64,000 bases of DNA from Paraflavitalea pollutisoli (lineage in GTDB: Bacteria; Bacteroidota; Bacteroidia; Chitinophagales; Chitinophagaceae): positions 1,115,949 to 1,179,948 of the forward strand of contig NZ_JARKMX010000008.1 of assembly GCF_029360705.1 (NCBI RefSeq), given 5' to 3'. The position numbers and the translations under genes are program-made. This document shows, in pieces, positions 1-64,000 of this stretch. The first letter of the stretch is position 1. Each line of letters opens with the position of its first letter. Below the pieces are notes generated by a model. The model saw only the letters and a list, made by a program, of their open reading frames with translations, did not search any database and was not told the origin of the DNA.

Positions 1-353
1 GTGCCGCCATCGGTTATCCCTGGATCTTCCGCGAGATCCGGCATTACCTCAATACAGGCGAAATGCTACCCGCCCCCACCCTCGAAGAGCGTGTGGCCGT
101 AAGCCGAAAACAACTCCTCAAATCTGTAGCCTGGAAAGGTCCGGTAGCAGGTATCTATGCCATGCGCCGCCAGTATCTTTATTATTTCAAGGGACTACCC
201 GGATTCAGTGAAGTAAAACAACGTTTGGTCACTGCACCCGATATCGCTACCGCCGATACGGTGTTGGTGGACATGCTGACACGTTATGCGGGTTACCAGT
301 TTGAACAAGCCCCCATCGTATTGAAGAATTACCACGAAACCTGCTCTTTATAA
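1..353 (+). CDS. dusB: tRNA-dihydrouridine synthase, C-terminal part (5' end outside window)
   Basis: The gene enters from the left edge; the frame starts at base 3 and about 116 codons remain. The first visible residues (AAIGYPWIFREI) match the end of the Dus TIM barrel, just after the FMN phosphate-binding region. A helical C-terminal domain with a KGLPG..E.K stretch follows. The family reduces uridine to dihydrouridine in tRNA using FMN and NADPH in the cytoplasm. The single Dus of Bacteroidota is usually DusB-like, so the symbol is an inference. Its TAA overlaps the stop of the convergent GH127 gene by 6 bp, leaving no intergenic terminator. Confidence 0.85.
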   Translation, partial: AAIGYPWIFREIRHYLNTGEMLPAPTLEERVAVSRKQLLKSVAWKGPVAGIYAMRRQYLYYFKGLPGFSEVKQRLVTAPDIATADTVLVDMLTRYAGYQFEQAPIVLKNYHETCSL

Positions 354-2714
354 TTGCAGCAGCCGCACTTCAAAAATATTGGCCGTGGACATATTGTCTT
401 TGCCTACAAATTTAACGGTGATGACTGCTGGCTTATCTGCCAATACGCTGGCGGGCAACGGGAGATCTGTGGTGATGAATTGCTCTGGTCCCGAGCCATC
501 AGCGGATACCGTCGTCACCAACTGGTCATTCATATACACCTCATATCGCCGGTTGCGCTCTTTGCCCCAGGTCGTAATCCGCAAGGTTTTCGCTTTACCC
601 TCCCTGTTGCGCAGTTGATAACTGAACCAGCCTTTGGCATTGCGGAAACTGCGCTCGCGGAATAAACCATTCTCCGTTTGTGCACCTGTAAAACCATGAT
701 CATTTTCAGGTTGCTGCTCGCCGCAGTGCACCACATCGACAGTCTGTGCTTCAAGCGCCAGTCCCGCAGTTTCTATGCTTTTCAAACGCTCCCTTACCTG
801 TGGCAGGCTGTCCTTCGTCGTGTAGGGGAAATAAATAACATAACGGCTGTTATGAATGGTATAGAAGGGTTGCAGACGCAGGTGTTGGTAGGCGGGCTGA
901 TCGAATAGCCGGGTAGCTTCAAACCGCAGTTGCCCCTTGTTCACCAGCTGGCTGCTCCAGTTAGCAGCAGGTTGGCCCGTATTCGCCGCTTCCACGACCA
1001 GGGGCGCTTTTTCCAGTGGCTCCAGCGGGCCGGCGGCAATATGTCCCATGCGGCTGCCATCGGCCAGCAATCCATCCAGACGTACGGTATCCGTAGCGGC
1101 AGCCAGCACAAGCGGACCGTATACAAACGAGATCCAGGAAGACTGATCGGGTAAAAATTCGGATGTAACGACCATTGGCAATTCCAGTCCGACCTGGTCA
1201 CCGGTCTTCCACAGCCGTTTGATGGTATAGTAACCAGATGCAGCATCGTATACCGGCTTTACCACCTTCTTGTTCACGCGTATCACCATATTGGCGGCTA
1301 CCCACGCGGGGCGACGCAGCCGTAGTTGAAATGTTTGGGGTTTCGTCAACTGTAGCTTGATCGTGTTAGCCGATTCAGCAGGGAAAGCCGTTTCCTGCGT
1401 CACCGTAATGCCCTTCTCTTTCCAATTGAGCACAGAGGGAATGAACAGGTTCACGTATAAATCGGTTTTATCGTGCGCGTAAATCATCTCCCCATACTTG
1501 CCGTGGTTTTCAAGTCCCGATCCTACACAACACCAGAAGCCGTCCTGTGGCTGACTGTACACGCGGTAATGATTGGGACGCATCGGTGTAAAATATACGA
1601 AACCACCACCTGGTCTTTGAGAAGAGAGAATATGATTATAGAGCGTGCGTTCGTAATAATCCATATACTGGCCCGCAGGTTTGCCGAGGAAGAGCTCCTT
1701 CGACAATTTCAGCATATTGTACGAGTTGCAGGTCTCCGGACCTTCGCGCGACTCGATCATCGAACTGAAGTCATTGGCCGGGTGGAAATGTTCCCGCACA
1801 CTATTACCACCAATGGACACCGTTCGGTGCTCCACCACGGTATGCCAGAAGAAGTCGGCGGCGCGGTGCCAGGCCGTATCTTTTTCGATATTGGCGATAC
1901 GTTGGTAGCCGATCACTTTCGGTATCTGCGTATTGGCATGTATGCCCGTAAGTGCATCCTTGTTTTGCAATAACGGATCGAGTATACGCCGGTCGGAGAA
2001 ACGACGGGCCAGTGTGAGGTATTCTTTGTTACCGGTGCTGGCACCTATATTCGCAAACACTTCATTGAGGCCACCATGTTCGCTGCGCAGCATTTGTTGA
2101 ACCTGCTCGTCGGTGAGGTTGGATACCAGCCGCACGCACCAATCGGTCAGTTTAACCAGCACTTCTTTGGCTTGCTGGTTACCGCCAATCGTCCAGGCAT
2201 CATACAGGCCCGCATACAGCTTGTGAATATTGTATAAGGGTACCCATTTGCCATTGAGCGAAAAACTGCCGGCATCGATCTTACCCGCGGCAATCTCCTT
2301 CCACATGGCTTTACCGCCCGGTACGCCACCCACATAACCGTCACCATTGGCCTGCTGGCATTGAGCCAGTTGGCCTACCATATAATCCAGGCGGTCTTTC
2401 AACGCTTTTTCACCGGTGGAGGCATACATGAGCGACAAAGCGGTCAGGTAATGTCCGCCGACATGACCATCCAGGCCCGTATTCTCCCAGTTGCCATAAG
2501 ACGGTGCTTTCATGGGCAGCCCGGCCTCGCGCAGGAATGGAAACAACAGACGGTCGGCATCGAGCGCCAGTATATATTGCTGATCAGTTTGCTGGGCTTC
2601 TTTGAAAGGGCCATCGAGCAGGCGAACTTCCTGCAACGGGAAGGTGGTCGTTTGGGCAAAACCAGTTACAGCGATACCTGTCAAACAAAAAGCGAGGGTA
2701 AGTGGCTTGATCAT
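348..2714 (-). CDS. GH127 family beta-L-arabinofuranosidase, exported
   Basis: The 788-residue protein has a signal peptide (MIKPLTLAFCLTGIAVTGFA). Its central (alpha/alpha)6-barrel fits GH127 (DUF1680). A Glu327-Thr-Cys329 motif and a Cys395-Cys396 pair match the zinc-binding Glu and three Cys of the characterised family member HypBA1, where one cysteine is the nucleophile. The C-terminal 150 residues form an extra beta-rich module common in Bacteroidota homologues. GH127 enzymes release beta-linked L-arabinofuranose from plant glycans; this one is probably periplasmic. It is the last gene of the leftward cassette sigma-fecR-susC-susD-GH127, 139 bp downstream of susD. Catalytic family is well supported; exact linkage is inference. 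Confidence 0.9.
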   Translation of the reverse strand: MIKPLTLAFCLTGIAVTGFAQTTTFPLQEVRLLDGPFKEAQQTDQQYILALDADRLLFPFLREAGLPMKAPSYGNWENTGLDGHVGGHYLTALSLMYASTGEKALKDRLDYMVGQLAQCQQANGDGYVGGVPGGKAMWKEIAAGKIDAGSFSLNGKWVPLYNIHKLYAGLYDAWTIGGNQQAKEVLVKLTDWCVRLVSNLTDEQVQQMLRSEHGGLNEVFANIGASTGNKEYLTLARRFSDRRILDPLLQNKDALTGIHANTQIPKVIGYQRIANIEKDTAWHRAADFFWHTVVEHRTVSIGGNSVREHFHPANDFSSMIESREGPETCNSYNMLKLSKELFLGKPAGQYMDYYERTLYNHILSSQRPGGGFVYFTPMRPNHYRVYSQPQDGFWCCVGSGLENHGKYGEMIYAHDKTDLYVNLFIPSVLNWKEKGITVTQETAFPAESANTIKLQLTKPQTFQLRLRRPAWVAANMVIRVNKKVVKPVYDAASGYYTIKRLWKTGDQVGLELPMVVTSEFLPDQSSWISFVYGPLVLAAATDTVRLDGLLADGSRMGHIAAGPLEPLEKAPLVVEAANTGQPAANWSSQLVNKGQLRFEATRLFDQPAYQHLRLQPFYTIHNSRYVIYFPYTTKDSLPQVRERLKSIETAGLALEAQTVDVVHCGEQQPENDHGFTGAQTENGLFRERSFRNAKGWFSYQLRNREGKAKTLRITTWGKERNRRYEVYMNDQLVTTVSADGSGPEQFITTDLPLPASVLADKPAVITVKFVGKDNMSTANIFEVRLLQL

Positions 2715-2853
2715 ATGATACGTTCTTCAACGCTAAAAGTAAAATAATTCGGGCAGGGAAAGCGGTCGCGGGTCAGATTGAGCCGTTAAGACCAGCTTAA
2801 AAAAAGGATCGCGAACCTAGCTCCCTGGGTCCACGATCCATCGACCATTGCTA

Positions 2854-4473
2854 TTATTGCGGGTAGCCCGTATTCTGCTTCAGGTTACCATTTTTATTGA
2901 TCTCTACCCGGGGGATCGGGAAGAGGGCTCGGTAGTCACCGTTGGGGGAATGCGAGAACCATGATTTTTTGGTGAACACACCAAAACGTATCAGGTCCTG
3001 GCGACGGCGGGCTTCCTGGTTGAATTCCCAGCCCAGCTCGTCTAGAAAACGGCCATACTGAATATCCGCACCACCTTCATTGGTCGAGGCCAGGTGGTTG
3101 CGCAGACCGTAGTCATACGAACTGCCGCCCTGCAGTTGTGCACCCGTCACCGTCGCTTTGCCTGGATTGCTCCGGAAATTGCGGGCACGCACTTCGGTAA
3201 CGATTACTGCTGCCTCATCGGCCTTCCCGGTACGCAGCAAGCACTCCGCCTTCATCATCTTGATATCAGCAAAGCGGAAAAGCGGCCAGTCGTTGTTGAG
3301 CTGTACGTTGGCGCCTTTGGCGATCTCGAATTTACCAAGGCGGAACCCATTGGTCTCATCACTTTCATCGATACCCGGCACACTGTTCACAAAGATGAGG
3401 GGCTTGCCGTTGGAGGCGCCCATATTGCTCACCAGGGGCACACCACTGGCGGTGTACTGCTGCCCTTGTATCCAATTGGCTTTGAGCCGCGCATCATCGG
3501 GATCATAGGAACTGATGGCCTGCGGAATGGCACAGATGCCACCCCAGGGGGCCGACTTCAGGTTATACGTAGCCTGGTTGGCCGGCTGCAGGGTTTGCAT
3601 GTGTATATCGAAAGCATTCCAATCGGTGGTATAGTTCTCGTCAATGGGCAGGGCGAAGATGATCTCTTTCGAACCTTCATTTTCCGTCTTGAACACCTCG
3701 CGCTGGTCGGCCTCCAATACGTAACCGGCACCCGAGTTCAATACCGCATCGCATTGCTCGATACATTTCTGCCATTCGGCGGTGCCGGCAAATACCTGGG
3801 CATTGAGATACATCTTGGCCAGCAGGGTATGTGCCGCCCATTTGTTGAAACGGGCGTAAGTGGTCTGGTCGTTCTTCGTGCTGAGCAAACTGATATTGTC
3901 CGTGATCTCTTTTACAATGAAATCATATACCTGTTTACGCGTGCTTTGCTGTGGCAGGAAACCGGCGGGTACGTTGAAGTCTGTGACGATCGGCACATTG
4001 CCGTATAGGTCTACCAACACATAATAGTAAGAAGCGCGCAACACCTTCAATTCCGCCAGCACGTTCTCCTTGCCCTCTGTCATCGGGATGCCACCCGATT
4101 CGATCTGGTAGATAATACGGTTGCAATTGGTGATGCCTGCATAGGTACGCTCCCAGCAGGGGCGCACCACATCGTCATCAGCTGTCCACTTGTGCTCGTG
4201 CAGGCGACGGTAGATGCCACCATCTACCCACCCATTGGGACGGGCAGGTGTCACGACCAGGTCGGCGGTGTTTTCCTGAGCACGGTGTACACCGTTCCAG
4301 TTGAGCAACAGCAGGCGCCAATTGGTATAGGCACTGCCTACCAGCGAGTTGAGGTCATCGCCCGACGGGTTGAACTGCGAAGCAATGATAGCGTTATAGT
4401 TGGTGTCTTTGAGTTTGGTACAAGACAAGGTACAGGTGGCAGCTACAGCGGCGGTATAGATGAATCGTTTCAT
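2854..4473 (-). CDS. SusD/RagB-type glycan-binding outer membrane lipoprotein
   Basis: The 539-residue protein starts with a lipoprotein signal whose lipobox ends at Cys18 (ATCTLSC). Helical TPR-like regions typical of SusD follow, including the C-terminal stretch in which the protein ends with an EINKNGNLKQNTGYPQ tail. SusD proteins sit on the cell surface as lids over the partner SusC transporter and bind oligosaccharides. The gene lies 19 bp after susC, so the two are surely co-transcribed. The neighbouring GH127 suggests an arabinose-containing ligand. No truncation is seen. Confidence 0.92.
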   Translation of the reverse strand: MKRFIYTAAVAATCTLSCTKLKDTNYNAIIASQFNPSGDDLNSLVGSAYTNWRLLLLNWNGVHRAQENTADLVVTPARPNGWVDGGIYRRLHEHKWTADDDVVRPCWERTYAGITNCNRIIYQIESGGIPMTEGKENVLAELKVLRASYYYVLVDLYGNVPIVTDFNVPAGFLPQQSTRKQVYDFIVKEITDNISLLSTKNDQTTYARFNKWAAHTLLAKMYLNAQVFAGTAEWQKCIEQCDAVLNSGAGYVLEADQREVFKTENEGSKEIIFALPIDENYTTDWNAFDIHMQTLQPANQATYNLKSAPWGGICAIPQAISSYDPDDARLKANWIQGQQYTASGVPLVSNMGASNGKPLIFVNSVPGIDESDETNGFRLGKFEIAKGANVQLNNDWPLFRFADIKMMKAECLLRTGKADEAAVIVTEVRARNFRSNPGKATVTGAQLQGGSSYDYGLRNHLASTNEGGADIQYGRFLDELGWEFNQEARRRQDLIRFGVFTKKSWFSHSPNGDYRALFPIPRVEINKNGNLKQNTGYPQ

Positions 4474-4492
4474 AATGATGCTGTATTTATCG

Positions 4493-7400
4493 TTAGAAAT
4501 TTAAGTTTACTCCGATGGTATAGGTACGCGTCGTAGGATATTTGTCGCGATCGTCATTACCCGGTGTCAGTCCCAGGCGGTTCACTTCCGGATCGATGCC
4601 TTTGTAACCGGTGATCATAAACGTGTTCAGCGTCGACACAAAGAAGCGGGCCGATTTGATAAACGTGATGCCGGTATTGTTGAGGTTGAAGCCGAGCGTA
4701 ATGTTGTCGATCTTCCAGAAATCGCCATCCTCGATGTAGTAGCTGTTGAATTCAAGGGGCATGTCCTTACTCAATACGGCTTTACCAAACACTTTATCAT
4801 ACGCCGACTTCATCCGGTTGTATTGCTGTATCTGCGTATTCTCATAGTACATACGCTGAAAGTTCAGTATCTGGTATTTGAAGGCGCCCCGCATGGTGAT
4901 GCCGAGGTCCCAGTTCTTGTAGCGGAAATTATTATTCCAGCCTGCATAGAATTTTGGCAAACCATTGCCCAGTACTTTCTTGTCTTCAAAGGCGTGGTCG
5001 AGGTCATCGTAATTGACGGGTTTACCATCGGCGCCTTCATAGATCCATTTGCCATCGTTCGTAACGTCAATCACTTTAAAGCCATAGAAATTTCCGATCT
5101 CCTTTCCTACTTCTACGATATGGGTGAAGGTCTGGATGGGCTCACCGGTACCGCCGGCAGTAAACCAGGGATTCGTGAGCTTATACAGATCGTTAGAAAG
5201 ATTGATCAGCTTGTTGCTGTTGGTCGAGAAGTTGACACTGGTATTCCACACAAAGGTCTTCGTCTGGACCGGCGTGTAGTTCACGATCACCTCGATGCCC
5301 TTGTTCTGCATCTTGCCCACATTGGCGCGGGTCGTGGTGAACAGGTTGGGCGGACTCGGCACCTGGTAGTCGTACAACAAGCCTTTGATGTTGCGCACAT
5401 AATAGTCGATGCTACCAGACACTTTGCCTTTGAACATGGAAAAGTCCATTCCGATATTGGTCTCGTGTTTCTCTTCCCATTTCAACTCCGGATTGGGGTT
5501 CTGTGTGGGTCCGAGGGTTTGTGTCCACTGACCATTGAGGTAATACCAACCAGTATAACCAAGCAGGGATACACCGCGAAACAGGTCATTGGGCTGCGTA
5601 CCGGTAACACCGTATCCTGCACGGATCTTGATATCGTCGAACAGGGTTTGGTTCTGCATGAAGCTCTCCTTCGTCAGGCGCCAACCTACCGATACTGCCG
5701 GGAACAGGCCCCAGGGCTTTTTGGCCCCATAGAGTTGGCTGGCCGCTTCGTAGCGCAAGCTACCCAACAAGAGGTATTTATCAGCATAGCTATACGTAAC
5801 ACGTCCGAAGAAGCCAATGAGGTTGGTCACACTTTTGGTACTGCTTTGTGGGGCAAGACCTTCTTTGAGGGCACCGCCAAGGCCGATGTTGTTGTAGCCA
5901 AACTGGTCGGTGGGAAAATCCCAGTTCTGCATCCAATGGTCGCTGTATTCATTCTCCTGGTAGCTATAACCGCCGAGTACGGAGAACCGGTGATCATCGA
6001 TGGTCTTGCTGTAATCAGCGGTCAGTTCCAGGAGGCGATCGATAGATTCCCGGCCACCTACTGAGGCATACCCATTGCGGGAGTCACGGCGGGTGGAGAT
6101 ATGTTCCTTGGTTTCGGCATAGCCGCGGCTTTGGTTAAACTTGGTGTAGGACAGCAAAGCATTGAGGCGTAAACCACGAACCGGCAGGATGGTGATATTG
6201 GTATTGTAACGTGTGTTCTGTGCGGTATTCTGGCCATCGCTTTCGTAGAGGCGCGCCAGTGGGTTCTCGTAGTTGAATTGACCGGGCTGTTCATCCCAGC
6301 GTCCGTCTGCATCTTTAATAGGCTGCGTAGGATTGCGAATGAGCGCCTGCCGGTAGGTGTATCCGTTGAAGCTGGCGCCATCACCGGTGGTGTTGTATTT
6401 GTTCTGCGAATTGATGACGCCAAAATTGAACTTCAACCGGTTGTTGAACATGTTGTGGTTGATATCGATGCGACCCGTAAAGGTGTTGTTGTTCGACTTG
6501 AGGAACACCCCTTCCAGCAAACGGAAGTTGAGGTTGGCGAGATAATTGGTCGTACTGTTGCCACCCCGGAAAGTCAGGTTGTGGATATTGCTGATGGGCG
6601 TTTGCGAGATTTCGTTGAGCCAATCGGTGGAAGCACCTTTATCGAGGTCGGCAGCGCGGTCACCGCTGGCGATTTGCGCGCGGTAATCGGCCGCCGTCAG
6701 CATATCGAGTTTGCGAGCAATGCTCTGGGTGCTGACAGAGCCACTGTATTCTACCGAGCTGGTGTAATTGCCGCTGGCCCGCCGGGTGGTAACGATGATC
6801 ACCCCATTGGTACCACGGGTACCATAGATGGCGGCAGCCGATCCATCCTTCAGCACATCGATCGATTCGATGTCTTCCGGCGCAACGGTTTTCAGGTCGC
6901 CGGGAATACCGTCTACCAGGATCAGCGGGTTGCTGTTGGCACCCAGCAAGGTGGTACTACCCCGCAGCAGGATCTGCGAGCCGCTGGTGGGGTCACCGCT
7001 GGGAGCGGATACTGAGAGACCTGCTACCTTGCCCTGCAACAATTGTCCGGCGTCGAGCACATTGCCCTTGGTGAAATTCTCGGACTTTACGGTAGCGATG
7101 GAACTCGTTACTTCCGCTTTACGTTGGGCGCCGTAACCGATCACCACTACTTCTGTCAGGCTTTTAGAGGCCGTTTGCAGTACCACGGTAAGGGAAGCTT
7201 TGCCGGCTGCGGGCAGGTCTTGCGACAGGTAGCCGATCGACGAGAAGTTCAGTACGGCTGCCTCTTTAGTAAGCGTGATGTTGAAGCTGCCGTCGCTGCC
7301 CGACATGGCGGTGTTGCGGGTACCCAGCTCAGTGATGGTCACCTGCGGGATACCTTTGCGGGCACTGTCGAGCACGATACCCGTAAGGGTAATCTTTTTC

Positions 7401-7774
7401 TTGACCGGATCCGTACTGGCAGGCGCGCTGGTTGGTTGCCCACTGTTGGCAGCAGCTGCTGCGCCTTCTATACGGTCTTTGGCAACGATGGTATAATAAT
7501 TAGGTTTTACGTAGAGGAAAACGATGTTGTGTGGGTACAGTACTGCTTTGAGCACTTCTTCGGTCGTTCGTTTTTCTACATTGGTAAAGTCGAAGCTGGT
7601 TTGTTTTCCATCGAGCAGAGCGGCATCGTAGACAAACTGGGTGCCGAAGGCCTGGGTTACTTTTTTCAGGGCGTCCTGGAGGGAGATCGATTTAGATGGG
7701 GCCTGCTCAAAGGCGGTTATCCATAGCAGGCAACAGGATGCGACAAGGCATCTTCTCAAATGATAAGCAATCAT
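4493..7774 (-). CDS. SusC/RagA TonB-dependent glycan transporter with N-terminal STN signalling domain
   Basis: The 1093-residue protein has a signal sequence, then an STN (secretin/TonB short N-terminal) domain at about residues 28-100. A carboxypeptidase D regulatory-like domain follows at about 130-210, then a TonB box/plug (VVVIGYGAQRK onward; LVDGIPGDL..IESIDVLKDGSAAAIYGTRG) and a beta barrel ending in aromatic Phe (GVNLNF). It imports oligosaccharides across the outer membrane, powered by TonB. The STN domain is the part that contacts a FecR-type anti-sigma factor, and fecR and the sigma gene lie directly upstream. Substrate-dependent trans-envelope induction of the locus is therefore likely. 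Confidence 0.94.
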   Translation of the reverse strand: MIAYHLRRCLVASCCLLWITAFEQAPSKSISLQDALKKVTQAFGTQFVYDAALLDGKQTSFDFTNVEKRTTEEVLKAVLYPHNIVFLYVKPNYYTIVAKDRIEGAAAAANSGQPTSAPASTDPVKKKITLTGIVLDSARKGIPQVTITELGTRNTAMSGSDGSFNITLTKEAAVLNFSSIGYLSQDLPAAGKASLTVVLQTASKSLTEVVVIGYGAQRKAEVTSSIATVKSENFTKGNVLDAGQLLQGKVAGLSVSAPSGDPTSGSQILLRGSTTLLGANSNPLILVDGIPGDLKTVAPEDIESIDVLKDGSAAAIYGTRGTNGVIIVTTRRASGNYTSSVEYSGSVSTQSIARKLDMLTAADYRAQIASGDRAADLDKGASTDWLNEISQTPISNIHNLTFRGGNSTTNYLANLNFRLLEGVFLKSNNNTFTGRIDINHNMFNNRLKFNFGVINSQNKYNTTGDGASFNGYTYRQALIRNPTQPIKDADGRWDEQPGQFNYENPLARLYESDGQNTAQNTRYNTNITILPVRGLRLNALLSYTKFNQSRGYAETKEHISTRRDSRNGYASVGGRESIDRLLELTADYSKTIDDHRFSVLGGYSYQENEYSDHWMQNWDFPTDQFGYNNIGLGGALKEGLAPQSSTKSVTNLIGFFGRVTYSYADKYLLLGSLRYEAASQLYGAKKPWGLFPAVSVGWRLTKESFMQNQTLFDDIKIRAGYGVTGTQPNDLFRGVSLLGYTGWYYLNGQWTQTLGPTQNPNPELKWEEKHETNIGMDFSMFKGKVSGSIDYYVRNIKGLLYDYQVPSPPNLFTTTRANVGKMQNKGIEVIVNYTPVQTKTFVWNTSVNFSTNSNKLINLSNDLYKLTNPWFTAGGTGEPIQTFTHIVEVGKEIGNFYGFKVIDVTNDGKWIYEGADGKPVNYDDLDHAFEDKKVLGNGLPKFYAGWNNNFRYKNWDLGITMRGAFKYQILNFQRMYYENTQIQQYNRMKSAYDKVFGKAVLSKDMPLEFNSYYIEDGDFWKIDNITLGFNLNNTGITFIKSARFFVSTLNTFMITGYKGIDPEVNRLGLTPGNDDRDKYPTTRTYTIGVNLNF

Positions 7775-7814
7775 GGTGGCAATTTTAAAATAAGCGGTCA
7801 GTCAGCAGGCAGTC

Positions 7815-8876
7815 TCAGTTCCTTGGCCGGAGGACAATGATGCTGTCTTGTTTAATGACCTGTGTATTCAAAACAGTTGATAGTATAAATAAAGCGTCGT
7901 TCAAATTGTCGTAATAAATAGGTCCGGTGATCGCCCGTTCCGCCATGCGCGGGTCTTCGAGAATGATCTTTTTACCGTAATTGTCTTCCAGGTACCGGAT
8001 GATCTCGCCTACATTGGGGTCTTTCAGGATCAGCTTGTTGTGCTTCCAGGCGCTGAAATCTTTGGCATTGGCCGTATCGCGGGCAGGCTGTTGCCGGGCC
8101 GGATCGTATACCACCCGATCTCCAGGTTTCATGGTAATGGCCTGGTGCGACGGATTGTTGAAATGCAGCGCGATCTTACCGGTTTCCAGCACTACTTCCG
8201 TGATACCACGGCGCTCGCGGATATCGAAACTGGTGCCCAGCACTTCCACCACCAGGTTATCGGTCTGCACTTTGAAGGCTTGTGGGGTTTTCGTGCCGGC
8301 TACGAATTGCCTGGTAACCTGGAAATAGCCTTCGCCTGTCAACCTCACTTCGCGTACCGGCTGACCTTCCCAATTTTCGGGGTATTCAATGGTCGAGTGC
8401 GCGTTGAGCACCACTACCGACCCATCCGGCAGCGTGACCTGCTTTTTGCTGCCGTAAGACGTTTGGTGCGCGACTTTTTCCCGATCGGCATCCGACTGCC
8501 GGTTGACGAGCAGCAACATGATGGCGACGACGGCAGCAGCAGCTACGGCAGACCACCACATGCGGCGGCGTATCGATCTGACGGGGGCGGCCACCGGCTC
8601 GCGGTCTCCAGCGAGCCAACCCAGTTGAGCGGCTACCTGATTGAAAGAACTATTGGCTATTTCGTCGCCCGGCTCATCGATCCGAAATGACAAGCTGGTC
8701 AGGAGCTGTTGGGCCTCCTCCATCGGCTGTTGAGTGGCAGGGTAACGCCGCACCAGTTCCCCCCAAAATGCATCCGCTTCGGCGGTGGGTGCTATGACCC
8801 ATTGCTGGAAAAGCGGGTCACAGATAAGGTCACGGCTGGTGCACTGCACATAGTCTTTATAATCGGGCGTCTCCAT
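7815..8876 (-). CDS. FecR-family anti-sigma factor
   Basis: The 353-residue protein has a cytoplasmic N-terminal part and one transmembrane helix near residues 100-120 (WWSAVAAAAVVAIMLLLV). A periplasmic FecR domain follows (YGSKKQVTLPDGSVVVLNAHS), then a C-terminal DUF4974-type domain (LILKDPNVGEIIRYLEDNYG). FecR proteins hold or activate the partner ECF sigma factor until the STN domain of the receptor signals that ligand is bound. It lies 58 bp after the sigma gene and 40 bp before susC in the same direction. Domain order and length are normal. Confidence 0.93.
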   Translation of the reverse strand: METPDYKDYVQCTSRDLICDPLFQQWVIAPTAEADAFWGELVRRYPATQQPMEEAQQLLTSLSFRIDEPGDEIANSSFNQVAAQLGWLAGDREPVAAPVRSIRRRMWWSAVAAAAVVAIMLLLVNRQSDADREKVAHQTSYGSKKQVTLPDGSVVVLNAHSTIEYPENWEGQPVREVRLTGEGYFQVTRQFVAGTKTPQAFKVQTDNLVVEVLGTSFDIRERRGITEVVLETGKIALHFNNPSHQAITMKPGDRVVYDPARQQPARDTANAKDFSAWKHNKLILKDPNVGEIIRYLEDNYGKKIILEDPRMAERAITGPIYYDNLNDALFILSTVLNTQVIKQDSIIVLRPRN

Positions 8877-8934
8877 TGCTATTGATTTAGTACCGGCCTA
8901 TGGCCGGATTACCCCACGGGGGATGAATTATTTT

Positions 8935-9513
8935 TTAAGAATTTTTCCGGGCCTCTACTAAGGCGGTCACCAGCCACCACCAGGCAGCAGAGGTAAGGGC
9001 CTGTTTCAGTTGCAACAGGCTGCGGGCCATCAATTTATAGGAGGCTTTGACGGTTATGTGCATGATGTCGGCAATCTCTTCATAAGAAAGTGCTTCATAA
9101 AAGCGCAGGAACAGGGCTTCCCGTTGACGGGGAGTAAGGGATTCCATAGCGAGTCGGATCTTTTCGGCCAGTTCCTCCGGGGTATTGTCGCGGGTGAAAA
9201 AGGCACTGGCATAAAAGGCCGGTTCGTCGGCCTGGTCGGTCAGCGGCAGCTGGCGTTGCGCGCGCTGCATCTTGCGGAACAGGGAATAGCGGAAAGCGGT
9301 AAATAAAAAACTGTTGAGGGCAGCGGGCTGATCGATACGGTCCTGCTTGTTCCAGTAGTCGAGAAAGATATCCTGGATGCTGTCTTCTATGAGGACATGG
9401 TCGGTGGTAAACTTGCGACCATAGTTATAAAGCTTCTTGTAATAATGGACATAGAGGGTCCGGTATGAAACAGGGTCGTTAGGGTCAAAATATGGCGCTG
9501 TTTGATCCGGCAT
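8935..9513 (-). CDS. ECF-family RNA polymerase sigma factor (FecI-like)
   Basis: The 192-residue protein contains sigma region 2 (YVHYYKKLYNYGRKF..DHVLIEDSIQDIFLDYW) and region 4 (MESLTPRQREALFLRFYEALSYEEIADIMHI), with the helix-turn-helix near residues 140-170. It ends in a short Trp-rich hydrophobic tail (AAWWWLVTALVEARKNS). Such tails recur in FecI-like sigma factors of Bacteroidota. It heads the cassette fecI-fecR-susC-susD-GH127 and should direct RNA polymerase to the susC promoter when the SusC/FecR relay is triggered. The ATG was chosen because it gives a complete region 2 with no extra N-terminal leader. Confidence 0.93.
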   Translation of the reverse strand: MPDQTAPYFDPNDPVSYRTLYVHYYKKLYNYGRKFTTDHVLIEDSIQDIFLDYWNKQDRIDQPAALNSFLFTAFRYSLFRKMQRAQRQLPLTDQADEPAFYASAFFTRDNTPEELAEKIRLAMESLTPRQREALFLRFYEALSYEEIADIMHITVKASYKLMARSLLQLKQALTSAAWWWLVTALVEARKNS

Positions 9514-9582
9514 GGTTAGGTAGGTGCAGCCTCCAGCTAGGGGCAGTCGTATAGGGCAAGGTAGGAATTTTTAAGTGTTGGT

Positions 9583-9720
9583 TCAACAATTAATTGGAGG
9601 GTGTTGCAGGGAGGCCTGCGTCTTCGCAGACTTTACCTGGTAATGCTCCACGGAGAGTGGGACGATCAAATGGAAGGAGCTTCCCATTTGCGTGCCTTCA
9701 ATAATCCAGACTTCTTTTTC
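9583..9720 (-). pseudogene. possible C-terminal remnant of a sensor-kinase-like protein
   Basis: The minus strand reads EKEVWIIEGTQMGSSFHLIVPL, then about 24 more residues to a TGA at 9585-9583. A stop codon lies directly upstream. The W-I-x-G-x-x-x-GSSFHLIVPL pattern resembles the last strand of a histidine kinase ATPase domain. No start, no upstream G1/G2 boxes and no ribosome-binding site are seen, so this would be a scar of a deleted gene. The resemblance is short and could be chance. Confidence 0.25.
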
Positions 9721-9860
9721 TTACGAAAACGCAGGCACCTGGACCGATTAGTGAACTACCTTTTGTTACACGCAGACAGTCTACCGGCTGTTCCGGACAA
9801 TTCATGTTACTCAATTGGCCGGCCAGTATGATGAACGATATACATATATAATTTTCGGGG

Positions 9861-9868
9861 TAGTTTTG
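9861..9868 (+). promoter_or_regulatory. Bacteroidota -7 promoter box TAGTTTTG
   Basis: TAGTTTTG fits the Bacteroidota sigma-A -7 consensus TAnnTTTG exactly and ends 18 bp before the ATG at 9887. The sequence just upstream is AT-rich (TATACATATATAATTTTC). A clear -33 TTG element is not seen, so the call rests on the -7 box and its position. Confidence 0.45.
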
Positions 9869-9886
9869 ACCAGGACCCGACCAACC

Positions 9887-10333
9887 ATGATGAGACCCAG
9901 TGCTGTAAATTCATTGCTGATAACGATGCTGCTGCTCTGTACAGGCGCCGTATTGAACGCTCAGGTAGGCCGCGTGGATACCAGTTATATCCAGCGATTT
10001 GCCCGGCCCAATATGGTGGAGGCAGGACCAGGGGTGTACAGCATGAGCTTCACCTTCTCCCGGAGGCGCGAGCGCAACAGCAACTTTAAGTTATCGGCCA
10101 ACAGCAGCCACTACCTCGGCGCCTATGCCAATTACAAGTGGTTGTCGCTCCAATACGCCTTTAATCTCCCCGGCACACAGCTAGACAGGAACGTCAAACT
10201 GCAATATACCAGCATACGTTTCCGGTTTGGCGGGCGGAAGCTGGTGTTTCACCCATTTTATGACAGCTACAATAGCCTGCTGATACCAGACCATAAAAAG
10301 GATATGCCGAATGGGCGGGGTATGTACTGGTAA
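9887..10333 (+). pseudogene. truncated DUF4421-like exported protein (N-terminal part only)
   Basis: From the ATG at 9887 this encodes 148 residues: a signal peptide (MMRPSAVNSLLITMLLLCTGAVLNAQ), then beta-strand-rich sequence (DTSYIQRFARPNMVEAGPG, NSSHYLGAYANYKWLSLQYAF, FRFGGRKLVFHPFYDSYNSLL). This matches the start of DUF4421 outer-membrane-barrel-like proteins of Bacteroidota, which usually run to about 300 or more residues. The frame ends early in a poor tail (KKDMPNGRGMYW), and no continuation was found in the three forward frames downstream. Its stop codon falls inside the first 11-bp repeat unit, so the break coincides with the repeat tract. It may be an inactive stub; a functional short form is less likely. 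Confidence 0.6.
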
Positions 10334-10363
10334 TGCACCAGGAATGCACTGAGAATGCACTAA
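10331..10363 (+). repeat. degenerate 11-bp tandem repeat, block 1 (3 units)
   Basis: Three consecutive 11-mers start at 10331, 10342 and 10353, with consensus GAATGCACTRA. Units 2 and 3 differ at one base and unit 1 differs at three. The block starts within the stop codon of the truncated DUF4421 gene. A weaker continuation at the same period (TATAGTCCCGA then TACTATACCCG, from 10370) may belong to it. Confidence 0.75.
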
Positions 10364-10607
10364 ACGCCTGTATAGTCCCGATACTATACCCGTGCTTTTT
10401 CAGGCCATTCCCGGAATAGCACGCATACAGTCTGCACCCACTAACCATACCCTATGCCCGTTATTCGCCCGCTTGTTTACCAGACAGATCAACTTGTCCG
10501 AGCCAACCAACCTGGCAAGACCGGCGTTGGTCGTGCCACATTGCCGGGATTCCGCCTACACATCCTCTACATACCTTAGAAACATTGCCACCCGTCATTG
10601 ACAAGCC

Positions 10608-10662
10608 AGAGCATGTGTAGACAATGTGTAGAACATGTACAGACAACATGCAGAGAATATGG
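10608..10662 (+). repeat. degenerate 11-bp tandem repeat, block 2 (5 units)
   Basis: Five consecutive 11-mers start at 10608, 10619, 10630, 10641 and 10652. Each begins AGA and has ATG, or ATA followed by TG, near its centre; example units are AGAGCATGTGT and AGACAATGTGT. The unit is unrelated in sequence to block 1 but has the same length. Confidence 0.75.
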
Positions 10663-10666
10663 CCAC

Positions 10667-10681
10667 CAAAAGTGCCGACCA
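10667..10681 (+). repeat. block-flanking motif, copy 1
   Basis: CAAAAGTGCCGACCA lies 4 bp after block 2. A copy differing at two of 15 positions (CAAAAGTGCAGACAA) lies at the end of block 3 (11018-11032). The shared position relative to the repeats suggests that it belongs to the same element. Confidence 0.5.
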
Positions 10682-10924
10682 AAATTGCACAAACAATGCA
10701 GCATCCGATTTAAGACACCTTCTAGGCGCAACAGTCGACTAAACCACACAAACCAAGAAAGATACCCATCAGCAAAAAGAGCTTCACAAGTCTACTAAAA
10801 AGAGCCTTACAATCGAATACCCGGTTTGGGCCAGACTAAAGAAGGTCGGTGCCCTGATGAACCGGTCGGATTCGAGCATTAACCTCACAAATCCGTTAGA
10901 TAGTATCCCTTCCCTCACCTTTTC

Positions 10925-11023
10925 TTCGGGAATTGTTCGTGATTTCATTGGGAATGCTCAGGGATTTCCCGAAGAAGTCCCGAACGAGACACGAACGATT
11001 CACGAATCAGTCACGGGCAAAAG
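10925..11023 (+). repeat. degenerate 11-bp tandem repeat, block 3 (9 units)
   Basis: Nine consecutive 11-mers run from 10925, with unit starts at 10925, 10936, 10947, 10958, 10969, 10980, 10991, 11002 and 11013. The first four share a TTCGGGAATTC-like core. Units 5-8 drift to CCGAACGAGTC and ACGAACGATTC forms. Neighbouring units are more alike than distant ones, as expected for stepwise local duplication with drift. Confidence 0.75.
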
Positions 11024-11032
11024 TGCAGACAA
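11018..11032 (+). repeat. block-flanking motif, copy 2
   Basis: CAAAAGTGCAGACAA overlaps the last unit of block 3 and matches 13 of 15 bases of the copy after block 2 (10667-10681). A looser echo (TAAAAGTGCCCGCA, near 18982) precedes a 21-bp direct repeat elsewhere in the window. Confidence 0.5.
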
Positions 11033-11237
11033 TCCACCAGCTATTTGAAGCCTGGGGGCAGTTTTCCGGCAGCAATTGCAAATTAAAGTTCCTATTAGCA
11101 TTAAATGTTCCGTTTTGCGACACGGGCATTTGGCGGAGCGGTTGAGCCGCCGTTACATTTGATGCGGCAGCACCGGCAATATCGGTTACCCTGCCGGCAA
11201 CACAGTATCGTCATCGTTTATTTTAAAGCAATATCGT

Positions 11238-11879
11238 ATGGGAAGAATAGCAAAAGGCGTATTGGGCGGATTTTCCGGTACCGTGGGATCGGTAGTTGGC
11301 GGAAACTGGAAGGGGATCGAATATATCCGCAGCAAACCCGTTACCCGTAAAGGCAGGAAACAGTCGCAGAAACAACTGGAGCAACAAGCTAAATTTGCCA
11401 CGGCCATCCGGTTTACCCGCACTATCCAGGACCTGTTCATGGAAACCTTCACTAAAAACGCCAACCTGATGACGGGCATCAACAGCGCCATATCCGACCT
11501 TTTGAAGCGGGCACTGATCGGAACGTATCCCTTTTACGACATCCTGTACAGCCAGGTGATGATCAGCCGGGGCAGCCTGCCCAATGCAGCCAGCGCGCAG
11601 GCAGTAGCGGCGTCTGCAGGTGGGATTCAATTTAACTGGGGAAATATGGACATCCCCCTTGGCAAGGCCGGACCGAAAGACCAGGCATTGCTGGTGGCTT
11701 ATTGCCCGGAGTTGAACCGCGCCTGGTATCGTAAAGGCGTCACACGGATTGCTATGACCGATACACTCGATGCAAGTGGACTGAGCGGAAAAACAGTTCA
11801 AACCTGGCTGACCTTTATCTCTGAAGACAAGCGGGATCTAGCGGATAGCCTGTTCACAGGTGAGGTTACCGTGGCTTGA
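11238..11879 (+). CDS. DUF6266 family protein
   Basis: The 213-residue protein starts MGRIAKGVLGGFSGTVGSVV and continues GGNWKGIEYIRSKP, the Gly-rich opening typical of the DUF6266 family found in Bacteroidota. The middle is helical and the C-terminal half is beta-rich. There is no signal peptide or membrane helix. The function is unknown; the family is often multicopy in its hosts. The gene follows 0.9 kb of repeat-rich non-coding DNA and converges on the MNT-HEPN gene with 52 bp between stops. Family assignment is by recognition of the N-terminal motif; no role can be given from sequence. Confidence 0.75.
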   Translation: MGRIAKGVLGGFSGTVGSVVGGNWKGIEYIRSKPVTRKGRKQSQKQLEQQAKFATAIRFTRTIQDLFMETFTKNANLMTGINSAISDLLKRALIGTYPFYDILYSQVMISRGSLPNAASAQAVAASAGGIQFNWGNMDIPLGKAGPKDQALLVAYCPELNRAWYRKGVTRIAMTDTLDASGLSGKTVQTWLTFISEDKRDLADSLFTGEVTVA

Positions 11880-11931
11880 TGCTGTCAAAATACTGAATCG
11901 TGACACTAAGCGCTTAAAACTTATGGGTAAA

Positions 11932-12798
11932 TCATCCGGTGGTTATCCGTTCAAACGAGGCGATCTTTTCAAGGCACAGCGGGCCTGCTACGGCCTGCAG
12001 TTCTTCAACCCGTTCAATCAATGCTCCTAACTCAGCTGCAGTAATGTGATAATTGTCTTTATAGCGCGCATCAATATAGCCTCGCGTCAGAAGATCAAAC
12101 AAATTCATTTCTTCAGCCGTGTTCTCTGGAAAGATACTGTCGAGCTTTTCAGAAAACCGCTTGCTATACCGCTTCAGTTTATCCAGATTGTGCGTCTTGG
12201 GTTTATATCCCGTTTCTACCAGGATTACCGCATTGTAAGTACGCTCTGCTGCCTGATGCAGGTTGAAGGCGCCAATCTTTAGCCTTTCTTGTTGCAGGCA
12301 AAAGGAAGCAACTTTTAAAAAGTCTGTAGCACCGGCAAACCAATGATCGTAATACTGCTGCGCAATCACCTTGGCTTCCGCAGGGCTTAGCGCCTTTCGC
12401 TCGGCAAGCGGAGTACTTCCTGCATCATACAACAATATACCTTCCTGCTCGATATCGCTAAAGAAGTACTGGCCCTCGCTCAGCATCTTGTTGATAAAGC
12501 CAATTTCGTGCACAATCACATTCACCGGCGTTTTGTACACGCAGCGGTTCTCGATAATATCCTGCACCTCGTAATCCTTCCGTATATCGCCTTTCCGGGT
12601 GATCACCAATATATCGTAGTCGCTCACATACTCATACAGCCGGCCATCCTCGGTGCCGCGCTCCTGTACCCAACGGCCCGTTGCATGACTACCAAACAGG
12701 ATCACCTTTTCGGGATCTACCGCCTTTACGATGATGGCAGAGATCTCCCGCAGCTGCGCTTGCTTGTGTTCCGGTAAATGTTCCAAAGACGTTTGCAT
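11932..12798 (-). CDS. MNT-HEPN fusion: nucleotidyltransferase plus HEPN domain protein
   Basis: The 288-residue protein has an N-terminal minimal nucleotidyltransferase domain with Gly36-Ser37 (LFGSHATGRW) and Asp60-x-Asp62 (SDYDILVIT). A HEPN domain (about 135-285) follows, carrying Arg245-x5-His251 (RYKDNYH), which fits the R-x4-6-H RNase motif. In two-gene systems HEPN is an RNase toxin and MNT neutralises it by AMPylation. Here both are on one chain, a form common in Bacteroidota. The protein is cytoplasmic. It stands alone next to the DUF6266 gene and the repeat tracts, in a region that looks accessory. Whether it acts as a toxin, a defence factor or otherwise cannot be told. Confidence 0.85.
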   Translation of the reverse strand: MQTSLEHLPEHKQAQLREISAIIVKAVDPEKVILFGSHATGRWVQERGTEDGRLYEYVSDYDILVITRKGDIRKDYEVQDIIENRCVYKTPVNVIVHEIGFINKMLSEGQYFFSDIEQEGILLYDAGSTPLAERKALSPAEAKVIAQQYYDHWFAGATDFLKVASFCLQQERLKIGAFNLHQAAERTYNAVILVETGYKPKTHNLDKLKRYSKRFSEKLDSIFPENTAEEMNLFDLLTRGYIDARYKDNYHITAAELGALIERVEELQAVAGPLCLEKIASFERITTG

Positions 12799-12852
12799 GA
12801 TACAGTAAAATTAACTGATTGATGTAATAAAAATAAATCCCTGCTGGTGACC

Positions 12853-13287
12853 CTAGAAAACTAAGGAGCTGGCAATGTCAACTCGTTGTATATACGATTT
12901 TGGGGCAGGGGCAGATTGAGTTTTGCTAAATATAATAGTAGCAAAAGGCTTGCAGGTGACACAACCTCTATTTCGAATTTGCCCCGTCCACCAATCATTA
13001 CGCATGAAGGGAAATAGTTGATCGACCAGGATCTTCAATGGTGTATAGTCCTGAACAATTGACAGCAAGGCATCTTGCCCGCTCCGTCCGAACCGGCAGT
13101 CGGTAAACATACCACTGTTCTGGCACAGCTCTGGCACTGTTCTGCCACTGTTCTGTAAGGGGTTGGATTGCCAGGGCATATCTAGTGCTGCGGCAGGCAA
13201 CTGCCAGGCGAGTGACCTGCCTGTTTCGCTAAACGACGCCACCTCTTGGTTGCCGTACGTACGAAGTATGTTTGATCTCGTTTTCAT
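12853..13287 (-). CDS. doubtful hypothetical ORF containing an 11-bp repeat block
   Basis: From the ATG at 13287 the frame encodes 144 residues beginning MKTRSNILRTYGNQEVASF. I do not recognise a family. The 44-bp block of four 11-bp repeats at 13112-13155 lies inside it (coding for part of NSGRTVPELCQNSG), yet the other blocks in this window lie in non-coding DNA. No good ribosome-binding site is seen and the frame can be extended upstream to 13383. The first 40 residues look the most protein-like; the rest may be chance. It could be a decayed gene or a short leader peptide. Confidence 0.3.
   Translation of the reverse strand: MKTRSNILRTYGNQEVASFSETGRSLAWQLPAAALDMPWQSNPLQNSGRTVPELCQNSGMFTDCRFGRSGQDALLSIVQDYTPLKILVDQLFPFMRNDWWTGQIRNRGCVTCKPFATIIFSKTQSAPAPKSYIQRVDIASSLVF
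13112..13155 (+). repeat. degenerate 11-bp tandem repeat, block 4 (4 units)
   Basis: Four consecutive 11-mers start at 13112, 13123, 13134 and 13145. The consensus is SCACTGTTCTG: units 1 and 4 are identical (CCACTGTTCTG), unit 3 differs at one base, and unit 2 (GCACAGCTCTG) at three. The length is again 11 bp with a unit unrelated to the other blocks. Confidence 0.8.
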
Positions 13288-13383
13288 ATCAATCATTTTG
13301 AAAGCACAAAGCTGGGGCAAACACGCCCCCGGATCACGATACATACACGTTATAAACACCCGGCTTTTTTTGCAACCAGGCAT

Positions 13384-13409
13384 AAAAAAAGCGCCCGAAA
13401 ATCGGGCGC
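13384..13409 (-). terminator. Rho-independent terminator, leftward
   Basis: GCGCCCGA at 13391-13398 pairs with TCGGGCGC at 13402-13409 around an AAA loop. On the minus strand the hairpin is followed by a run of seven U (13390-13384). It lies about 115 bp downstream of the stop of the 2-oxoadipate dioxygenase-like gene and should end that operon. Confidence 0.8.
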
Positions 13410-13524
13410 TATATACGCTTTTGCGCAGTTTTTAAAACTTTGAGTAGCTTTTACGCTAAAACTGTTTATAACGGGTGTTTACATTTTCCAAGACCGGGCA
13501 AAGACGTCCTACCGGCCTATAAGC

Positions 13525-14430
13525 TTATCGTTTCCCCGCCTGCTCCAGATAGGTGCTTTCGAATATCTTATCGGCATTGCCGGCTTCAAACCCTTCACGG
13601 CGATGGGCTGGTGTGATCTCACTGGCTGGCAGGTGGCGGAATTGCTCCAGCACCCGGCGCTCGGCAAACTCGACGTAAGAACCGGGAATGGTTTTGTGAT
13701 CGCCACCGGCAAATGCAGCCTCTACCATTCCTGCCACCGTACTACTTTGCAGCAGGTTGCCATCCGGACTTTGCTTGATCTTGCCACCGGAATCGTTCAG
13801 CACGATGCCCTGCTGTTCGAGAAAGGCATTGAAAGCTGCCAGGTCATTATAAGGCTGCGGCAAGTTGTGGACCGACAACGTATAGTGGTTCAGGTAATAC
13901 CGGTTATAGATCGCCCAGGCTGCATATTCCGATTCCTTCGCCAGCGCCTCGTAGTCGGCGAGCGTGGGCAGGTCCCAGGAGCTGCTGTGCAGGTATTCAT
14001 CCACAGCGGCCGCATCGCCGAGATCCAGTTGATCGACCGGGTCCACCTGTACCTTATCGGTATACTGATGAATAATGTTTTGCGCTTCGGCCGACAGATC
14101 GGCTACCCGCAGCTCTGAAATGAAGATGCGCGGCATTCCGGCGACCGGTGGCGCATACCAATAGGCATTGAGCTTTTTCTCCTGGAAGAAATACGCATCC
14201 CGCCGTTGGTAACCATAATACAAAAACACTTTTTCGAGCGAGGCGATCCCGAGGTGCGGTACTCCCAAGGTTCGAAAGGCGATATGATCATTTTCAATAT
14301 CCTGCTCTTCTTTGATAATGCCACCCCTGATCATCGCCTGGAGAATGGTGGCCACATCGGGCACGCGCTCTTTATAACGGCTCATGAGGCCATCGAGCAC
14401 TGCCTGTAATGTATTGGATCTTGTAGTCAT
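13525..14430 (-). CDS. 2-oxoadipate dioxygenase/decarboxylase family protein (DUF1338, HglS-like)
   Basis: The 301-residue protein fits the DUF1338 family (YdcJ/HglS). Likely metal ligands are His49 in NDHIAFRTLG, a His near 182-188 (NHYTLSVHNL), and Glu254 in SYVEFAERR, matching the His-His-Glu set reported for HglS. Characterised members turn 2-oxoadipate into D-2-hydroxyglutarate in lysine breakdown, using Fe(II) and oxygen. It starts 5 bp after a saccharopine dehydrogenase family gene and shares its operon, which strengthens a role in lysine catabolism. The protein is shorter than HglS (about 460 residues), so the substrate is inferred. It is cytoplasmic. Confidence 0.8.
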   Translation of the reverse strand: MTTRSNTLQAVLDGLMSRYKERVPDVATILQAMIRGGIIKEEQDIENDHIAFRTLGVPHLGIASLEKVFLYYGYQRRDAYFFQEKKLNAYWYAPPVAGMPRIFISELRVADLSAEAQNIIHQYTDKVQVDPVDQLDLGDAAAVDEYLHSSSWDLPTLADYEALAKESEYAAWAIYNRYYLNHYTLSVHNLPQPYNDLAAFNAFLEQQGIVLNDSGGKIKQSPDGNLLQSSTVAGMVEAAFAGGDHKTIPGSYVEFAERRVLEQFRHLPASEITPAHRREGFEAGNADKIFESTYLEQAGKR

Positions 14431-14435
14431 CGTAT

Positions 14436-15509
14436 TTACTTTTTAGTGGACTGGTCCGCTGCATACAGCCGACCCCAACGTGTTGCATAAAAATCATCGA
14501 GACCAATATCTTCCTGTTTCACAAAACCTTTGGCTGGCAGTTTACCATTGGCCACCATCTCTACCACGGCTACTACCGAAGCAGCCGTCGTCCAGGATAT
14601 CGCACGCCAGTTGCGGCCATGGATATCGATGGGGTGATAGGCACGGTAAAATTCTTCCCGCTTCAGGAAATCACCATCCCAACCTTCCACTACCGCATAT
14701 ACATACACCACATCTTCTTTTACAGGTGGCTTGGCTTCTGTCAGGATCTGCTCTGTCAGCTCGCGCTTTTCTTTCAGGATCAGCTCGTACAACAAAAAGC
14801 GCATCAGTTTGGCATGGCCGGGATAACGGATGGTCTTGTAATTGAGCGTATCTACTTTTCCTTCCAGGGTTTCGCAGAGTGTACCCAACCCACCAGAAGT
14901 AGTAAATGCCTCGAACTCCTGCCCTTCTATGTTGATCGTCTCCAATCCTTCCAGCGACGGCACCATTTTACGCGCTCCGTTGTGAATACATTCGGCATCA
15001 TTGATGTACTCATTGATCACACCCGCCGGCGACCAGGTAAAAGAATAGCCCATGAGGCCATTGGGATAACGCGGCAAGGCACCCACCCGCAATTCAATAT
15101 CGCGCAGCTTCGTAAACGACTTGGTCAGTTGCGAACCGACAATACCAATAAAGCCCGGCGCCAACCCGCATTGGGGGATCATCACGCCCTTGGCAGTTGT
15201 TGCCATCTCACGGATAGCGGCCGTGGTAGCCACATCTTCCGTCAGATCGAAATAATGAATACCCAACTCATAAGCGGTTTTCGCTACGGCCAGGTTGAGG
15301 TTGTACGGCAGGCAGGAGACTACCGCATCATGGCCTTTCAACAATTCCCGGAGTGTAGTGGGGTCGGTTACGTTTCCTTCTACTGTAGGAAAACTGACCG
15401 GCATGGCAGGAGCCTGCTTATCGATACCGGTAACGGAAAACAGATCGGCCAGCAAAGTACCCACCAATGAGCCCACTTTACCCATGCCGGTAACAGCAAT
15501 TCGTTTCAC
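14436..15509 (-). CDS. saccharopine dehydrogenase family oxidoreductase (lysine degradation)
   Basis: The 357-residue protein starts with a Rossmann motif (RIAVTGMGKVGSLVGTLLAD) and continues with saccharopine dehydrogenase family sequence (GHDAVVSCLPYNLNLAVAKTAYELG, HYFDLTED, CGLAPGFIG). The likely start is GTG at 15509, which gives VKRIAV directly before the Rossmann strand; an ATG at 15563 would add an 18-residue leader unlike the family. It could be saccharopine dehydrogenase or lysine 6-dehydrogenase; both feed 2-aminoadipate semialdehyde and then 2-oxoadipate. The next gene, 5 bp downstream, acts on 2-oxoadipate in characterised homologues, so the pair is a coherent pathway fragment. 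Confidence 0.85.
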   Translation of the reverse strand: MKRIAVTGMGKVGSLVGTLLADLFSVTGIDKQAPAMPVSFPTVEGNVTDPTTLRELLKGHDAVVSCLPYNLNLAVAKTAYELGIHYFDLTEDVATTAAIREMATTAKGVMIPQCGLAPGFIGIVGSQLTKSFTKLRDIELRVGALPRYPNGLMGYSFTWSPAGVINEYINDAECIHNGARKMVPSLEGLETINIEGQEFEAFTTSGGLGTLCETLEGKVDTLNYKTIRYPGHAKLMRFLLYELILKEKRELTEQILTEAKPPVKEDVVYVYAVVEGWDGDFLKREEFYRAYHPIDIHGRNWRAISWTTAASVVAVVEMVANGKLPAKGFVKQEDIGLDDFYATRWGRLYAADQSTKK

Positions 15510-16049
15510 AATAATGAATTTATGATGAATAATATGGCACGCGCCATGTACGCGTTCAAACAATAAAAGGGACGGAAAAAGGCAGGAAGATTATGGCACG
15601 TTCGCACAGGCACTCCGCAGGAACGCCATGTACGAATAGAATATTTTGAAGGAGTCATTCATACGAGCCTTGCAATATTAGGGAAAATATGGGGCAAAGG
15701 CAAATATACCCCTTTGAAAATTTGACGTGGACCTCTCTCGTATTCCTTGTGTTGGTGTTGGTTCTGGCGCCCCTTCGTTGCCAGGCAGACTTGCCAACAA
15801 AGCGGTTAAGCATTAACTTGGCACCCTGATACAGAGCTGGTGATTGCCGCATGAAGACTTCCCATTTTTCGCCTTTCCTTTGTTAATCAGTGCCATGATC
15901 TTTTACAGCGTGTGGCATAACTTTCGCAAGGCAAGGTCGGCTCCAACGGCAGCATAGGACGCTATCCCCCTTTCACCTAAAACTGGTAATAGTAGCTGGG
16001 TCTAAAAAACGGGAACCCGGCATAGAGATTGATGATAAATAAATAAACT
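15510..16049. other. 540-bp divergent intergenic region
   Basis: This separates the leftward lysine pair from rightward small genes. A GCCATGTACG string occurs twice (near 15542 and 15624), with GGCAC just before the first copy. A 65-codon leftward frame at 15655-15852 has no family likeness and was not accepted. I see no RNA gene and no clear terminator. Confidence 0.5.
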
Positions 16050-16307
16050 ATGAAAGAATTTTTTTGCGGCGCTGTTATTGTCACGCACCTCGCCATCCTG
16101 CTATCGGCCAGGCTGCTCGACAACTTTTTCTGGATATCAGGCTTCATCCTCTTCGCTATATCCGCCGGCGCTGCCCTTCAATATGCCATTCCCCGCAACC
16201 GGCCCGTACTGATTGCTTTCGGGTGGGCCCTCTTCTGGGGTTCGCTGGTCTCCGCCACCCTGATGGCCCTGCTGATGACCTGGCTGGCGTTTAGTTTCCC
16301 CAAATAA
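16050..16307 (+). CDS. small membrane protein, 85 residues, unknown function
   Basis: The protein is almost wholly hydrophobic, with three predicted transmembrane helices at about residues 5-20, 26-46 and 52-80. It has one internal charged loop (PRNRP). The ATG follows an A-rich stretch (GATAAATAAATAAACT), usual for leaders in this phylum. No family was recognised. The next gene begins immediately after its TAA, so the two are likely co-transcribed. Confidence 0.65.
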   Translation: MKEFFCGAVIVTHLAILLSARLLDNFFWISGFILFAISAGAALQYAIPRNRPVLIAFGWALFWGSLVSATLMALLMTWLAFSFPK

Positions 16308-16308
16308 G

Positions 16309-17049
16309 TTGACTATATTAGCACATAAACCTGTTTTTGTGCAACAACCCACCCAATCCGTGCCCCACAGCTCATTCCTGCGCCTATCCTCCCTCTCTTT
16401 CCTGCTGCTAATGGCTGGATGGCTCATCAGCTGTAAAGAAAAAGCGCCACCATCCACCATCCCCCACACCGATACGCTGACTGGCGCTGCTGATACCATT
16501 CCGGAAGCAACGGCCATACTCAAAGAATCCACGAACGAAACAGACACCATCCTCCATGATGACCATGCCGCTGCACTTGTGTCGATCCGGGAGCATTATC
16601 AACGCATCAATGCCATTCAAAAATGGGATAAGGTCGAATTCAAAGAACTGGAGGGCGTATCCACCGAAGGCGCTGAAGCAAGATTCTATTATAGCAACCA
16701 CCAACTACAAAAAATAACCGCCTGGTATTTTGGAGAGACGGGGCAGGCACTCGTCGAATACTATGTAGTAGAGGGCAAGCTGGCCCTTGTCAACGAAAAA
16801 CAAGCCAACTATAACCGCCCTATTCATTACGACTCCACCTCCATGAAAGAAAACAACGATACCCAACTGCTGGATCCTGCTAAAACAACCTACAACAAGG
16901 TCAGGAGTTATTTTCTGCTTGATCAATTGCTGCACCAGGTTTATTTCGAAAAGGACGCTCCCACCGTCACCGACATCCTGCTTGCCGCAGAACAGGGTCG
17001 CATACTACCAGAATTTGAACAGCTGTTACAACTCTCCAAGAACCAGTAG
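16309..17049 (+). CDS. lipoprotein of unknown function
   Basis: The frame encodes up to 246 residues. A signal sequence ends in a lipobox (LMAGWLISC), then comes a low-complexity Thr/Pro-rich linker and a globular domain from about residue 85. The domain carries the pattern KVEFKELEGVSTEGAEARFYYSNHQLQKI, resembling repeats in exported Bacteroidota proteins that bind surface structures. The start is uncertain: TTG at 16309, GTG at 16339 and GTG at 16360 are all in frame and none has a clear ribosome-binding site. It starts one base after the previous stop. Confidence 0.7.
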   Translation: MTILAHKPVFVQQPTQSVPHSSFLRLSSLSFLLLMAGWLISCKEKAPPSTIPHTDTLTGAADTIPEATAILKESTNETDTILHDDHAAALVSIREHYQRINAIQKWDKVEFKELEGVSTEGAEARFYYSNHQLQKITAWYFGETGQALVEYYVVEGKLALVNEKQANYNRPIHYDSTSMKENNDTQLLDPAKTTYNKVRSYFLLDQLLHQVYFEKDAPTVTDILLAAEQGRILPEFEQLLQLSKNQ

Positions 17050-17302
17050 TCCCTGTTAGCACTGGCATAAAATATAACGACCAACTCTTGCTGATCGAAG
17101 CAGGTCAGTGATTAACATCTGTCCCAACGCATGCTGCCGTTGTTGAAACATCTACCCAAAATTTTTTCCTTTGCTGCCTTTCCCGCTGCCGCCAGGTAAC
17201 TGGCACGGATCATGTTATATAGGGACACCCACCTACCCGTAGAGAGACCAGCCGGCGGTACCTGATAGCAAGCCGGCACCTCACCACTTAAATAACTATT
17301 GT

Positions 17303-18280
17303 ATGAAAGCATTGCGTTCTTTGCACACTGTATTGTATGTGACCACGATTGCCGCGACCCTGACGACCGGCTGCAAGAAAGACAAAGACAATAACGGCGG
17401 CGGCAACGCCTCGAAGACGATCTCGGAAAATGTAGCAGCCGATGGCGACCTCACCCTACTGGAAGCAGCCATTGTAAAAGCAGGCATCTCCACCTCCCTG
17501 GCAGCCAACGGCAACCTGACCCTCTTTGCTCCGGATGATGCGGCCTTTAAACTCATCGACCTCAATGGCGACGGCATTGCCGATATGGACACCGAAGCCA
17601 AGATCAATGCCCTCGACGGCACCAATACCGCCCTGCTCAAAACCTTCCTCGAATACCATGTCCTCACCACCAAGGTGCTGGCGGCCGATGTAGCAGCAGG
17701 CCCCAACGCCGAGGTCACCACCAAAGGCGGAAAAGTGGCCTTTACTACCCGCAACAACACCGGTGTATACATCAACGGGGTAAAAGTGAAAAGAGCTGAT
17801 ATCAACGCCTCCAACGGCGTAATCCATGTAATAGACCGGGTATTGAATCCACCATTGGCGACAGTGGCGGAAACCATTGCCGTCAATCCCAATTTCACGT
17901 ACCTGATCGCGGCTTCGCAGAAAGCCGGTCTCGATGTGATCGTAGCACTCAATGGCCCAGGTCCGCTCACCGCCTTTGCACCTACCAACCAGGCGTTCAT
18001 CAATGCCGGTTATCCCACGATCGCTTCGGTTCAGGCTGCCAGTGCCGCCAACCTCAAGATCTTATTGTATAACCACGTTGTCAACGGTCGCAACTTCAGC
18101 ACCGACCTCGTAGACGGATCTCAATTGTCGACGCTGGGCGCCAATAAACTGACCGTATCCCTGGCCGGTGGCGCGAAGATCAAAGGCGTGGGCAATACCA
18201 CCAATGCCAATATTACCATTGCCAATGTGGTGGCCACAAATGGGGTTATTCACGCAGTTGACCAGGTTTTATTACCTTAA
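17303..18280 (+). CDS. lipoprotein with two fasciclin (FAS1) domains
   Basis: The 325-residue protein has a lipoprotein signal with Cys24 (ATLTTGCKKD). Two FAS1 domains follow: about 43-180 (LTLFAPDDAAFKLI, NGVIHVIDRVLNPP) and about 185-325 (LTAFAPTNQAFINAG, NGVIHAVDQVLLP). The two H-box (FAP.D.AF) and C-terminal (NGVIHVID) motifs are intact in both domains. FAS1 proteins mediate cell adhesion or matrix contacts on the cell surface. The next gene starts 6 bp downstream in the same direction. Confidence 0.9.
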   Translation: MKALRSLHTVLYVTTIAATLTTGCKKDKDNNGGGNASKTISENVAADGDLTLLEAAIVKAGISTSLAANGNLTLFAPDDAAFKLIDLNGDGIADMDTEAKINALDGTNTALLKTFLEYHVLTTKVLAADVAAGPNAEVTTKGGKVAFTTRNNTGVYINGVKVKRADINASNGVIHVIDRVLNPPLATVAETIAVNPNFTYLIAASQKAGLDVIVALNGPGPLTAFAPTNQAFINAGYPTIASVQAASAANLKILLYNHVVNGRNFSTDLVDGSQLSTLGANKLTVSLAGGAKIKGVGNTTNANITIANVVATNGVIHAVDQVLLP

Positions 18281-18286
18281 CAGCGT

Positions 18287-18820
18287 ATGAAACATTGGTT
18301 TTGGATCATTTTATTGTCATTAGCCGGTACTGGCGCCCGGGCGCAGTGCCCTACCCTGGCGGAAGCGAGAACATTGTATGAGCAGGCGGCCGGCGCCGAA
18401 AATACCTGCACACAGTTCATCACCAGGCTGCAGCAATGTGGCCGCACTGGTGATCCAGCCGTCTGGGGATACCGGGGTGCAGCGATCATGTTGATGGCCA
18501 AACATGCCGGCAGCCCTTTCAGCAAACTGTCGTATTTCAAAAAAGGAAGAAAGGTGCTGGACAGTGCCCTCGCGGCGCATCCCGGCGATATCGAACTTCG
18601 CTACCTGAGGTTCACCATCCAAACCAATGTACCCTCGTTGCTGGGCTACAATGACGAAATCAAGGCCGACAAGCAGTACCTGATCAACCACCTGGCTGCT
18701 GTAACTGACAACAAGTTGTACAACAACATTTACAATTACCTGCAGCAATCAAAATATGTAACCGGGCAGGAAAAACAGGGGCTTCGGCAAAAGCCAACGG
18801 CGCCAGTAACTGCCCGTTAA
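18287..18820 (+). CDS. exported protein of unknown function, conserved type in Bacteroidota
   Basis: The 177-residue protein has a signal peptide (MKHWFWIILLSLAGTGARAQ). A mature alpha-helical domain follows with WGYRGAAIMLMAKH and RYLRFTIQTNVPSLLGYNDEI, a pattern that I recognise from unannotated Bacteroidota proteins. No catalytic motif is evident. It follows the fasciclin lipoprotein by 6 bp and precedes a strong terminator, so the two form a two-gene operon. Confidence 0.75.
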   Translation: MKHWFWIILLSLAGTGARAQCPTLAEARTLYEQAAGAENTCTQFITRLQQCGRTGDPAVWGYRGAAIMLMAKHAGSPFSKLSYFKKGRKVLDSALAAHPGDIELRYLRFTIQTNVPSLLGYNDEIKADKQYLINHLAAVTDNKLYNNIYNYLQQSKYVTGQEKQGLRQKPTAPVTAR

Positions 18821-18853
18821 CAACGGTCGGCATTATTCTGTAAATAATTCACC

Positions 18854-18884
18854 AATAGCCCGCTCTCGCGGGCTATTGTTTTTT
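18854..18884 (+). terminator. Rho-independent terminator
   Basis: AATAGCCCGC (18854-18863) pairs with GCGGGCTATT (18868-18877) around a TCTC loop, followed by GTTTTTT. It ends the fasciclin operon 34 bp after the last stop. Confidence 0.9.
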
Positions 18885-19012
18885 CAGGAAGTCTGTAAAG
18901 TCTTTTACCTACCTCATTTGAGCGATTGTGACCGGCATTGAATTGTACTACTTTGTTGATCGCCTGGCAACGCACCCTTCGTAAAAGTGCCCGCATGAAC
19001 ACCTCCGTACCG

Positions 19013-19054
19013 CTGGACTTTACAGTCATATAACTGGACTTCACAGGCATGTCC
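19013..19054 (+). repeat. 21-bp direct repeat, two imperfect copies
   Basis: CTGGACTTTACAGTCATATAA (19013) is followed directly by a copy (19034) that matches it at about two thirds of positions, mainly CTGGACTT.ACAG.CAT. A TAAAAGTGCCC string precedes it near 18982. It may be a decayed example of the 11-bp repeat type with one base lost, but on its own the evidence is weak. Confidence 0.4.
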
Positions 19055-19095
19055 CCGCTCTACCGAATGGCTAATATTGCCCTAAATAATAAACA

Positions 19096-19929
19096 ATGAC
19101 AACTACAACAGCAATGAACCCCAACAAAGCATTATGGGAAAAAGGCGACTTCACCAAGATCGCCGAAAGCATGCGTGACAGCGGCACCGCGCTGGTGGCA
19201 CAATTAGGTATTCAACCAGGCATGCAGGTGCTCGACCTGGGTTGCGGAGATGGCACCACGGCGATCCCCGAAGCGAAACTAGGGGCCCACGTATTGGGTG
19301 TCGATATCGCGCGCAACCTGGTGGAAGCCGGTAATCGCCGGGCGAAAGAGGAAGGTCTTTCCAATGTGTTGTTTCAGGAAGGTGATGCCACTGACCTGCA
19401 CGACCTCGACGACCAACAATTCGATCTCGTAGTGACGATCTTCGGGGCCATGTTTGCCCCCAAACCGCTGGATGTAGCCAAAGAACTGGTGCGGGTGACC
19501 AAGCCCGGCGGCAGGATCGTGATGGGCAACTGGATACCCGGTGACCCGACGCTGGTAGCACAAATCTTAAAGATCAGCTCTGCCTATACCCCACCGCCAC
19601 CAGAAGGTTTTGTGAGCCCGATGTTGTGGGGTGTAGAAAGCCATGTTACAGAACGGTTTGTGGCAGCCGGTGTGGCACCCGAAGACATCTCCTTTTTGAA
19701 AGACAGCTTTACTTTCGAATATGCCTGTCCGCCGTCTGAACTCGTAGACAGATTCAGGCTGTTTTATGGCCCTACCATGAATGCCTTTGAAGCTGCTGAG
19801 AAAAGCGGGAAAGCAGATGACCTGCGGCGTGAGTTAACCGACCTGTTCAACAGCCAGAACAGCAGCGGCAGTACGGATACCAGCAAGATCACCGCCAATT
19901 TTCTACGGGTAACCGTTACGCGTCGATAA
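19096..19929 (+). CDS. class I SAM-dependent methyltransferase
   Basis: The 277-residue protein has the methyltransferase fold. Motif I is VLDLGCGDGTT (about residues 44-54), motif II is GVDIARNLVEAG, and FDLVVTIFGAMF with VRVTKPGGRIVMGNW covers motifs post-I to III. It resembles the UbiE/type 11 group. The acceptor substrate is unknown. It stands alone between two terminators, about 210 bp after the previous one. An ATG at 19114 is a possible alternative start with the loss of six residues. It is cytoplasmic. Confidence 0.9.
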   Translation: MTTTTAMNPNKALWEKGDFTKIAESMRDSGTALVAQLGIQPGMQVLDLGCGDGTTAIPEAKLGAHVLGVDIARNLVEAGNRRAKEEGLSNVLFQEGDATDLHDLDDQQFDLVVTIFGAMFAPKPLDVAKELVRVTKPGGRIVMGNWIPGDPTLVAQILKISSAYTPPPPEGFVSPMLWGVESHVTERFVAAGVAPEDISFLKDSFTFEYACPPSELVDRFRLFYGPTMNAFEAAEKSGKADDLRRELTDLFNSQNSSGSTDTSKITANFLRVTVTRR

Positions 19930-19956
19930 ACGCTTACCAGCCATTCCACGACATAC

Positions 19957-19993
19957 AAAAGGGTGTATCACCTCAGTAGTGATACACCCTTTT
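19957..19993. terminator. bidirectional terminator between convergent genes
   Basis: A perfect 15-bp stem (AAAAGGGTGTATCAC at 19957-19971 with its complement at 19979-19993) and a 7-base loop lie between the methyltransferase and the leftward GH51 gene. A and T runs on the two arms give U tails in both directions. Confidence 0.92.
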
Positions 19994-20021
19994 CTATTTC
20001 CTGAAAGTCATCGATCGGATG

Positions 20022-22646
20022 TTAAGGATTCGTGATGGGGCCAATCTTGAACCGGATCACGGTAAACGAGTAAGGCGCCAACGAAAAGCCGCTAAGTTCC
20101 GACAGGTTCATGGTTGAGGCTACCGGCTTCGCGTCTTTATCCGCCGGCGCGCCAGTCAGTACCAATTTATCGGCCGTTGTACTCGCAGGTTTCAGCGCAC
20201 CCAGTTCCACATTGGTAGTCACAGCCACGGGTAGCAGATTGACCAGCTTCAAGATTGCCTCTCCTTTGGCGCTGTCCAGCACGACAGAATAAGCGATCCT
20301 TTTGCGTACGGCATCCTGGTTGGATGATATATTGATCTCTGCAGGCACATACTGGTCGCCGGCATATTGGCCATAGATCCTCTGTACGTGATACCCTACG
20401 GTGGGTTTCACTTCCGTGTTGTTGAAATAGATCAGGTCTGGATTCCATTGCGTGTGCCCTTCTTTGGCCAGCAAGGGCGCATATGAGGCCATCGACACCA
20501 CATCGCCATTGCGCTCCAGGCTCGTGAGGTAGAGTGCTTCTGCCAGTGCCGTTTCGAGGTTATTGGGCCGACCGGGCAAGTGGGCGGCATATTCACCGAG
20601 GTATACTTTGCTGCGGCTGCGATCGTATTTGTCGTAGAAGTCCTGGTTGTTGATCATCCAGCCTGGTGGTACATAGTAGTGCTCATCCACCATGGAGACC
20701 TTGTGTTTATCGGCCAGTTTCCAGCCTTCGTCGTAATCCGTTCCTTCCCAGAATGGCCCTACGGTGCCGATCACTGTGAGGTTGGGATATTTTGCTTTTA
20801 GCGCTTGTTGTATCATGGCGAAGCGTACCTCAAACAGGTCGGTGATGAGGTCTTCGTTGCCGATGCCGATGTATTTCAGGTTGAACGGCTTCGGATGACC
20901 GGCTTCGGCACGCTTCTTACCCCAGGTCGTGGTAATATCGCCGTTGGCGTATTCTACCAGATCCAGGATATCCTGAACATAAGCACCCATTTGTTCCATC
21001 GGTATGCCGCCTTGCTGACCACCCATGGTGCCATTGCTGCCAGAGTTCTGACAAGGCACACCGGCAGCGAGTACGGGCAATGGCTCGGCCCCAATGTCTT
21101 CGCAATAACGGAAGTATTCGAAGTAGCCCAATCCGCCCGTTTGGTGGTAACCCCACAGATTGCGCATGGGCACCCGTGCTTCGAGTGGGCCGATGGTGTT
21201 CTTCCATTGATAGATATTGTGCAGTCCGTCTCCGTGCGCTACGCAACCACCGGGGAAGCGGATAAATCGAGGGTGTATATCAGCTACAGTCTGGGCGAGG
21301 TCGGCGCGCAGGCCATTCTCCCGGCCCATAAAGGTCTTTTCCGGGAACAATGATACCATATCGAGCTGCAAGGTACCCGCACCCAGTGGCGCCAGTTCGA
21401 GGTGTGCATCCGCAGCATCGGCATTGGCCTTCAGCAATGCTTTTGCGGGCTTCCAGTTGCCTTTTGAAGGACTAATGGAGGCAGTTGCCAGCACAGCACC
21501 GTCCTTGCCCACCAGGCTTATCTTTAGCTTACCGTTGCCGGTTGTTTGTTTGGTAAAGAGGCTGAGTTTGTAGTTCTCTCCTTTCTTCACCGGGATGCCA
21601 TCGAATCCGGTATTGGTGAGGTAACCGCCTGGCGCCGTTGTTTTCAATACGGCATAATGCGGGTTGTTGGCGTGGAGGGGGGCGTCGGTGGCAATGGTGA
21701 ATTGCAGTTGGTTGCCCTGTGCCTTCCAGGCATAATCCTGTTTCCAGGTGGAGTCGCGGCCTTCTTTATCGGACAAGGCATATTCAAAGCCGCGGTTTTG
21801 TACCAGTTCGGCATAGATACCGCCGTCGGCGGCATAGTTGATGTCTTCAAAGAAAACGCCTGTCAGCAGGTTGCTGATGGGTTTACGCTGCGCAGGCTTC
21901 AATACGATCTTCGCATTGACCGGCTTGAGGTTGGCAAAACGTTGTGCATCCTGCGTGGTGTTCTCGCCGTGCAGGCCATTGCGGTATTGCCGTTGTTCCC
22001 AGGCTTTGACCAGTTGATCGACTTCGTCGTAGGCCACCCAGTTTACATTGCCGCTGGCCTCTCCATTGGGCAACCGGGTTGTTTCTTTGGCATTGTAAAA
22101 CTGCGCAGCGGGTATCGCTTTTTCTGGCGTATAGGTTTTGAAATCTTTCGTCGTTAACTGGAAATACTGGTTATTCTTATCGGCATACTGGATCACATAC
22201 GCGTCTTCGGTTGCCAGGTATTGCAGGGTTGGGCGCGTTACATTGGCGCCGGCAGTGACCAACTGGTAGTCCTGCGGTCCCCAGTTCACGAGGTCTTTGG
22301 AGGTTACGTGCGCGAAGATCTTTTCGCGGTCATTGAGCGCCCATACGGCATGCCATTCACCGTTGCGTCCTTTGATGAGATAGGGATCAATCATCTTTTT
22401 TTCGGATCCCCAGCGGCCGTAGTCGCTGTACACGAAGCCAGCTTCATTGCCAATGAGGTACCAGTTGGCACCGTCCTGGCTCCAGGCAAAATGCAAACCA
22501 TTGTGGTAATTGTTTTTAGCGGTACCGTAGGCGAGCAGGCGTACGGCGCCGGGGCGTTGTTGCGGCTGCGCCAGGGCGTGGACATGGAACAGGGAAATGA
22601 GCAGCAACAGGCTGCAGCAGGCGTTAATGGCAGACCTCATGGGCAA
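20022..22646 (-). CDS. GH51 alpha-L-arabinofuranosidase with N-terminal GH43-like module, exported
   Basis: The 874-residue protein has a signal peptide. Residues about 30-235 look like part of a GH43-type beta-propeller (GLHFAWSQDGANWYLIG, IDPYLIKGRNGEWHAVW, VTSKDLVNWGPQ). A GH51 region follows from about 245: a carbohydrate-binding insert (about 290-435), then the TIM barrel with acid/base Glu598 (IGIGNEDL) and nucleophile Glu685 (VYLGEY), and a C-terminal beta-sandwich. GH51 enzymes remove alpha-L-arabinofuranosyl units from arabinan and arabinoxylan. It is the most distal gene of the HTCS-linked cluster and is separated from the double GH43 gene by a small rightward gene. The propeller module looks too short to be an active GH43. 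Confidence 0.9.
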   Translation of the reverse strand: MPMRSAINACCSLLLLISLFHVHALAQPQQRPGAVRLLAYGTAKNNYHNGLHFAWSQDGANWYLIGNEAGFVYSDYGRWGSEKKMIDPYLIKGRNGEWHAVWALNDREKIFAHVTSKDLVNWGPQDYQLVTAGANVTRPTLQYLATEDAYVIQYADKNNQYFQLTTKDFKTYTPEKAIPAAQFYNAKETTRLPNGEASGNVNWVAYDEVDQLVKAWEQRQYRNGLHGENTTQDAQRFANLKPVNAKIVLKPAQRKPISNLLTGVFFEDINYAADGGIYAELVQNRGFEYALSDKEGRDSTWKQDYAWKAQGNQLQFTIATDAPLHANNPHYAVLKTTAPGGYLTNTGFDGIPVKKGENYKLSLFTKQTTGNGKLKISLVGKDGAVLATASISPSKGNWKPAKALLKANADAADAHLELAPLGAGTLQLDMVSLFPEKTFMGRENGLRADLAQTVADIHPRFIRFPGGCVAHGDGLHNIYQWKNTIGPLEARVPMRNLWGYHQTGGLGYFEYFRYCEDIGAEPLPVLAAGVPCQNSGSNGTMGGQQGGIPMEQMGAYVQDILDLVEYANGDITTTWGKKRAEAGHPKPFNLKYIGIGNEDLITDLFEVRFAMIQQALKAKYPNLTVIGTVGPFWEGTDYDEGWKLADKHKVSMVDEHYYVPPGWMINNQDFYDKYDRSRSKVYLGEYAAHLPGRPNNLETALAEALYLTSLERNGDVVSMASYAPLLAKEGHTQWNPDLIYFNNTEVKPTVGYHVQRIYGQYAGDQYVPAEINISSNQDAVRKRIAYSVVLDSAKGEAILKLVNLLPVAVTTNVELGALKPASTTADKLVLTGAPADKDAKPVASTMNLSELSGFSLAPYSFTVIRFKIGPITNP

Positions 22647-22874
22647 ACAAGTTGGGTTGGTTCATTTAAATGTCAATAATACAATTATTGCAGCAATCAG
22701 ACAAGGAAGGATTGAAAGGGAGCAATACGGACAATAGGGAAATTACCTACTTTTAAGGGATGCAAACACATCGATTTGGGGAAAATGTTAAGCGGTTGGT
22801 AAAATAGCCCTCACCGCCGCCTCCCCCATTGCAAGTCCGGGATATTGTTGCTATATTGGTAGACCCTTACCATT

Positions 22875-23237
22875 ATGAATACTGTCGCCCATACCTCACG
22901 TGATACCACCGGCAAACTGATCTGGACCTGTTCCGGCATCATGGTCTTTGCCAGTCTTTCCTTTTTCTTATTGAGCTTTTCTGAATTCTACCATGTCGCT
23001 TTCGGGGGTTCTGCAGCCGCATATCCCTGGGGTAGCACGCACCAATACCCCTGGTATTACCAGACACCGGCTACCTATTCGGGCTATCAGCTCATCGCTG
23101 GCCTCCTGTTCCTGGGTGCCGCCATCCTGACGCTCCGCGCCATGGTGCTGAAGGACAAGCCACTCGTCATTAAAGGCATTACCCTCACCGCACTATTCCT
23201 GACTGCGGAGATCATCAGTATCAACATCCGGCACTAA
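22875..23237 (+). CDS. small membrane protein, 120 residues, unknown function
   Basis: Three hydrophobic helices are predicted, at about residues 16-40, 70-90 and 98-115. The loop between the first two is rich in Tyr, Trp and Pro (WGSTHQYPWYYQTPATYSGYQ). No family was recognised. The gene is transcribed rightward between two leftward glycosidase genes, so it is not part of their operon. Confidence 0.65.
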   Translation: MNTVAHTSRDTTGKLIWTCSGIMVFASLSFFLLSFSEFYHVAFGGSAAAYPWGSTHQYPWYYQTPATYSGYQLIAGLLFLGAAILTLRAMVLKDKPLVIKGITLTALFLTAEIISINIRH

Positions 23238-23257
23238 TCACCGCTACCGGCTAACAT

Positions 23258-23282
23258 AAAAAAAGGGCGACCTTGCCGCCCT
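23258..23282 (-). terminator. Rho-independent terminator, leftward
   Basis: AGGGCG (23264-23269) pairs with CGCCCT (23277-23282). On the minus strand a run of seven U follows. It lies just downstream of the double GH43 gene (stop at 23305) and ends that transcript. Confidence 0.75.
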
Positions 23283-23304
23283 CTTCCAATACGTTGCGAA
23301 TCCT

Positions 23305-25446
23305 CTAGTAAGCCGAAGGTTTCACGGGTATAATGCTTCCATCTGCTGCAAAGGTCATGGGATCGATACATACTTCGCGGTGGAAACCGGCAGCGCCCCC
23401 CATCTTAATGCCCTGCGGGCGATTGAAGCGATGGTAAATGATATACCACTCATCTTTACCAGGTACCTGTAATACACAGTTATGCCCCGTGCCATACACA
23501 CCGGTGGCGGCATCCTTCGCCAGGATCAGGTTATTCTCCACGGGTTGTATGGGTCCCAGCGGTGAAGTAGCTGTGCCATACCGTACGCGGTAGTCCGCAT
23601 CGCGGGTATCGTTCTCCGACCAGAGAAAATAGTATTTACCCTTGCGGAAGAATACTTCCGTGCCTTCGCGGAAAGTAGCGCCGGGGTTGAGGATCGTGAG
23701 GGTTTCCGTCTTAAGCGAGGTCATGTCTTCATTCAACTCGACGCCTGCCATAAAACCATTGCCCCAATAGAAATACGATTTACCTGTCTGCGGATCGGTA
23801 AACACATCGGGGTCGATATTCTGTCCACCCTTTACACCAGCGGGCAGCTTGTCGATCAGCGGTTTGCCCATATCCACGAAGGGCCCTGTAGGGTTGTCGG
23901 ACACGGCCACCCCGATCTTCTGTGCTGCGGTGAAGTAATAGAAGTATTTGTATTCGCCATTGATCTTCTTTTCTACAATACAAGGCGCCCAGGCATTGCG
24001 TTTGCCCCAGCTCACGTCTTTGGGCAGGTCAAGGATCACGCCTTCGTCCTTCCAATGCTTGAGATCGCTGGAGGAGAAGGTTTTGAAATAAGTGCCCGAC
24101 CAGCCATTGAAGCCATCACTGGTGGGATAGACATAATATTTACCGGTCTTGTTGGAATACAATACTTCCGGATCGGCATAATAACCGGGCAATATAGGAT
24201 TCTTTACTTCCTTCACTACGACGCTATAGGTTTCCGGCTTGCGTCCAGTGATAGATACCGTATACGGTACCGGACCATTGGCAAAATGGCCTTTACCCGC
24301 CGTAACGCTGATGCCGGTCATAGATAAAAACTGTGGTTTGATGCTATTGGGATCAACGCCTGGCGACACGGGTAAGATGAGCTGGCGCTTCGCAGAATCC
24401 AGTTCTACATTGATCTTCCTGATATTGGGATCTTTCGCCGTCATCACCACATCCTCCGGCCGCATCCATTGCTTCAGCAAGCGAGCGTATTCTGCCGACG
24501 TGATCGGCAATACGGTGCCATGACGGGGATGAAAGTTCATGGAGATCTCTTTATCGATTACGGTGAAGTGCTCCAGGTCTTCGGAGCGTGTAAACTGGTA
24601 GGTGCCCTTGGTATACACATCATACATCAGCACATACCCGCTACCATCATTCAGCTTGAAGACGGAAGAACCTTCTACCGGATCTTTGGTTTGCTGCACA
24701 AAACGATCGCGCAGCATATACCCTTCCGTCAGCTTGTCCGATACGGCGATCTTCAAGCCTGCACCGGCATCTTCGGTTTTGAAGAACAGGTAAAACTTAC
24801 CGTCCTTTGCTACGATATCTCCATCGATACAAGCGCCGCCGCTGGGATTGAAGAACAATTGCTTGGGTTCCGTCTCGAAGTCGGTGAAGTCTTTATTGGC
24901 ATAGGCATAGTAGATCTTATCGGGATCTTTACCCTGCTTGAGCGAGAAGTAGATCATGTATTTACCCGCCTTTGCATCATAGATGGTTTGTGGTGCCCAC
25001 ACGCGTAACAGGCTATCGTTGCCGGCAAAGCGTTTTTGGAAGTTGATCTTGCTCGACGTCCAGTTGATCATGTCTTTGGACTTCAGCAACACCATACCCC
25101 GATTGGAGTTCCAGCCACGTGCCGACACCATATCGGTCACTACCATGTAGAAGCTTTTGCCATCGGCCCCGCGCAGGATATGCGGGTCGCGCACACCCCC
25201 GGTTTCGCTGATGGCCGCCGAGGGGATGATGGGCTTGTCGCCATTGAGGGCCTGGTAATGGTAGCCATCATTGCTCAGTGCAAAACGAATCGCTTCTTCG
25301 TCACCGGTATTGCCGGTAAAATAAGCGAAGACATATTTGGTATAACCGGACGGCTTATCCTTCGGCTGCGCTATCAAGGCGGGCGCCATTAACAAGCAAA
25401 GTGTCACATACAGTAACTTGTATTTCCAACGGTTCATATGCATCAT
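23305..25446 (-). CDS. double GH43-type glycosidase, exported
   Basis: About 713 residues from the ATG at 25446 (an ATG at 25437 is equally possible); the longer frame to 25593 only overlaps the upstream gene. After a signal peptide (LLYVTLCLLMAPALIAQ) comes a GH43-like propeller (about 35-320; GVRDPHIL as the Asp base region). An Ig-like linker follows (about 340-430). A second GH43 propeller then has ADPEVLY (Asp base), NIDPDVF (pKa-modulating Asp) and FREGTEVFF (Glu acid). Substrates are likely arabinan or arabinoxylan oligosaccharides. It starts 12 bp after the DUF2264 gene in a leftward operon. Sub-family and whether both propellers are active are not settled. Confidence 0.88.
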   Translation of the reverse strand: MMHMNRWKYKLLYVTLCLLMAPALIAQPKDKPSGYTKYVFAYFTGNTGDEEAIRFALSNDGYHYQALNGDKPIIPSAAISETGGVRDPHILRGADGKSFYMVVTDMVSARGWNSNRGMVLLKSKDMINWTSSKINFQKRFAGNDSLLRVWAPQTIYDAKAGKYMIYFSLKQGKDPDKIYYAYANKDFTDFETEPKQLFFNPSGGACIDGDIVAKDGKFYLFFKTEDAGAGLKIAVSDKLTEGYMLRDRFVQQTKDPVEGSSVFKLNDGSGYVLMYDVYTKGTYQFTRSEDLEHFTVIDKEISMNFHPRHGTVLPITSAEYARLLKQWMRPEDVVMTAKDPNIRKINVELDSAKRQLILPVSPGVDPNSIKPQFLSMTGISVTAGKGHFANGPVPYTVSITGRKPETYSVVVKEVKNPILPGYYADPEVLYSNKTGKYYVYPTSDGFNGWSGTYFKTFSSSDLKHWKDEGVILDLPKDVSWGKRNAWAPCIVEKKINGEYKYFYYFTAAQKIGVAVSDNPTGPFVDMGKPLIDKLPAGVKGGQNIDPDVFTDPQTGKSYFYWGNGFMAGVELNEDMTSLKTETLTILNPGATFREGTEVFFRKGKYYFLWSENDTRDADYRVRYGTATSPLGPIQPVENNLILAKDAATGVYGTGHNCVLQVPGKDEWYIIYHRFNRPQGIKMGGAAGFHREVCIDPMTFAADGSIIPVKPSAY

Positions 25447-25457
25447 TTTCAAGTTGA

Positions 25458-26696
25458 TCAATTGAGGTGCAGCGCATGGTCGGCTTCCGCATCCTGGCCA
25501 CTCCATATTTTCACGGCACTCCACGGTGCGGCAGGAGAAGACCAGAACGGGTCTTCGGGCGATAAGCCCAGCGGCAAAAACAACGCCGAGCACAGGTACA
25601 AACTACCGGTATTGATATAGAAGTCGGCCAGGCCTGGCTGGTGGCCGTAGAGGCCCAGGTTCAGCCAGCCTTCCTTGTTATACGTATTGGGTGCCTGCAG
25701 GGTCTTCTTCAATACCGCGGTCAAAGCACCGCGCACCTGCGCCGGCTGCAAAGAAGCCGGCAGTTGCAAACGATAACTCATGTCGGCCAGGTGATGGAAT
25801 GCTCCACCCCGATACACGATTGAGCGGCCGGTGGCAGGAAAGGAACCATCGGTATTGATCACCTTCTCCTGCAGTTCTGCATAGCGTTTGGATATCTTGT
25901 CCAGTTTGGGCAGGAACCATTCATAGGCTTTGCCCTTGCTGTTGAGCACGGCGAGGATGGTGTTGAGGTAGGGTTGTATCACATAACTGTTGTAATAGTC
26001 CATCGCGAAGTTCATGCCATCGGAGAACATACCATCGCCGGTATACCAATGGTTGGCAAACTCGCGGATACCAAACTCGATGCGCACCTTGTCGTATTCA
26101 TAACCATATTTACAAAAGAAGGCTTCGACCATTCCGGTAAACAGGATCCAGTTGGAATACACCGGCACGGTGCTGCGCGAGAGACGCAGGGCGGCAACCG
26201 TACGTTGTTGGGTAGAGTCATCGAGGTGCGCCCATAGCCAGGGGCAACGGATAAGGCCCAGGGCAAAGAAGGAGGCATCGACGAAGGGTTGACCACCCGT
26301 CCAGGTGAGGTAATCGGGGGAGGCTGGATTCACGGCATTGGCTACTGCTTTTACCGCCCACTGGCGGTACTGGTTGCGCAGTGCTATTTCTTTGGCATTA
26401 CCGCCTTCGCCTTGCAGCCAGGGACTGATACCGGTGAGGGTACGTCCAAACGCTTCGAGGTAAGATGCCTGTGTTCTGTGCACTTTGTTGTCGACCTTAT
26501 CGGCGAGCACTACGCGCATATTGGTTTTCAAGGTGCCATTGGCCAGGTTCTCCATCACGGGACGGGCCAGCTTGTCCATTTGTTCCAACCACAGGGTGCG
26601 GTCGGCGGCGCCGGTTGTTTGTGCTGCAACGCGGGTAGTGACCAGCAATAAGCAGGCGGCCAGCAGGCAAGCCATCGAATAGTTCTTTGTCAGCAT
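25458..26696 (-). CDS. DUF2264 family protein (GH154-like), exported
   Basis: The 412-residue protein has a signal peptide (MLTKNYSMACLLAACLLLVTTRVAA) and an alpha-helical barrel typical of DUF2264. Typical motifs are RTLTGISPWLQGEGG, NWILFTGMVEAFFCKYGYEYD, WYTGDGMFSDG..FAMDYYNSYVIQP and RGGAFHHLADMS. Members of this family have been placed in GH154 and act on glucuronic-acid-containing plant glycans; I recall this placement but cannot check it here. It sits in one leftward run with GH2 (43 bp upstream) and GH43 (12 bp downstream), so it very likely works on the same polysaccharide. Confidence 0.82.
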   Translation of the reverse strand: MLTKNYSMACLLAACLLLVTTRVAAQTTGAADRTLWLEQMDKLARPVMENLANGTLKTNMRVVLADKVDNKVHRTQASYLEAFGRTLTGISPWLQGEGGNAKEIALRNQYRQWAVKAVANAVNPASPDYLTWTGGQPFVDASFFALGLIRCPWLWAHLDDSTQQRTVAALRLSRSTVPVYSNWILFTGMVEAFFCKYGYEYDKVRIEFGIREFANHWYTGDGMFSDGMNFAMDYYNSYVIQPYLNTILAVLNSKGKAYEWFLPKLDKISKRYAELQEKVINTDGSFPATGRSIVYRGGAFHHLADMSYRLQLPASLQPAQVRGALTAVLKKTLQAPNTYNKEGWLNLGLYGHQPGLADFYINTGSLYLCSALFLPLGLSPEDPFWSSPAAPWSAVKIWSGQDAEADHALHLN

Positions 26697-26739
26697 TCGT
26701 TACTATTTAGGAAGGCGCCCGTTGCCGGGCGCCTCAAAG

Positions 26740-29907
<3,168 letters not shown>

Positions 29908-30092
29908 TTAGGGTTTCCGGGGGTACCGGGGTCGGGAAACACGCCATTCGTCTCCTCATACGGCAATTATCAGTTTTACAATCGATGCGGGTCTGTTGCG
30001 ACCACAGCTTCTGCAAAATACCCAGACCGTGGCGATGTATAGGGGTGTAATTAGTAATTAATGGGGGGAAAATCGTCTAATACTACCGATTA

Positions 30093-33000
30093 TCAGGCTT
30101 CTCCACCTCCTTTTCGGTACGTCTTTACAAAATCGGAGGGCTTCATGCCAAACAGTTTGGTGAAATGTTCTCGGAAATGCTTCATGTCATTGAACCCGGC
30201 ATCGAAGGCTGCCTCATTGATATTGTAATTGGTTTCCATGAGGGTCTTGGCCACTTTGCGCAGGCGGATAAACCGGATAAAGGCAACGGGCGATTGCCCG
30301 GAGATGGACTTGACCTTTTTGTACAGGTTCGACTGCCCCATCCGCAATTCCGTCGCCAGCATCTTGATGCCGAAATCGGGATTGTCGAGGTGGGCTTCTA
30401 CGATGGCGATACAGTTTTTTAGGAACTCCTGGTATTCGGCGGTGACTTTATAGGCCGTTTTGCCGAGTGTGATCTCGTTGTAGAAGAATTTCTGGAGGGT
30501 GGTGCGGCTCTTGAGGATGTTCTGCACCCGCGCCATCAGCAGTTCATTGTCAAACGGCTTCATGATGTAATCATCGGCGCCTCCTTCCAGTCCTTCCAGT
30601 TTGGTTTCCTGGGCCTCGTTGCCGGTGAGCAGGATCACGGGAATATGACTTAACGATGGATCTTCTTTGATGGCGGTACACAGTTCAATGCCGTCCATGC
30701 CTTCCATATTGACATCGCTGATCACGATATCCGGCACATGCTGGCTGGCCAGTTTGAAACCCTCCACCGCATTATCGGCCGTGTACACAGTAAACCCGGC
30801 ATCGAACAATCGGGCGAGGTACTGTCGTATCTGTTCGTCGTCGTCCACCACCAACATCGACCGCTTTTCGTTGAACATCGTATCGGGGTCGAGCATATTC
30901 AGGTGGTCGGGCAACTTGTCGTAACCTGCCGGCTGTTCATCGACCAACTCTTTCAGCAGCGTTGGTTCGGCGGGCTGGTGTTCAACGATCAGTTCGTCGT
31001 CGAAATGCCCGCGGCCTTTCAGCAATTCCACGTAAAAGCAGGAGCCTGTCCCCTCTTCACTCTCATACCGGATGTTTCCTTTGAGGCTTTCCACGAAGTG
31101 CCGTACGAGGTAGAGACCGATACCAAATCCTGGCTTGGTAGGGCCATTCTTTTTCTGCACCTGGAAGAAACGGTCGAAGAGTTTATCGCCTACCTGGGCA
31201 GGAATACCATAGCCGGTATCCCGGATCGATACGCTGGCCGTGCCTGGTCCGTCTTTGACCTCCAGGGAGATGGCTCCCCCTGCGGGTGTATACTTGAAGG
31301 CGTTGGACAGGAGGTTGTAAAAAGCGATCTCCAGCTTCTCGCGGTCGGCGTATACTTCGATGGTTTCTGCCGAGGATTGGAAGGTATAGTCCATATTGGC
31401 TGACCGGGCCTGTTGTTCGAAAGCATAAAATACCTCTTTGCACAGGGCGCACAGATCGAGTGGTACGATGCGCAGGCGATCGGCACCGGCTTCTGCTTTG
31501 CGGAACAGCAGCAACTGATCGACCAGGCTCAGCAAACGGCGGGCATTGCGGTACACCAGTTGGAGCCCGGCGAGGTCATTCTTCTTCCCTTCCGGCTTCG
31601 CCAGCAAATCCTTTACGGGATTGATGATGAGGCTGATCGGTGTTCTGAACTCATGTGAAATATTAGTAAAGAAGGCCAGTCGCTTGTCGTTGATCTCCTG
31701 TTCTTTTTCGGCTTTTACCTTTTCCGTTTCGCGCTGCGCGGCCTGCGATTGCAGTTCGGCTTCGGCACGTTCGCGCTCTGCTTTTTCCCGGCTGGCATTG
31801 GCGTTGGCAATGGCTACTTCGTACTGCAGCCGGGCCCGGTTGGCCCGGTAGCGCTGGTACAGCACGATGGCCGAGATGATCGCGGACAGGTATAGAACAT
31901 AGGCCCACCAGCTGCGGTACCAGGGCGGCAATACGGTTACCTGCATTACCCACTCTTTGCCGGTCCAGGCACCGGCGGCATCGGTTGCTTTGATGCGCAG
32001 GCGGTAGCTGCCTTCGTGCAGTTTGGTATAGGTGGCGGTACGCACTTTGCCGCTGTAGTTCCAGTCTTTGTCCCACCCGTCGAGGTAGTAGGCATAACTA
32101 ATCTTGTTGGGGGCACTGTATTCAAGGGCTGCAAAATCGACCGAGAGCACGGCATCGTCGTAAGGGATCTCGATGGACAGAACCTGACCGCCGGACGCCG
32201 CGGTGATGTATTTGGCCGCCTGGGGCAAGGGCAGGTTGTTGATGCGCAGGCCCGTGAGGTGTACCGGGGCCGGCGTGCGGGTGCTGACGATGTTATCCGG
32301 GTGGAAAATATTGAACCCATGGATACCGCCAAAGATCATTTCGCCGGACCGCAGTTTGAGGGCGGCACTGTACAGGAACTGGTTGCTTTGCAGGCCGTCG
32401 TCCTGGTAATAGTTCTTGAAGGAATTGTCTTTACTATTTAATTGAGACAAGCCGTTGAACGTACTCATCCACAGGTTGCCATATTTATCTTCCAGTATGT
32501 TCAATACGGCATTGTTGGCGAGGCCGTCTTCCATGGTATAGCGCTTGCCGGTATTGCCGGTCAGCCTGTCGAAACTGAGCAGGCCACCGCCTTCGGAGCC
32601 GATCCAGAAATTGCCGAGTTTGTCTTCATGAATGGCCCGTACCGGTTTGCGGATGGGATAGCGAACATGTTGTTTGTCGTTGCGATCGATGCGGATGAGG
32701 TCCTGGGGTGTTCCGCACCACAAGGCGCCCCGGCTGTCTTCAAACATCGTGAGCACATCTTTGATCTGCTGGCTGAACACCAGGAACCGGTCGAGGGTGC
32801 GATCGAAATAATACAGGCTGCCATTGCCGAAGGTGGTGGCCCATAGCATACCCTGCCGGTCTTCGTACATGATCCATACCTCCTGGTTTTCGAGACCAGC
32901 CGCCGGGTTCTCGCAGGTATAATGCCTGAAACTATTGCTGGCCGGATCGAACCGGTTGATGCCGCCGCCAAAGGTCGAGATCCAGGTATCGCCGAATCGA

Positions 33001-34268
33001 TCCTGTATGATGCAGCTGACGTGGTTATTGCTGAGTGACTGGGGGCGACCGGGTTCGTGCCGATAGTTGGTGAACTGGTTGGTGGCCCGGTTCCAGATGC
33101 TGAAGCCGCCGCCATCGGTACCTATCCAGAGGCGCTTGTCGCGGTCTTCCCAGAATGCTGCTGCGAAATTATTGATGAGGCTGTTGCTGCTGTTGGGTTC
33201 GTGGGTGATGGTCTGGAACATGCGGCGCGCCGGTGAATATACATTTACCCCACCCTTCAGGGTGCCCATCCATTTCCTTCCTTCGCGGTCTTCATAGATA
33301 GCCGATACGGATTCGCTGGACAAAGTGAAGGCGGTTTCTCCTGGTTGCAGTTGCTGCACCGTCTGCTTTGTTTCGTCGATGATAGACACGCCGCCACCGC
33401 GCGAGCCTGCCCAGAGCTTTCCATCGGCGCCGCGGCAAAGCGATACGACATTGTTGGCCTGCAGCATGCCACCCTCTTCCGAATACACCAGTTGTAGTGG
33501 CAGGTTGGTAGAAATGAATTTATAGATACCGTACGGGGAACCGATGAGGACAGCTCCCTTGGGGTCGATTTCGATGGTGGATGCGCGGTCGAGTGTGTTG
33601 TTGACCACGATGATCTTTTGTGTGGCCTTGTCGTAGTAACAAAGTCCTAAGGGCGAAATGAACATCCAGACCTTGTTGCGGCTATCGACCCGGATGGAGG
33701 TGACGTTGAGGTTGGTCACATTTTTACCGTCTTTCTCTACCAGGATCTGGGTGGCGCCTGCGGCGCCTTTGTGCTGCACCATGAGTCCGGCGCCGTTGGT
33801 ACCGATGTACATATCGCCGTCGTGGTCTGCTGCCAGTGAATTGACATTGTTGGTGATACGATCGAGACGCCCATTGGCCCGCAACTGATAGGCAGGGCGA
33901 AAATCGCCGGTCACATCGCTGTAGATGCCAATACCCTGACCGGTGCCGATCCACAGGTTATGTTCGGCATCTTCATGTATAGCATAAATGAAGTTGTGTG
34001 GCAAGGAGTTGCTGTCGGCCAGGCTGTTGCGGAATATCTTGAACTCGTATCCGTCGTAGCGGTTGAGGCCGTCATAGCTGCCAAACCACATGAAGCCGTT
34101 GTGGTCCTGGTAGATGCAGCGTACGGAATTGTTGGACAGGCCTTTTTCAATGCCCAGCCGGTTGATACGCATGGTATCGCTGGCCTGTGCCCGGCAGCAG
34201 GTTACCAGTAAGCAGAGCACCAGGCTCATGCGGACCAGTGATTGGTTGATATGCGGTGTACGAGACAA
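30093..34268 (-). CDS. hybrid two-component system regulator (HTCS)
   Basis: The 1391-residue membrane protein has a signal peptide and a periplasmic double beta-propeller of two-component-regulator repeats (many GL..N.V..I..D..G..W.GT motifs). A Y_Y_Y Ig-like domain follows, with one transmembrane helix near 780-800. The cytoplasmic part has a histidine kinase (phospho-His in FFTNISHEFRTPISL), an ATPase domain (GFGIGLYLVRHFVE), a receiver (phospho-Asp in IVISDVNMEGMDG) and an AraC-type DNA-binding domain in the last 100 residues. HTCS proteins bind an oligosaccharide outside and switch on a nearby polysaccharide locus. The surrounding GH2, DUF2264, GH43 and GH51 genes are the likely targets. 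Confidence 0.95.
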   Translation of the reverse strand: MSRTPHINQSLVRMSLVLCLLVTCCRAQASDTMRINRLGIEKGLSNNSVRCIYQDHNGFMWFGSYDGLNRYDGYEFKIFRNSLADSNSLPHNFIYAIHEDAEHNLWIGTGQGIGIYSDVTGDFRPAYQLRANGRLDRITNNVNSLAADHDGDMYIGTNGAGLMVQHKGAAGATQILVEKDGKNVTNLNVTSIRVDSRNKVWMFISPLGLCYYDKATQKIIVVNNTLDRASTIEIDPKGAVLIGSPYGIYKFISTNLPLQLVYSEEGGMLQANNVVSLCRGADGKLWAGSRGGGVSIIDETKQTVQQLQPGETAFTLSSESVSAIYEDREGRKWMGTLKGGVNVYSPARRMFQTITHEPNSSNSLINNFAAAFWEDRDKRLWIGTDGGGFSIWNRATNQFTNYRHEPGRPQSLSNNHVSCIIQDRFGDTWISTFGGGINRFDPASNSFRHYTCENPAAGLENQEVWIMYEDRQGMLWATTFGNGSLYYFDRTLDRFLVFSQQIKDVLTMFEDSRGALWCGTPQDLIRIDRNDKQHVRYPIRKPVRAIHEDKLGNFWIGSEGGGLLSFDRLTGNTGKRYTMEDGLANNAVLNILEDKYGNLWMSTFNGLSQLNSKDNSFKNYYQDDGLQSNQFLYSAALKLRSGEMIFGGIHGFNIFHPDNIVSTRTPAPVHLTGLRINNLPLPQAAKYITAASGGQVLSIEIPYDDAVLSVDFAALEYSAPNKISYAYYLDGWDKDWNYSGKVRTATYTKLHEGSYRLRIKATDAAGAWTGKEWVMQVTVLPPWYRSWWAYVLYLSAIISAIVLYQRYRANRARLQYEVAIANANASREKAERERAEAELQSQAAQRETEKVKAEKEQEINDKRLAFFTNISHEFRTPISLIINPVKDLLAKPEGKKNDLAGLQLVYRNARRLLSLVDQLLLFRKAEAGADRLRIVPLDLCALCKEVFYAFEQQARSANMDYTFQSSAETIEVYADREKLEIAFYNLLSNAFKYTPAGGAISLEVKDGPGTASVSIRDTGYGIPAQVGDKLFDRFFQVQKKNGPTKPGFGIGLYLVRHFVESLKGNIRYESEEGTGSCFYVELLKGRGHFDDELIVEHQPAEPTLLKELVDEQPAGYDKLPDHLNMLDPDTMFNEKRSMLVVDDDEQIRQYLARLFDAGFTVYTADNAVEGFKLASQHVPDIVISDVNMEGMDGIELCTAIKEDPSLSHIPVILLTGNEAQETKLEGLEGGADDYIMKPFDNELLMARVQNILKSRTTLQKFFYNEITLGKTAYKVTAEYQEFLKNCIAIVEAHLDNPDFGIKMLATELRMGQSNLYKKVKSISGQSPVAFIRFIRLRKVAKTLMETNYNINEAAFDAGFNDMKHFREHFTKLFGMKPSDFVKTYRKGGGEA

Positions 34269-34286
34269 GGAAGCTATTATCGTTTA

Positions 34287-34763
34287 CTATTTTTTATCCG
34301 TCAACCGGGCCATCTCACCCGCTGCCAGGAGGAAAGCGCCAACGCCAAAGTTAGCGGTTGAATGCTTATCGACCACCTGTCCGGGGATCGCTCTTTCGCC
34401 GATGGGCTGTACATAACCCAGTTTTCCATCTGACTGGAGGGAGGTTTGGGTCAGGTTTCGCCAGCTTTTGGCGACAACGGGCAGAAAAGTCTTTTTATCG
34501 AGCAATTGGAGGGCTTCCCTATTGCCGGTATGGAAGGCGGTATTGTCCCAGAAGGGATTGCCTGGATCGGGATGCGTTTGCTGCCAGTAGCCATTGGCGA
34601 GGCGCATGGCGGCCAGCACTTCGGGGCGGGCGGGCGGGTTGCTGGTGTTGGCGGACCGGAGAGAACGACAGGATGTGTATTCTGACCCAATGGTCAATAA
34701 CAACAGGGAACCTAGGGCAACGCGGTAACCGGTGAACAGACCGGCGAATGGTAAGTTTTTCAT
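34287..34763 (-). pseudogene. GH105 (unsaturated rhamnogalacturonyl hydrolase) remnant with large internal deletion
   Basis: The 158-residue product has a signal-like start (MKNLPFAGLFTGYRVALGSLLLL). The GH105 N-terminus follows (VLAAMRLANGYWQQTHPDPGNPFWDNTAFHTGN), then at about residue 83 it jumps to the GH105 C-terminus (LLDKKTFLPVVAKSWRNL, DGKLGYVQPIG, STANFGVGAFLLAAGEMARL). Normal GH105 proteins are about 370-400 residues, so roughly 200 residues of the (alpha/alpha)6 barrel, including the central catalytic part, are missing. The frame is kept, which suggests a clean deletion. It lies 18 bp upstream of the HTCS gene. I call it non-functional as a hydrolase. Confidence 0.75.
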
Positions 34764-34767
34764 CACA

Positions 34768-34846
34768 GCAGGATCGCAAATGTGTTTGGTCAAAAATAGG
34801 GTTATTTGTCTGGTTGACAGTTAATTTTTGACAATTGCGATCCTGC
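34768..34846 (-). promoter_or_regulatory. interrupted inverted repeat directly upstream of the GH105 remnant
   Basis: GCAGGATCGCAA (34768-34779) is the perfect complement of 34835-34846. Nested inside, GTCAAAAAT (34789-34797) is complementary to 34824-34832. The 79-bp structure ends 4 bp before the ATG of the remnant at 34763 and begins 25 bp after the stop of the upstream lipoprotein gene. It could be a transcript structure, a terminator-like element for the upstream gene, or a small mobile scar; it lacks a U run in either direction. Confidence 0.55.
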
Positions 34847-34871
34847 AGATGCTACACTTACTCAGGGTCGC

Positions 34872-36308
34872 TTAATTGGCTACTACCAAGGGTATGGTGA
34901 ACTTGCCCGATACCGGCACCCGTTCTACTTTTCCGTTGAAAGTACGTACAAGGCTCAGCGTGTAATCGCCTTTAATGATGCCTTCTCCCCTGTTGCAATA
35001 AGTGATGTTGATGGTACCGTTGGCATACTCATGCCTACCATTGGAGCCGGGAATGGGTGCTGACATGCCATAGCTGGCTTCTCCATCTGAGGCAGATGCG
35101 CTCACATCGGATTGTTCGGGATACTTGAGCTCAAACTTCCCTACGCCGTAAAAGATATGATTAATGGTAAGTGCTACAGAGGTGCGCGTACCGGGATGGT
35201 CCATGCTGTTGAGGTTAATACCGATGTGACGCCACCCCTGTTCTTCAAGGGCGTCGTGCCGCAGGTTTTTGACTATCCGGCCTTTGATGCTGATGGAAGA
35301 TTCATTAATCAGCTTTACTCCTGATACCAGGTAATATTTGGATACATCATTCTTTATCGTCATGATGTCGACGGCAATGGAAAATCCGACAGCCGTTTTC
35401 TCGGGACCACCGGGCACCACCCGGGGCGCTTCGTAGCAAAAAAAGTTGTCTTTGTTATTGGAGCGGATATGGCCATACAGGCCGGTGGTGCCGTGGGCTT
35501 TGCCATTGATGTATATTTCGGTGATATAGCTTTTCTTTTTGCCATCTACCGGTTCTTCTTTGGGGATGGGCACAAAGATTTCGCCGGAGGGTTCATGCTC
35601 CGGGTCACCCACCTTGGTGACCCAATAATTGACCTGGTCGTCGCATACCACCGTGGTGCTGCTGATCTTACTACCGTCATGTCCACCGATCCACAATTTG
35701 TATTGCAGGAAGTTGACGATATCCAGTTTGCCGTTGGAGATAGGTAATGGAAAATCCTGGGTGGCTGTGCCGGCCGCCTCGTTGATGGTGGGCATGCCGG
35801 GCACTTTCTCGTATATACCTTCTGTTTGTCCCTGTGGCACTTTGTGAATAGCCACGCCACCCAATACTTTCGGTGATCCGCCCGGGATAAAAGGGTTGCC
35901 ATCCGCATCGCGGGGAAAGGTGTAGATCATTTTAACGGGTTTCTTCACGACCACATCAGTGGCCGTTTCGAAACGAAATGCCATGCTATCGATGCCATTC
36001 GGAGCCGTGTTGAGCAGGCGTTGTATTTTGAAAGTGGCTGGTTTATCGACAGCACCTGCGGGGAATATAAACTTTACATTACCCAATACGAACTCGCCGC
36101 CACCAGTACCGATCTCCTTTTGCAGCAGGGTACCGGGTATAATGGTTCCCGGTTTGCACTTTTCGCCTTCCGGTAATTCGATGGGCGGGTTGGGTGTCGG
36201 ATTGGGCCCGCCACCGGGGTCGGTGGGATCCACAGGGGCTGTATCTTTTTTGCAGGCAACGGCAATACAAATCATTAACAGGCTGAAAGCCCATAACATC
36301 TTATTCAT
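34872..36308 (-). CDS. large lipoprotein with ZU5-like domain, unknown function
   Basis: From the ATG at 36308 (MNKMLWAFSLLMICIAVACKKD) the protein has 478 residues with lipobox Cys19. A Pro-rich tether (residues 20-45) follows, then a ZU5-like beta domain (GTGGGEFVLGNVKFIFPAGAVDKPATFKIQ). The C-terminal 300 residues are beta-rich and unrecognised. The longer frame to 36404 adds a leader with no signal and was not used. ZU5-like domains in bacterial lipoproteins are thought to mediate protein contacts at the cell surface. It is single, leftward, with no clear link to the glycosidase genes. Confidence 0.8.
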   Translation of the reverse strand: MNKMLWAFSLLMICIAVACKKDTAPVDPTDPGGGPNPTPNPPIELPEGEKCKPGTIIPGTLLQKEIGTGGGEFVLGNVKFIFPAGAVDKPATFKIQRLLNTAPNGIDSMAFRFETATDVVVKKPVKMIYTFPRDADGNPFIPGGSPKVLGGVAIHKVPQGQTEGIYEKVPGMPTINEAAGTATQDFPLPISNGKLDIVNFLQYKLWIGGHDGSKISSTTVVCDDQVNYWVTKVGDPEHEPSGEIFVPIPKEEPVDGKKKSYITEIYINGKAHGTTGLYGHIRSNNKDNFFCYEAPRVVPGGPEKTAVGFSIAVDIMTIKNDVSKYYLVSGVKLINESSISIKGRIVKNLRHDALEEQGWRHIGINLNSMDHPGTRTSVALTINHIFYGVGKFELKYPEQSDVSASASDGEASYGMSAPIPGSNGRHEYANGTINITYCNRGEGIIKGDYTLSLVRTFNGKVERVPVSGKFTIPLVVAN

Positions 36309-36548
36309 AGCTATACGTTTAATGTGAAGTATGCTATCGCTATCACCCGTCAACGAGGATGTTAGTGATTGCGGGTGTAAGTTAGTCGTGCAACCAGCTG
36401 CCATCTATTGTAGCAGGTATGTGCTGTAAAAACGGTTGTATGAATTGGGTTGATCCATGTCAACTGGCCAGGATCCGCCACAGATCGAGGTTTCGGCGAC
36501 AGGGCCAATGCTGGCATTGTTATTTGGGTATTCCGGTAAACGATAGTC

Positions 36549-37049
36549 ATGAAAACAATCTATGCGGCTGTTGCTGTATCGTTGGTGCTGGCGATGGCCG
36601 GTTGCGACAGCAGCGCGCCAGAAAAACCATTGAATATGAACAGTAATACCAAGGTCACCTTGACCAGTCCGGAAGGAATGCATAAGAACCCCGCCTATTC
36701 ACAGCTGGCCATCGTGGAGGGATTGCACAAAACAGTATACATCGGCGGACAAAATGCGGTAGACAGTGCGGGCAATATTGTGGGCAAGGGTGATTTTGCC
36801 GAACAAACCAGGCAGGTGCTGGCCAACCTGGAGAAAGCCTTACAAGCAGGTGGTGCGGGTATGGAGCATGTCGTCAAGTTTAACCTGTATGTTCAACAGG
36901 GGCAACCGTTGCAGGAAGGATTTAAAGTATTTCAGGAACCGCTCAGCAAATTGAAGGCGCCGCCCTTGATATCGATGATCTATGTGGCTGGTCTGGCCCA
37001 TCCCGACTACTTGTTGGAGCTGGATGCCATTGCCGTCATTCCGCATTAA
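36549..37049 (+). CDS. RidA/YjgF-fold lipoprotein lacking the catalytic arginine
   Basis: The 166-residue protein has a lipoprotein signal with Cys19 (VLAMAGC). A full RidA fold follows from residue 46: YSQLAIVEGLHKTVYIGGQ, a helix (QTRQVLANLEKALQAGGAGMEHVVKFNLYV) and the C-terminal YLLELDAIAVIP. In imine deaminases the strand before VA.L carries an Arg (Arg105 in E. coli RidA). Here the segment is PPLISMIYVAGL, placing Ile141 at that site. The protein is therefore exported and probably not an enamine/imine deaminase. It is a single rightward gene ended by a terminator. Confidence 0.85.
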   Translation: MKTIYAAVAVSLVLAMAGCDSSAPEKPLNMNSNTKVTLTSPEGMHKNPAYSQLAIVEGLHKTVYIGGQNAVDSAGNIVGKGDFAEQTRQVLANLEKALQAGGAGMEHVVKFNLYVQQGQPLQEGFKVFQEPLSKLKAPPLISMIYVAGLAHPDYLLELDAIAVIPH

Positions 37050-37087
37050 AGAAGTTACCGTACCCATCAGAGCAGTTTCTAGTGGTA

Positions 37088-37123
37088 AAACGGTGAGCTG
37101 GGGAGCTCACCGTTTCCCTTTTT
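37088..37123. terminator. terminator between convergent genes
   Basis: A perfect 12-bp stem (AAACGGTGAGCT at 37088-37099 with its complement at 37104-37115) encloses a GGGG loop. CCC and a T5 run follow on the plus strand. It serves the RidA-like gene and may also serve the leftward NAD(P)-binding gene. Confidence 0.85.
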
Positions 37124-37124
37124 A

Positions 37125-37769
37125 TTAGGGTGCGTTGGCGATAAACGGCGCTTTCCGGAAGAAAGCCTTATCGTTCAACTGATCGATCAGGAAGCGGGCC
37201 AGACTGCTAGCGCTGATCTTGTTGCCGGGGCAATCTTCCAGGCTGGTGACGATGGGTGGCGCTTCGGTGGCTTGTTCGATCACCGGCAGGCGTGCCATCG
37301 TCCAATCGAGGGTGCTGGTGGCAAGCAGTTCGTATTCTTCCTGCTTGTTGGTCGTGGAAGCGGGATAGGTTTGCCGCATCCAGTTGGTTGCCGACATGGT
37401 CTGTTCTCCTTTTCGATCGAACGGCGTGTCGACCATGAGGCCGGTCGTTAATATATACCTGCTGATGCCGTGGGCCTGCATGGCCTCCAATACGTGCGTG
37501 GTCGATTGGGTGAAGATGGTGGGTGCGCTGGCGGGCAATCCAAATCCGAGTGTGCTGATGATGGCGATGCAGCCTTGCAGCAGGTGCAGGATACTGTGGT
37601 AGTTGCTTACCTCACCCGGCACGATGGTGAGTTGCGGGCTAGCTGCCAGTGCGTGGGCTGGGTTTCGGACGAGCAATCGTATATGAAATCCATCTTGTAC
37701 TAATTGCTGAACGAGGAATTGGCCGGACTTGCCGGTGCCGCCGATTACGGCGATGGTTGGTGTAGACAT
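37125..37769 (-). CDS. NAD(P)-binding protein of the NmrA/atypical SDR group
   Basis: The 214-residue protein from the ATG at 37769 opens with the Rossmann motif IAVIGGTGKSGQFLVQQL. It keeps the atypical-SDR pattern of a flavin-reductase-like or NmrA-like protein (GCIAIISTLGFG, ISRYILTTGLMVD, LDWTMARLPVI). The longer frame to 37826 adds 19 residues before this motif and is less likely. It is cytoplasmic; the substrate is unknown. It stands alone, with the repeat-rich region upstream of it. Confidence 0.88.
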   Translation of the reverse strand: MSTPTIAVIGGTGKSGQFLVQQLVQDGFHIRLLVRNPAHALAASPQLTIVPGEVSNYHSILHLLQGCIAIISTLGFGLPASAPTIFTQSTTHVLEAMQAHGISRYILTTGLMVDTPFDRKGEQTMSATNWMRQTYPASTTNKQEEYELLATSTLDWTMARLPVIEQATEAPPIVTSLEDCPGNKISASSLARFLIDQLNDKAFFRKAPFIANAP

Positions 37770-37991
37770 GATAAAACGCTTTACAATAAAAAATAGAACA
37801 TGGGCATGCTGGGGGTAATGATGCATGCGAACAACAGGAGCCGCTGGCCCCTGACTGATTACCTGTTTATTTTAGAAGCGTTTAATGCCTGCAAAATAGG
37901 GTTCCTGCGGGAAAAGAACAAGTGGGAATTGTGTAGCGTAGCGGGACCGACACACCGGGCCCTATCGCTTTTGGTGTAAGAGATTGATTTA

Positions 37992-38009
37992 GAAAAGTTG
38001 TGCTATTTT
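37992..38009 (+). repeat. leader element preceding repeat block 5a
   Basis: GAAAAGTTGTGCTATTTT lies 11 bp before block 5a. The related TGAAAGTTGAGCTATTTA at 38117-38134 lies directly before block 5b. The shared core is GAAAGTTGWGCTATTT allowing one base difference in the A run. Confidence 0.55.
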
Positions 38010-38020
38010 CATTACACTTC

Positions 38021-38064
38021 CATGGGAGCGAGTAGGGAGCGGCATGGAAGCGAGTGGGGAGCGG
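38021..38064 (+). repeat. degenerate 11-bp tandem repeat, block 5a (4 units)
   Basis: Four 11-mers start at 38021, 38032, 38043 and 38054. Units 1 and 3 (CATGGGAGCGA type) and units 2 and 4 (GTAGGGAGCGG type) alternate, giving a 22-bp higher-order repeat with one mismatch between copies of each. Confidence 0.85.
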
Positions 38065-38116
38065 CACCCTCCGGACACATAAGCCCCGTCCTTTTTTAGC
38101 GAAAATGGCCTTGTTT

Positions 38117-38134
38117 TGAAAGTTGAGCTATTTA
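38117..38134 (+). repeat. leader element preceding repeat block 5b
   Basis: TGAAAGTTGAGCTATTTA abuts block 5b and matches the element at 37992-38009 over the core GTTG.GCTATTT plus the preceding GAAA. The spacing between the two copies is about 125 bp. Confidence 0.55.
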
Positions 38135-38187
38135 TACGGGATCGGTACGGGAACGGTACGGGATGGGTACGGGAGCGCCTGGGGTAC
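38133..38187 (+). repeat. degenerate 11-bp tandem repeat, block 5b (5 units)
   Basis: Five 11-mers start at 38133, 38144, 38155, 38166 and 38177, with core GGTACGGGAWS. Units 2, 3 and 4 share the nine bases GGTACGGGA; units 1 and 5 are more diverged. Confidence 0.85.
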
Positions 38188-38391
38188 GATACCTGCACAA
38201 CAAAGTTTGTCTCGCCCTGGAAGCTCCTTCTGCACTTACAACCGGATACAAAACTACGCTTCCCATTATGCCCTTTCCAAATTTTGGACTTACCGTTAAA
38301 TAAATGTCATGACATTACTAGCTGACGGGAATAAATGTATGGCTGTTAAGGCGCGGATCAACTATCTTGAAGTACCCAAACCCCTACCTGC

Positions 38392-39222
38392 ATGCGCCTG
38401 CTACGCCTTGCTGTTTCCGTGATCCTCTTTATCGTGCTGACTATACTCACGCAGATTGGTGGCCTTGTATACCTGCTGTTGCGGTGGTTGCAACGGTACA
38501 CGGACCGGCTTACTACCCGTACTTGGCTGCAGCGTATGTTCCGCGTGGGGTTGTTTCTTGTACTGTATACTGTCGCCACTTTTGTGGTAGTGCCTTTGCT
38601 GGCCCGTCCGTTTGGCCGGGTGCCGCTGCCTTTCAGCACCACCCGTCACCTGCAACCTGTCACCCCGCTAACCTGGTTGCTGAATCGCCAGTATGTGCGG
38701 CCCGCCTTGCGGGAGGCTGTTTACGAGGTAGCCGATTATATGGACACGGCCTATCCCGGCACCCGGCTCAACTACCTTGACGGCAATTTCCCTTTCTTCA
38801 ACGGCTTTCCGTTGTTTCCGCACCTCAGTCACAACGATGGCCAAAAGCTCGATCTCGCCTTTTGTTACAAGGACGGCGTCACCGGTGTACCTGTCAATGA
38901 AAGTCCCTCCCCGATTGGCTATGCCGTATGTGAAGGTCCGCGGCATGACGAAGAAGATATGCCGGCGCAATGTGCCGACAAGGGCTTCTGGCAATACAGT
39001 TTGCTGGCAGACCTGGTACCCCAGGGTGGGAAGAGCCGCTACCCTTTTGATGCAGTCCGCACCAAGGCGTTGGCGGAGCGGCTTACCGCCCATCCTGCCA
39101 TCGGCAAATTATTCATAGAACCTCACCTCAAGGCCCGCCTGGAGCTTAAAAGTCCGAAGGTCAGGTTTCATGGCTGCCGGGCGGTGCGGCACGATGATCA
39201 TATACATATACAATTGAAGTAA
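38392..39222 (+). CDS. predicted membrane-anchored LAS-type metallopeptidase
   Basis: The 276-residue protein has two N-terminal transmembrane helices (about residues 5-30 and 50-70). The domain that follows contains His147-x6-Asp154 (SHNDGQKLDLAF) and His270-x-His272 (RHDDHIHIQL). This pairing is the zinc signature of LAS peptidases (M15/M74, MepA and D-Ala-D-Ala peptidases), which cut peptidoglycan peptides. FIEPHLK near 241-247 also resembles the MepA-type domain. I infer a cell-wall peptidase facing the periplasm; overall similarity to known members is low, so this rests on the motifs. An M23-like gene lies 0.9 kb downstream. Confidence 0.6.
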   Translation: MRLLRLAVSVILFIVLTILTQIGGLVYLLLRWLQRYTDRLTTRTWLQRMFRVGLFLVLYTVATFVVVPLLARPFGRVPLPFSTTRHLQPVTPLTWLLNRQYVRPALREAVYEVADYMDTAYPGTRLNYLDGNFPFFNGFPLFPHLSHNDGQKLDLAFCYKDGVTGVPVNESPSPIGYAVCEGPRHDEEDMPAQCADKGFWQYSLLADLVPQGGKSRYPFDAVRTKALAERLTAHPAIGKLFIEPHLKARLELKSPKVRFHGCRAVRHDDHIHIQLK

Positions 39223-39249
39223 CCAGGAGGCGTACGAGGGCCTTCTTCG

Positions 39250-39486
39250 TTATTGGTGGAGCCAGGTTCCAGACGTTTTTGTAGCACTATCTACCGGATG
39301 CGGTGTGGTAGGCACGGCTTTTGTTATTATCTGTACAGTCTGGCCCTTTACTGTGTCCTTGCCAGACGATACTCCGACCCCTGGTTTAGGCTGGCCTGCC
39401 GGTTCCTGACAAGCCGTATTCAATACGCAGACAATTGCAACGGCCAGCTTAGGCTGGAATGATAGGCATTTTTTCGTAATATACAA
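39250..39486 (-). CDS. small putative lipoprotein, 78 residues
   Basis: The frame encodes a short signal (AVAIVCVLNTAC) with a plausible lipobox Cys26, then a Gly/Thr/Pro-rich unstructured tail. It is the only leftward gene here and its stop lies 28 bp from the stop of the convergent peptidase gene. No family was recognised. Small tether-like lipoproteins are frequent in this phylum, but the evidence is only the signal and the composition. Confidence 0.45.
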   Translation of the reverse strand: MYITKKCLSFQPKLAVAIVCVLNTACQEPAGQPKPGVGVSSGKDTVKGQTVQIITKAVPTTPHPVDSATKTSGTWLHQ

Positions 39487-39575
39487 TCAATACCCATATG
39501 TTAACAAACAAATTACCCAAACACCAGTATTGGAATTGAAGTTTTCATTATTTTTAACCATCGACCATTACTGCT

Positions 39576-40031
39576 ATGTCAACACCATTCATTACCTGGG
39601 GAAAACGCCACGGGCTACTATCATTGTACATGCTGCTGGGCCTCGTGCTCATCGCCTGCAGTTCTTTCTTCCTAAGTAACCGGTACCGTCTGGGAACCGT
39701 GCTTGGTTTTACACCACCCAAAGATATCAAGAACATTACGGTGCGCAGCGATGATCCTGCGAACAAAGAAGCCCATTGGTTTTCTTTTGACTGCACCGAT
39801 TCTACCATCGATTATATCAAGCAAAAACTGCAACTCAGTGCGCAGGCTTCTGTCAGTGGCGCGCATCTGGCGGCTCCTCAACCAGCTCCCGAAACAGCCA
39901 CCTGGTGGGATAATAATTATGCCGACAAGGCTACTCCCCTGGTGCGCATCGACAACGTGAAGCAAGCGGCGGTGTACCTGTGGTACAATGCCGCTAAACG
40001 GAAGGCGTATTTATTTTCTTACGATTTTTAG
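39576..40031 (+). CDS. membrane-anchored protein of unknown function, 151 residues
   Basis: One N-terminal transmembrane helix (about residues 14-34, LLSLYMLLGLVLIACSSFFL) is followed by a soluble domain of about 110 residues. That domain has WFSFDCTDSTIDYIKQKLQL and a C-terminal VKQAAVYLWYNAAKRKAYLFSYDF. No family was recognised. It lies 66 bp upstream of the M23-like gene in the same direction and may share its transcript. Confidence 0.65.
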   Translation: MSTPFITWGKRHGLLSLYMLLGLVLIACSSFFLSNRYRLGTVLGFTPPKDIKNITVRSDDPANKEAHWFSFDCTDSTIDYIKQKLQLSAQASVSGAHLAAPQPAPETATWWDNNYADKATPLVRIDNVKQAAVYLWYNAAKRKAYLFSYDF

Positions 40032-40097
40032 CAGACTTTGAAAGCATGCTGGCCAGGTCTTTGGCACCATACGGCAGGTAGCGTCAGGAGATTGTTC

Positions 40098-41219
40098 ATG
40101 CTCCTGTTGTTGTTCCGTATAGTCTCTGCATTGGGCCAGGTAGGTAACCCTACTCCCCGAACGCCCGCCAACCCGATCTCCATTCGCAAACCACAGTTCG
40201 TTCAACCAGTACGCGTCGACAAGCAGCCCACCCTCGTGTATGAATTGCACATCACCAATGAGGCGGGTGTTCGTCTGACTATACGTGACCTTTACCTCCT
40301 TCAAAAAAATAAGCGGCGCAGTGATACGTTGCTTCATTATGATGAAGCAACGCTGAGCCATCGGTTGGCGCCGTTGCCTGGCAACAACAAGGTTCAAGGA
40401 GCCAGCATTCCGCCAGGCGCCTCTTCTATTCTATATATCGAGGTCAGCAGTAGCGAGCTGCGTACGCCTGGCCTGCAACACCTGCTGCGTTACCAACTGG
40501 ACGGCAGTGATGCTGTCGATGTAATCCTGTACAACGACCTTCTTCGTTGGCAGCTGGTGGAGCCGGTATTGCTTTCTCCCCCACTCCGCGGCGGCAACTG
40601 GACGGCCATTTATGATCCCTCCTGGACGCGGGGTCACCGGCGCGTTGTCTACACTACTGACGGCGCCCCCCATATACCCGGTCGCTTGGCGATCGATTTC
40701 ATGAAAGTCGATTCGATCCAATACGCCCGTCAGGAAGACAGCATCGTTACCTGGTTTGGTTATGGGGCCGAGGTACTGGCAGTGGCCGATTGCGAAGTTG
40801 CGTCGGTGTGTGACAGCTTTCCGGAGAGCGCTACCCTTGCCGCCCATCCCGCCTACACTGCCGCACAAGCGACGGGCAATTATATCTCCCTAAAGATTGC
40901 CCCTGACCGATATGTCTTTTATGAGCACCTGCAACCAGGTTCTATTGCTGTAAAACCGGGGCAACGCATACAAAAAGGTGCGGTAATTGCCCGGCTGGGA
41001 TTCACGGGACAAACCACTGGTCCACACCTTCACTTCCATGTAGCTGATCGCAACTCGCCATTGGGTGCGGAAGGCGTGCCTTTTGAATTTGATCGATTCA
41101 CGCAAATTGGCCATTACCCGGACTTCAGCCAGTTTGGTAAAGTGACCTTTACGCGCATCGCGGCTAAAAATGTTCAGCGCGCAATGCCTGCGTCCAACAC
41201 AGTTGTCGTTTTTGAGTAA
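40098..41219 (+). CDS. M23-like (LytM fold) exported protein with an altered zinc site
   Basis: The ATG at 40098 is chosen because AGGAG sits 7 bp upstream and the product opens with a signal peptide (MLLLLFRIVSALGQ); a TTG at 40038 would extend it. The C-terminal LytM domain has LAIDF (zinc Asp), VFYEHLQPGSIAVKPGQRIQ and GPHLHFHV (second and third metal site His). In most M23 peptidases the first motif is HxxxD; here it reads R-L-A-I-D, so the first His ligand is Arg. Either activity is lost or the sub-family binds metal differently. The role would be cell-wall or surface-protein related. Confidence 0.8.
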   Translation: MLLLLFRIVSALGQVGNPTPRTPANPISIRKPQFVQPVRVDKQPTLVYELHITNEAGVRLTIRDLYLLQKNKRRSDTLLHYDEATLSHRLAPLPGNNKVQGASIPPGASSILYIEVSSSELRTPGLQHLLRYQLDGSDAVDVILYNDLLRWQLVEPVLLSPPLRGGNWTAIYDPSWTRGHRRVVYTTDGAPHIPGRLAIDFMKVDSIQYARQEDSIVTWFGYGAEVLAVADCEVASVCDSFPESATLAAHPAYTAAQATGNYISLKIAPDRYVFYEHLQPGSIAVKPGQRIQKGAVIARLGFTGQTTGPHLHFHVADRNSPLGAEGVPFEFDRFTQIGHYPDFSQFGKVTFTRIAAKNVQRAMPASNTVVVFE

Positions 41220-41250
41220 GCAACTTTGTTCCCGGTTGGGACCGCACAAC

Positions 41251-41288
41251 AAAAAAGCCCACACCGTTGCCGGCATGGGCTCGTTTTT
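41251..41288. terminator. bidirectional terminator between convergent genes
   Basis: AGCCCA (41256-41261) pairs with TGGGCT (41276-41281), with further pairing possible in the 14-base loop. A-rich and T-rich flanks (AAAAAA before, TTTTT after) provide U tails both ways between the M23-like gene and the leftward GH43 gene. Confidence 0.8.
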
Positions 41289-41306
41289 CCCACTTTATTA
41301 CACTAA

Positions 41307-42398
41307 CTATTTTTGTGCCCTGATGGGGATGATCTTTCCATCGGCATCGTACTTCAGCTCCGTTACTTTCACGTTGCGCAGGTGGGTTTTGCCCGACAGC
41401 TGCACATCATGATAGAACAAATACCACTTGCCATCTTTTTCGATGATCGAATGGTGGTTGGTCCAGCCTTCCACGGGATACAGGATAATACCCTGGTATT
41501 TGAACGGTCCGTAGGGATTGTCGCCAATGGCATAAGCCAGGTTGTGCGAATCACCGGTAGAATACGAGAAGTAATACTTGCCATTGTACTTATGCATCCA
41601 GGCCGCTTCGAAGAAGCGTTTGTCGTTTTCCTTTTCTTTGAAGAGGTTACCGGCGCTATCCACGAGTTTGATCTCGCGTACCGGTTCTGCAAAGGACTTC
41701 ATGTCGGCCGATAGCCTGGCGATACGTGGCAACACTGCCAGTTCATCGCCCTGGCGCAACTTACCAGCACTGTCGTACTTGTTGTTGTTCCAGCGCTGCA
41801 GCTGTCCGCCCCAGATACCACCGAAATACATGTAATACGAACCATCGTCGTCTTTGAAGACGGTGGGGTCCATGCTATAACTTCCCTTGATGGGTTCTTT
41901 TTCGGCCGTGAAAGGTCCTTCCGGCTTGTTGCTGGTAGCCACGCCGATGCGGAACACATCCTGCTTGTCTTTCAGCGGAAAGTACAGGTAGTAAGTGCCA
42001 TCTTTAAATGCGGCATCCGGCGCCCACAACTGACGTCCTCCCCAGGGAATGTCCTTTACCGACAGGGCCACGCCATGATCGGTGACGGTACCGCCTACGG
42101 AGTCCATCGACAGGATGTGGTAGTCCATCATATTGAAGTGATCGCCATTGTCATTCTCCGGTGTACCGGTAGCGGTATCGTGTGAAGGATAGACGTAGAT
42201 GCGGCCATTGAACACATGCGCCGACGGGTCGGCGGTGTAGATATGGCTGACCAGGGGTTGCGACAGGTATTTGTCGTTCACCACCGAATCGCCTTTGGCC
42301 GCTTCGGCTTTTCCGGGTTCTTCGTGGCCGCTGTCGTTGCAGCTGGCCATAGCAAGCGCCGCCAGTACGGCAGCAGGAATAATCGTTAGCTTTTTCAT
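41307..42398 (-). CDS. GH43 family glycosidase, lipoprotein
   Basis: From the ATG at 42398 (MKKLTIIPAAVLAALAMASC) the protein has 363 residues with lipobox Cys20. A five-bladed GH43 propeller follows: TADPSAHVFNGRIYVYPSHD (Asp base), SMDPTVF (pKa Asp), FFEAAWMHKYNGKYY (Glu acid) and a HH pair near the end (WTNHHSII). Members are arabinofuranosidases or xylosidases. It begins 1 bp after the stop of xylA and is therefore translationally linked to it. Being tethered, it probably releases xylose or arabinose at the cell surface or in the periplasm. The longer frame up to 42848 is antisense-like noise over xylA. Confidence 0.9.
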   Translation of the reverse strand: MKKLTIIPAAVLAALAMASCNDSGHEEPGKAEAAKGDSVVNDKYLSQPLVSHIYTADPSAHVFNGRIYVYPSHDTATGTPENDNGDHFNMMDYHILSMDSVGGTVTDHGVALSVKDIPWGGRQLWAPDAAFKDGTYYLYFPLKDKQDVFRIGVATSNKPEGPFTAEKEPIKGSYSMDPTVFKDDDGSYYMYFGGIWGGQLQRWNNNKYDSAGKLRQGDELAVLPRIARLSADMKSFAEPVREIKLVDSAGNLFKEKENDKRFFEAAWMHKYNGKYYFSYSTGDSHNLAYAIGDNPYGPFKYQGIILYPVEGWTNHHSIIEKDGKWYLFYHDVQLSGKTHLRNVKVTELKYDADGKIIPIRAQK

Positions 42399-42399
42399 C

Positions 42400-43728
42400 T
42401 TACAGGTAGTTGTTGATGATGTTTTCGATGAGCTCCTGTTTACCACTGCGTACAGCCGGTTCGCCATTTTTAACAGCGTAGGCGCGCAGGTCTTCGAGTG
42501 TGGACTGACCATTCTCGAATGCTTTTGCTTCGGCGCTATCGAAGGAGCTGTAGCGATCGGTACGCAGCTTCTTGTATTGGCTCTTCTCCAGAATAGCATC
42601 TGCCGTGATGAGGGCACGGGCAAAGGCGTCGATGCCGCCGATGTGTGCATAGAACAGATCTTCCGGATCGGTAGAGTTACGACGAATCTTCGCATCGAAG
42701 TTGATACCACCGCCTTTGAAACCACCACCTTCGAGGATGATGAGCATGGTTTCGGTGAGCTCATTGATATTGGTGGGGAACTGGTCGGTATCCCAGCCAT
42801 TCTGGTAGTCGCCGCGGTTGGCGTCCATGCTACCGAGCAGGCCTGCATCTACAGCCACCTGTACTTCGTGCTGGAAGGTATGACCAGCGAGTGTGGCGTG
42901 GTTCACTTCCAGGTTCAGTTTGAAATCGTTCAGCAGGTCATACTGACGCAGGAAGCCAATGACGGTTTCTGCATCGTAATCGTATTGGTGTTTGGTAGGT
43001 TCGCAAGGTTTGGGTTCGATGAAGAACGTACCCTTGAAACCATTTTTACGGGCGTAGTCTTTAGAAGCATGAAGAAAGCGCGCCAGGTGCTCTTTTTCCT
43101 TCTTCATATTGGTATTGAGCAGGCTCATATAGCCTTCCCGACCGCCCCAGAATACGTAGTTTTCTCCACCCAGTGCGATGGTAGCATCGAGGGCTGCTTT
43201 CACCTGTGCCGCAGCATGCGTCAGCACGTGGAAGTCGGGGTTGGTAGAGGCGCCGTTCATGTAACGACGGTGACTGAACAGGTTGGCCGTACCCCACAGC
43301 AACTTCACACCACTGACGTCCTGCTTTTCTTTCAGGTACGCCGTGACCGCTGCCAGGCGTTTGTCGTTGTCGGCAATATCATTGGTATAGTCTACTACAT
43401 CCACATCGTGGAAGCAGTAGTAGGGCAGTCCCAGTTTGGTGATGAATTCAAAAGCAGCATCTGCTTTGTCTTTGGCTCTTTCAACAGCATCAGTCTTTAC
43501 ATCCCAGGGAAACAGGTGGGTCGCTTCACCAAAGGGATCTGCACCTGATCCGACGAACGAGTGCCAGTAAGCCACTGCAAAGCGAAGCCATTCTTTCATG
43601 GGTTTGCCGGCTACCGTTTTGTTCTCATCGTACCAGCGGTACGCAAATGGATTGTCGGATTGCAAGCCTTCATACTTAATGGCGGGAATTCCTTTGAAGA
43701 ATTCTGTAGCACCAGTAACAATTTTCAT
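42400..43728 (-). CDS. xylA: xylose isomerase
   Basis: The 442-residue enzyme starts at the ATG at 43728 ([21 protein letters not shown]). It carries the family landmarks: YYCFHDVDV (catalytic His), [36 protein letters not shown] (metal Glu and His), [13 protein letters not shown], and [18 protein letters not shown] (metal Asp). It converts D-xylose to D-xylulose in the cytoplasm. It is transcribed with the GH43 lipoprotein gene (1 bp apart) and divergently from an AraC regulator, which suggests sugar-induced control. A xylulokinase gene is not in the window. Confidence 0.97.
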
Positions 43729-43777
43729 ATAATCGTTTTTAATGTTTATACACGTTGCAAATATTGCCTGATTTACT

Positions 43778-43792
43778 GCGGTCAACAACCGC
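43778..43792. promoter_or_regulatory. inverted repeat in the xylA-araC intergenic region (possible operator)
   Basis: GCGGT (43778-43782) and ACCGC (43788-43792) form an exact inverted repeat with a 5-bp spacer, and the flanking bases extend the symmetry loosely (TGATTTACT.. and ..TATTATGA). It lies 50 bp upstream of the xylA start and 83 bp upstream of the regulator start. The site could be bound by the adjacent AraC-type protein; this is an inference from position. Confidence 0.4.
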
Positions 43793-43874
43793 TATTATGA
43801 AAAGAAAATATGCTATCTTATCAAATGATGGTACATTTAGGGCTAAATACTGATAAAATCCTTTCTATTCACCA

Positions 43875-44711
43875 GTGAAGACGCTGATCCAAAAAGTAGA
43901 ACCGGATGTCAACCAGAGTTTTGCCTGCCGGGTATATGAAACCCCTAATTTCGAAACCAACTGGCACAAGCATCCGGAATTTGAGCTCATCTCGATCCTC
44001 AAGGGGCATGGCACGGCCCTGATCGGCGATCATGTGTGCGACTACAAGGTCAACGACGTATTCTTTATTGCGGGCAACCTCCCCCACTGGTTTCGCAAGC
44101 ACCAACCACAAATGAGCTGTTCGGTACTGGTGGTACATTTTACAGATGATTGCTGGGGCAACGGCTTATTACAAATGCCTGAGATGAAGTCGGTGCAAGC
44201 TTTGCTTAAAAAGAACAATGGCATTCAACTGCAAAAGAAACTGAAAAAGGAGGTGCTGCCGGCCATGCAGGCGCTTCACCAGGCAAAAGGGTTCGACAAA
44301 CTGATGCGCCTGTTCAGCTGCCTGCAATTGATCGGTGGCTCTACACAATACAAAGTACTGACGGAAGACTTCCATGATCCGGCGGTGGCGGTGAACCCGG
44401 CCATCGAGAAGATCATCGATTACTCTTTCAAACATTTCCTGGAGCCGGTAACGCTGGATGAGATCGCAGCGATCGCCAATATGACCATTCCCACCTTTTG
44501 CCGGTTCTTTAAAAAGAACATCAAGAAGACCTACTTCGATTTTATCCGTGACCTGCGCATCAGCCACGCGTGCAAGCTACTCACGAGTACGGACAAGCCC
44601 ATCCTGGAGATCTGTTATGAGAGCGGGTATAAAAGCTGGGCTCATTTCAGCAAGCAGTTCAAAGAAGTGAAGGACCAGACGCCCAGCCAGTTCAGGAAGC
44701 AGTTCCTGTAA
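43875..44711 (+). CDS. AraC-family transcriptional regulator
   Basis: The 278-residue protein starts at a GTG (43875). It has an N-terminal cupin sugar-sensing domain (HKHPEFELISILKGHGTALIGDH, VFFIAGNLPHWF). The C-terminal double helix-turn-helix covers about residues 185-278 (LDEIAAIANMTIPTFCRFFKK and ILEICYESGYKSWAHFSKQFKEV). It lies divergent to xylA-GH43 with a 146-bp shared promoter region, so it is the probable activator of the pentose genes. No partner kinase or receiver is attached. It is cytoplasmic. Confidence 0.92.
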   Translation: MKTLIQKVEPDVNQSFACRVYETPNFETNWHKHPEFELISILKGHGTALIGDHVCDYKVNDVFFIAGNLPHWFRKHQPQMSCSVLVVHFTDDCWGNGLLQMPEMKSVQALLKKNNGIQLQKKLKKEVLPAMQALHQAKGFDKLMRLFSCLQLIGGSTQYKVLTEDFHDPAVAVNPAIEKIIDYSFKHFLEPVTLDEIAAIANMTIPTFCRFFKKNIKKTYFDFIRDLRISHACKLLTSTDKPILEICYESGYKSWAHFSKQFKEVKDQTPSQFRKQFL

Positions 44712-44840
44712 ACGACCAGCTATACTGACTATCAAGAACATACCGGATACAGACACCGCCACATCCAATACAACTACGGATCCTGGTTACGTTATGATCT
44801 TACAACAACGAGATTAAAATTTTAGTATACGACATTTTGC

Positions 44841-46143
44841 ATGTATCATTTCCCTATTATGGGTGGCCTGGTAGCCCGCTACGCGCTCCGCCAAATGGAA
44901 CAGAATGCAACCAGTCACCAGACCCGGCTATTTGTCAGCTTCGACGCTCCCTACCAGGGCGCCAATGTTCCCCTGGGGTTACAAGCGCTTAATACACACT
45001 TATCGAGTACTTCTGTAAAGATTGGTGTTCCTGGTGGTCCCATCTCGTACATCACGACGGTGGGCAACTTCGTATCTCCCTTAAAAGTTTATGAAACTCC
45101 TGCAGCCCGTCAGTTGCTCACCTATTATGTCATCAGGCAAGGAAATGGTTTCACGATGTACAACAACGCACATGACCAGTTGTACAATACCCTTAAAGGT
45201 ATGGGCTACCCCGTCAACACCCGCAATGTCGCCATCGCCAATGGATCAGAATGTGGGGCCGGCCTGCCTTTGACGCCGGGTAATGACCTGCTCAGGCTGT
45301 CGGGACATTACAATACCACGTTGCTAGGCTCCTTATTGTTCACGATTCCTGCTGCCCTTATTGGTTCGCATACCAATTTCCCCCAATTCCTGTTGGGCAT
45401 CATCCCTGGCAGAAACGACATCAAATGTTCGTTCCGTGTTAAAACAACGCCCGCATCGGGCACCACAGAAGTGTACAACGGGAAAGTATGGTATGAGAAA
45501 AAGATCTTGTGGCTGATACCGCGTCAGCAATGGGGTGATCACCTTAACGGCCAATATCTTTGGGGCTTGTGGTCAGTTCAGCATTCAGCGATCGGTAATC
45601 ATTGGGGCAGAAACACCTACTTACCAGGTAGCTTACCTGGACTACATCATCGGTAGGATCAAAGCCACGGTTAAAACTGTGCCGGGTGCCACATCTTACA
45701 ACTGCTATGTAAACAACACCTTCAGCACCAACACAACCGTCAACAACGTAACGATTGCGACACGCCGCAACGACTGCGACAACAGCTATGTATTGGGTGT
45801 AGAGGCCGTTACCCCCTGCGGCACTTCTGCCAGGGAGTTTGTGGCTTTCGAGGCACCACCTTGCGCTATGGCATTGACGGTGTCGCCCAACCCTGCCAGC
45901 ACCCAGGTAACGATTGCTGTTGATCAGCAAAAAGCTGTCGTCAGCAAATCAACTACCGGAGTCGGTTACATTGCTGAAATTCAATTGACCAACATACAGG
46001 GCGTGCTACTACGCACTACGAAATATGCACCGGGTAGCAGTCAGGTATCCTACCAGGTGGCCGACCTGTCGGCCGGTACTTATTTTCTGCGCGTCTTTGA
46101 CGGTCGCAACTGGACTACTCAAAAATTAATGATTGCGAAATAA
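44841..46143 (+). pseudogene. decayed secreted alpha/beta-hydrolase (PGAP1-like lipase) with type IX sorting domain
   Basis: Two frames form one gene. Frame A (44841-45656) starts inside an alpha/beta-hydrolase at the nucleophile elbow (IMGGLVARYALRQMEQ), where GxSxG would be expected; Ser is replaced and everything N-terminal, including the signal peptide, is missing. Around 45490-45516 the coding shifts to frame B, which reads YRVSNGVITLTANIFGACG and continues through a PKD/FN3-like domain to a type IX sorting domain (VSPNPAST...AGTYFLRVFDGRN...QKLMIAK) ending at 46143. N-terminal loss, a mutated Ser and a frameshift together mark a pseudogene. The intact ancestor would have been a secreted esterase. 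Confidence 0.8.
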
Positions 46144-46175
46144 CCGGCTTTGGGACCGATGATCCGCAGTTATTC

Positions 46176-46213
46176 AAGAGCAGGGGCGTTGCAAGCTCCT
46201 GCTCTTTTCATTT
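46176..46213 (+). terminator. Rho-independent terminator
   Basis: AAGAGCAGG (46176-46184) pairs with CCTGCTCTT (46198-46206), and T-rich sequence follows. It terminates the decayed lipase transcript 33 bp after its stop. Confidence 0.85.
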
Positions 46214-46294
46214 TTCGCAGGAGTGTGTGCTGGCGTAATCCCGTCCATGCAACGTCCTACAGTAATTTCGTGTCAATGATGCAAACTGCCAACA

Positions 46295-46699
46295 ATGAGA
46301 CGCTTATTATTTCTCGCCGTTATATGTATTGCTTTTACCGCCTGCGATAAAGACCAGGCAGAAGGCACTCAGGAAGAATCTCTTTCCCTGGGCCAATGCA
46401 AAAGCCAGCAAGTGAGCGGAGACCGAATATCTCTTTGTTATGAAACGCTGATCGAAGATTCGCGTTGTCCTAAAGAAGTGAACTGCGTTTGGGAGGGCAT
46501 TGCCATCGGACAATTCACCTTTACCGTTAACAACAACCGCCATACGCTGACACTGTCTACCACTTCTGCTGGAAGGTTTATCAATGACACTACCATCGGC
46601 CGCTACAAGATACACCTGCAAGAACTCCTGCCCTACCCCAGCCGAAGCCCCCGGGAAGCAGTCACCCCCTCGGCTTCCGTCAGCATCACCCGTCAATAG
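46295..46699 (+). CDS. small conserved lipoprotein
   Basis: The 134-residue protein has a lipobox Cys17 (AVICIAFTAC). Its globular domain has LCYETLIEDSRCPKEVNCVWEGIAIGQFTF, a Cys-containing pattern that I recognise from unannotated Bacteroidota lipoproteins. Two Cys in the SRCP..VNCVW segment may form a disulfide. No catalytic motif is seen. It is a single gene about 130 bp upstream of the TPR gene. Confidence 0.75.
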   Translation: MRRLLFLAVICIAFTACDKDQAEGTQEESLSLGQCKSQQVSGDRISLCYETLIEDSRCPKEVNCVWEGIAIGQFTFTVNNNRHTLTLSTTSAGRFINDTTIGRYKIHLQELLPYPSRSPREAVTPSASVSITRQ

Positions 46700-46740
46700 A
46701 CCTACCAGGATATTCCCGGGTTTCAGGCAGCTTTTTTTAT

Positions 46741-46748
46741 TATCTTTG
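46741..46748 (+). promoter_or_regulatory. Bacteroidota -7 promoter box TATCTTTG
   Basis: TATCTTTG matches TAnnTTTG exactly and lies 83 bp upstream of the ATG of the TPR gene, just after a T-rich tract. A clear -33 TTG is not visible at 19-20 bp upstream. Confidence 0.5.
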
Positions 46749-46830
46749 GGCACTGATCCACTAATACCGCTATGGTATTGCTCTTGAACGACGCGTTGTA
46801 CGTACCCTTCCACCATTAATCGTACAGCCT

Positions 46831-48462
46831 ATGTGCAAAAGATTTACCCCTGCAGTCCTGGTTCTTGGTCTATGCTGGTCATTGGAGCTATCCGCACAGG
46901 ATTCCACGACAACCCATCAGCCAGATTCTCTCTCAGCTGTTGTGGCTCAAGGGCCGGTCATTCCGGAAGATTCTCTGCTTGCCTTCCTCAACCACCTCTC
47001 TTACGAAGTCAGCGAACACACTTTGACCGGACGTGGGCATACCCAGCTCGACAAAACACCTGGCTATGCGGCTTTTGCGGCCAAATACCAGTTTACACCA
47101 GAAAACTTACACAGCTATCTCTACCGATGGGCACAATCGCCTGCGGTGGTGGCCGACAGCAATACCCAGGTACAGGCGAGTCGCTACTATTACCTACGCC
47201 GTTTACAGCAATCCTCCGAACAGTTTGAGCAATCGGCCCTGCAGCAGGAAGTGGTATTGCCCGCACGGCTGAAGGCAGAAGACCTGCACGATGTAACCAT
47301 TGCACCCGCTATTGCCAATACCGTAACGGCCTGGTACCTGGCTGGTAACAGCGCCAACGAAGCGGGCAATTACGTTCGGGCAGTACGCTTGTATCGCCGT
47401 GCCGACAGCCTGCTGTCGTTTGGGAATGCGAGCCTGATGCCAGCTCCCCTGCTGGCCATGAGAAGTTACGTGGAAGAACTGCTGGCGGCCGCCCTTTACG
47501 AAGAAGGTCGCCGCATTGGCGATACCGAAGGCTACCTGCTGCTAGCACAGGGTCTGAGCCTCGAGCGCGCCTTGCTGGTACGCTATAGCAGGTCATCCTA
47601 CCCGGAAGAATGGGCCCGCACCAAGAGCAACCTGGGCACTATCCTGGAAGCCCAGGGTGAATTGATAGAAGGCGGCGACAGCCTGTACAAAGAAGCGCAT
47701 GATGCCTTCCTGGAAGCCACCATGGTGTACACCCGTGGCCAGTACCCGCAGGATTGGGCGCGTATGAAGAACAATATCGGCGTGATCCAAAGCAAGCTGG
47801 GCAAAATCGAGGAAGCCATTACTGCTTTCCGGGAGGCGCTGGATATTTACACGCAAAAGGATCATGCCGCCGACTGGGCGCTGACGCAATACAATATTGG
47901 CAATATGTACCAGTTCAAGGCGACTGAAGCGAAAGGTGGTGAAGGACTGTCGCTTTTCCAGCAATCGGTAGCAGCCTATAAAGCCGCCCTCACGGTTTTT
48001 ACGGCGAAGAACGATCCCGACGAGTACGGCTGGGTGCAACACAAGCTCGGGGTATCGCTGTTTCAGCAAGGGCGCCGCATCGATGGCCGTAATCTGCTGA
48101 CAGAAGCTGTGGAGGCTTTTCGTGCGGCCCTGACGGTGCGTACCAAAGAAGGCTCTCCCACAGCCTGGGCCAGTACACAATACAACCTGGGCACTACTTT
48201 ATGGGAAGAAAACAGCCGTGCGGCCGGTGGCAACGTGGCCCTTCTTGACGAGGCGGTGAAAGCTTTTGAAGCGGCGCTGACTATTTACAACAAAAAGGAC
48301 TATCCCGATCAGTGGTTCAATACGCAGAACAGCCTGGGCTTGCTGTACGAACAAAAACAGCAGTGGGCCAATGCCATCAAGCACTTTGAGAATATCCGCG
48401 ATATAGAGCCCATGTACGCCACGCAGAAAGTAAACGAGTTACGCAAGCGTTCGGGACATTAA
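46831..48462 (+). CDS. exported tetratricopeptide-repeat protein
   Basis: The 543-residue protein has a signal peptide (FTPAVLVLGLCWSLELSAQ). After a region of about 200 residues without recognised domains come at least five helical repeats of about 55-70 residues built on W...Q.NLG..L and AFR.AL..YT.K (for example WARTKSNLGTILEAQGEL, WARMKNNIGVIQSKLG, WALTQYNIGNMYQFKA, WASTQYNLGTTLWEE). The repeats resemble the TPR units found next to NB-ARC or CHAT domains, but no enzymatic domain is attached. It is probably periplasmic and involved in protein contacts. Confidence 0.85.
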   Translation: MCKRFTPAVLVLGLCWSLELSAQDSTTTHQPDSLSAVVAQGPVIPEDSLLAFLNHLSYEVSEHTLTGRGHTQLDKTPGYAAFAAKYQFTPENLHSYLYRWAQSPAVVADSNTQVQASRYYYLRRLQQSSEQFEQSALQQEVVLPARLKAEDLHDVTIAPAIANTVTAWYLAGNSANEAGNYVRAVRLYRRADSLLSFGNASLMPAPLLAMRSYVEELLAAALYEEGRRIGDTEGYLLLAQGLSLERALLVRYSRSSYPEEWARTKSNLGTILEAQGELIEGGDSLYKEAHDAFLEATMVYTRGQYPQDWARMKNNIGVIQSKLGKIEEAITAFREALDIYTQKDHAADWALTQYNIGNMYQFKATEAKGGEGLSLFQQSVAAYKAALTVFTAKNDPDEYGWVQHKLGVSLFQQGRRIDGRNLLTEAVEAFRAALTVRTKEGSPTAWASTQYNLGTTLWEENSRAAGGNVALLDEAVKAFEAALTIYNKKDYPDQWFNTQNSLGLLYEQKQQWANAIKHFENIRDIEPMYATQKVNELRKRSGH

Positions 48463-48566
48463 TGAGGGCGGCTGGCGGAAACTATTGCTGAAAAGTGTCT
48501 TTTATCGGGCGCAGAAGGTCGGGTTATTCTTTGGCCAGCAGCATTAAAAAGCCCATCACGTTTCCT

Positions 48567-49961
48567 ATGCGCTTTCTCAATGCCGGTTCTTTACTACTCA
48601 TAGGTGGTATAGTGGGAGCTTGCGGTTCCCCAACAGCTACCAATCCATCCACAGGTAGCAGTATTTCTCCAGACAGTCAGCTGGTAGTATTACGCGAGGC
48701 ATACGTTTATGGATTACCACTGGTATTGATGGATATTACCCGCCGGCAAATGACGGACCCGTCGAACAAGGCGCTGTATAGTCCCGTCAATCAATTCCGC
48801 CATAATAATGCTTTTCCAGACGCCTCCTTCCGGAATGTAGTGCGGCCCAACGCCGACACGTATTATTCTATCTCCTGGCTGGACCTATCGGGTGGTCCGG
48901 TAAAACTATCTTTACCAGCTACCAACGGCCGGTATTATATGATGCCCCTGATGGATGCGTGGTCCAATGTTTTTGCGGCACCGGGTACCCGCACAACAGG
49001 GAACGGGGCTGTCGATTTGCTGATCAAGGGACCTGGCTGGAACGGAGCAGTACCCGCCGGCGTGCAGGAGATAGCTGCCCCCACCAACACCGTTTGGATC
49101 ATTGGGCGCATTCAGGTCAATAGCCGGGAAGATGGCAAGGCAACCGTTGTACCGCTACAAAACCAAATACGGTTGACACCCTTCACCAAGCAAGCAATCA
49201 CCCATAAGCCATCTCCTCCCGCCCCTATCGGCGACCCCAATGCTCTTCTTGAACGTATGCCGGTAGACAGTTTCTTTACTTACCTGAATGAACTTATGCT
49301 AAAGAATCCGCCTCCCGCCGCTGATTCACCCATAATTCGGCGATTGACTACCGTTGGTATCGTGCCAGGCAAGGCCTTCCAACGACCCACGCTTCCCACG
49401 ACCTTCTATGCAACATTAGACAGCATTCCTCATACGGTTTTTAATGCCATACGTCAGTCCAAAACATCCAGCGCCTCGCTGGTGAATGGCTGGAATATGG
49501 GCACGCTGGTCATTGGCACCTATGGCACAGACTACACCAGCCGGGCGGGCGTAGCAGTATGGGGGCTTGGCGCTAACCTGCGAGAGGATGCTATTTATCC
49601 ATCGTGCAACGTAGATCAGCAAGGTCAGCCGTTGGACGGGAACCAACCATACGTGATCCACTTTCCAAAGGGAGGGGCGCCTCCTGCCCAGGCTTTTTGG
49701 TCGCTTACCCTTTATGACCAGGACGGTTATTTTGTCAACAACCCGATCAACCGCTACGCCATCGGCGACCGAAGTCAGTTGCGCCCGAATGCAGATGGCT
49801 CCATCGACATTTATGTGCAGCAAAGGGACCCGGGAGGCGTTAAAACAACCAACTGGCTACCCGCACCACCTTCCCACTTCAACCTGCTGATGCGCGTATA
49901 TTGGCCAAGCTCTGCGATGCTGCAGGGAAATTATATTCCTCCACCGGTGGTGAAGCAGTAA
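48567..49961 (+). CDS. DUF1254/DUF1214 domain lipoprotein
   Basis: From the ATG at 48567 (MRFLNAGSLLLIGGIVGAC) the protein has 464 residues with lipobox Cys19. The N-terminal DUF1254 domain has AYVYGLPLVLMDITRRQM, VVRPNADTYYSISWLDLSGGPV and RYYMMPLMDAWSNVF. The C-terminal DUF1214 domain has FWSLTLYDQDGYFV and DIYVQQ. These paired domains are widespread in exported proteins without a settled function. The upstream extension to 48495 contains no signal and was not used. The B3 metallo-beta-lactamase-like gene starts 30 bp downstream, so the two may be co-transcribed. Confidence 0.88.
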   Translation: MRFLNAGSLLLIGGIVGACGSPTATNPSTGSSISPDSQLVVLREAYVYGLPLVLMDITRRQMTDPSNKALYSPVNQFRHNNAFPDASFRNVVRPNADTYYSISWLDLSGGPVKLSLPATNGRYYMMPLMDAWSNVFAAPGTRTTGNGAVDLLIKGPGWNGAVPAGVQEIAAPTNTVWIIGRIQVNSREDGKATVVPLQNQIRLTPFTKQAITHKPSPPAPIGDPNALLERMPVDSFFTYLNELMLKNPPPAADSPIIRRLTTVGIVPGKAFQRPTLPTTFYATLDSIPHTVFNAIRQSKTSSASLVNGWNMGTLVIGTYGTDYTSRAGVAVWGLGANLREDAIYPSCNVDQQGQPLDGNQPYVIHFPKGGAPPAQAFWSLTLYDQDGYFVNNPINRYAIGDRSQLRPNADGSIDIYVQQRDPGGVKTTNWLPAPPSHFNLLMRVYWPSSAMLQGNYIPPPVVKQ

Positions 49962-49991
49962 CCGTCGGGCATTCATCCTAAGCAATTCATC

Positions 49992-50927
49992 GTGACAAAC
50001 GCGTTAACTCGTCATAACATTTGTACCATACTGTTGGGGATCGCTTATATCCTCCCCATTCCTTTATTGTCACAATCGCGCGACTCACTGGCCAACAATC
50101 CCAACCTGTTTATTCAACTGGCCGCACAACAACTTCATTGGGAAGAACCAGCCAGGCCAACCAGGATCGTGGGCCCAGTGTATTTCGTAGGCACCAGGGG
50201 GCTCGCTTCTTACCTCATCACCAGTTTTGCCGGGCATATCCTGTTGAATACCGGCATGCCTTCGAGCGGGCCCATGATCGACAGCAATATCCGCGCGTTG
50301 GGTTTTCACCCGGAAGATATCCGGTATATACTGAGCGGCCATGCGCATATCGACCATGTAGGAGGACATGCCTACATGAAGCGGGTATCCGGAGCAGATA
50401 TCGTCATCATGGAAGCGGAAAAGGAACTGCTGGAAAGCGGTGGCAAAACAGACTTTCAGTATGGTGCTTATCCGGCTTTTCATTTTGAAGCGGTGAAGGC
50501 AGATCATATTGTTCGCGATGGTGATTCTATACAACTCGGCGATATTACGATGCATGCCCTGTTAACAGCAGGCCATACCATGGGAAGTACCACCTGGTAC
50601 TTTGATGTAGAGGACTCTGCGCGTATGTACCACATTGTATGTCCGGACGGCACCACGATCAATCCTGGCTATCACCTTTCCGTCAATCCATCTTACCCGG
50701 GTATTCAGCAGGAATATGAGCAAACCTTTGAAGGACTTTCGGAATTGAAACCCGATATCTGGCTTTCCCCTCACACTGACTTCTTTCAATTTGACCAGAA
50801 ACGCCGGGCAGCGGAAAAAGAGGGGGTAAAGGCCTATGTAGATCCGGCAGGTTATCGAAAGCGTATCGCCGGGGAGCTCCAAAAATTCAAAGCCGCCGTA
50901 CTACGAGAGCAGCAACAGCGACAATAG
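49992..50927 (+). CDS. subclass B3-like metallo-beta-lactamase
   Basis: The 311-residue protein starts at a GTG and has a signal peptide (ILLGIAYILPIPLLSQ). Its fold motifs are complete: His117-x-His119-x-Asp121-His122 (GHAHIDHVGG), His195 (TAGHTMGSTTW) and His261 (WLSPHTDFF), giving the two zinc sites of subclass B3. The spacing of VYFVGTRGLASYLI and LLNTGMPSSG also matches B3 enzymes. It would hydrolyse beta-lactams in the periplasm. Genes of this type are common and often intrinsic in environmental Bacteroidota; the substrate range cannot be read from the sequence. No mobile element is nearby. Confidence 0.88.
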   Translation: MTNALTRHNICTILLGIAYILPIPLLSQSRDSLANNPNLFIQLAAQQLHWEEPARPTRIVGPVYFVGTRGLASYLITSFAGHILLNTGMPSSGPMIDSNIRALGFHPEDIRYILSGHAHIDHVGGHAYMKRVSGADIVIMEAEKELLESGGKTDFQYGAYPAFHFEAVKADHIVRDGDSIQLGDITMHALLTAGHTMGSTTWYFDVEDSARMYHIVCPDGTTINPGYHLSVNPSYPGIQQEYEQTFEGLSELKPDIWLSPHTDFFQFDQKRRAAEKEGVKAYVDPAGYRKRIAGELQKFKAAVLREQQQRQ

Positions 50928-51206
50928 TCCTGTTACTTCAGTTGTTAAACATACCCGCCCACGGTCAATCTCCACAATAATTTTTATCTTTCTTACCTAC
51001 CACCTATCTTTAATAAGCTGTCCAGGTTTAACCTGCTGCCATGTTGATCTCCATTGTATCCTACGAAGCGCTTTTCACTTCCAATGTTGCCTCCGTTCGC
51101 CACCACGAGTATCACCACACCACCCCGGCAACGCACATGCTTCCTTCGGCGTGTACGCCATTCCCTGTGCCGTTATCGGTCTGTTCACAAACCATAACTC
51201 AAGCAT

Positions 51207-52388
51207 ATGATTACGATCCTTCGTTTAAGACAGGTCAACGGTTCGCATCGACAAAACTATATCGGTGCTCGCCGACTACTAATTGCTACAGCCATTACCC
51301 TGGTGTGTGGCACGCAAACAATACAGGCACAAGTGCCCGACACCCTGATCGCGCTGCGCAATAATGCAGCAGTCACCCGCATGAGCCTGCATGTCAATGG
51401 TGGCTTCTATATTGGAGGCACGTATACCGGGGACGATCTGGTGCAACCAGTAGTCAGCGACCCTGGCACCCGGCTACTCTGGTTTCCCGAGAAAGCGGCT
51501 TTCCGGGCAGGCATGGTGACGGGCACCCAATGGGACAATGCCAATATCGGTAATGGATCGGTGGCGCTTGGGGAAGACAACCGTGCATCTCATCCGAATT
51601 CCACTGCCTTAGGCCTCCGTTGTTGGGCCGGGCAGCAATCTGCCTTTGCTATTGGCGAACAGAGCACTGCCACCGGGGCCGCGTCTGTTGCTATGGGGTA
51701 CCATGCGCACACCAATGCGCGCCAGGGCAGTTTTGTGTTTTGCGACCGGTCTTCTGTCGACACCCTACGTGCCGGTGTCAACCATTCGGCCAACTGGCGC
51801 ACTTCAGGCGGCTTCCGCATCTTCACTTCGTCCAACCTCAGCACGGGTGTTACGCTGCAAAGCGGCGCCAGCGTCAGTAACTGGGGGCAGTCCAGCGCTG
51901 TCATTTCCACCTCTACCGGCGCCCTCTTGACGACGGGTGGGGTATGGCAAAACGCTTCCGACATCAACCGCAAACACGATATACAGCCAATCGCCACGGC
52001 CGACATCCTGCAAAAGATCAGTCAGTTGCCGATCAGCAGTTGGGGGTATAATACGGAAGACGCCTCCATTCGTCATATCGGCCCTATGGCGCAGGACTTT
52101 TATGCCAGCTTTGGTTTGGGCAATGATGACAAAAGCATTGGCACCGTCGACGCCGATGGTGTGGCCCTTGCCGGCATCCAGGCACTAGAACAAAGATCGC
52201 GTGAACAGGCTGCTTCGCTGGAGCAACTGGCCGTTGAAAATGTCGCGCTGCGCAAACGGCTGGAGACACTGGAGCAAAACACAGGTCGTAACCAGGCCGG
52301 TCTGCCACTAACGATTGCGTTGGGTGGCTGCGCCCTGTTGCTGGTTGTACTGACGATCCGCCGCAACGCTCAACCATCCACCAAATAA
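51207..52388 (+). CDS. surface protein with YadA-like head repeats, S74 endosialidase chaperone and C-terminal membrane helix
   Basis: The 393-residue protein has a signal peptide after a basic start (LLIATAITLVCGTQTIQAQ). YadA-head-like repeats follow at about residues 110-170 (NGSVALGEDNRAS, STALG, SAFAIGEQSTATG, SVAMGYHAHT). Next are a peptidase S74 chaperone domain (ASDINRKHDIQPI, IGPMAQDF), a coiled coil (LEQRSREQAASLEQLAVENVALRKRLETLEQ, given here in parts) and a final transmembrane helix (LPLTIALGGCALLLVVL). S74 domains trimerise and usually cut themselves off before the conserved Ser-Asp. It lies 7 bp upstream of a type IX cargo gene, so the two are likely one operon. Confidence 0.82.
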   Translation: MITILRLRQVNGSHRQNYIGARRLLIATAITLVCGTQTIQAQVPDTLIALRNNAAVTRMSLHVNGGFYIGGTYTGDDLVQPVVSDPGTRLLWFPEKAAFRAGMVTGTQWDNANIGNGSVALGEDNRASHPNSTALGLRCWAGQQSAFAIGEQSTATGAASVAMGYHAHTNARQGSFVFCDRSSVDTLRAGVNHSANWRTSGGFRIFTSSNLSTGVTLQSGASVSNWGQSSAVISTSTGALLTTGGVWQNASDINRKHDIQPIATADILQKISQLPISSWGYNTEDASIRHIGPMAQDFYASFGLGNDDKSIGTVDADGVALAGIQALEQRSREQAASLEQLAVENVALRKRLETLEQNTGRNQAGLPLTIALGGCALLLVVLTIRRNAQPSTK

Positions 52389-52395
52389 CTATACC

Positions 52396-53382
52396 ATGAA
52401 GCGAATTCTATCAGCCTGCACCCTGCTGTGCCTGCTGCAGCCTGTTGTGGCCCAGCAGATCGTCATTGGGAATGGTGGACAGGTCACTTTGCACGCCGGC
52501 AATAGCTTTACGGGAAATGGCCTTACCCTTAGGCCGACAGCTGCGCTGACACTCACCGGCGCCACCCTGGACCGGAGTAGCGCTGTCACTCATCCCTTTG
52601 CCAATCCCTATGTGACCAGGGTATTTACTTTCACCACCTCGCCTCCCGTGTTTACGGGTGATATTGCTTTTGAATATGCCGAGTCGGAATTGAATGGGCT
52701 CTCCGAGGCGGGACTTTCTCTACTGGTGTACAACGGCAGCTCCTGGCAAAATGCCGGCGTGAGTACACCAGATCCTGTTGTTAATACGGTGATCTCTACG
52801 GGCATTACCAACCTGGCCCTGGGAGAACTCATACTGGCTGGCAGTCTGGCCCTACCCCTGACCTGGGGCGCTGTTACGGCCCAGCGGCAACACCAGGAGG
52901 TGGTCATCACCTGGCATACGGAGCAGGAGCAGCAGGTGAGTCATTTTGATGTAGAGCGGAGTAACGATGGCCAGTCCTGGACGACGGCGATCGCCCGGGT
53001 GCCAGCCACCAACCAGGCGACACCGCAGGTATACCTGCGGGCGGACCATCCCCAGCATACCGGATGGCTGCATTACCGCATCCGCCAAACGGACCTGGAC
53101 GGGCGATATACGCTGTCGCCTTCCGTGCAGGTGGCACCGGACAATACCGAGGTAGCCCTCCAGGTGCAACCGAATCCGGCCAGTAGCTGGTTCTCCATTG
53201 CCGGTACCCTGCCCGAAAAGGTCAGCTCCGTGGCGATGTACAATAGCTCGGGGGCCATCTTGAAAACCTGGAAAGGATTTCAGACGAGATTTGCGTTGCC
53301 TGCGGCAGCGCCGGGCAGCTATTACATACGGATCGTACTGATTTCGGGCATTACGGAAACCCGGAAACTTCTGGTGAAGTAG
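52396..53382 (+). CDS. type IX secretion cargo protein, unknown function
   Basis: The 328-residue protein has a signal peptide (MKRILSACTLLCLLQPVVAQ). An N-terminal region resembles a beta-helix cap (IVIGNGGQVTLHAGNSFTG). A fibronectin-like stretch follows (LPLTWGAVTAQRQHQEVVITWHTEQEQQVSHFDVERSNDGQSW, in parts). A C-terminal type IX sorting domain (VQPNPASSWFSI...GSYYIRIVLISG...RKLLVK) closes the protein. It is exported across the outer membrane and attached to or released from the surface. It follows the S74 protein by 7 bp; a shared surface structure is likely but unproven. Confidence 0.85.
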   Translation: MKRILSACTLLCLLQPVVAQQIVIGNGGQVTLHAGNSFTGNGLTLRPTAALTLTGATLDRSSAVTHPFANPYVTRVFTFTTSPPVFTGDIAFEYAESELNGLSEAGLSLLVYNGSSWQNAGVSTPDPVVNTVISTGITNLALGELILAGSLALPLTWGAVTAQRQHQEVVITWHTEQEQQVSHFDVERSNDGQSWTTAIARVPATNQATPQVYLRADHPQHTGWLHYRIRQTDLDGRYTLSPSVQVAPDNTEVALQVQPNPASSWFSIAGTLPEKVSSVAMYNSSGAILKTWKGFQTRFALPAAAPGSYYIRIVLISGITETRKLLVK

Positions 53383-53590
53383 TAGGCGTAAACTTGCAGC
53401 AGACCCGATACGGGCAGCGGCAGGCACCACCTTGAGCTAAAATCCAACATGGTAACCGTAATACTTAACCCAGATCAAGCGCAAAAAAGATTTTCAGAAA
53501 AAAGCGATATTTCTTTTAGTACCGAAACCGGGTTTTGTTGTTATACTATAAAGGATAAGGTTTAATGGTTAACGAATTTGATTAGTGTAT

Positions 53591-53618
53591 GCCCTGCATG
53601 TCTATGCGGGGCTTTTTT
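53591..53618 (+). terminator. Rho-independent terminator
   Basis: GCCCTGCAT (53591-53599) pairs with ATGCGGGGC (53604-53612) with one G-T wobble around a GTCT loop, followed by TTTTTT. It lies 208 bp after the type IX cargo gene and 45 bp before the next gene. Confidence 0.8.
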
Positions 53619-53662
53619 AATGAAAGTGCTACAACCCATTTATAAACTCTAAAACGATTGCC

Positions 53663-54751
53663 GTGGACTTCAAAGACGAAATCAAACTGTTTGGTGACCG
53701 GGTCGAAAAACTGAAAGACCAGATCAATACGGAAGAAGCTACCAAGAATGCCTTTATCATGCCCTTCATTAAAACATTGGGGTATGATGTATTCAACCCT
53801 TTTGAAGTGGTGCCTGAATTTATTGCCGACATCGGCATCAAGAAAGGCGAGAAGGTGGATTATGCCATCATGAAAGATGGTGAGCCCTGTATACTGGTGG
53901 AATGCAAACATTGGGGCGAAAGTCTGGACCCGCATAACTCGCAGCTCTTTCGCTATTTCCATACCACTTCAGCCAAGTTTGGATTGTTGTCCAACGGCAT
54001 CATCTTCAGGTTCTATACCGACCTGATAGAGCCCAACAAGATGGATGAAAAGCCTTTCTTTGAATTTAACGTTACCGACATCAAGGATAACCAGATAGAA
54101 GAGCTCAAGAAATTTCACAAATCGTACTTCGATGTCGGCAATATCCAGAATACGGCCAGCGAACTGAAGTTCATGAATGAGCTAAAGACACTGATCAACG
54201 TGGAGTTTCAAACACCCACAGAGGGATTTGTCAGGCATTTCGCCAAACAGATCTACCAGGGCATGCTGACTGCCAAGATCGTGGAGCAGTTTACAGGCCT
54301 GACCAAGCGATCCATTCAGCAATACATCAATGACCTGATCACGGAGCGCCTCAAGTCGGCCCTGAAAAAGGAAAACGAGGCAGAACAGGCCACAGCCGGT
54401 AGTGAAGCGGGAATAGTAGCAGCGGAAGAAAAAGAATCCAAGATCGAAACGACCGACGAAGAGAAAGAAGGGTTCCTGATCGTAAAAACTATTTTACGGC
54501 AGCGTATCAATTCCAGCCGGATCGTGTACCGGGATGCACAATCTTATTTCGCCATTCTGCTCGACGACAACAACCGGAAAACGATCTGCCGGCTATACCT
54601 GAACGGTTCTAAAAAGTACATCGGCACTTTCGATGAGCAAAAGAAAGAAACCCGCCACGAGATCAACACGGTCGACGATATTTTCAAGTACGGTGAGCTG
54701 CTGCATAAAACAGTAGAGAAATACGACGGGGAGAAGGTGCAGGCGAATTAA
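53663..54751 (+). CDS. orphan type I restriction enzyme R N-terminal-like nuclease
   Basis: The 362-residue protein starts at a GTG. Its N-terminal domain has the PD-(D/E)xK pattern Asp66-x13-Glu80-x-Lys82 (KVDYAIMKDGEPCILVECKHWG), with a preceding helix (EEATKNAFIMPFIKTLGYDVF), typical of the HsdR_N nuclease family. The C-terminal 180 residues hold a Glu/Lys-rich linker and a beta-rich domain (SYFAILLDDNNRKTICRLYLNG). No helicase part, HsdM or HsdS gene is nearby. Such single genes are widespread; a restriction role without the methylase is unlikely, so DNA repair or a defence role are alternatives. Its neighbours give no clue. Confidence 0.82.
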   Translation: MDFKDEIKLFGDRVEKLKDQINTEEATKNAFIMPFIKTLGYDVFNPFEVVPEFIADIGIKKGEKVDYAIMKDGEPCILVECKHWGESLDPHNSQLFRYFHTTSAKFGLLSNGIIFRFYTDLIEPNKMDEKPFFEFNVTDIKDNQIEELKKFHKSYFDVGNIQNTASELKFMNELKTLINVEFQTPTEGFVRHFAKQIYQGMLTAKIVEQFTGLTKRSIQQYINDLITERLKSALKKENEAEQATAGSEAGIVAAEEKESKIETTDEEKEGFLIVKTILRQRINSSRIVYRDAQSYFAILLDDNNRKTICRLYLNGSKKYIGTFDEQKKETRHEINTVDDIFKYGELLHKTVEKYDGEKVQAN

Positions 54752-54803
54752 TATCAGTCAGCGGAAAGCGTCGTTTGCCTGGGAAGGCGGCGCTATTCTC
54801 TGA

Positions 54804-55388
54804 TTATTTTATCGTGGTGCTCTTCAGGTCCGGGTAAAAGGGGATTCCCAACAGTCCGGTTGCGCAGGTGGCATGCACTGTGTCGTTTCCTGCTACGTGT
54901 GCCCGAGACAAGACATCATGCATTTTCGAGTCGACATCAATGTGATGCCCCTTCAGGTCCGAAAAGAAAAGGTGCTTTCCATTGGTACTCAACGAGTATC
55001 TTGCAACAAATGCCCGATTTCCCGATTCCCTCACATACACTTTGTTGACAAATAAAGCTGAAGCCAACAATACCTGGTGAAAGATAAACAATAGGCAAAT
55101 CGTGCAAAAGGATGCGTAAAGCCACCACGATAGGGCACGGACCAGCGGCTTTCGATATTTTATCGCCAGGGCCAATAGCACGGTTATTATAGTTGCCGCA
55201 GCTATGATCATGGCACGTTGAAAACTACCGACACGAAAAAGCCATACGTCATGCGAAAGGTAAAGATCATGTTGCATCGGTGCCAGCCACACCACTACCA
55301 CAACAAACATTGCCCAGCTGAGCATGCGCCGCCAATTCCGGAGAATAAACAGGGTAAGTTTACGGGCAATGGTTTCTGTCGTAATCAT
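54804..55388 (-). CDS. membrane protein of unknown function
   Basis: The 194-residue protein has about three to four transmembrane helices (near residues 20-38, 55-78, 85-110) after a basic N-terminus. A soluble C-terminal part of about 80 residues follows (ARYSLSTNGKHLFFSDLKGHHIDV). No family was recognised. It starts 7 bp downstream of the SRPBCC gene in the same direction, so the two may be co-transcribed. Confidence 0.65.
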   Translation of the reverse strand: MITTETIARKLTLFILRNWRRMLSWAMFVVVVVWLAPMQHDLYLSHDVWLFRVGSFQRAMIIAAATIITVLLALAIKYRKPLVRALSWWLYASFCTICLLFIFHQVLLASALFVNKVYVRESGNRAFVARYSLSTNGKHLFFSDLKGHHIDVDSKMHDVLSRAHVAGNDTVHATCATGLLGIPFYPDLKSTTIK

Positions 55389-55395
55389 TCAGCAA

Positions 55396-55842
55396 TCATT
55401 TGGTCTCAAGACTGGTTTTCAGATCTACCAATCTTTGTCGTACGTCGGAGCGTAATTTTTTTTTGATGAAAGGAGTAACAAGATTGAATGGAAACCGCAG
55501 CTCATAGGAATACAAAAAGACGACGTCTGTCATCTCTTCGCCCAATTCCTTAAAATTCCACGACCCTAAAAAGGACTTGAACATATAGGGACCCTTCGTC
55601 ATTTTGACGGCGGTCACTTTGGGCCGACTGAAAGACACATACTCGGTCTCCATGCCCAACCCATTCTTTGCGACGCAATAGGCTTTCACACCCAGCGCGG
55701 CAGCCTGCGCCCCCCCGATCAAATCGGCCCGCTTCAGGAACGTATCCCATACCAGGCGCTGACCATAATCCTGGGTATAGTCAAAAGCGCGCACTGCGCT
55801 ACAATCTATGCGGATCTTTTCGGAAAACTTGATAGTACTCAC
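55396..55842 (-). CDS. SRPBCC-like small protein
   Basis: From the GTG at 55842 the protein has 148 residues (STIKFSEKIRIDCSAVRAFDYTQDYGQRLVWDTFL), the opening of a START/SRPBCC fold. The long C-terminal helix (RSDVRQRLVDLKTSLETK) agrees. The fold binds hydrophobic ligands in a cavity; the ligand is unknown. A longer frame to 55914 is possible but does not add to the fold. It is followed by the membrane protein gene at 7 bp. Confidence 0.75.
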   Translation of the reverse strand: MSTIKFSEKIRIDCSAVRAFDYTQDYGQRLVWDTFLKRADLIGGAQAAALGVKAYCVAKNGLGMETEYVSFSRPKVTAVKMTKGPYMFKSFLGSWNFKELGEEMTDVVFLYSYELRFPFNLVTPFIKKKLRSDVRQRLVDLKTSLETK

Positions 55843-55931
55843 GGTATAATGATGAAGTTTACCTACACACGTCGTCAAAATACAAAATACTTCGGCAACT
55901 CCAAAAAGGAACACGCTATCCCTGCTAAGCG

Positions 55932-58223
55932 TTACACGACAATCACCGTTTCTCCTCCCCCACTCATCCGCTGGCTTCGCGCGTCGTCGGGTGTAAAGGT
56001 GATCTGAACACGCAATCCATTCTTGCCGTCCATATCAAGCTGTCCATCCAGTTGCCTGGTCAGCACGGCGATCAGTCCCAAACCCATCGAGTGCGGCTCT
56101 TCTGCGCCGGTACCCGCCAGCAACCCGATGCCATCATCCACTACCTCCAGTACTATAAGCCCCTCCTGCCTGCGCAGGGACACCTGGATGGTGCCCGACC
56201 GGCCATCGGGGAAAGCGTGCCGTATCGCATTGGAGATCGCTTCGTTGAGGATCAGCCCAACGGGCACCGCCTGCGCCGCATCGAGCCTGATGGTATCCAC
56301 GCTTACCACAAACTGCAACAGCTTGTTGTTGACGGCATCCTCCTGCAGGTACTGTACCATATCCAGCACATAGGGCTCCATATCGATCGCCGATACGTGT
56401 TCTGCCTGGTAAAGCCGTTGATGGATCAGCGACATGGCGTACATGCGGTGCTGGCTTTGCAGGATGGCTTCCCTAGCTTTGTCGTTGTCCAGGTATACAG
56501 ACTGCGTATTTAATAAACTTAGTACGATCTGCAGGTTGTTGCGTACCCGGTGATGGATCTCCCGTAGCAGCCATTCTTTTTCGTCCAGCAACTGCTGCTG
56601 ATCCTGGTTCGCCTGTTCGAGCCGCTGGTTCTTTTCATCGATCACCGCCTGTTGCTGCAACAACAGTTCATTGCTGCGGCGCTTGGACCGGTACCGGCTG
56701 TACAAGCCACCCAACAACGCCAGCAACAACAACGCCCCGGCAACGATCCATTTCATACGCCGGGCGGCGTTTGACAACTGCAGGTCTTTCAACGCCTGCT
56801 CTTGTTGCAGCAACAAGATATTCGCGTCTTTTCTTTCGGATTCAAACTCCACTTTCAGGCGGTTCAACTCCCGGTTTTTCTTTTGCGCATTTAACGAATC
56901 TTTGATCTCCAGCAACCGTACATGATTACGGATTGCCGCCTGGTACAACCCACGTGCCGAATCTGCTTTATAATGATAATAATATGACGATACCCACCCG
57001 ACCGGATCTTTGATCTGTAGTGAGTTGGCCCGGCTACTGTCTGCAAATAGGGCAAGCTTGTCGTACTGACCTGCTTCGAGGGAATACCGCGTCGCCAGCG
57101 CGAGAAATTGCCGTTGCATTAAATGGTCTTGTGGCAACCGGATATGTATTCGGTTCAGCTGCTGCAAATAGTACTGTGCGCTATCGAGCCTTTTTGCACT
57201 GATGTAAATATTGCCAATGGTCTGGTAGAAATTGCCCCGCACGTTGTCATTGTCCGGCAGTTCCGGCTCCAATCGTTTTAAACGACCGATGGCCTCGGCG
57301 AGGCGTCCCTGCAAGGAGATGGCTTGCGCTATATTGGTGGCCAGCAATAGCTCTGCCATTTTCTCCTGGAACCGCACGGCCAGCGAATATCCTTTTTCAA
57401 AATAATACTGCGCTTCCTGGTGATCGTTGAGCCTGGAGTAACTCAACCCGACTTCATTGTAGATATTGATCCAGTATACGGTGGTATCTTTCTTCGACTC
57501 CATCGACCGCAACGCTGCCATCGTATACCGTAGCGCCTGCTGGTACTCGGATATCCGCAGGTAGATCCTGCCCAACAATATGTGTACTCCCTGTAGATCG
57601 CCAGTACCGGAAGCCTTGTAACGATCCAATGATGCATGCAATACCCCGAGCGCTTCCTCCGTATCGCCCTGCAACGACAGGCAATCACCCAACAGCTCCA
57701 GCGCCTGTGCTTCTTCGTTGATGCGCTCCGTACGCTTAAAATGCTCAACCGCCTGGCGCAGGTATCCAATCTTGGCAGTCAGTTCGTCTGGCTTTTCCCA
57801 GGAGAAATAATTGGCTATTTCCCGGTTGGCATACGCCAACTGTACGGGCAATTGATGTTGACGGGCCCAGTTCAATGCCTGCAGGCAGCTTTGTTTTCCG
57901 GTATCCAGTTGCCCTTGCTCCCGATAGAGTTTGGACAGCAGGATCAAGCTTACCCCCTTTAACTCGCGGTTGGCCGCTCCTTTGTCAAGGGCTCCGGCTG
58001 CTTTGATGAGTAACAAAGCGGAATCCATATCCTGCTTTTCTGCGCCGGGCTTTAAAATGTAAGCATCTGCCAGCACCAGCATCGCTTTGGCCTGGGCGCC
58101 TGCGACCCGTACCTGCTTTAATTGTTGTTGTAGTACCGGGATGGGATCGACAGGCTTATCCTGCGCCGCGATACTGCTCGCAGCCATCACCAATACCAGG
58201 AAAATAAATGGCTGTCTATACAT
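55932..58223 (-). CDS. TPR sensor histidine kinase, copy A
   Basis: The 763-residue protein has a signal peptide, then a periplasmic TPR array (about residues 30-470) and a transmembrane helix near 495-515 (WIVAGALLLLALLGGLYS). A cytoplasmic coiled coil follows, then a HisKA_2 dimerisation/phosphotransfer domain (His in LREIHHRVRNNLQIVLSLL) and an ATPase domain (LILNEAISNAIRHAF, VVDDGIGL, MGLGLIAVLTRQL). The HxxHRVxNNLQ type phosphorylates separate response regulators, but none is adjacent. A paralogue with the same architecture lies directly upstream (58321-60627), so this is a tandem duplication. The ligand is unknown. Confidence 0.93.
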   Translation of the reverse strand: MYRQPFIFLVLVMAASSIAAQDKPVDPIPVLQQQLKQVRVAGAQAKAMLVLADAYILKPGAEKQDMDSALLLIKAAGALDKGAANRELKGVSLILLSKLYREQGQLDTGKQSCLQALNWARQHQLPVQLAYANREIANYFSWEKPDELTAKIGYLRQAVEHFKRTERINEEAQALELLGDCLSLQGDTEEALGVLHASLDRYKASGTGDLQGVHILLGRIYLRISEYQQALRYTMAALRSMESKKDTTVYWINIYNEVGLSYSRLNDHQEAQYYFEKGYSLAVRFQEKMAELLLATNIAQAISLQGRLAEAIGRLKRLEPELPDNDNVRGNFYQTIGNIYISAKRLDSAQYYLQQLNRIHIRLPQDHLMQRQFLALATRYSLEAGQYDKLALFADSSRANSLQIKDPVGWVSSYYYHYKADSARGLYQAAIRNHVRLLEIKDSLNAQKKNRELNRLKVEFESERKDANILLLQQEQALKDLQLSNAARRMKWIVAGALLLLALLGGLYSRYRSKRRSNELLLQQQAVIDEKNQRLEQANQDQQQLLDEKEWLLREIHHRVRNNLQIVLSLLNTQSVYLDNDKAREAILQSQHRMYAMSLIHQRLYQAEHVSAIDMEPYVLDMVQYLQEDAVNNKLLQFVVSVDTIRLDAAQAVPVGLILNEAISNAIRHAFPDGRSGTIQVSLRRQEGLIVLEVVDDGIGLLAGTGAEEPHSMGLGLIAVLTRQLDGQLDMDGKNGLRVQITFTPDDARSQRMSGGGETVIVV

Positions 58224-58320
58224 CGGATGAAGGTTTCAGCTTTTTTATTGTGCCATTTGCAGGTCTCTTTCATGGATCAATTGCCGTGATGCCAGAAACA
58301 GACACATCCCCCCCGAGTCG

Positions 58321-60627
58321 TCAGTGAACGGCAGTCGGTTGTTCGCTAGCCGGTTGCGCCGACGGGCCTTCGGGTGGCACCGTGAGGGGAAATACCACCT
58401 CTACCGAGAGCCCGCCGTGCCGGGAGAAACGAAGTTCGCCCTCCAGCTGCCGCGTCAGGATCTGGATGAGGTTCATCCCCATCGAATTACTGTCCAACAG
58501 GTCTATGCCGGTTGCCAGGCCTACCCCATTGTCGGTCACCTCCAGCCGCAGCAAGTCCTCACCTGCTTTGTTCAGCCGTACGGTGATGAGGCCGGCACGT
58601 GTTCCGGGAAAGGCATATTTGAGGGCGTTGGTGATCGTTTCGTTCAGGATCAATCCGATCGGTACTGCCTGCGCGGTATCGAGGGTCATATCATCCACTT
58701 CAAGGACAAAATGGATCTTGCCGGGCTTTTGTAACCCTTCCCGCAGGTACCCCACCAACTCACCGATATAACTACGCATGGCTATGACGGCCAGGTTATC
58801 TGTCTGGTACAGTCGCTGATGGATCAGCGACAGGGCGTACATGCGGTGCTGGCTTTGCAGAATGGCATCTTTGGCTTTGGCGCTTTCGAGGAAGGACGAT
58901 TGTGTATTCAACAGGCTCATCACGATCTGCAGGTTGTTCTTGACCCGGTGATGGATCTCTTTGATGAGCCATTCTTTTTCCTCCAGCAACTTTTGTTGTG
59001 CCGCATTCATCAACTCGAGCGATTCATTTTTACTATCGATGGTTTGCTTTTGCTCCAGCAGCAGGCGGTTGCTTTTTTTCTTGATGCTATAGCGGCTATA
59101 CAGCAGCACCAGTAACAGGAGTAACACCACAATACCGGCTACGATGAGTTTGAAACGCAGACCGGCTTGTTGCAGCTGCACTTCCTTTTCCTGCTTTTCA
59201 TGTTGCAATACCTGAATATCTGAATCCTTTTTCTCGGTCTGGAACTCGACCTTCAGCCGGTTGATCTGGCGTTGGGTGGCCTCCCCCAGGGTAGCCTCTT
59301 TGACAGTAATGTACTGCTGGTAATGACGGATGGCGGAAGACAGATTGCCCAGGGCTGAATCTGCCTGGAATTTATAAAAATGGGAGCGCTCCAATTCGCG
59401 TTTGAGGTGTACCCTTTCGGCAAAATTCCGCAGACTGTCGGCCAGGGAGCCTGCTTTGGTAAAATCTTTTATCGCCAGGTTATAGCGTATCGCTACATAG
59501 TAATAGAAACTGTTGCGCGGATGATCGGCGGGCAATAGTTGGTGAATATGCTCGATACGACGCAGGTAGGCGCGGGCACTGTCCATCTGTTTCAGATCGA
59601 GGTATATACCAAAAGCCGCGTGAAAGAACCCAACGGAAATGGGATCGCCGTCCTGCGGATGAAAAGACCTTTTGACCTGCTGGATCATTTGCAATGCCTG
59701 CGGCAGCTGATGCAGCGATTGATAACCGACGGCCATATTACCCCACACCAAACGCAGGGCAGCACTGTCTTTGAACTTTTCCGCTATGCGGGCCGACTTC
59801 TTAAAATAAGCTACAGCCTCCGAAAAATCATTGAGGCGATTGTAGATAAGACCAACGGAGTTGTAAATAGCCAGCCAGTGGGTGGATGTATCGGTGACCT
59901 GCTCCATCGTCTTGACGGCCAGCAAACCATAGCGGAGACCTTCTTTGTACTCACCCAGACTTGCATATAAGCCACCGAGCAGGTCATACACCCCATGCAT
60001 TTCCGCCACACCCGCCAGCTTATACAAGTCTACAGACTGGTGTAATACGGTCAGGGCGCTTTCGTCGTCGCCTTTTACCAGCAGGCAATCCCCCAGGTGC
60101 TCCAGGGTACGGGCCTTCATCTCCACGCGGTCGGATTTCCCAAAGTAGTCCGCCGCCACTTGCAGGTGTTTTATTTTGGGATCCAGTTCTTCCACCTTCT
60201 CCCAGGTATAATAGGTGGCCATTTCTGCGTGCGCATAGGCCATCTGCACCATCAGGTGGTATTGATCGGCCCACACGATCGCTTGCTGTGCCGAGGCCCT
60301 GCCTTTTTCTCTCGCGCCCTGTTCACGGTATAGTTTCGACTGTACGATGAGGCTGATGCCCGTCAGTTCGTTACTACCAATGGATTTATTGAGTTCTATT
60401 GCCTGGCTGATGAGCCGTCCGGCGGAATCCAGGTCTTTCTTTTCTTCGCCTGGTTTCAGAATATAGGCGTCGGCAATCGTGAGCAGCAGGGACGCCCTGG
60501 CTTGCTGGCCACTGGCAGCTCGTAGTTGTTGTAATAATTCGGGGATGGTGGCAGTCGCTTTATCCTGGGCAATACCATTGGATAAAATACAGAATAGAAG
60601 TAGGGTAACTGAAAAGTGTTTCAACAT
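58321..60627 (-). CDS. TPR sensor histidine kinase, copy B
   Basis: From the ATG at 60627 (MLKHFSVTLLLFCILSNGIAQ) the protein has 768 residues, with the same plan as copy A: periplasmic TPR array, transmembrane helix (LIVAGIVVLLLLLVLLYSRY), coiled coil, HisKA_2 (IKEIHHRVKNNLQIVMSLLNTQSSFL) and ATPase (LILNETITNALKYAF, VTDNGVGL). Blocks such as LYREQG and ADAYILKPGEEKKDLDSA are closely shared with copy A. The frame up to 60699 adds a leader without signal features. The 97-bp gap to copy A suggests co-transcription. No response regulator is in the window. Confidence 0.93.
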   Translation of the reverse strand: MLKHFSVTLLLFCILSNGIAQDKATATIPELLQQLRAASGQQARASLLLTIADAYILKPGEEKKDLDSAGRLISQAIELNKSIGSNELTGISLIVQSKLYREQGAREKGRASAQQAIVWADQYHLMVQMAYAHAEMATYYTWEKVEELDPKIKHLQVAADYFGKSDRVEMKARTLEHLGDCLLVKGDDESALTVLHQSVDLYKLAGVAEMHGVYDLLGGLYASLGEYKEGLRYGLLAVKTMEQVTDTSTHWLAIYNSVGLIYNRLNDFSEAVAYFKKSARIAEKFKDSAALRLVWGNMAVGYQSLHQLPQALQMIQQVKRSFHPQDGDPISVGFFHAAFGIYLDLKQMDSARAYLRRIEHIHQLLPADHPRNSFYYYVAIRYNLAIKDFTKAGSLADSLRNFAERVHLKRELERSHFYKFQADSALGNLSSAIRHYQQYITVKEATLGEATQRQINRLKVEFQTEKKDSDIQVLQHEKQEKEVQLQQAGLRFKLIVAGIVVLLLLLVLLYSRYSIKKKSNRLLLEQKQTIDSKNESLELMNAAQQKLLEEKEWLIKEIHHRVKNNLQIVMSLLNTQSSFLESAKAKDAILQSQHRMYALSLIHQRLYQTDNLAVIAMRSYIGELVGYLREGLQKPGKIHFVLEVDDMTLDTAQAVPIGLILNETITNALKYAFPGTRAGLITVRLNKAGEDLLRLEVTDNGVGLATGIDLLDSNSMGMNLIQILTRQLEGELRFSRHGGLSVEVVFPLTVPPEGPSAQPASEQPTAVH

Positions 60628-61179
60628 AGCTGATGCAGGCAGTGTTACGCCGATCGTTTCGCCGCTGCCTTTGCGCCGCAAAAATAAAGCATTACGCATG
60701 GCTACGGCCTTTTGTAGCCTCCCTGCCGGCCATGAACAGGAGTTGGACTTTTATTGGCTGTGGTGATCGAACCGTACACCCACTCAACAGAATCCAGGTT
60801 GGCGGAAGTAATTTCATGTGCAGTTAGGTTTGTGGTGGCGCTCAGCAAAGCTAAGGAACAAATCGCTGAAACAGCTGCGTATAAACGCTGAAAATCAACA
60901 ACCTGCGACTGTTGTACATATCAACTGCCAGTAGCCCCTCACAGCGTTTCCGCGACCCTTTTGGCAAAGAAACATTGTACAAATACACGGCAAGCTGGCT
61001 AACACAGGCGTGGCAATTACCGGCCCGGCAGGACGACCAGCTGCCGGACTTGACAAATCCAGCGCTTTTATTATCTTTGCCCTCCCGAATCATTTCGGCT
61101 GCTGACATCTCTGTACGGGGCGGATGTTCCTACCAAGGCCCCACGAACTAATCTTTCAAATTTTCCCAAATTAGAGAAC
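60628..61179. other. 552-bp divergent intergenic region
   Basis: This separates the histidine kinase pair from the RNA ligase gene. The right part carries a promoter for the ligase gene (61050-61079). I see no RNA gene and no repeat of the 11-bp type here. Confidence 0.5.
61050..61079 (+). promoter_or_regulatory. Bacteroidota sigma-A promoter of the RNA ligase gene
   Basis: TTG at 61050-61052 and TATCTTTG at 61072-61079 are separated by 19 bp, matching the Bacteroidota consensus TTG-N19-TAnnTTTG. Transcription would start near 61085-61090, giving a leader of about 90 nt before the ATG at 61180. Confidence 0.6.
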
Positions 61180-62304
61180 ATGCAAACTATTGCATTCTAT
61201 TGCGATGCACAAAGCATTGAGCAAAACGCATTGGAACAACTACAACAGTATGCGCAGCAACCGGATGTCAACAAAATATGTGCTTTCACAGATATCCATT
61301 TCTGCGCAGAAAAAGCCTTGCCGGTAGGCGTGGCTTTTCAAACCACCGATCATTGCTACCCACTGATCACCGGGAAGGATATCGGCTGCGGCGTGATGTA
61401 CCTGAAGGTCAGCAAACAGTATTGGCTCAAACCCTTTAACAAACAGGAGCATTACCGGGCTTTTCTGCTGGCGCATACCAGAATGACCGACGACGGACTG
61501 GGCGGCGGTAATCATTTCCTGTCTATCGAGGAAGACGACGACCATATCTACCTCCTGTGCCATACCGGAACCCGCGACAGGGGCATTGCGCTTTACCAGC
61601 AATGTATTCAACTGACGCGTGATTTTTCCAGGCAATATGGCCGATCCGTGGATTTCGTTCACCGTGATTTTCTGTCCGAATCCTTTATCAGGTACTACAA
61701 CGATACGTTGCAATACGGCTACGAAAGGCGGAAGCAATTTTGCCTGAAAACACTGGTGTTCCTGCAGCAGGCAAATTACCTGGCGGCACACAAACCTGCG
61801 ATCCCGAGGGATTACCCGCAAAGAGACTATCGACAGATCGATGCACAGGGAGTGCTGCACGGTACACCGTATCGGTTGGAGGACTCCATGCACAATCACC
61901 TGCGCTGGCAGACAGGTTCCGTGATACACCGCAAAGGCAGTACCGAGTTAGTACCGGGGCAAACGGCCGTGATCCCCTTATCGATGTCCCGCGGCAGTCT
62001 TCTTGTAAAAGCGACGGGAGCAGCAGCCGATGCGTTGTACTCTTGCGCCCATGGCGCCGGGCGTAAACTTTCGCGCTTCGACACCATGAAATACTGGAAA
62101 ACAGTGTTGAAAGAGAAACAACGCAAAGCCTACCGTCAGCAGTTCAGTGAATTGCTGGATAGATCGGGTAATTTTCCGAACGGCTATATCCAGGAGTTCG
62201 ACTTTGCCTATAAAGAGGCCGGCGACATACTGGATCATATGCCTTATCTGCAGGAAGTAACGCATACGCGGCCAATTGTCACCGTGAAATACAGTGAGAT
62301 CTAA
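61180..62304 (+). CDS. RtcB-family RNA ligase
   Basis: The 374-residue protein keeps the RtcB core: metal Cys70 (GKDIGCGV), Asn111-His112 (GGGNHFLSIE), His128 (CHTGTRDRG), HNH near 238-240 (SMHNHLRW) and the guanylylated His291 (CAHGAGRKLSR). RtcB joins 2',3'-cyclic phosphate or 3'-phosphate ends to 5'-OH RNA ends with GTP and Mn2+, repairing cut tRNA or other RNA. It is clearly shorter than E. coli RtcB (408 residues) and belongs to a compact sub-family. No archease, RtcA, RtcR or PrfH gene is adjacent. It has its own promoter and a strong terminator, so it is a single-gene unit. Confidence 0.9.
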   Translation: MQTIAFYCDAQSIEQNALEQLQQYAQQPDVNKICAFTDIHFCAEKALPVGVAFQTTDHCYPLITGKDIGCGVMYLKVSKQYWLKPFNKQEHYRAFLLAHTRMTDDGLGGGNHFLSIEEDDDHIYLLCHTGTRDRGIALYQQCIQLTRDFSRQYGRSVDFVHRDFLSESFIRYYNDTLQYGYERRKQFCLKTLVFLQQANYLAAHKPAIPRDYPQRDYRQIDAQGVLHGTPYRLEDSMHNHLRWQTGSVIHRKGSTELVPGQTAVIPLSMSRGSLLVKATGAAADALYSCAHGAGRKLSRFDTMKYWKTVLKEKQRKAYRQQFSELLDRSGNFPNGYIQEFDFAYKEAGDILDHMPYLQEVTHTRPIVTVKYSEI

Positions 62305-62310
62305 TCGTAC

Positions 62311-62341
62311 CAGGGGAACCTTCAACGGTTCCCCTGTTTTT
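62311..62341 (+). terminator. Rho-independent terminator
   Basis: CAGGGGAACC (62311-62320) pairs perfectly with GGTTCCCCTG (62327-62336) around TTCAAC, followed by TTTTT. It terminates the RNA ligase transcript 7 bp after the stop. Confidence 0.92.
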
Positions 62342-62486
62342 ATGCCTGCCCTACCAATGTGGCCTGCAAAACCATTTCAGGCAATCGAGAATTGGATTCA
62401 GCCTTGTACGTCGACATGATGCGCCAGTTGGTAGAGATCATTTCGGTTAGCCTGGGCGACACTGCAATTTTGCCGAAAACACCGCC

Positions 62487-63803
62487 ATGAAGCAATTTTA
62501 TGCCGCCCTGCTGGCCATACTCCCGTACCCCTGCATCGCGCAAACACAACCGCTACCAGATACCCGAACAAAACAGGCCCTGGTCGACAGTCTCTCCCAC
62601 GCACTCAACCACTACTACGTCTACCCTGATAAAGCCGACGGGATGAGTCGGCACATCGCACAACAACTGCGCAACAACCGATACGACAGCGCTTCCAGTG
62701 CTGCCGAACTGGCTAACCAACTGAATAAAGACCTGCGGACCATCTACAACGACAAGCACCTGGTGATTCGCTTCGACCCCGACCTCCAAAAAAGGATTAT
62801 CGCTTTCAACACCACGAAACGTTCAGACCCTGCGGACCAACAAAGGGAACAACGCCAGAACTATTTCTTCAGGAAGTTGGAGATCTTACCTTCCAATATA
62901 GGCTACCTCGAATTCACCAATTTCGCTGATACCAGCGCAGCCGCCCGTAAAACCATCCGGGCCGCGCTGCAATTTCTGGAGCATACGGACGCCATCATTA
63001 TTGACCTGCGTAATAATTATGGTGGCAATGGAATCCTGGCCGGTGAGTTCGCGGGTTTCTTCTTCGATAAGAAAATCTTTGGCGGTCGCAGTTACAACCG
63101 GCTGACCAATCAATGGACGGATCAATGGCTACAAAACAACCCCGCTGTAACGCAGGGCTTGTATATGAATATGCCTATCTACCTGTTAACCAGCCATCGC
63201 ACATTTTCAGCTGCGGAAGGACTGGCCTACACGTTACAAACATTACGCAAAGCGACCGTAGTAGGTGACACGACCCGGGGTGGTGCACATCTTACCCGCA
63301 GCTTCAGTCTCGGCAATGGGTTTGTTGGTTTTATTCCCTTCACCCGTCACGAAAACGCCGTCACCCATACTGATTGGGAGGGCACAGGGGTGCTACCGGA
63401 TGTATACGCTTCAGAAAACAACAGTTTGCCCCAAGCACAAAAGCTCATCCTGCAGCGACAACTCACGACTACCACCCATGAAAACGAACAACGAAAGATC
63501 CAATGGCAGATCAACTACCTGACTGCGCAGCAACCAGCGTGGACACCCACCGCCAACGAACTGAAGACGCTGGCTGGCGAATTTGAAGAATTTGTCTTCC
63601 TGGTTCGCGATGGTCAGTTGGTCTGTGTGAATAAACACCAGTCCAACCAAACCAACAGGCTAGTATCTATTGAACGGAACCTGTTTCAGGTGAACGCTTC
63701 CATGCAGGTAGCCTTCTTCGTAAACGATCAGGGACTAGCTGATACCGTTAAGTTATACTGGAATGATGGCTGGGTCGACACGATCAAACGGACTGGCCCC
63801 TAA
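62487..63803 (+). CDS. S41 family peptidase (IRBP/CtpA-like), exported
   Basis: The 438-residue protein has a signal peptide (MKQFYAALLAILPYPCIAQ). An N-terminal helical domain (ALNHYYVYPDKADGMSRHIAQQL) resembles the IRBP-like opening. The tail-specific protease core has AIIIDLRNNYGGNGILAGEF, the Ser region TSHRTFSAAEGLAY and VVGDTTRGGAH. No PDZ domain is evident, as usual for the IRBP-like branch. It would be a periplasmic or surface serine protease; the substrate is unknown. It starts 146 bp after the RNA ligase terminator and is an independent unit. Confidence 0.9.
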   Translation: MKQFYAALLAILPYPCIAQTQPLPDTRTKQALVDSLSHALNHYYVYPDKADGMSRHIAQQLRNNRYDSASSAAELANQLNKDLRTIYNDKHLVIRFDPDLQKRIIAFNTTKRSDPADQQREQRQNYFFRKLEILPSNIGYLEFTNFADTSAAARKTIRAALQFLEHTDAIIIDLRNNYGGNGILAGEFAGFFFDKKIFGGRSYNRLTNQWTDQWLQNNPAVTQGLYMNMPIYLLTSHRTFSAAEGLAYTLQTLRKATVVGDTTRGGAHLTRSFSLGNGFVGFIPFTRHENAVTHTDWEGTGVLPDVYASENNSLPQAQKLILQRQLTTTTHENEQRKIQWQINYLTAQQPAWTPTANELKTLAGEFEEFVFLVRDGQLVCVNKHQSNQTNRLVSIERNLFQVNASMQVAFFVNDQGLADTVKLYWNDGWVDTIKRTGP

Positions 63804-63858
63804 GCCAGTCTCTACAGCAGGGTACCGTTAGCACTTTGTTAATGCCTCCGTTAGGACC

Positions 63859-63901
63859 GACCAAACGCCGCCTGTACATCATGATAAAGCGGCGTTTGGT
63901 C
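63859..63901. repeat. 13-bp stem inverted repeat
   Basis: GACCAAACGCCGC (63859-63871) is the exact complement of 63889-63901, with a 17-base loop. It follows the S41 gene by 55 bp and precedes another rightward gene. No U run follows on either strand (CAAAAAACC on the right), so it is not a classical terminator, though it may still stop or stabilise transcripts. Confidence 0.6.
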
Positions 63902-63944
63902 AAAAAACCTATCTTGCCTGCGGAACGCCTAGTAACATTGAGCC

Positions 63945-64000
63945 ATGATCAAAACAACCCTGCTTGCACTCGTAAGTATAGCCAGTACTTTCTTCGCTAC
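63945..64000 (+). CDS. start of an exported protein (cut by the window edge)
   Basis: The last 56 bases give MIKTTLLALVSIASTFFA and continue beyond the window. The basic-hydrophobic start looks like a signal peptide. No family can be named. Confidence 0.6.
   Translation, partial: MIKTTLLALVSIASTFFA

Follow-up and report, generated by a model that had tools for sequence, protein, structure and literature searches.

Tandem repeat arrays with a 10- or 11-bp step and variable units upstream of DUF6266 genes in Bacteroidota

Genes of the DUF6266 family are accompanied by arrays of tandem repeats with a period of 10 or 11 bp. Across Bacteroidota, such an array is located within 430 bp upstream of the gene in 26 of 41 DUF6266 regions, which is well above the frequency at control genes. 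The combination of variable units with a step of nearly one helical turn upstream of these genes points to an undescribed DNA-recognition system. For DUF6266, a family for which our literature search retrieved no paper, this offers a first lead in the form of a noncoding neighbour with a fixed helical step and a variable sequence.

The window under study is a stretch of 64,000 nucleotides from the 8.76-Mb genome of Paraflavitalea pollutisoli (G000). It comprises the following features:

10310 to 10445, plus strand: family A element, contains block 1; six further copies in G000
10331 to 10363: block 1, within the family A element; TRF period 11, lag-11 identity 17/22
10521 to 10643, plus strand: family B element, contains most of block 2, array extends to about 10662
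10608 to 10662: block 2, mostly within the family B element; TRF period 11, lag-11 identity 30/44
10919 to 11010, plus strand: family C element, two 11-bp arrays inverted around a dyad, array extends to about 11016
10925 to 11023: block 3, the family C element; TRF period 11, lag-11 identity 53/88
11154 to 11161, plus strand: candidate -7 element TACATTTG between block 3 and the DUF6266 gene; such matches are not above chance here
11238 to 11879, plus strand: DUF6266 gene, PF19781 match of 132 bits; no other was found in G000
13113 to 13155: family D array with the unit GGCACTGTTCT, also present at L013:14199

The first-pass annotation had described three 11-bp tandem blocks, and both the TRF periods and the lag-11 identities confirm them. 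Between 9596 and 11240 the top local score was 25 at lag 11, with all other lags from 5 to 30 at 13 or below. An excess of such arrays over shuffled DNA does exist, since 864 kb sampled from the G000 genome contained 28 lag-11 arrays as compared to 2 in one order-1 Markov shuffle; 25 of the 28 are located outside of genes predicted by a simple codon-model gene caller. Each block belongs to a dispersed family of its own, which makes three families in all. The designation of the tract as a leader is unsupported, block 3 ending about 220 bp 5' of the DUF6266 start codon. The sequence TACATTTG in between we take to be a possible -7 element of the Bacteroidota type. A search of window positions 9500 to 13500 against Rfam gave no match inside the tract at E-values up to 1, the sole matches being three sub-threshold ones near 13400. 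A literature search on 11-bp tandem repeats and on the repeats of Chitinophaga, Niastella and Bacteroidetes found no description of these arrays.

The window holds some further features of note. Two additional 11-bp arrays with GGGAGCGAGTA-like and TACGGGATCGG units lie within 120 bp of each other in an intergenic region (38021-38174). A dispersed repeat with a terminator-like hairpin is present at 13207-13487 and is 76% alike over 283 columns to a place at G000a 234295 and 68% over 222 columns to one at G000w 157548. A gene for a HEPN-nucleotidyltransferase fusion (11932-12798) has three relatives in G000, one of which is 78% identical and located about 1.1 kb from a family B element (C15:981318). 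Next to the tract, the DUF4421 gene at 9896-10333 is possibly truncated, because its match covers only positions 1-102 of the 302-position profile.

The three families are dispersed, intergenic and inverted. With window positions 10310-11040 as query, the whole G000 genome yielded 21 matches including the query itself, and the other copies comprise six of family A, five of B and nine of C; at the sensitivity of this search family B extends from about 10540 to 10646. Covariance models, which scored 150 candidates per genome and whose counts for B and C are lower bounds with strand duplicates merged by hand, place family B at least 31 times in G000 and, elsewhere in the genus, at least nine times in G003, at least 18 times in G002, at least once (weakly) in G004 and not among the listed matches of G001. 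The corresponding numbers for family C are at least ten places at 78 bits or more in G000 (at least eleven at E-values up to 0.01), at least nine in G003, at least three in G002, at least one in G004 and none among those listed for G001. The alignment of family A revealed no consistent fold.

Members of different families can lie close together. In G000, family B is found within 550 bp of C at five of the ten strong C places, and the same holds for two places in G003; family A is located between C and B at C15:2754504-2755017, and family D, as judged by eye, adjoins C or sits between C and B at three loci (L278, L279, L280). Alignments between such element islands extend over 507 columns at 60% and over 377 columns at 63%, so that what is common to them goes beyond single arrays. 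Family B is over-represented in convergent spacers, with 9 of 24 places, and under-represented in divergent ones, with 2 of 24, as against 10% and 40% of the background intergenic bases. Blocks 1 and 2 share the period and the dispersal of block 3, and no partner gene is apparent for them. A link to DUF6266 is supported for block 3 and family C and unsupported for blocks 1 and 2.

Family C displays the most regular architecture. Its alignment contains 21 copies, with three weaker places left out, and 18 of these are exactly 92 bp long (10 from G000, 7 from G003, 1 from G002); the following counts refer to these 18 and omit the three copies of other length. TTCG is at positions 7 and 18, ATTG at 29 and CGAA at 52, 63, 74 and 85, with the centre of symmetry at position 42. 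What had been read as a drift of the unit in block 3 is instead an inverted pair, in which TTCG recurs in 11-bp steps on the left and CGAA in 11-bp steps on the right. Each unit carries a 4-bp anchor, the TTCG and CGAA anchors hold 1.4-2 bits, and the triplets preceding the outer three CGAA are near-random with 0-0.4 bits. The autocorrelation of the information content amounts to 0.36 at lag 11 and 0.24 at lag 22. Between species the units have shifted together, with GGGAAT in most G000 copies and GGTATT in several copies of G003 and G002. Watson-Crick pairing about the dyad is 54-56% in registers 62, 73, 84 and 95 and 47% in register 106, and since the first four are nearly equal, pairing can slip by one unit. 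Among the mismatches, G.T outnumbers A.C by 51 to 24 in register 62 (p 0.002) and 60 to 31 in register 73 (p 0.003), which is not so in register 84 (76 to 53, p 0.05), register 95 (63 to 70) or register 106 (70 to 76); in family B, A.C is the commoner mismatch. The mismatch types are mixed and the cells are not independent, and they neither establish nor exclude an RNA.

DUF6266 matches are found in 9 of 60 genomes of the family, in 3 of 5 of the genus and in 25 of 345 of the phylum. A family C element lies about 230 bp upstream of the DUF6266 gene in three species (G000, G002 and G003); G001 and G004, with no and one C match among those listed, respectively, have no DUF6266. The 41 regions consist of 21 loci from the family and genus and 20 of 40 new rows from the phylum, mostly the best-scoring ones. 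Two partial matches (L372, L374) and the second piece of a gene already represented by L385 (L383) were left out before counting; the upstream region of L406 comprises just 275 bp, and L381 and L382 are near twins. An array with a period of 10 or 11 bp is present in 15 of 21 regions within Chitinophagaceae and in 11 of 20 outside of this family, where shuffles and other periods serve as the control. In 50 shuffles of the DUF6266 regions, on average 0.26 and at most one region had such an array, as compared to the 26 real ones. For control genes, drawn from four genomes only (G000, G002, G008 and G013), the numbers are 28 of 1182 overall, 20 of 247 with at least 300 bp of noncoding DNA upstream and 19 of 150 with at least 400 bp, the last differing from the DUF6266 regions with p 3e-10 (Fisher). 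A concentration of arrays upstream of DUF6266 genes is thus supported, and the link holds, with 15 of the 41 regions having no such array.

Sorted by period, 22 of the 41 regions have arrays of 11 bp, nine of 10 bp, three of 9 bp and one each of 7 and 8 bp, and doubled periods occur as well (20 bp in six regions, 22 bp in ten); periods of 5, 6, 12 and 13 bp are absent from these upstream regions. Enrichment of 10, 11 and their doubles would be expected if something reads the DNA at intervals of roughly one helical turn. The unit sequences differ among the loci (GCTAACTATAT, CCGGTGCTGCT, TCTAAGCATGT, GAAAAGTATG and others). Of the earlier suggestion that spacing is read rather than sequence, the first half agrees with the enriched periods, but sequence is not ignored, as the family C anchors and a TTCG or CGAA in 12 of the 26 DUF6266 arrays (counted by eye) demonstrate. 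The distance from the array end to the gene is 109-197 bp for period 10 and 74-379 bp for period 11. Both periods occur together at L386, L387, L397, L398 and L399, the 11-bp array being the outer one.

Vertical inheritance is seen at two loci. Family C is located between the genes for a low-molecular-weight phosphatase and a TonB-like protein in both G000 and G002, besides its place upstream of DUF6266 in G000, G002 and G003. The convergent spacer beside secDF harbors an inverted 11-bp array in both Chitinophaga pinensis and Chitinophaga deserti. A single exact 11-bp unit and roughly three substitutions separate the two spacers; in the same comparison the adjoining 60-bp windows are 71-78% alike ahead of the array and 17-68% beyond it, and the coding neighbours 90-100%. 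In other Chitinophaga species the secDF spacer has different units or no array. Between species of Niastella, a BLAST match at the corresponding place is lacking for most testable arrays and exists for a few. The 8.44-Mb single-contig genome of G002 has a second DUF6266 gene, and all five further copies of its array are located within 322 kb of the gene. The arc spanning the six array places has a p of 3.5e-5, a value noticed after the fact and in one genome. In G003 this array has five weaker matches, one of them 63 kb from the DUF6266 gene and four on other contigs; a search of G000 found no copy. All 18 listed family B places of G002 also fall within half the chromosome (p 0.0002, post hoc and in one genome), and family C exhibits no such clustering.

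Intergenic arrays were also counted in named valS loci of Chitinophagaceae, 80 in number and 1.43 Mb in total, with 203 kb called noncoding. They comprise 130 arrays of period 7, 64 of period 8, nine of period 9 and 19 of period 11. The remaining periods are rare (period 4: 2, 5: 3, 6: 3, 10: 4, 12: 1, 13: 4), and shuffled noncoding DNA gave 0-2 arrays per period. Over whole loci, period 11 predominates in Chitinophaga, and periods 7 and 8 predominate in Niastella, Longitalea and Pinibacter; few arrays occur in the small samples taken from seven further families of the order. Inverted partners exist for 33% of the period-7 and 34% of the period-8 arrays, compared to 3% and 9% for shuffled units. 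In Longitalea arenae (L131:13439-13916), eight period-8 arrays recur every 60-70 bp or so as a tandem repeat of tandem repeats. The fixed step of about one turn that had been postulated is thus observed at the DUF6266 arrays, but it is not a general rule, because sister genera have arrays of 7 and 8 bp. In any case, the restricted periods of intergenic repeats in this family (7, 8 and 11) call for an explanation.

Judging from sequence, we tentatively favour, at somewhat less than an even chance, that the 10- and 11-bp arrays are phased half-sites read by an oligomerising protein, most likely DUF6266 or a partner. Block 3 and its counterparts upstream of other DUF6266 genes would be half-sites phased helically in steps of 10 or 11 bp, which the protein would contact on roughly one face of double-stranded DNA. 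Array and reader would change together, so that the unit would differ from locus to locus and the step would stay fixed. The DUF6266 protein or its partner might act at its own upstream region and at the dispersed copies of the array, and blocks 1 and 2 could be copies of two more families of similar build with readers unknown or lost. Phased half-sites are favoured by the 26 of 41 DUF6266 regions with arrays, the lag-11 and lag-22 autocorrelation of family C with its anchors, the position of C in three species, the one or no listed C match in the two genomes that lack DUF6266, and the copies around the gene in G002. The model is weakened by the C-terminal FN3 fold in the predicted structure of DUF6266, which does not suggest DNA binding, by the regions without an array and the location of most G000 arrays away from DUF6266, and by the period-7 and -8 arrays of sister genera, which are inverted too, yet without one-turn spacing.

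The main rival explanation, which we consider rather unlikely, sees REP-like extragenic hairpins that function as RNA or single-stranded DNA stems and whose arms gain or lose whole units by slippage, so that the DUF6266 link would be a by-product or DUF6266 would act on the hairpin. It is favoured over phased sites by the folding of C, B and relatives as RNA, strong for C and several relatives (z -5.5 for C of the window; two Chitinophaga elements reach -4.2 and -4.9 and one element of period 8 reaches -10.2), by compensated pairs in B (7/14 and 4/8 in two analyses) and in C (7/11), and by the G.T excess in two of five C registers; the inverted partners of period-7 and -8 arrays and the preference of family B for convergent spacers fit as well. 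However, registers 84, 95 and 106 do not have that mismatch bias and B has the opposite one, the folds of B and A are modest (z -2.3 and -2.6, respectively), and the DUF6266-linked period-10 arrays are in most rows no better than shuffled units at having an inverted partner. RNAalifold detected no both-sided changes in the first C alignments, in which half of the copies were reversed, nor after realignment. Nor does a hairpin by itself explain why the steps next to DUF6266 should be 10 or 11.

Known regulators that bind direct repeats, for example MerR proteins of the CarH type or response regulators of the PhoB/OmpR type, might use the arrays as operators, but this is quite improbable. CarH does bind tandem 11-bp repeats of the form nnnnTnnACAn, according to the excerpted source (PMC9304148), and three units of block 2 on the minus strand, 11 bp apart, fit TnnACA by eye. 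Inspection shows no such fit in blocks 1 and 3, nor in most consensus units of family B, and the arrays comprise many unit families, some of them in convergent spacers. An origin by neutral slippage, or by target-site duplications of a set length that happened repeatedly, with no reader, appears very improbable. Such an origin would agree with lengths that are fixed while the sequence changes, with the gain or loss of a single 11-bp unit that separates C. pinensis from C. deserti and with the unmatched arrays of Niastella. Nevertheless, it fails to predict the conserved gapless family C, the conservation of an element above its flanks in one species pair, unit changes common to the copies within a species and the DUF6266 link.

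A bolder version of the phased half-site model, which we regard as unlikely, is that the DUF6266 proteins form a novel class that binds DNA or organises the chromosome. Each would have an array family to itself, with the step locked to one helical turn and the unit free to change. The dispersed copies would mark a territory around the gene, and families A, B and D would be sites or fossils of further such pairs. If DUF6266 does read the arrays, they would provide many natural protein-site pairs for studying change in DNA recognition and perhaps a new way by which Bacteroidota mark chromosomal regions.

The arrays share features with several known systems. Cyanobacterial STRR heptamers likewise combine a fixed unit length with several unit sequences in intergenic DNA, but their period is 7, and to our knowledge they have neither an inverted form nor a linked gene. 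The operators of PhoB/OmpR-type regulators share the head-to-tail arrangement of sites about one helical turn apart. As far as the excerpted sources describe them, REP/BIME elements with their TnpA-REP (RAYT) proteins, including subclass 2.6 of Bacteroidetes, are alike in being short, intergenic, inverted and dispersed with several families per genome, and in that a gene is flanked by an element of its own, further copies of which lie at other places (PMC6006769, PMC3733652). Unlike these, the arms described here are tandem 11-bp units, and the linked gene is DUF6266 and not a Y1 transposase. The GT[AG]G foot of REPtron elements is, in the excerpted account, not expected in subclass 2.6 (PMC6006769). 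The 300 bp on the outside of each of 20 Y1-type ORFs of the family contained no array with a period of 7, 8 or 11, with only about one expected (8 arrays in the other 77 kb). At 12 Y1 loci of the genus no period-11 array was listed, and two of these loci (L207 and L211) feature arrays of period 7 no more than 50 bp from the gene. Both are weak tests. Two Y1-transposase genes (L215:1396-1998 and L217:1417-2013) resemble TnpA-REP subclass 2.6 by motif and have no adjoining period-11 arrays or, in the sample, repeats in their flanks. CarH operators, finally, are alike in that tandem 11-bp direct repeats are read by an oligomer on one face of the DNA; in the excerpted description they consist of a single motif with three to four repeats near carotenoid promoters, whereas the arrays presented here comprise many unit families, inverted pairs and dispersed copies (PMC9304148).
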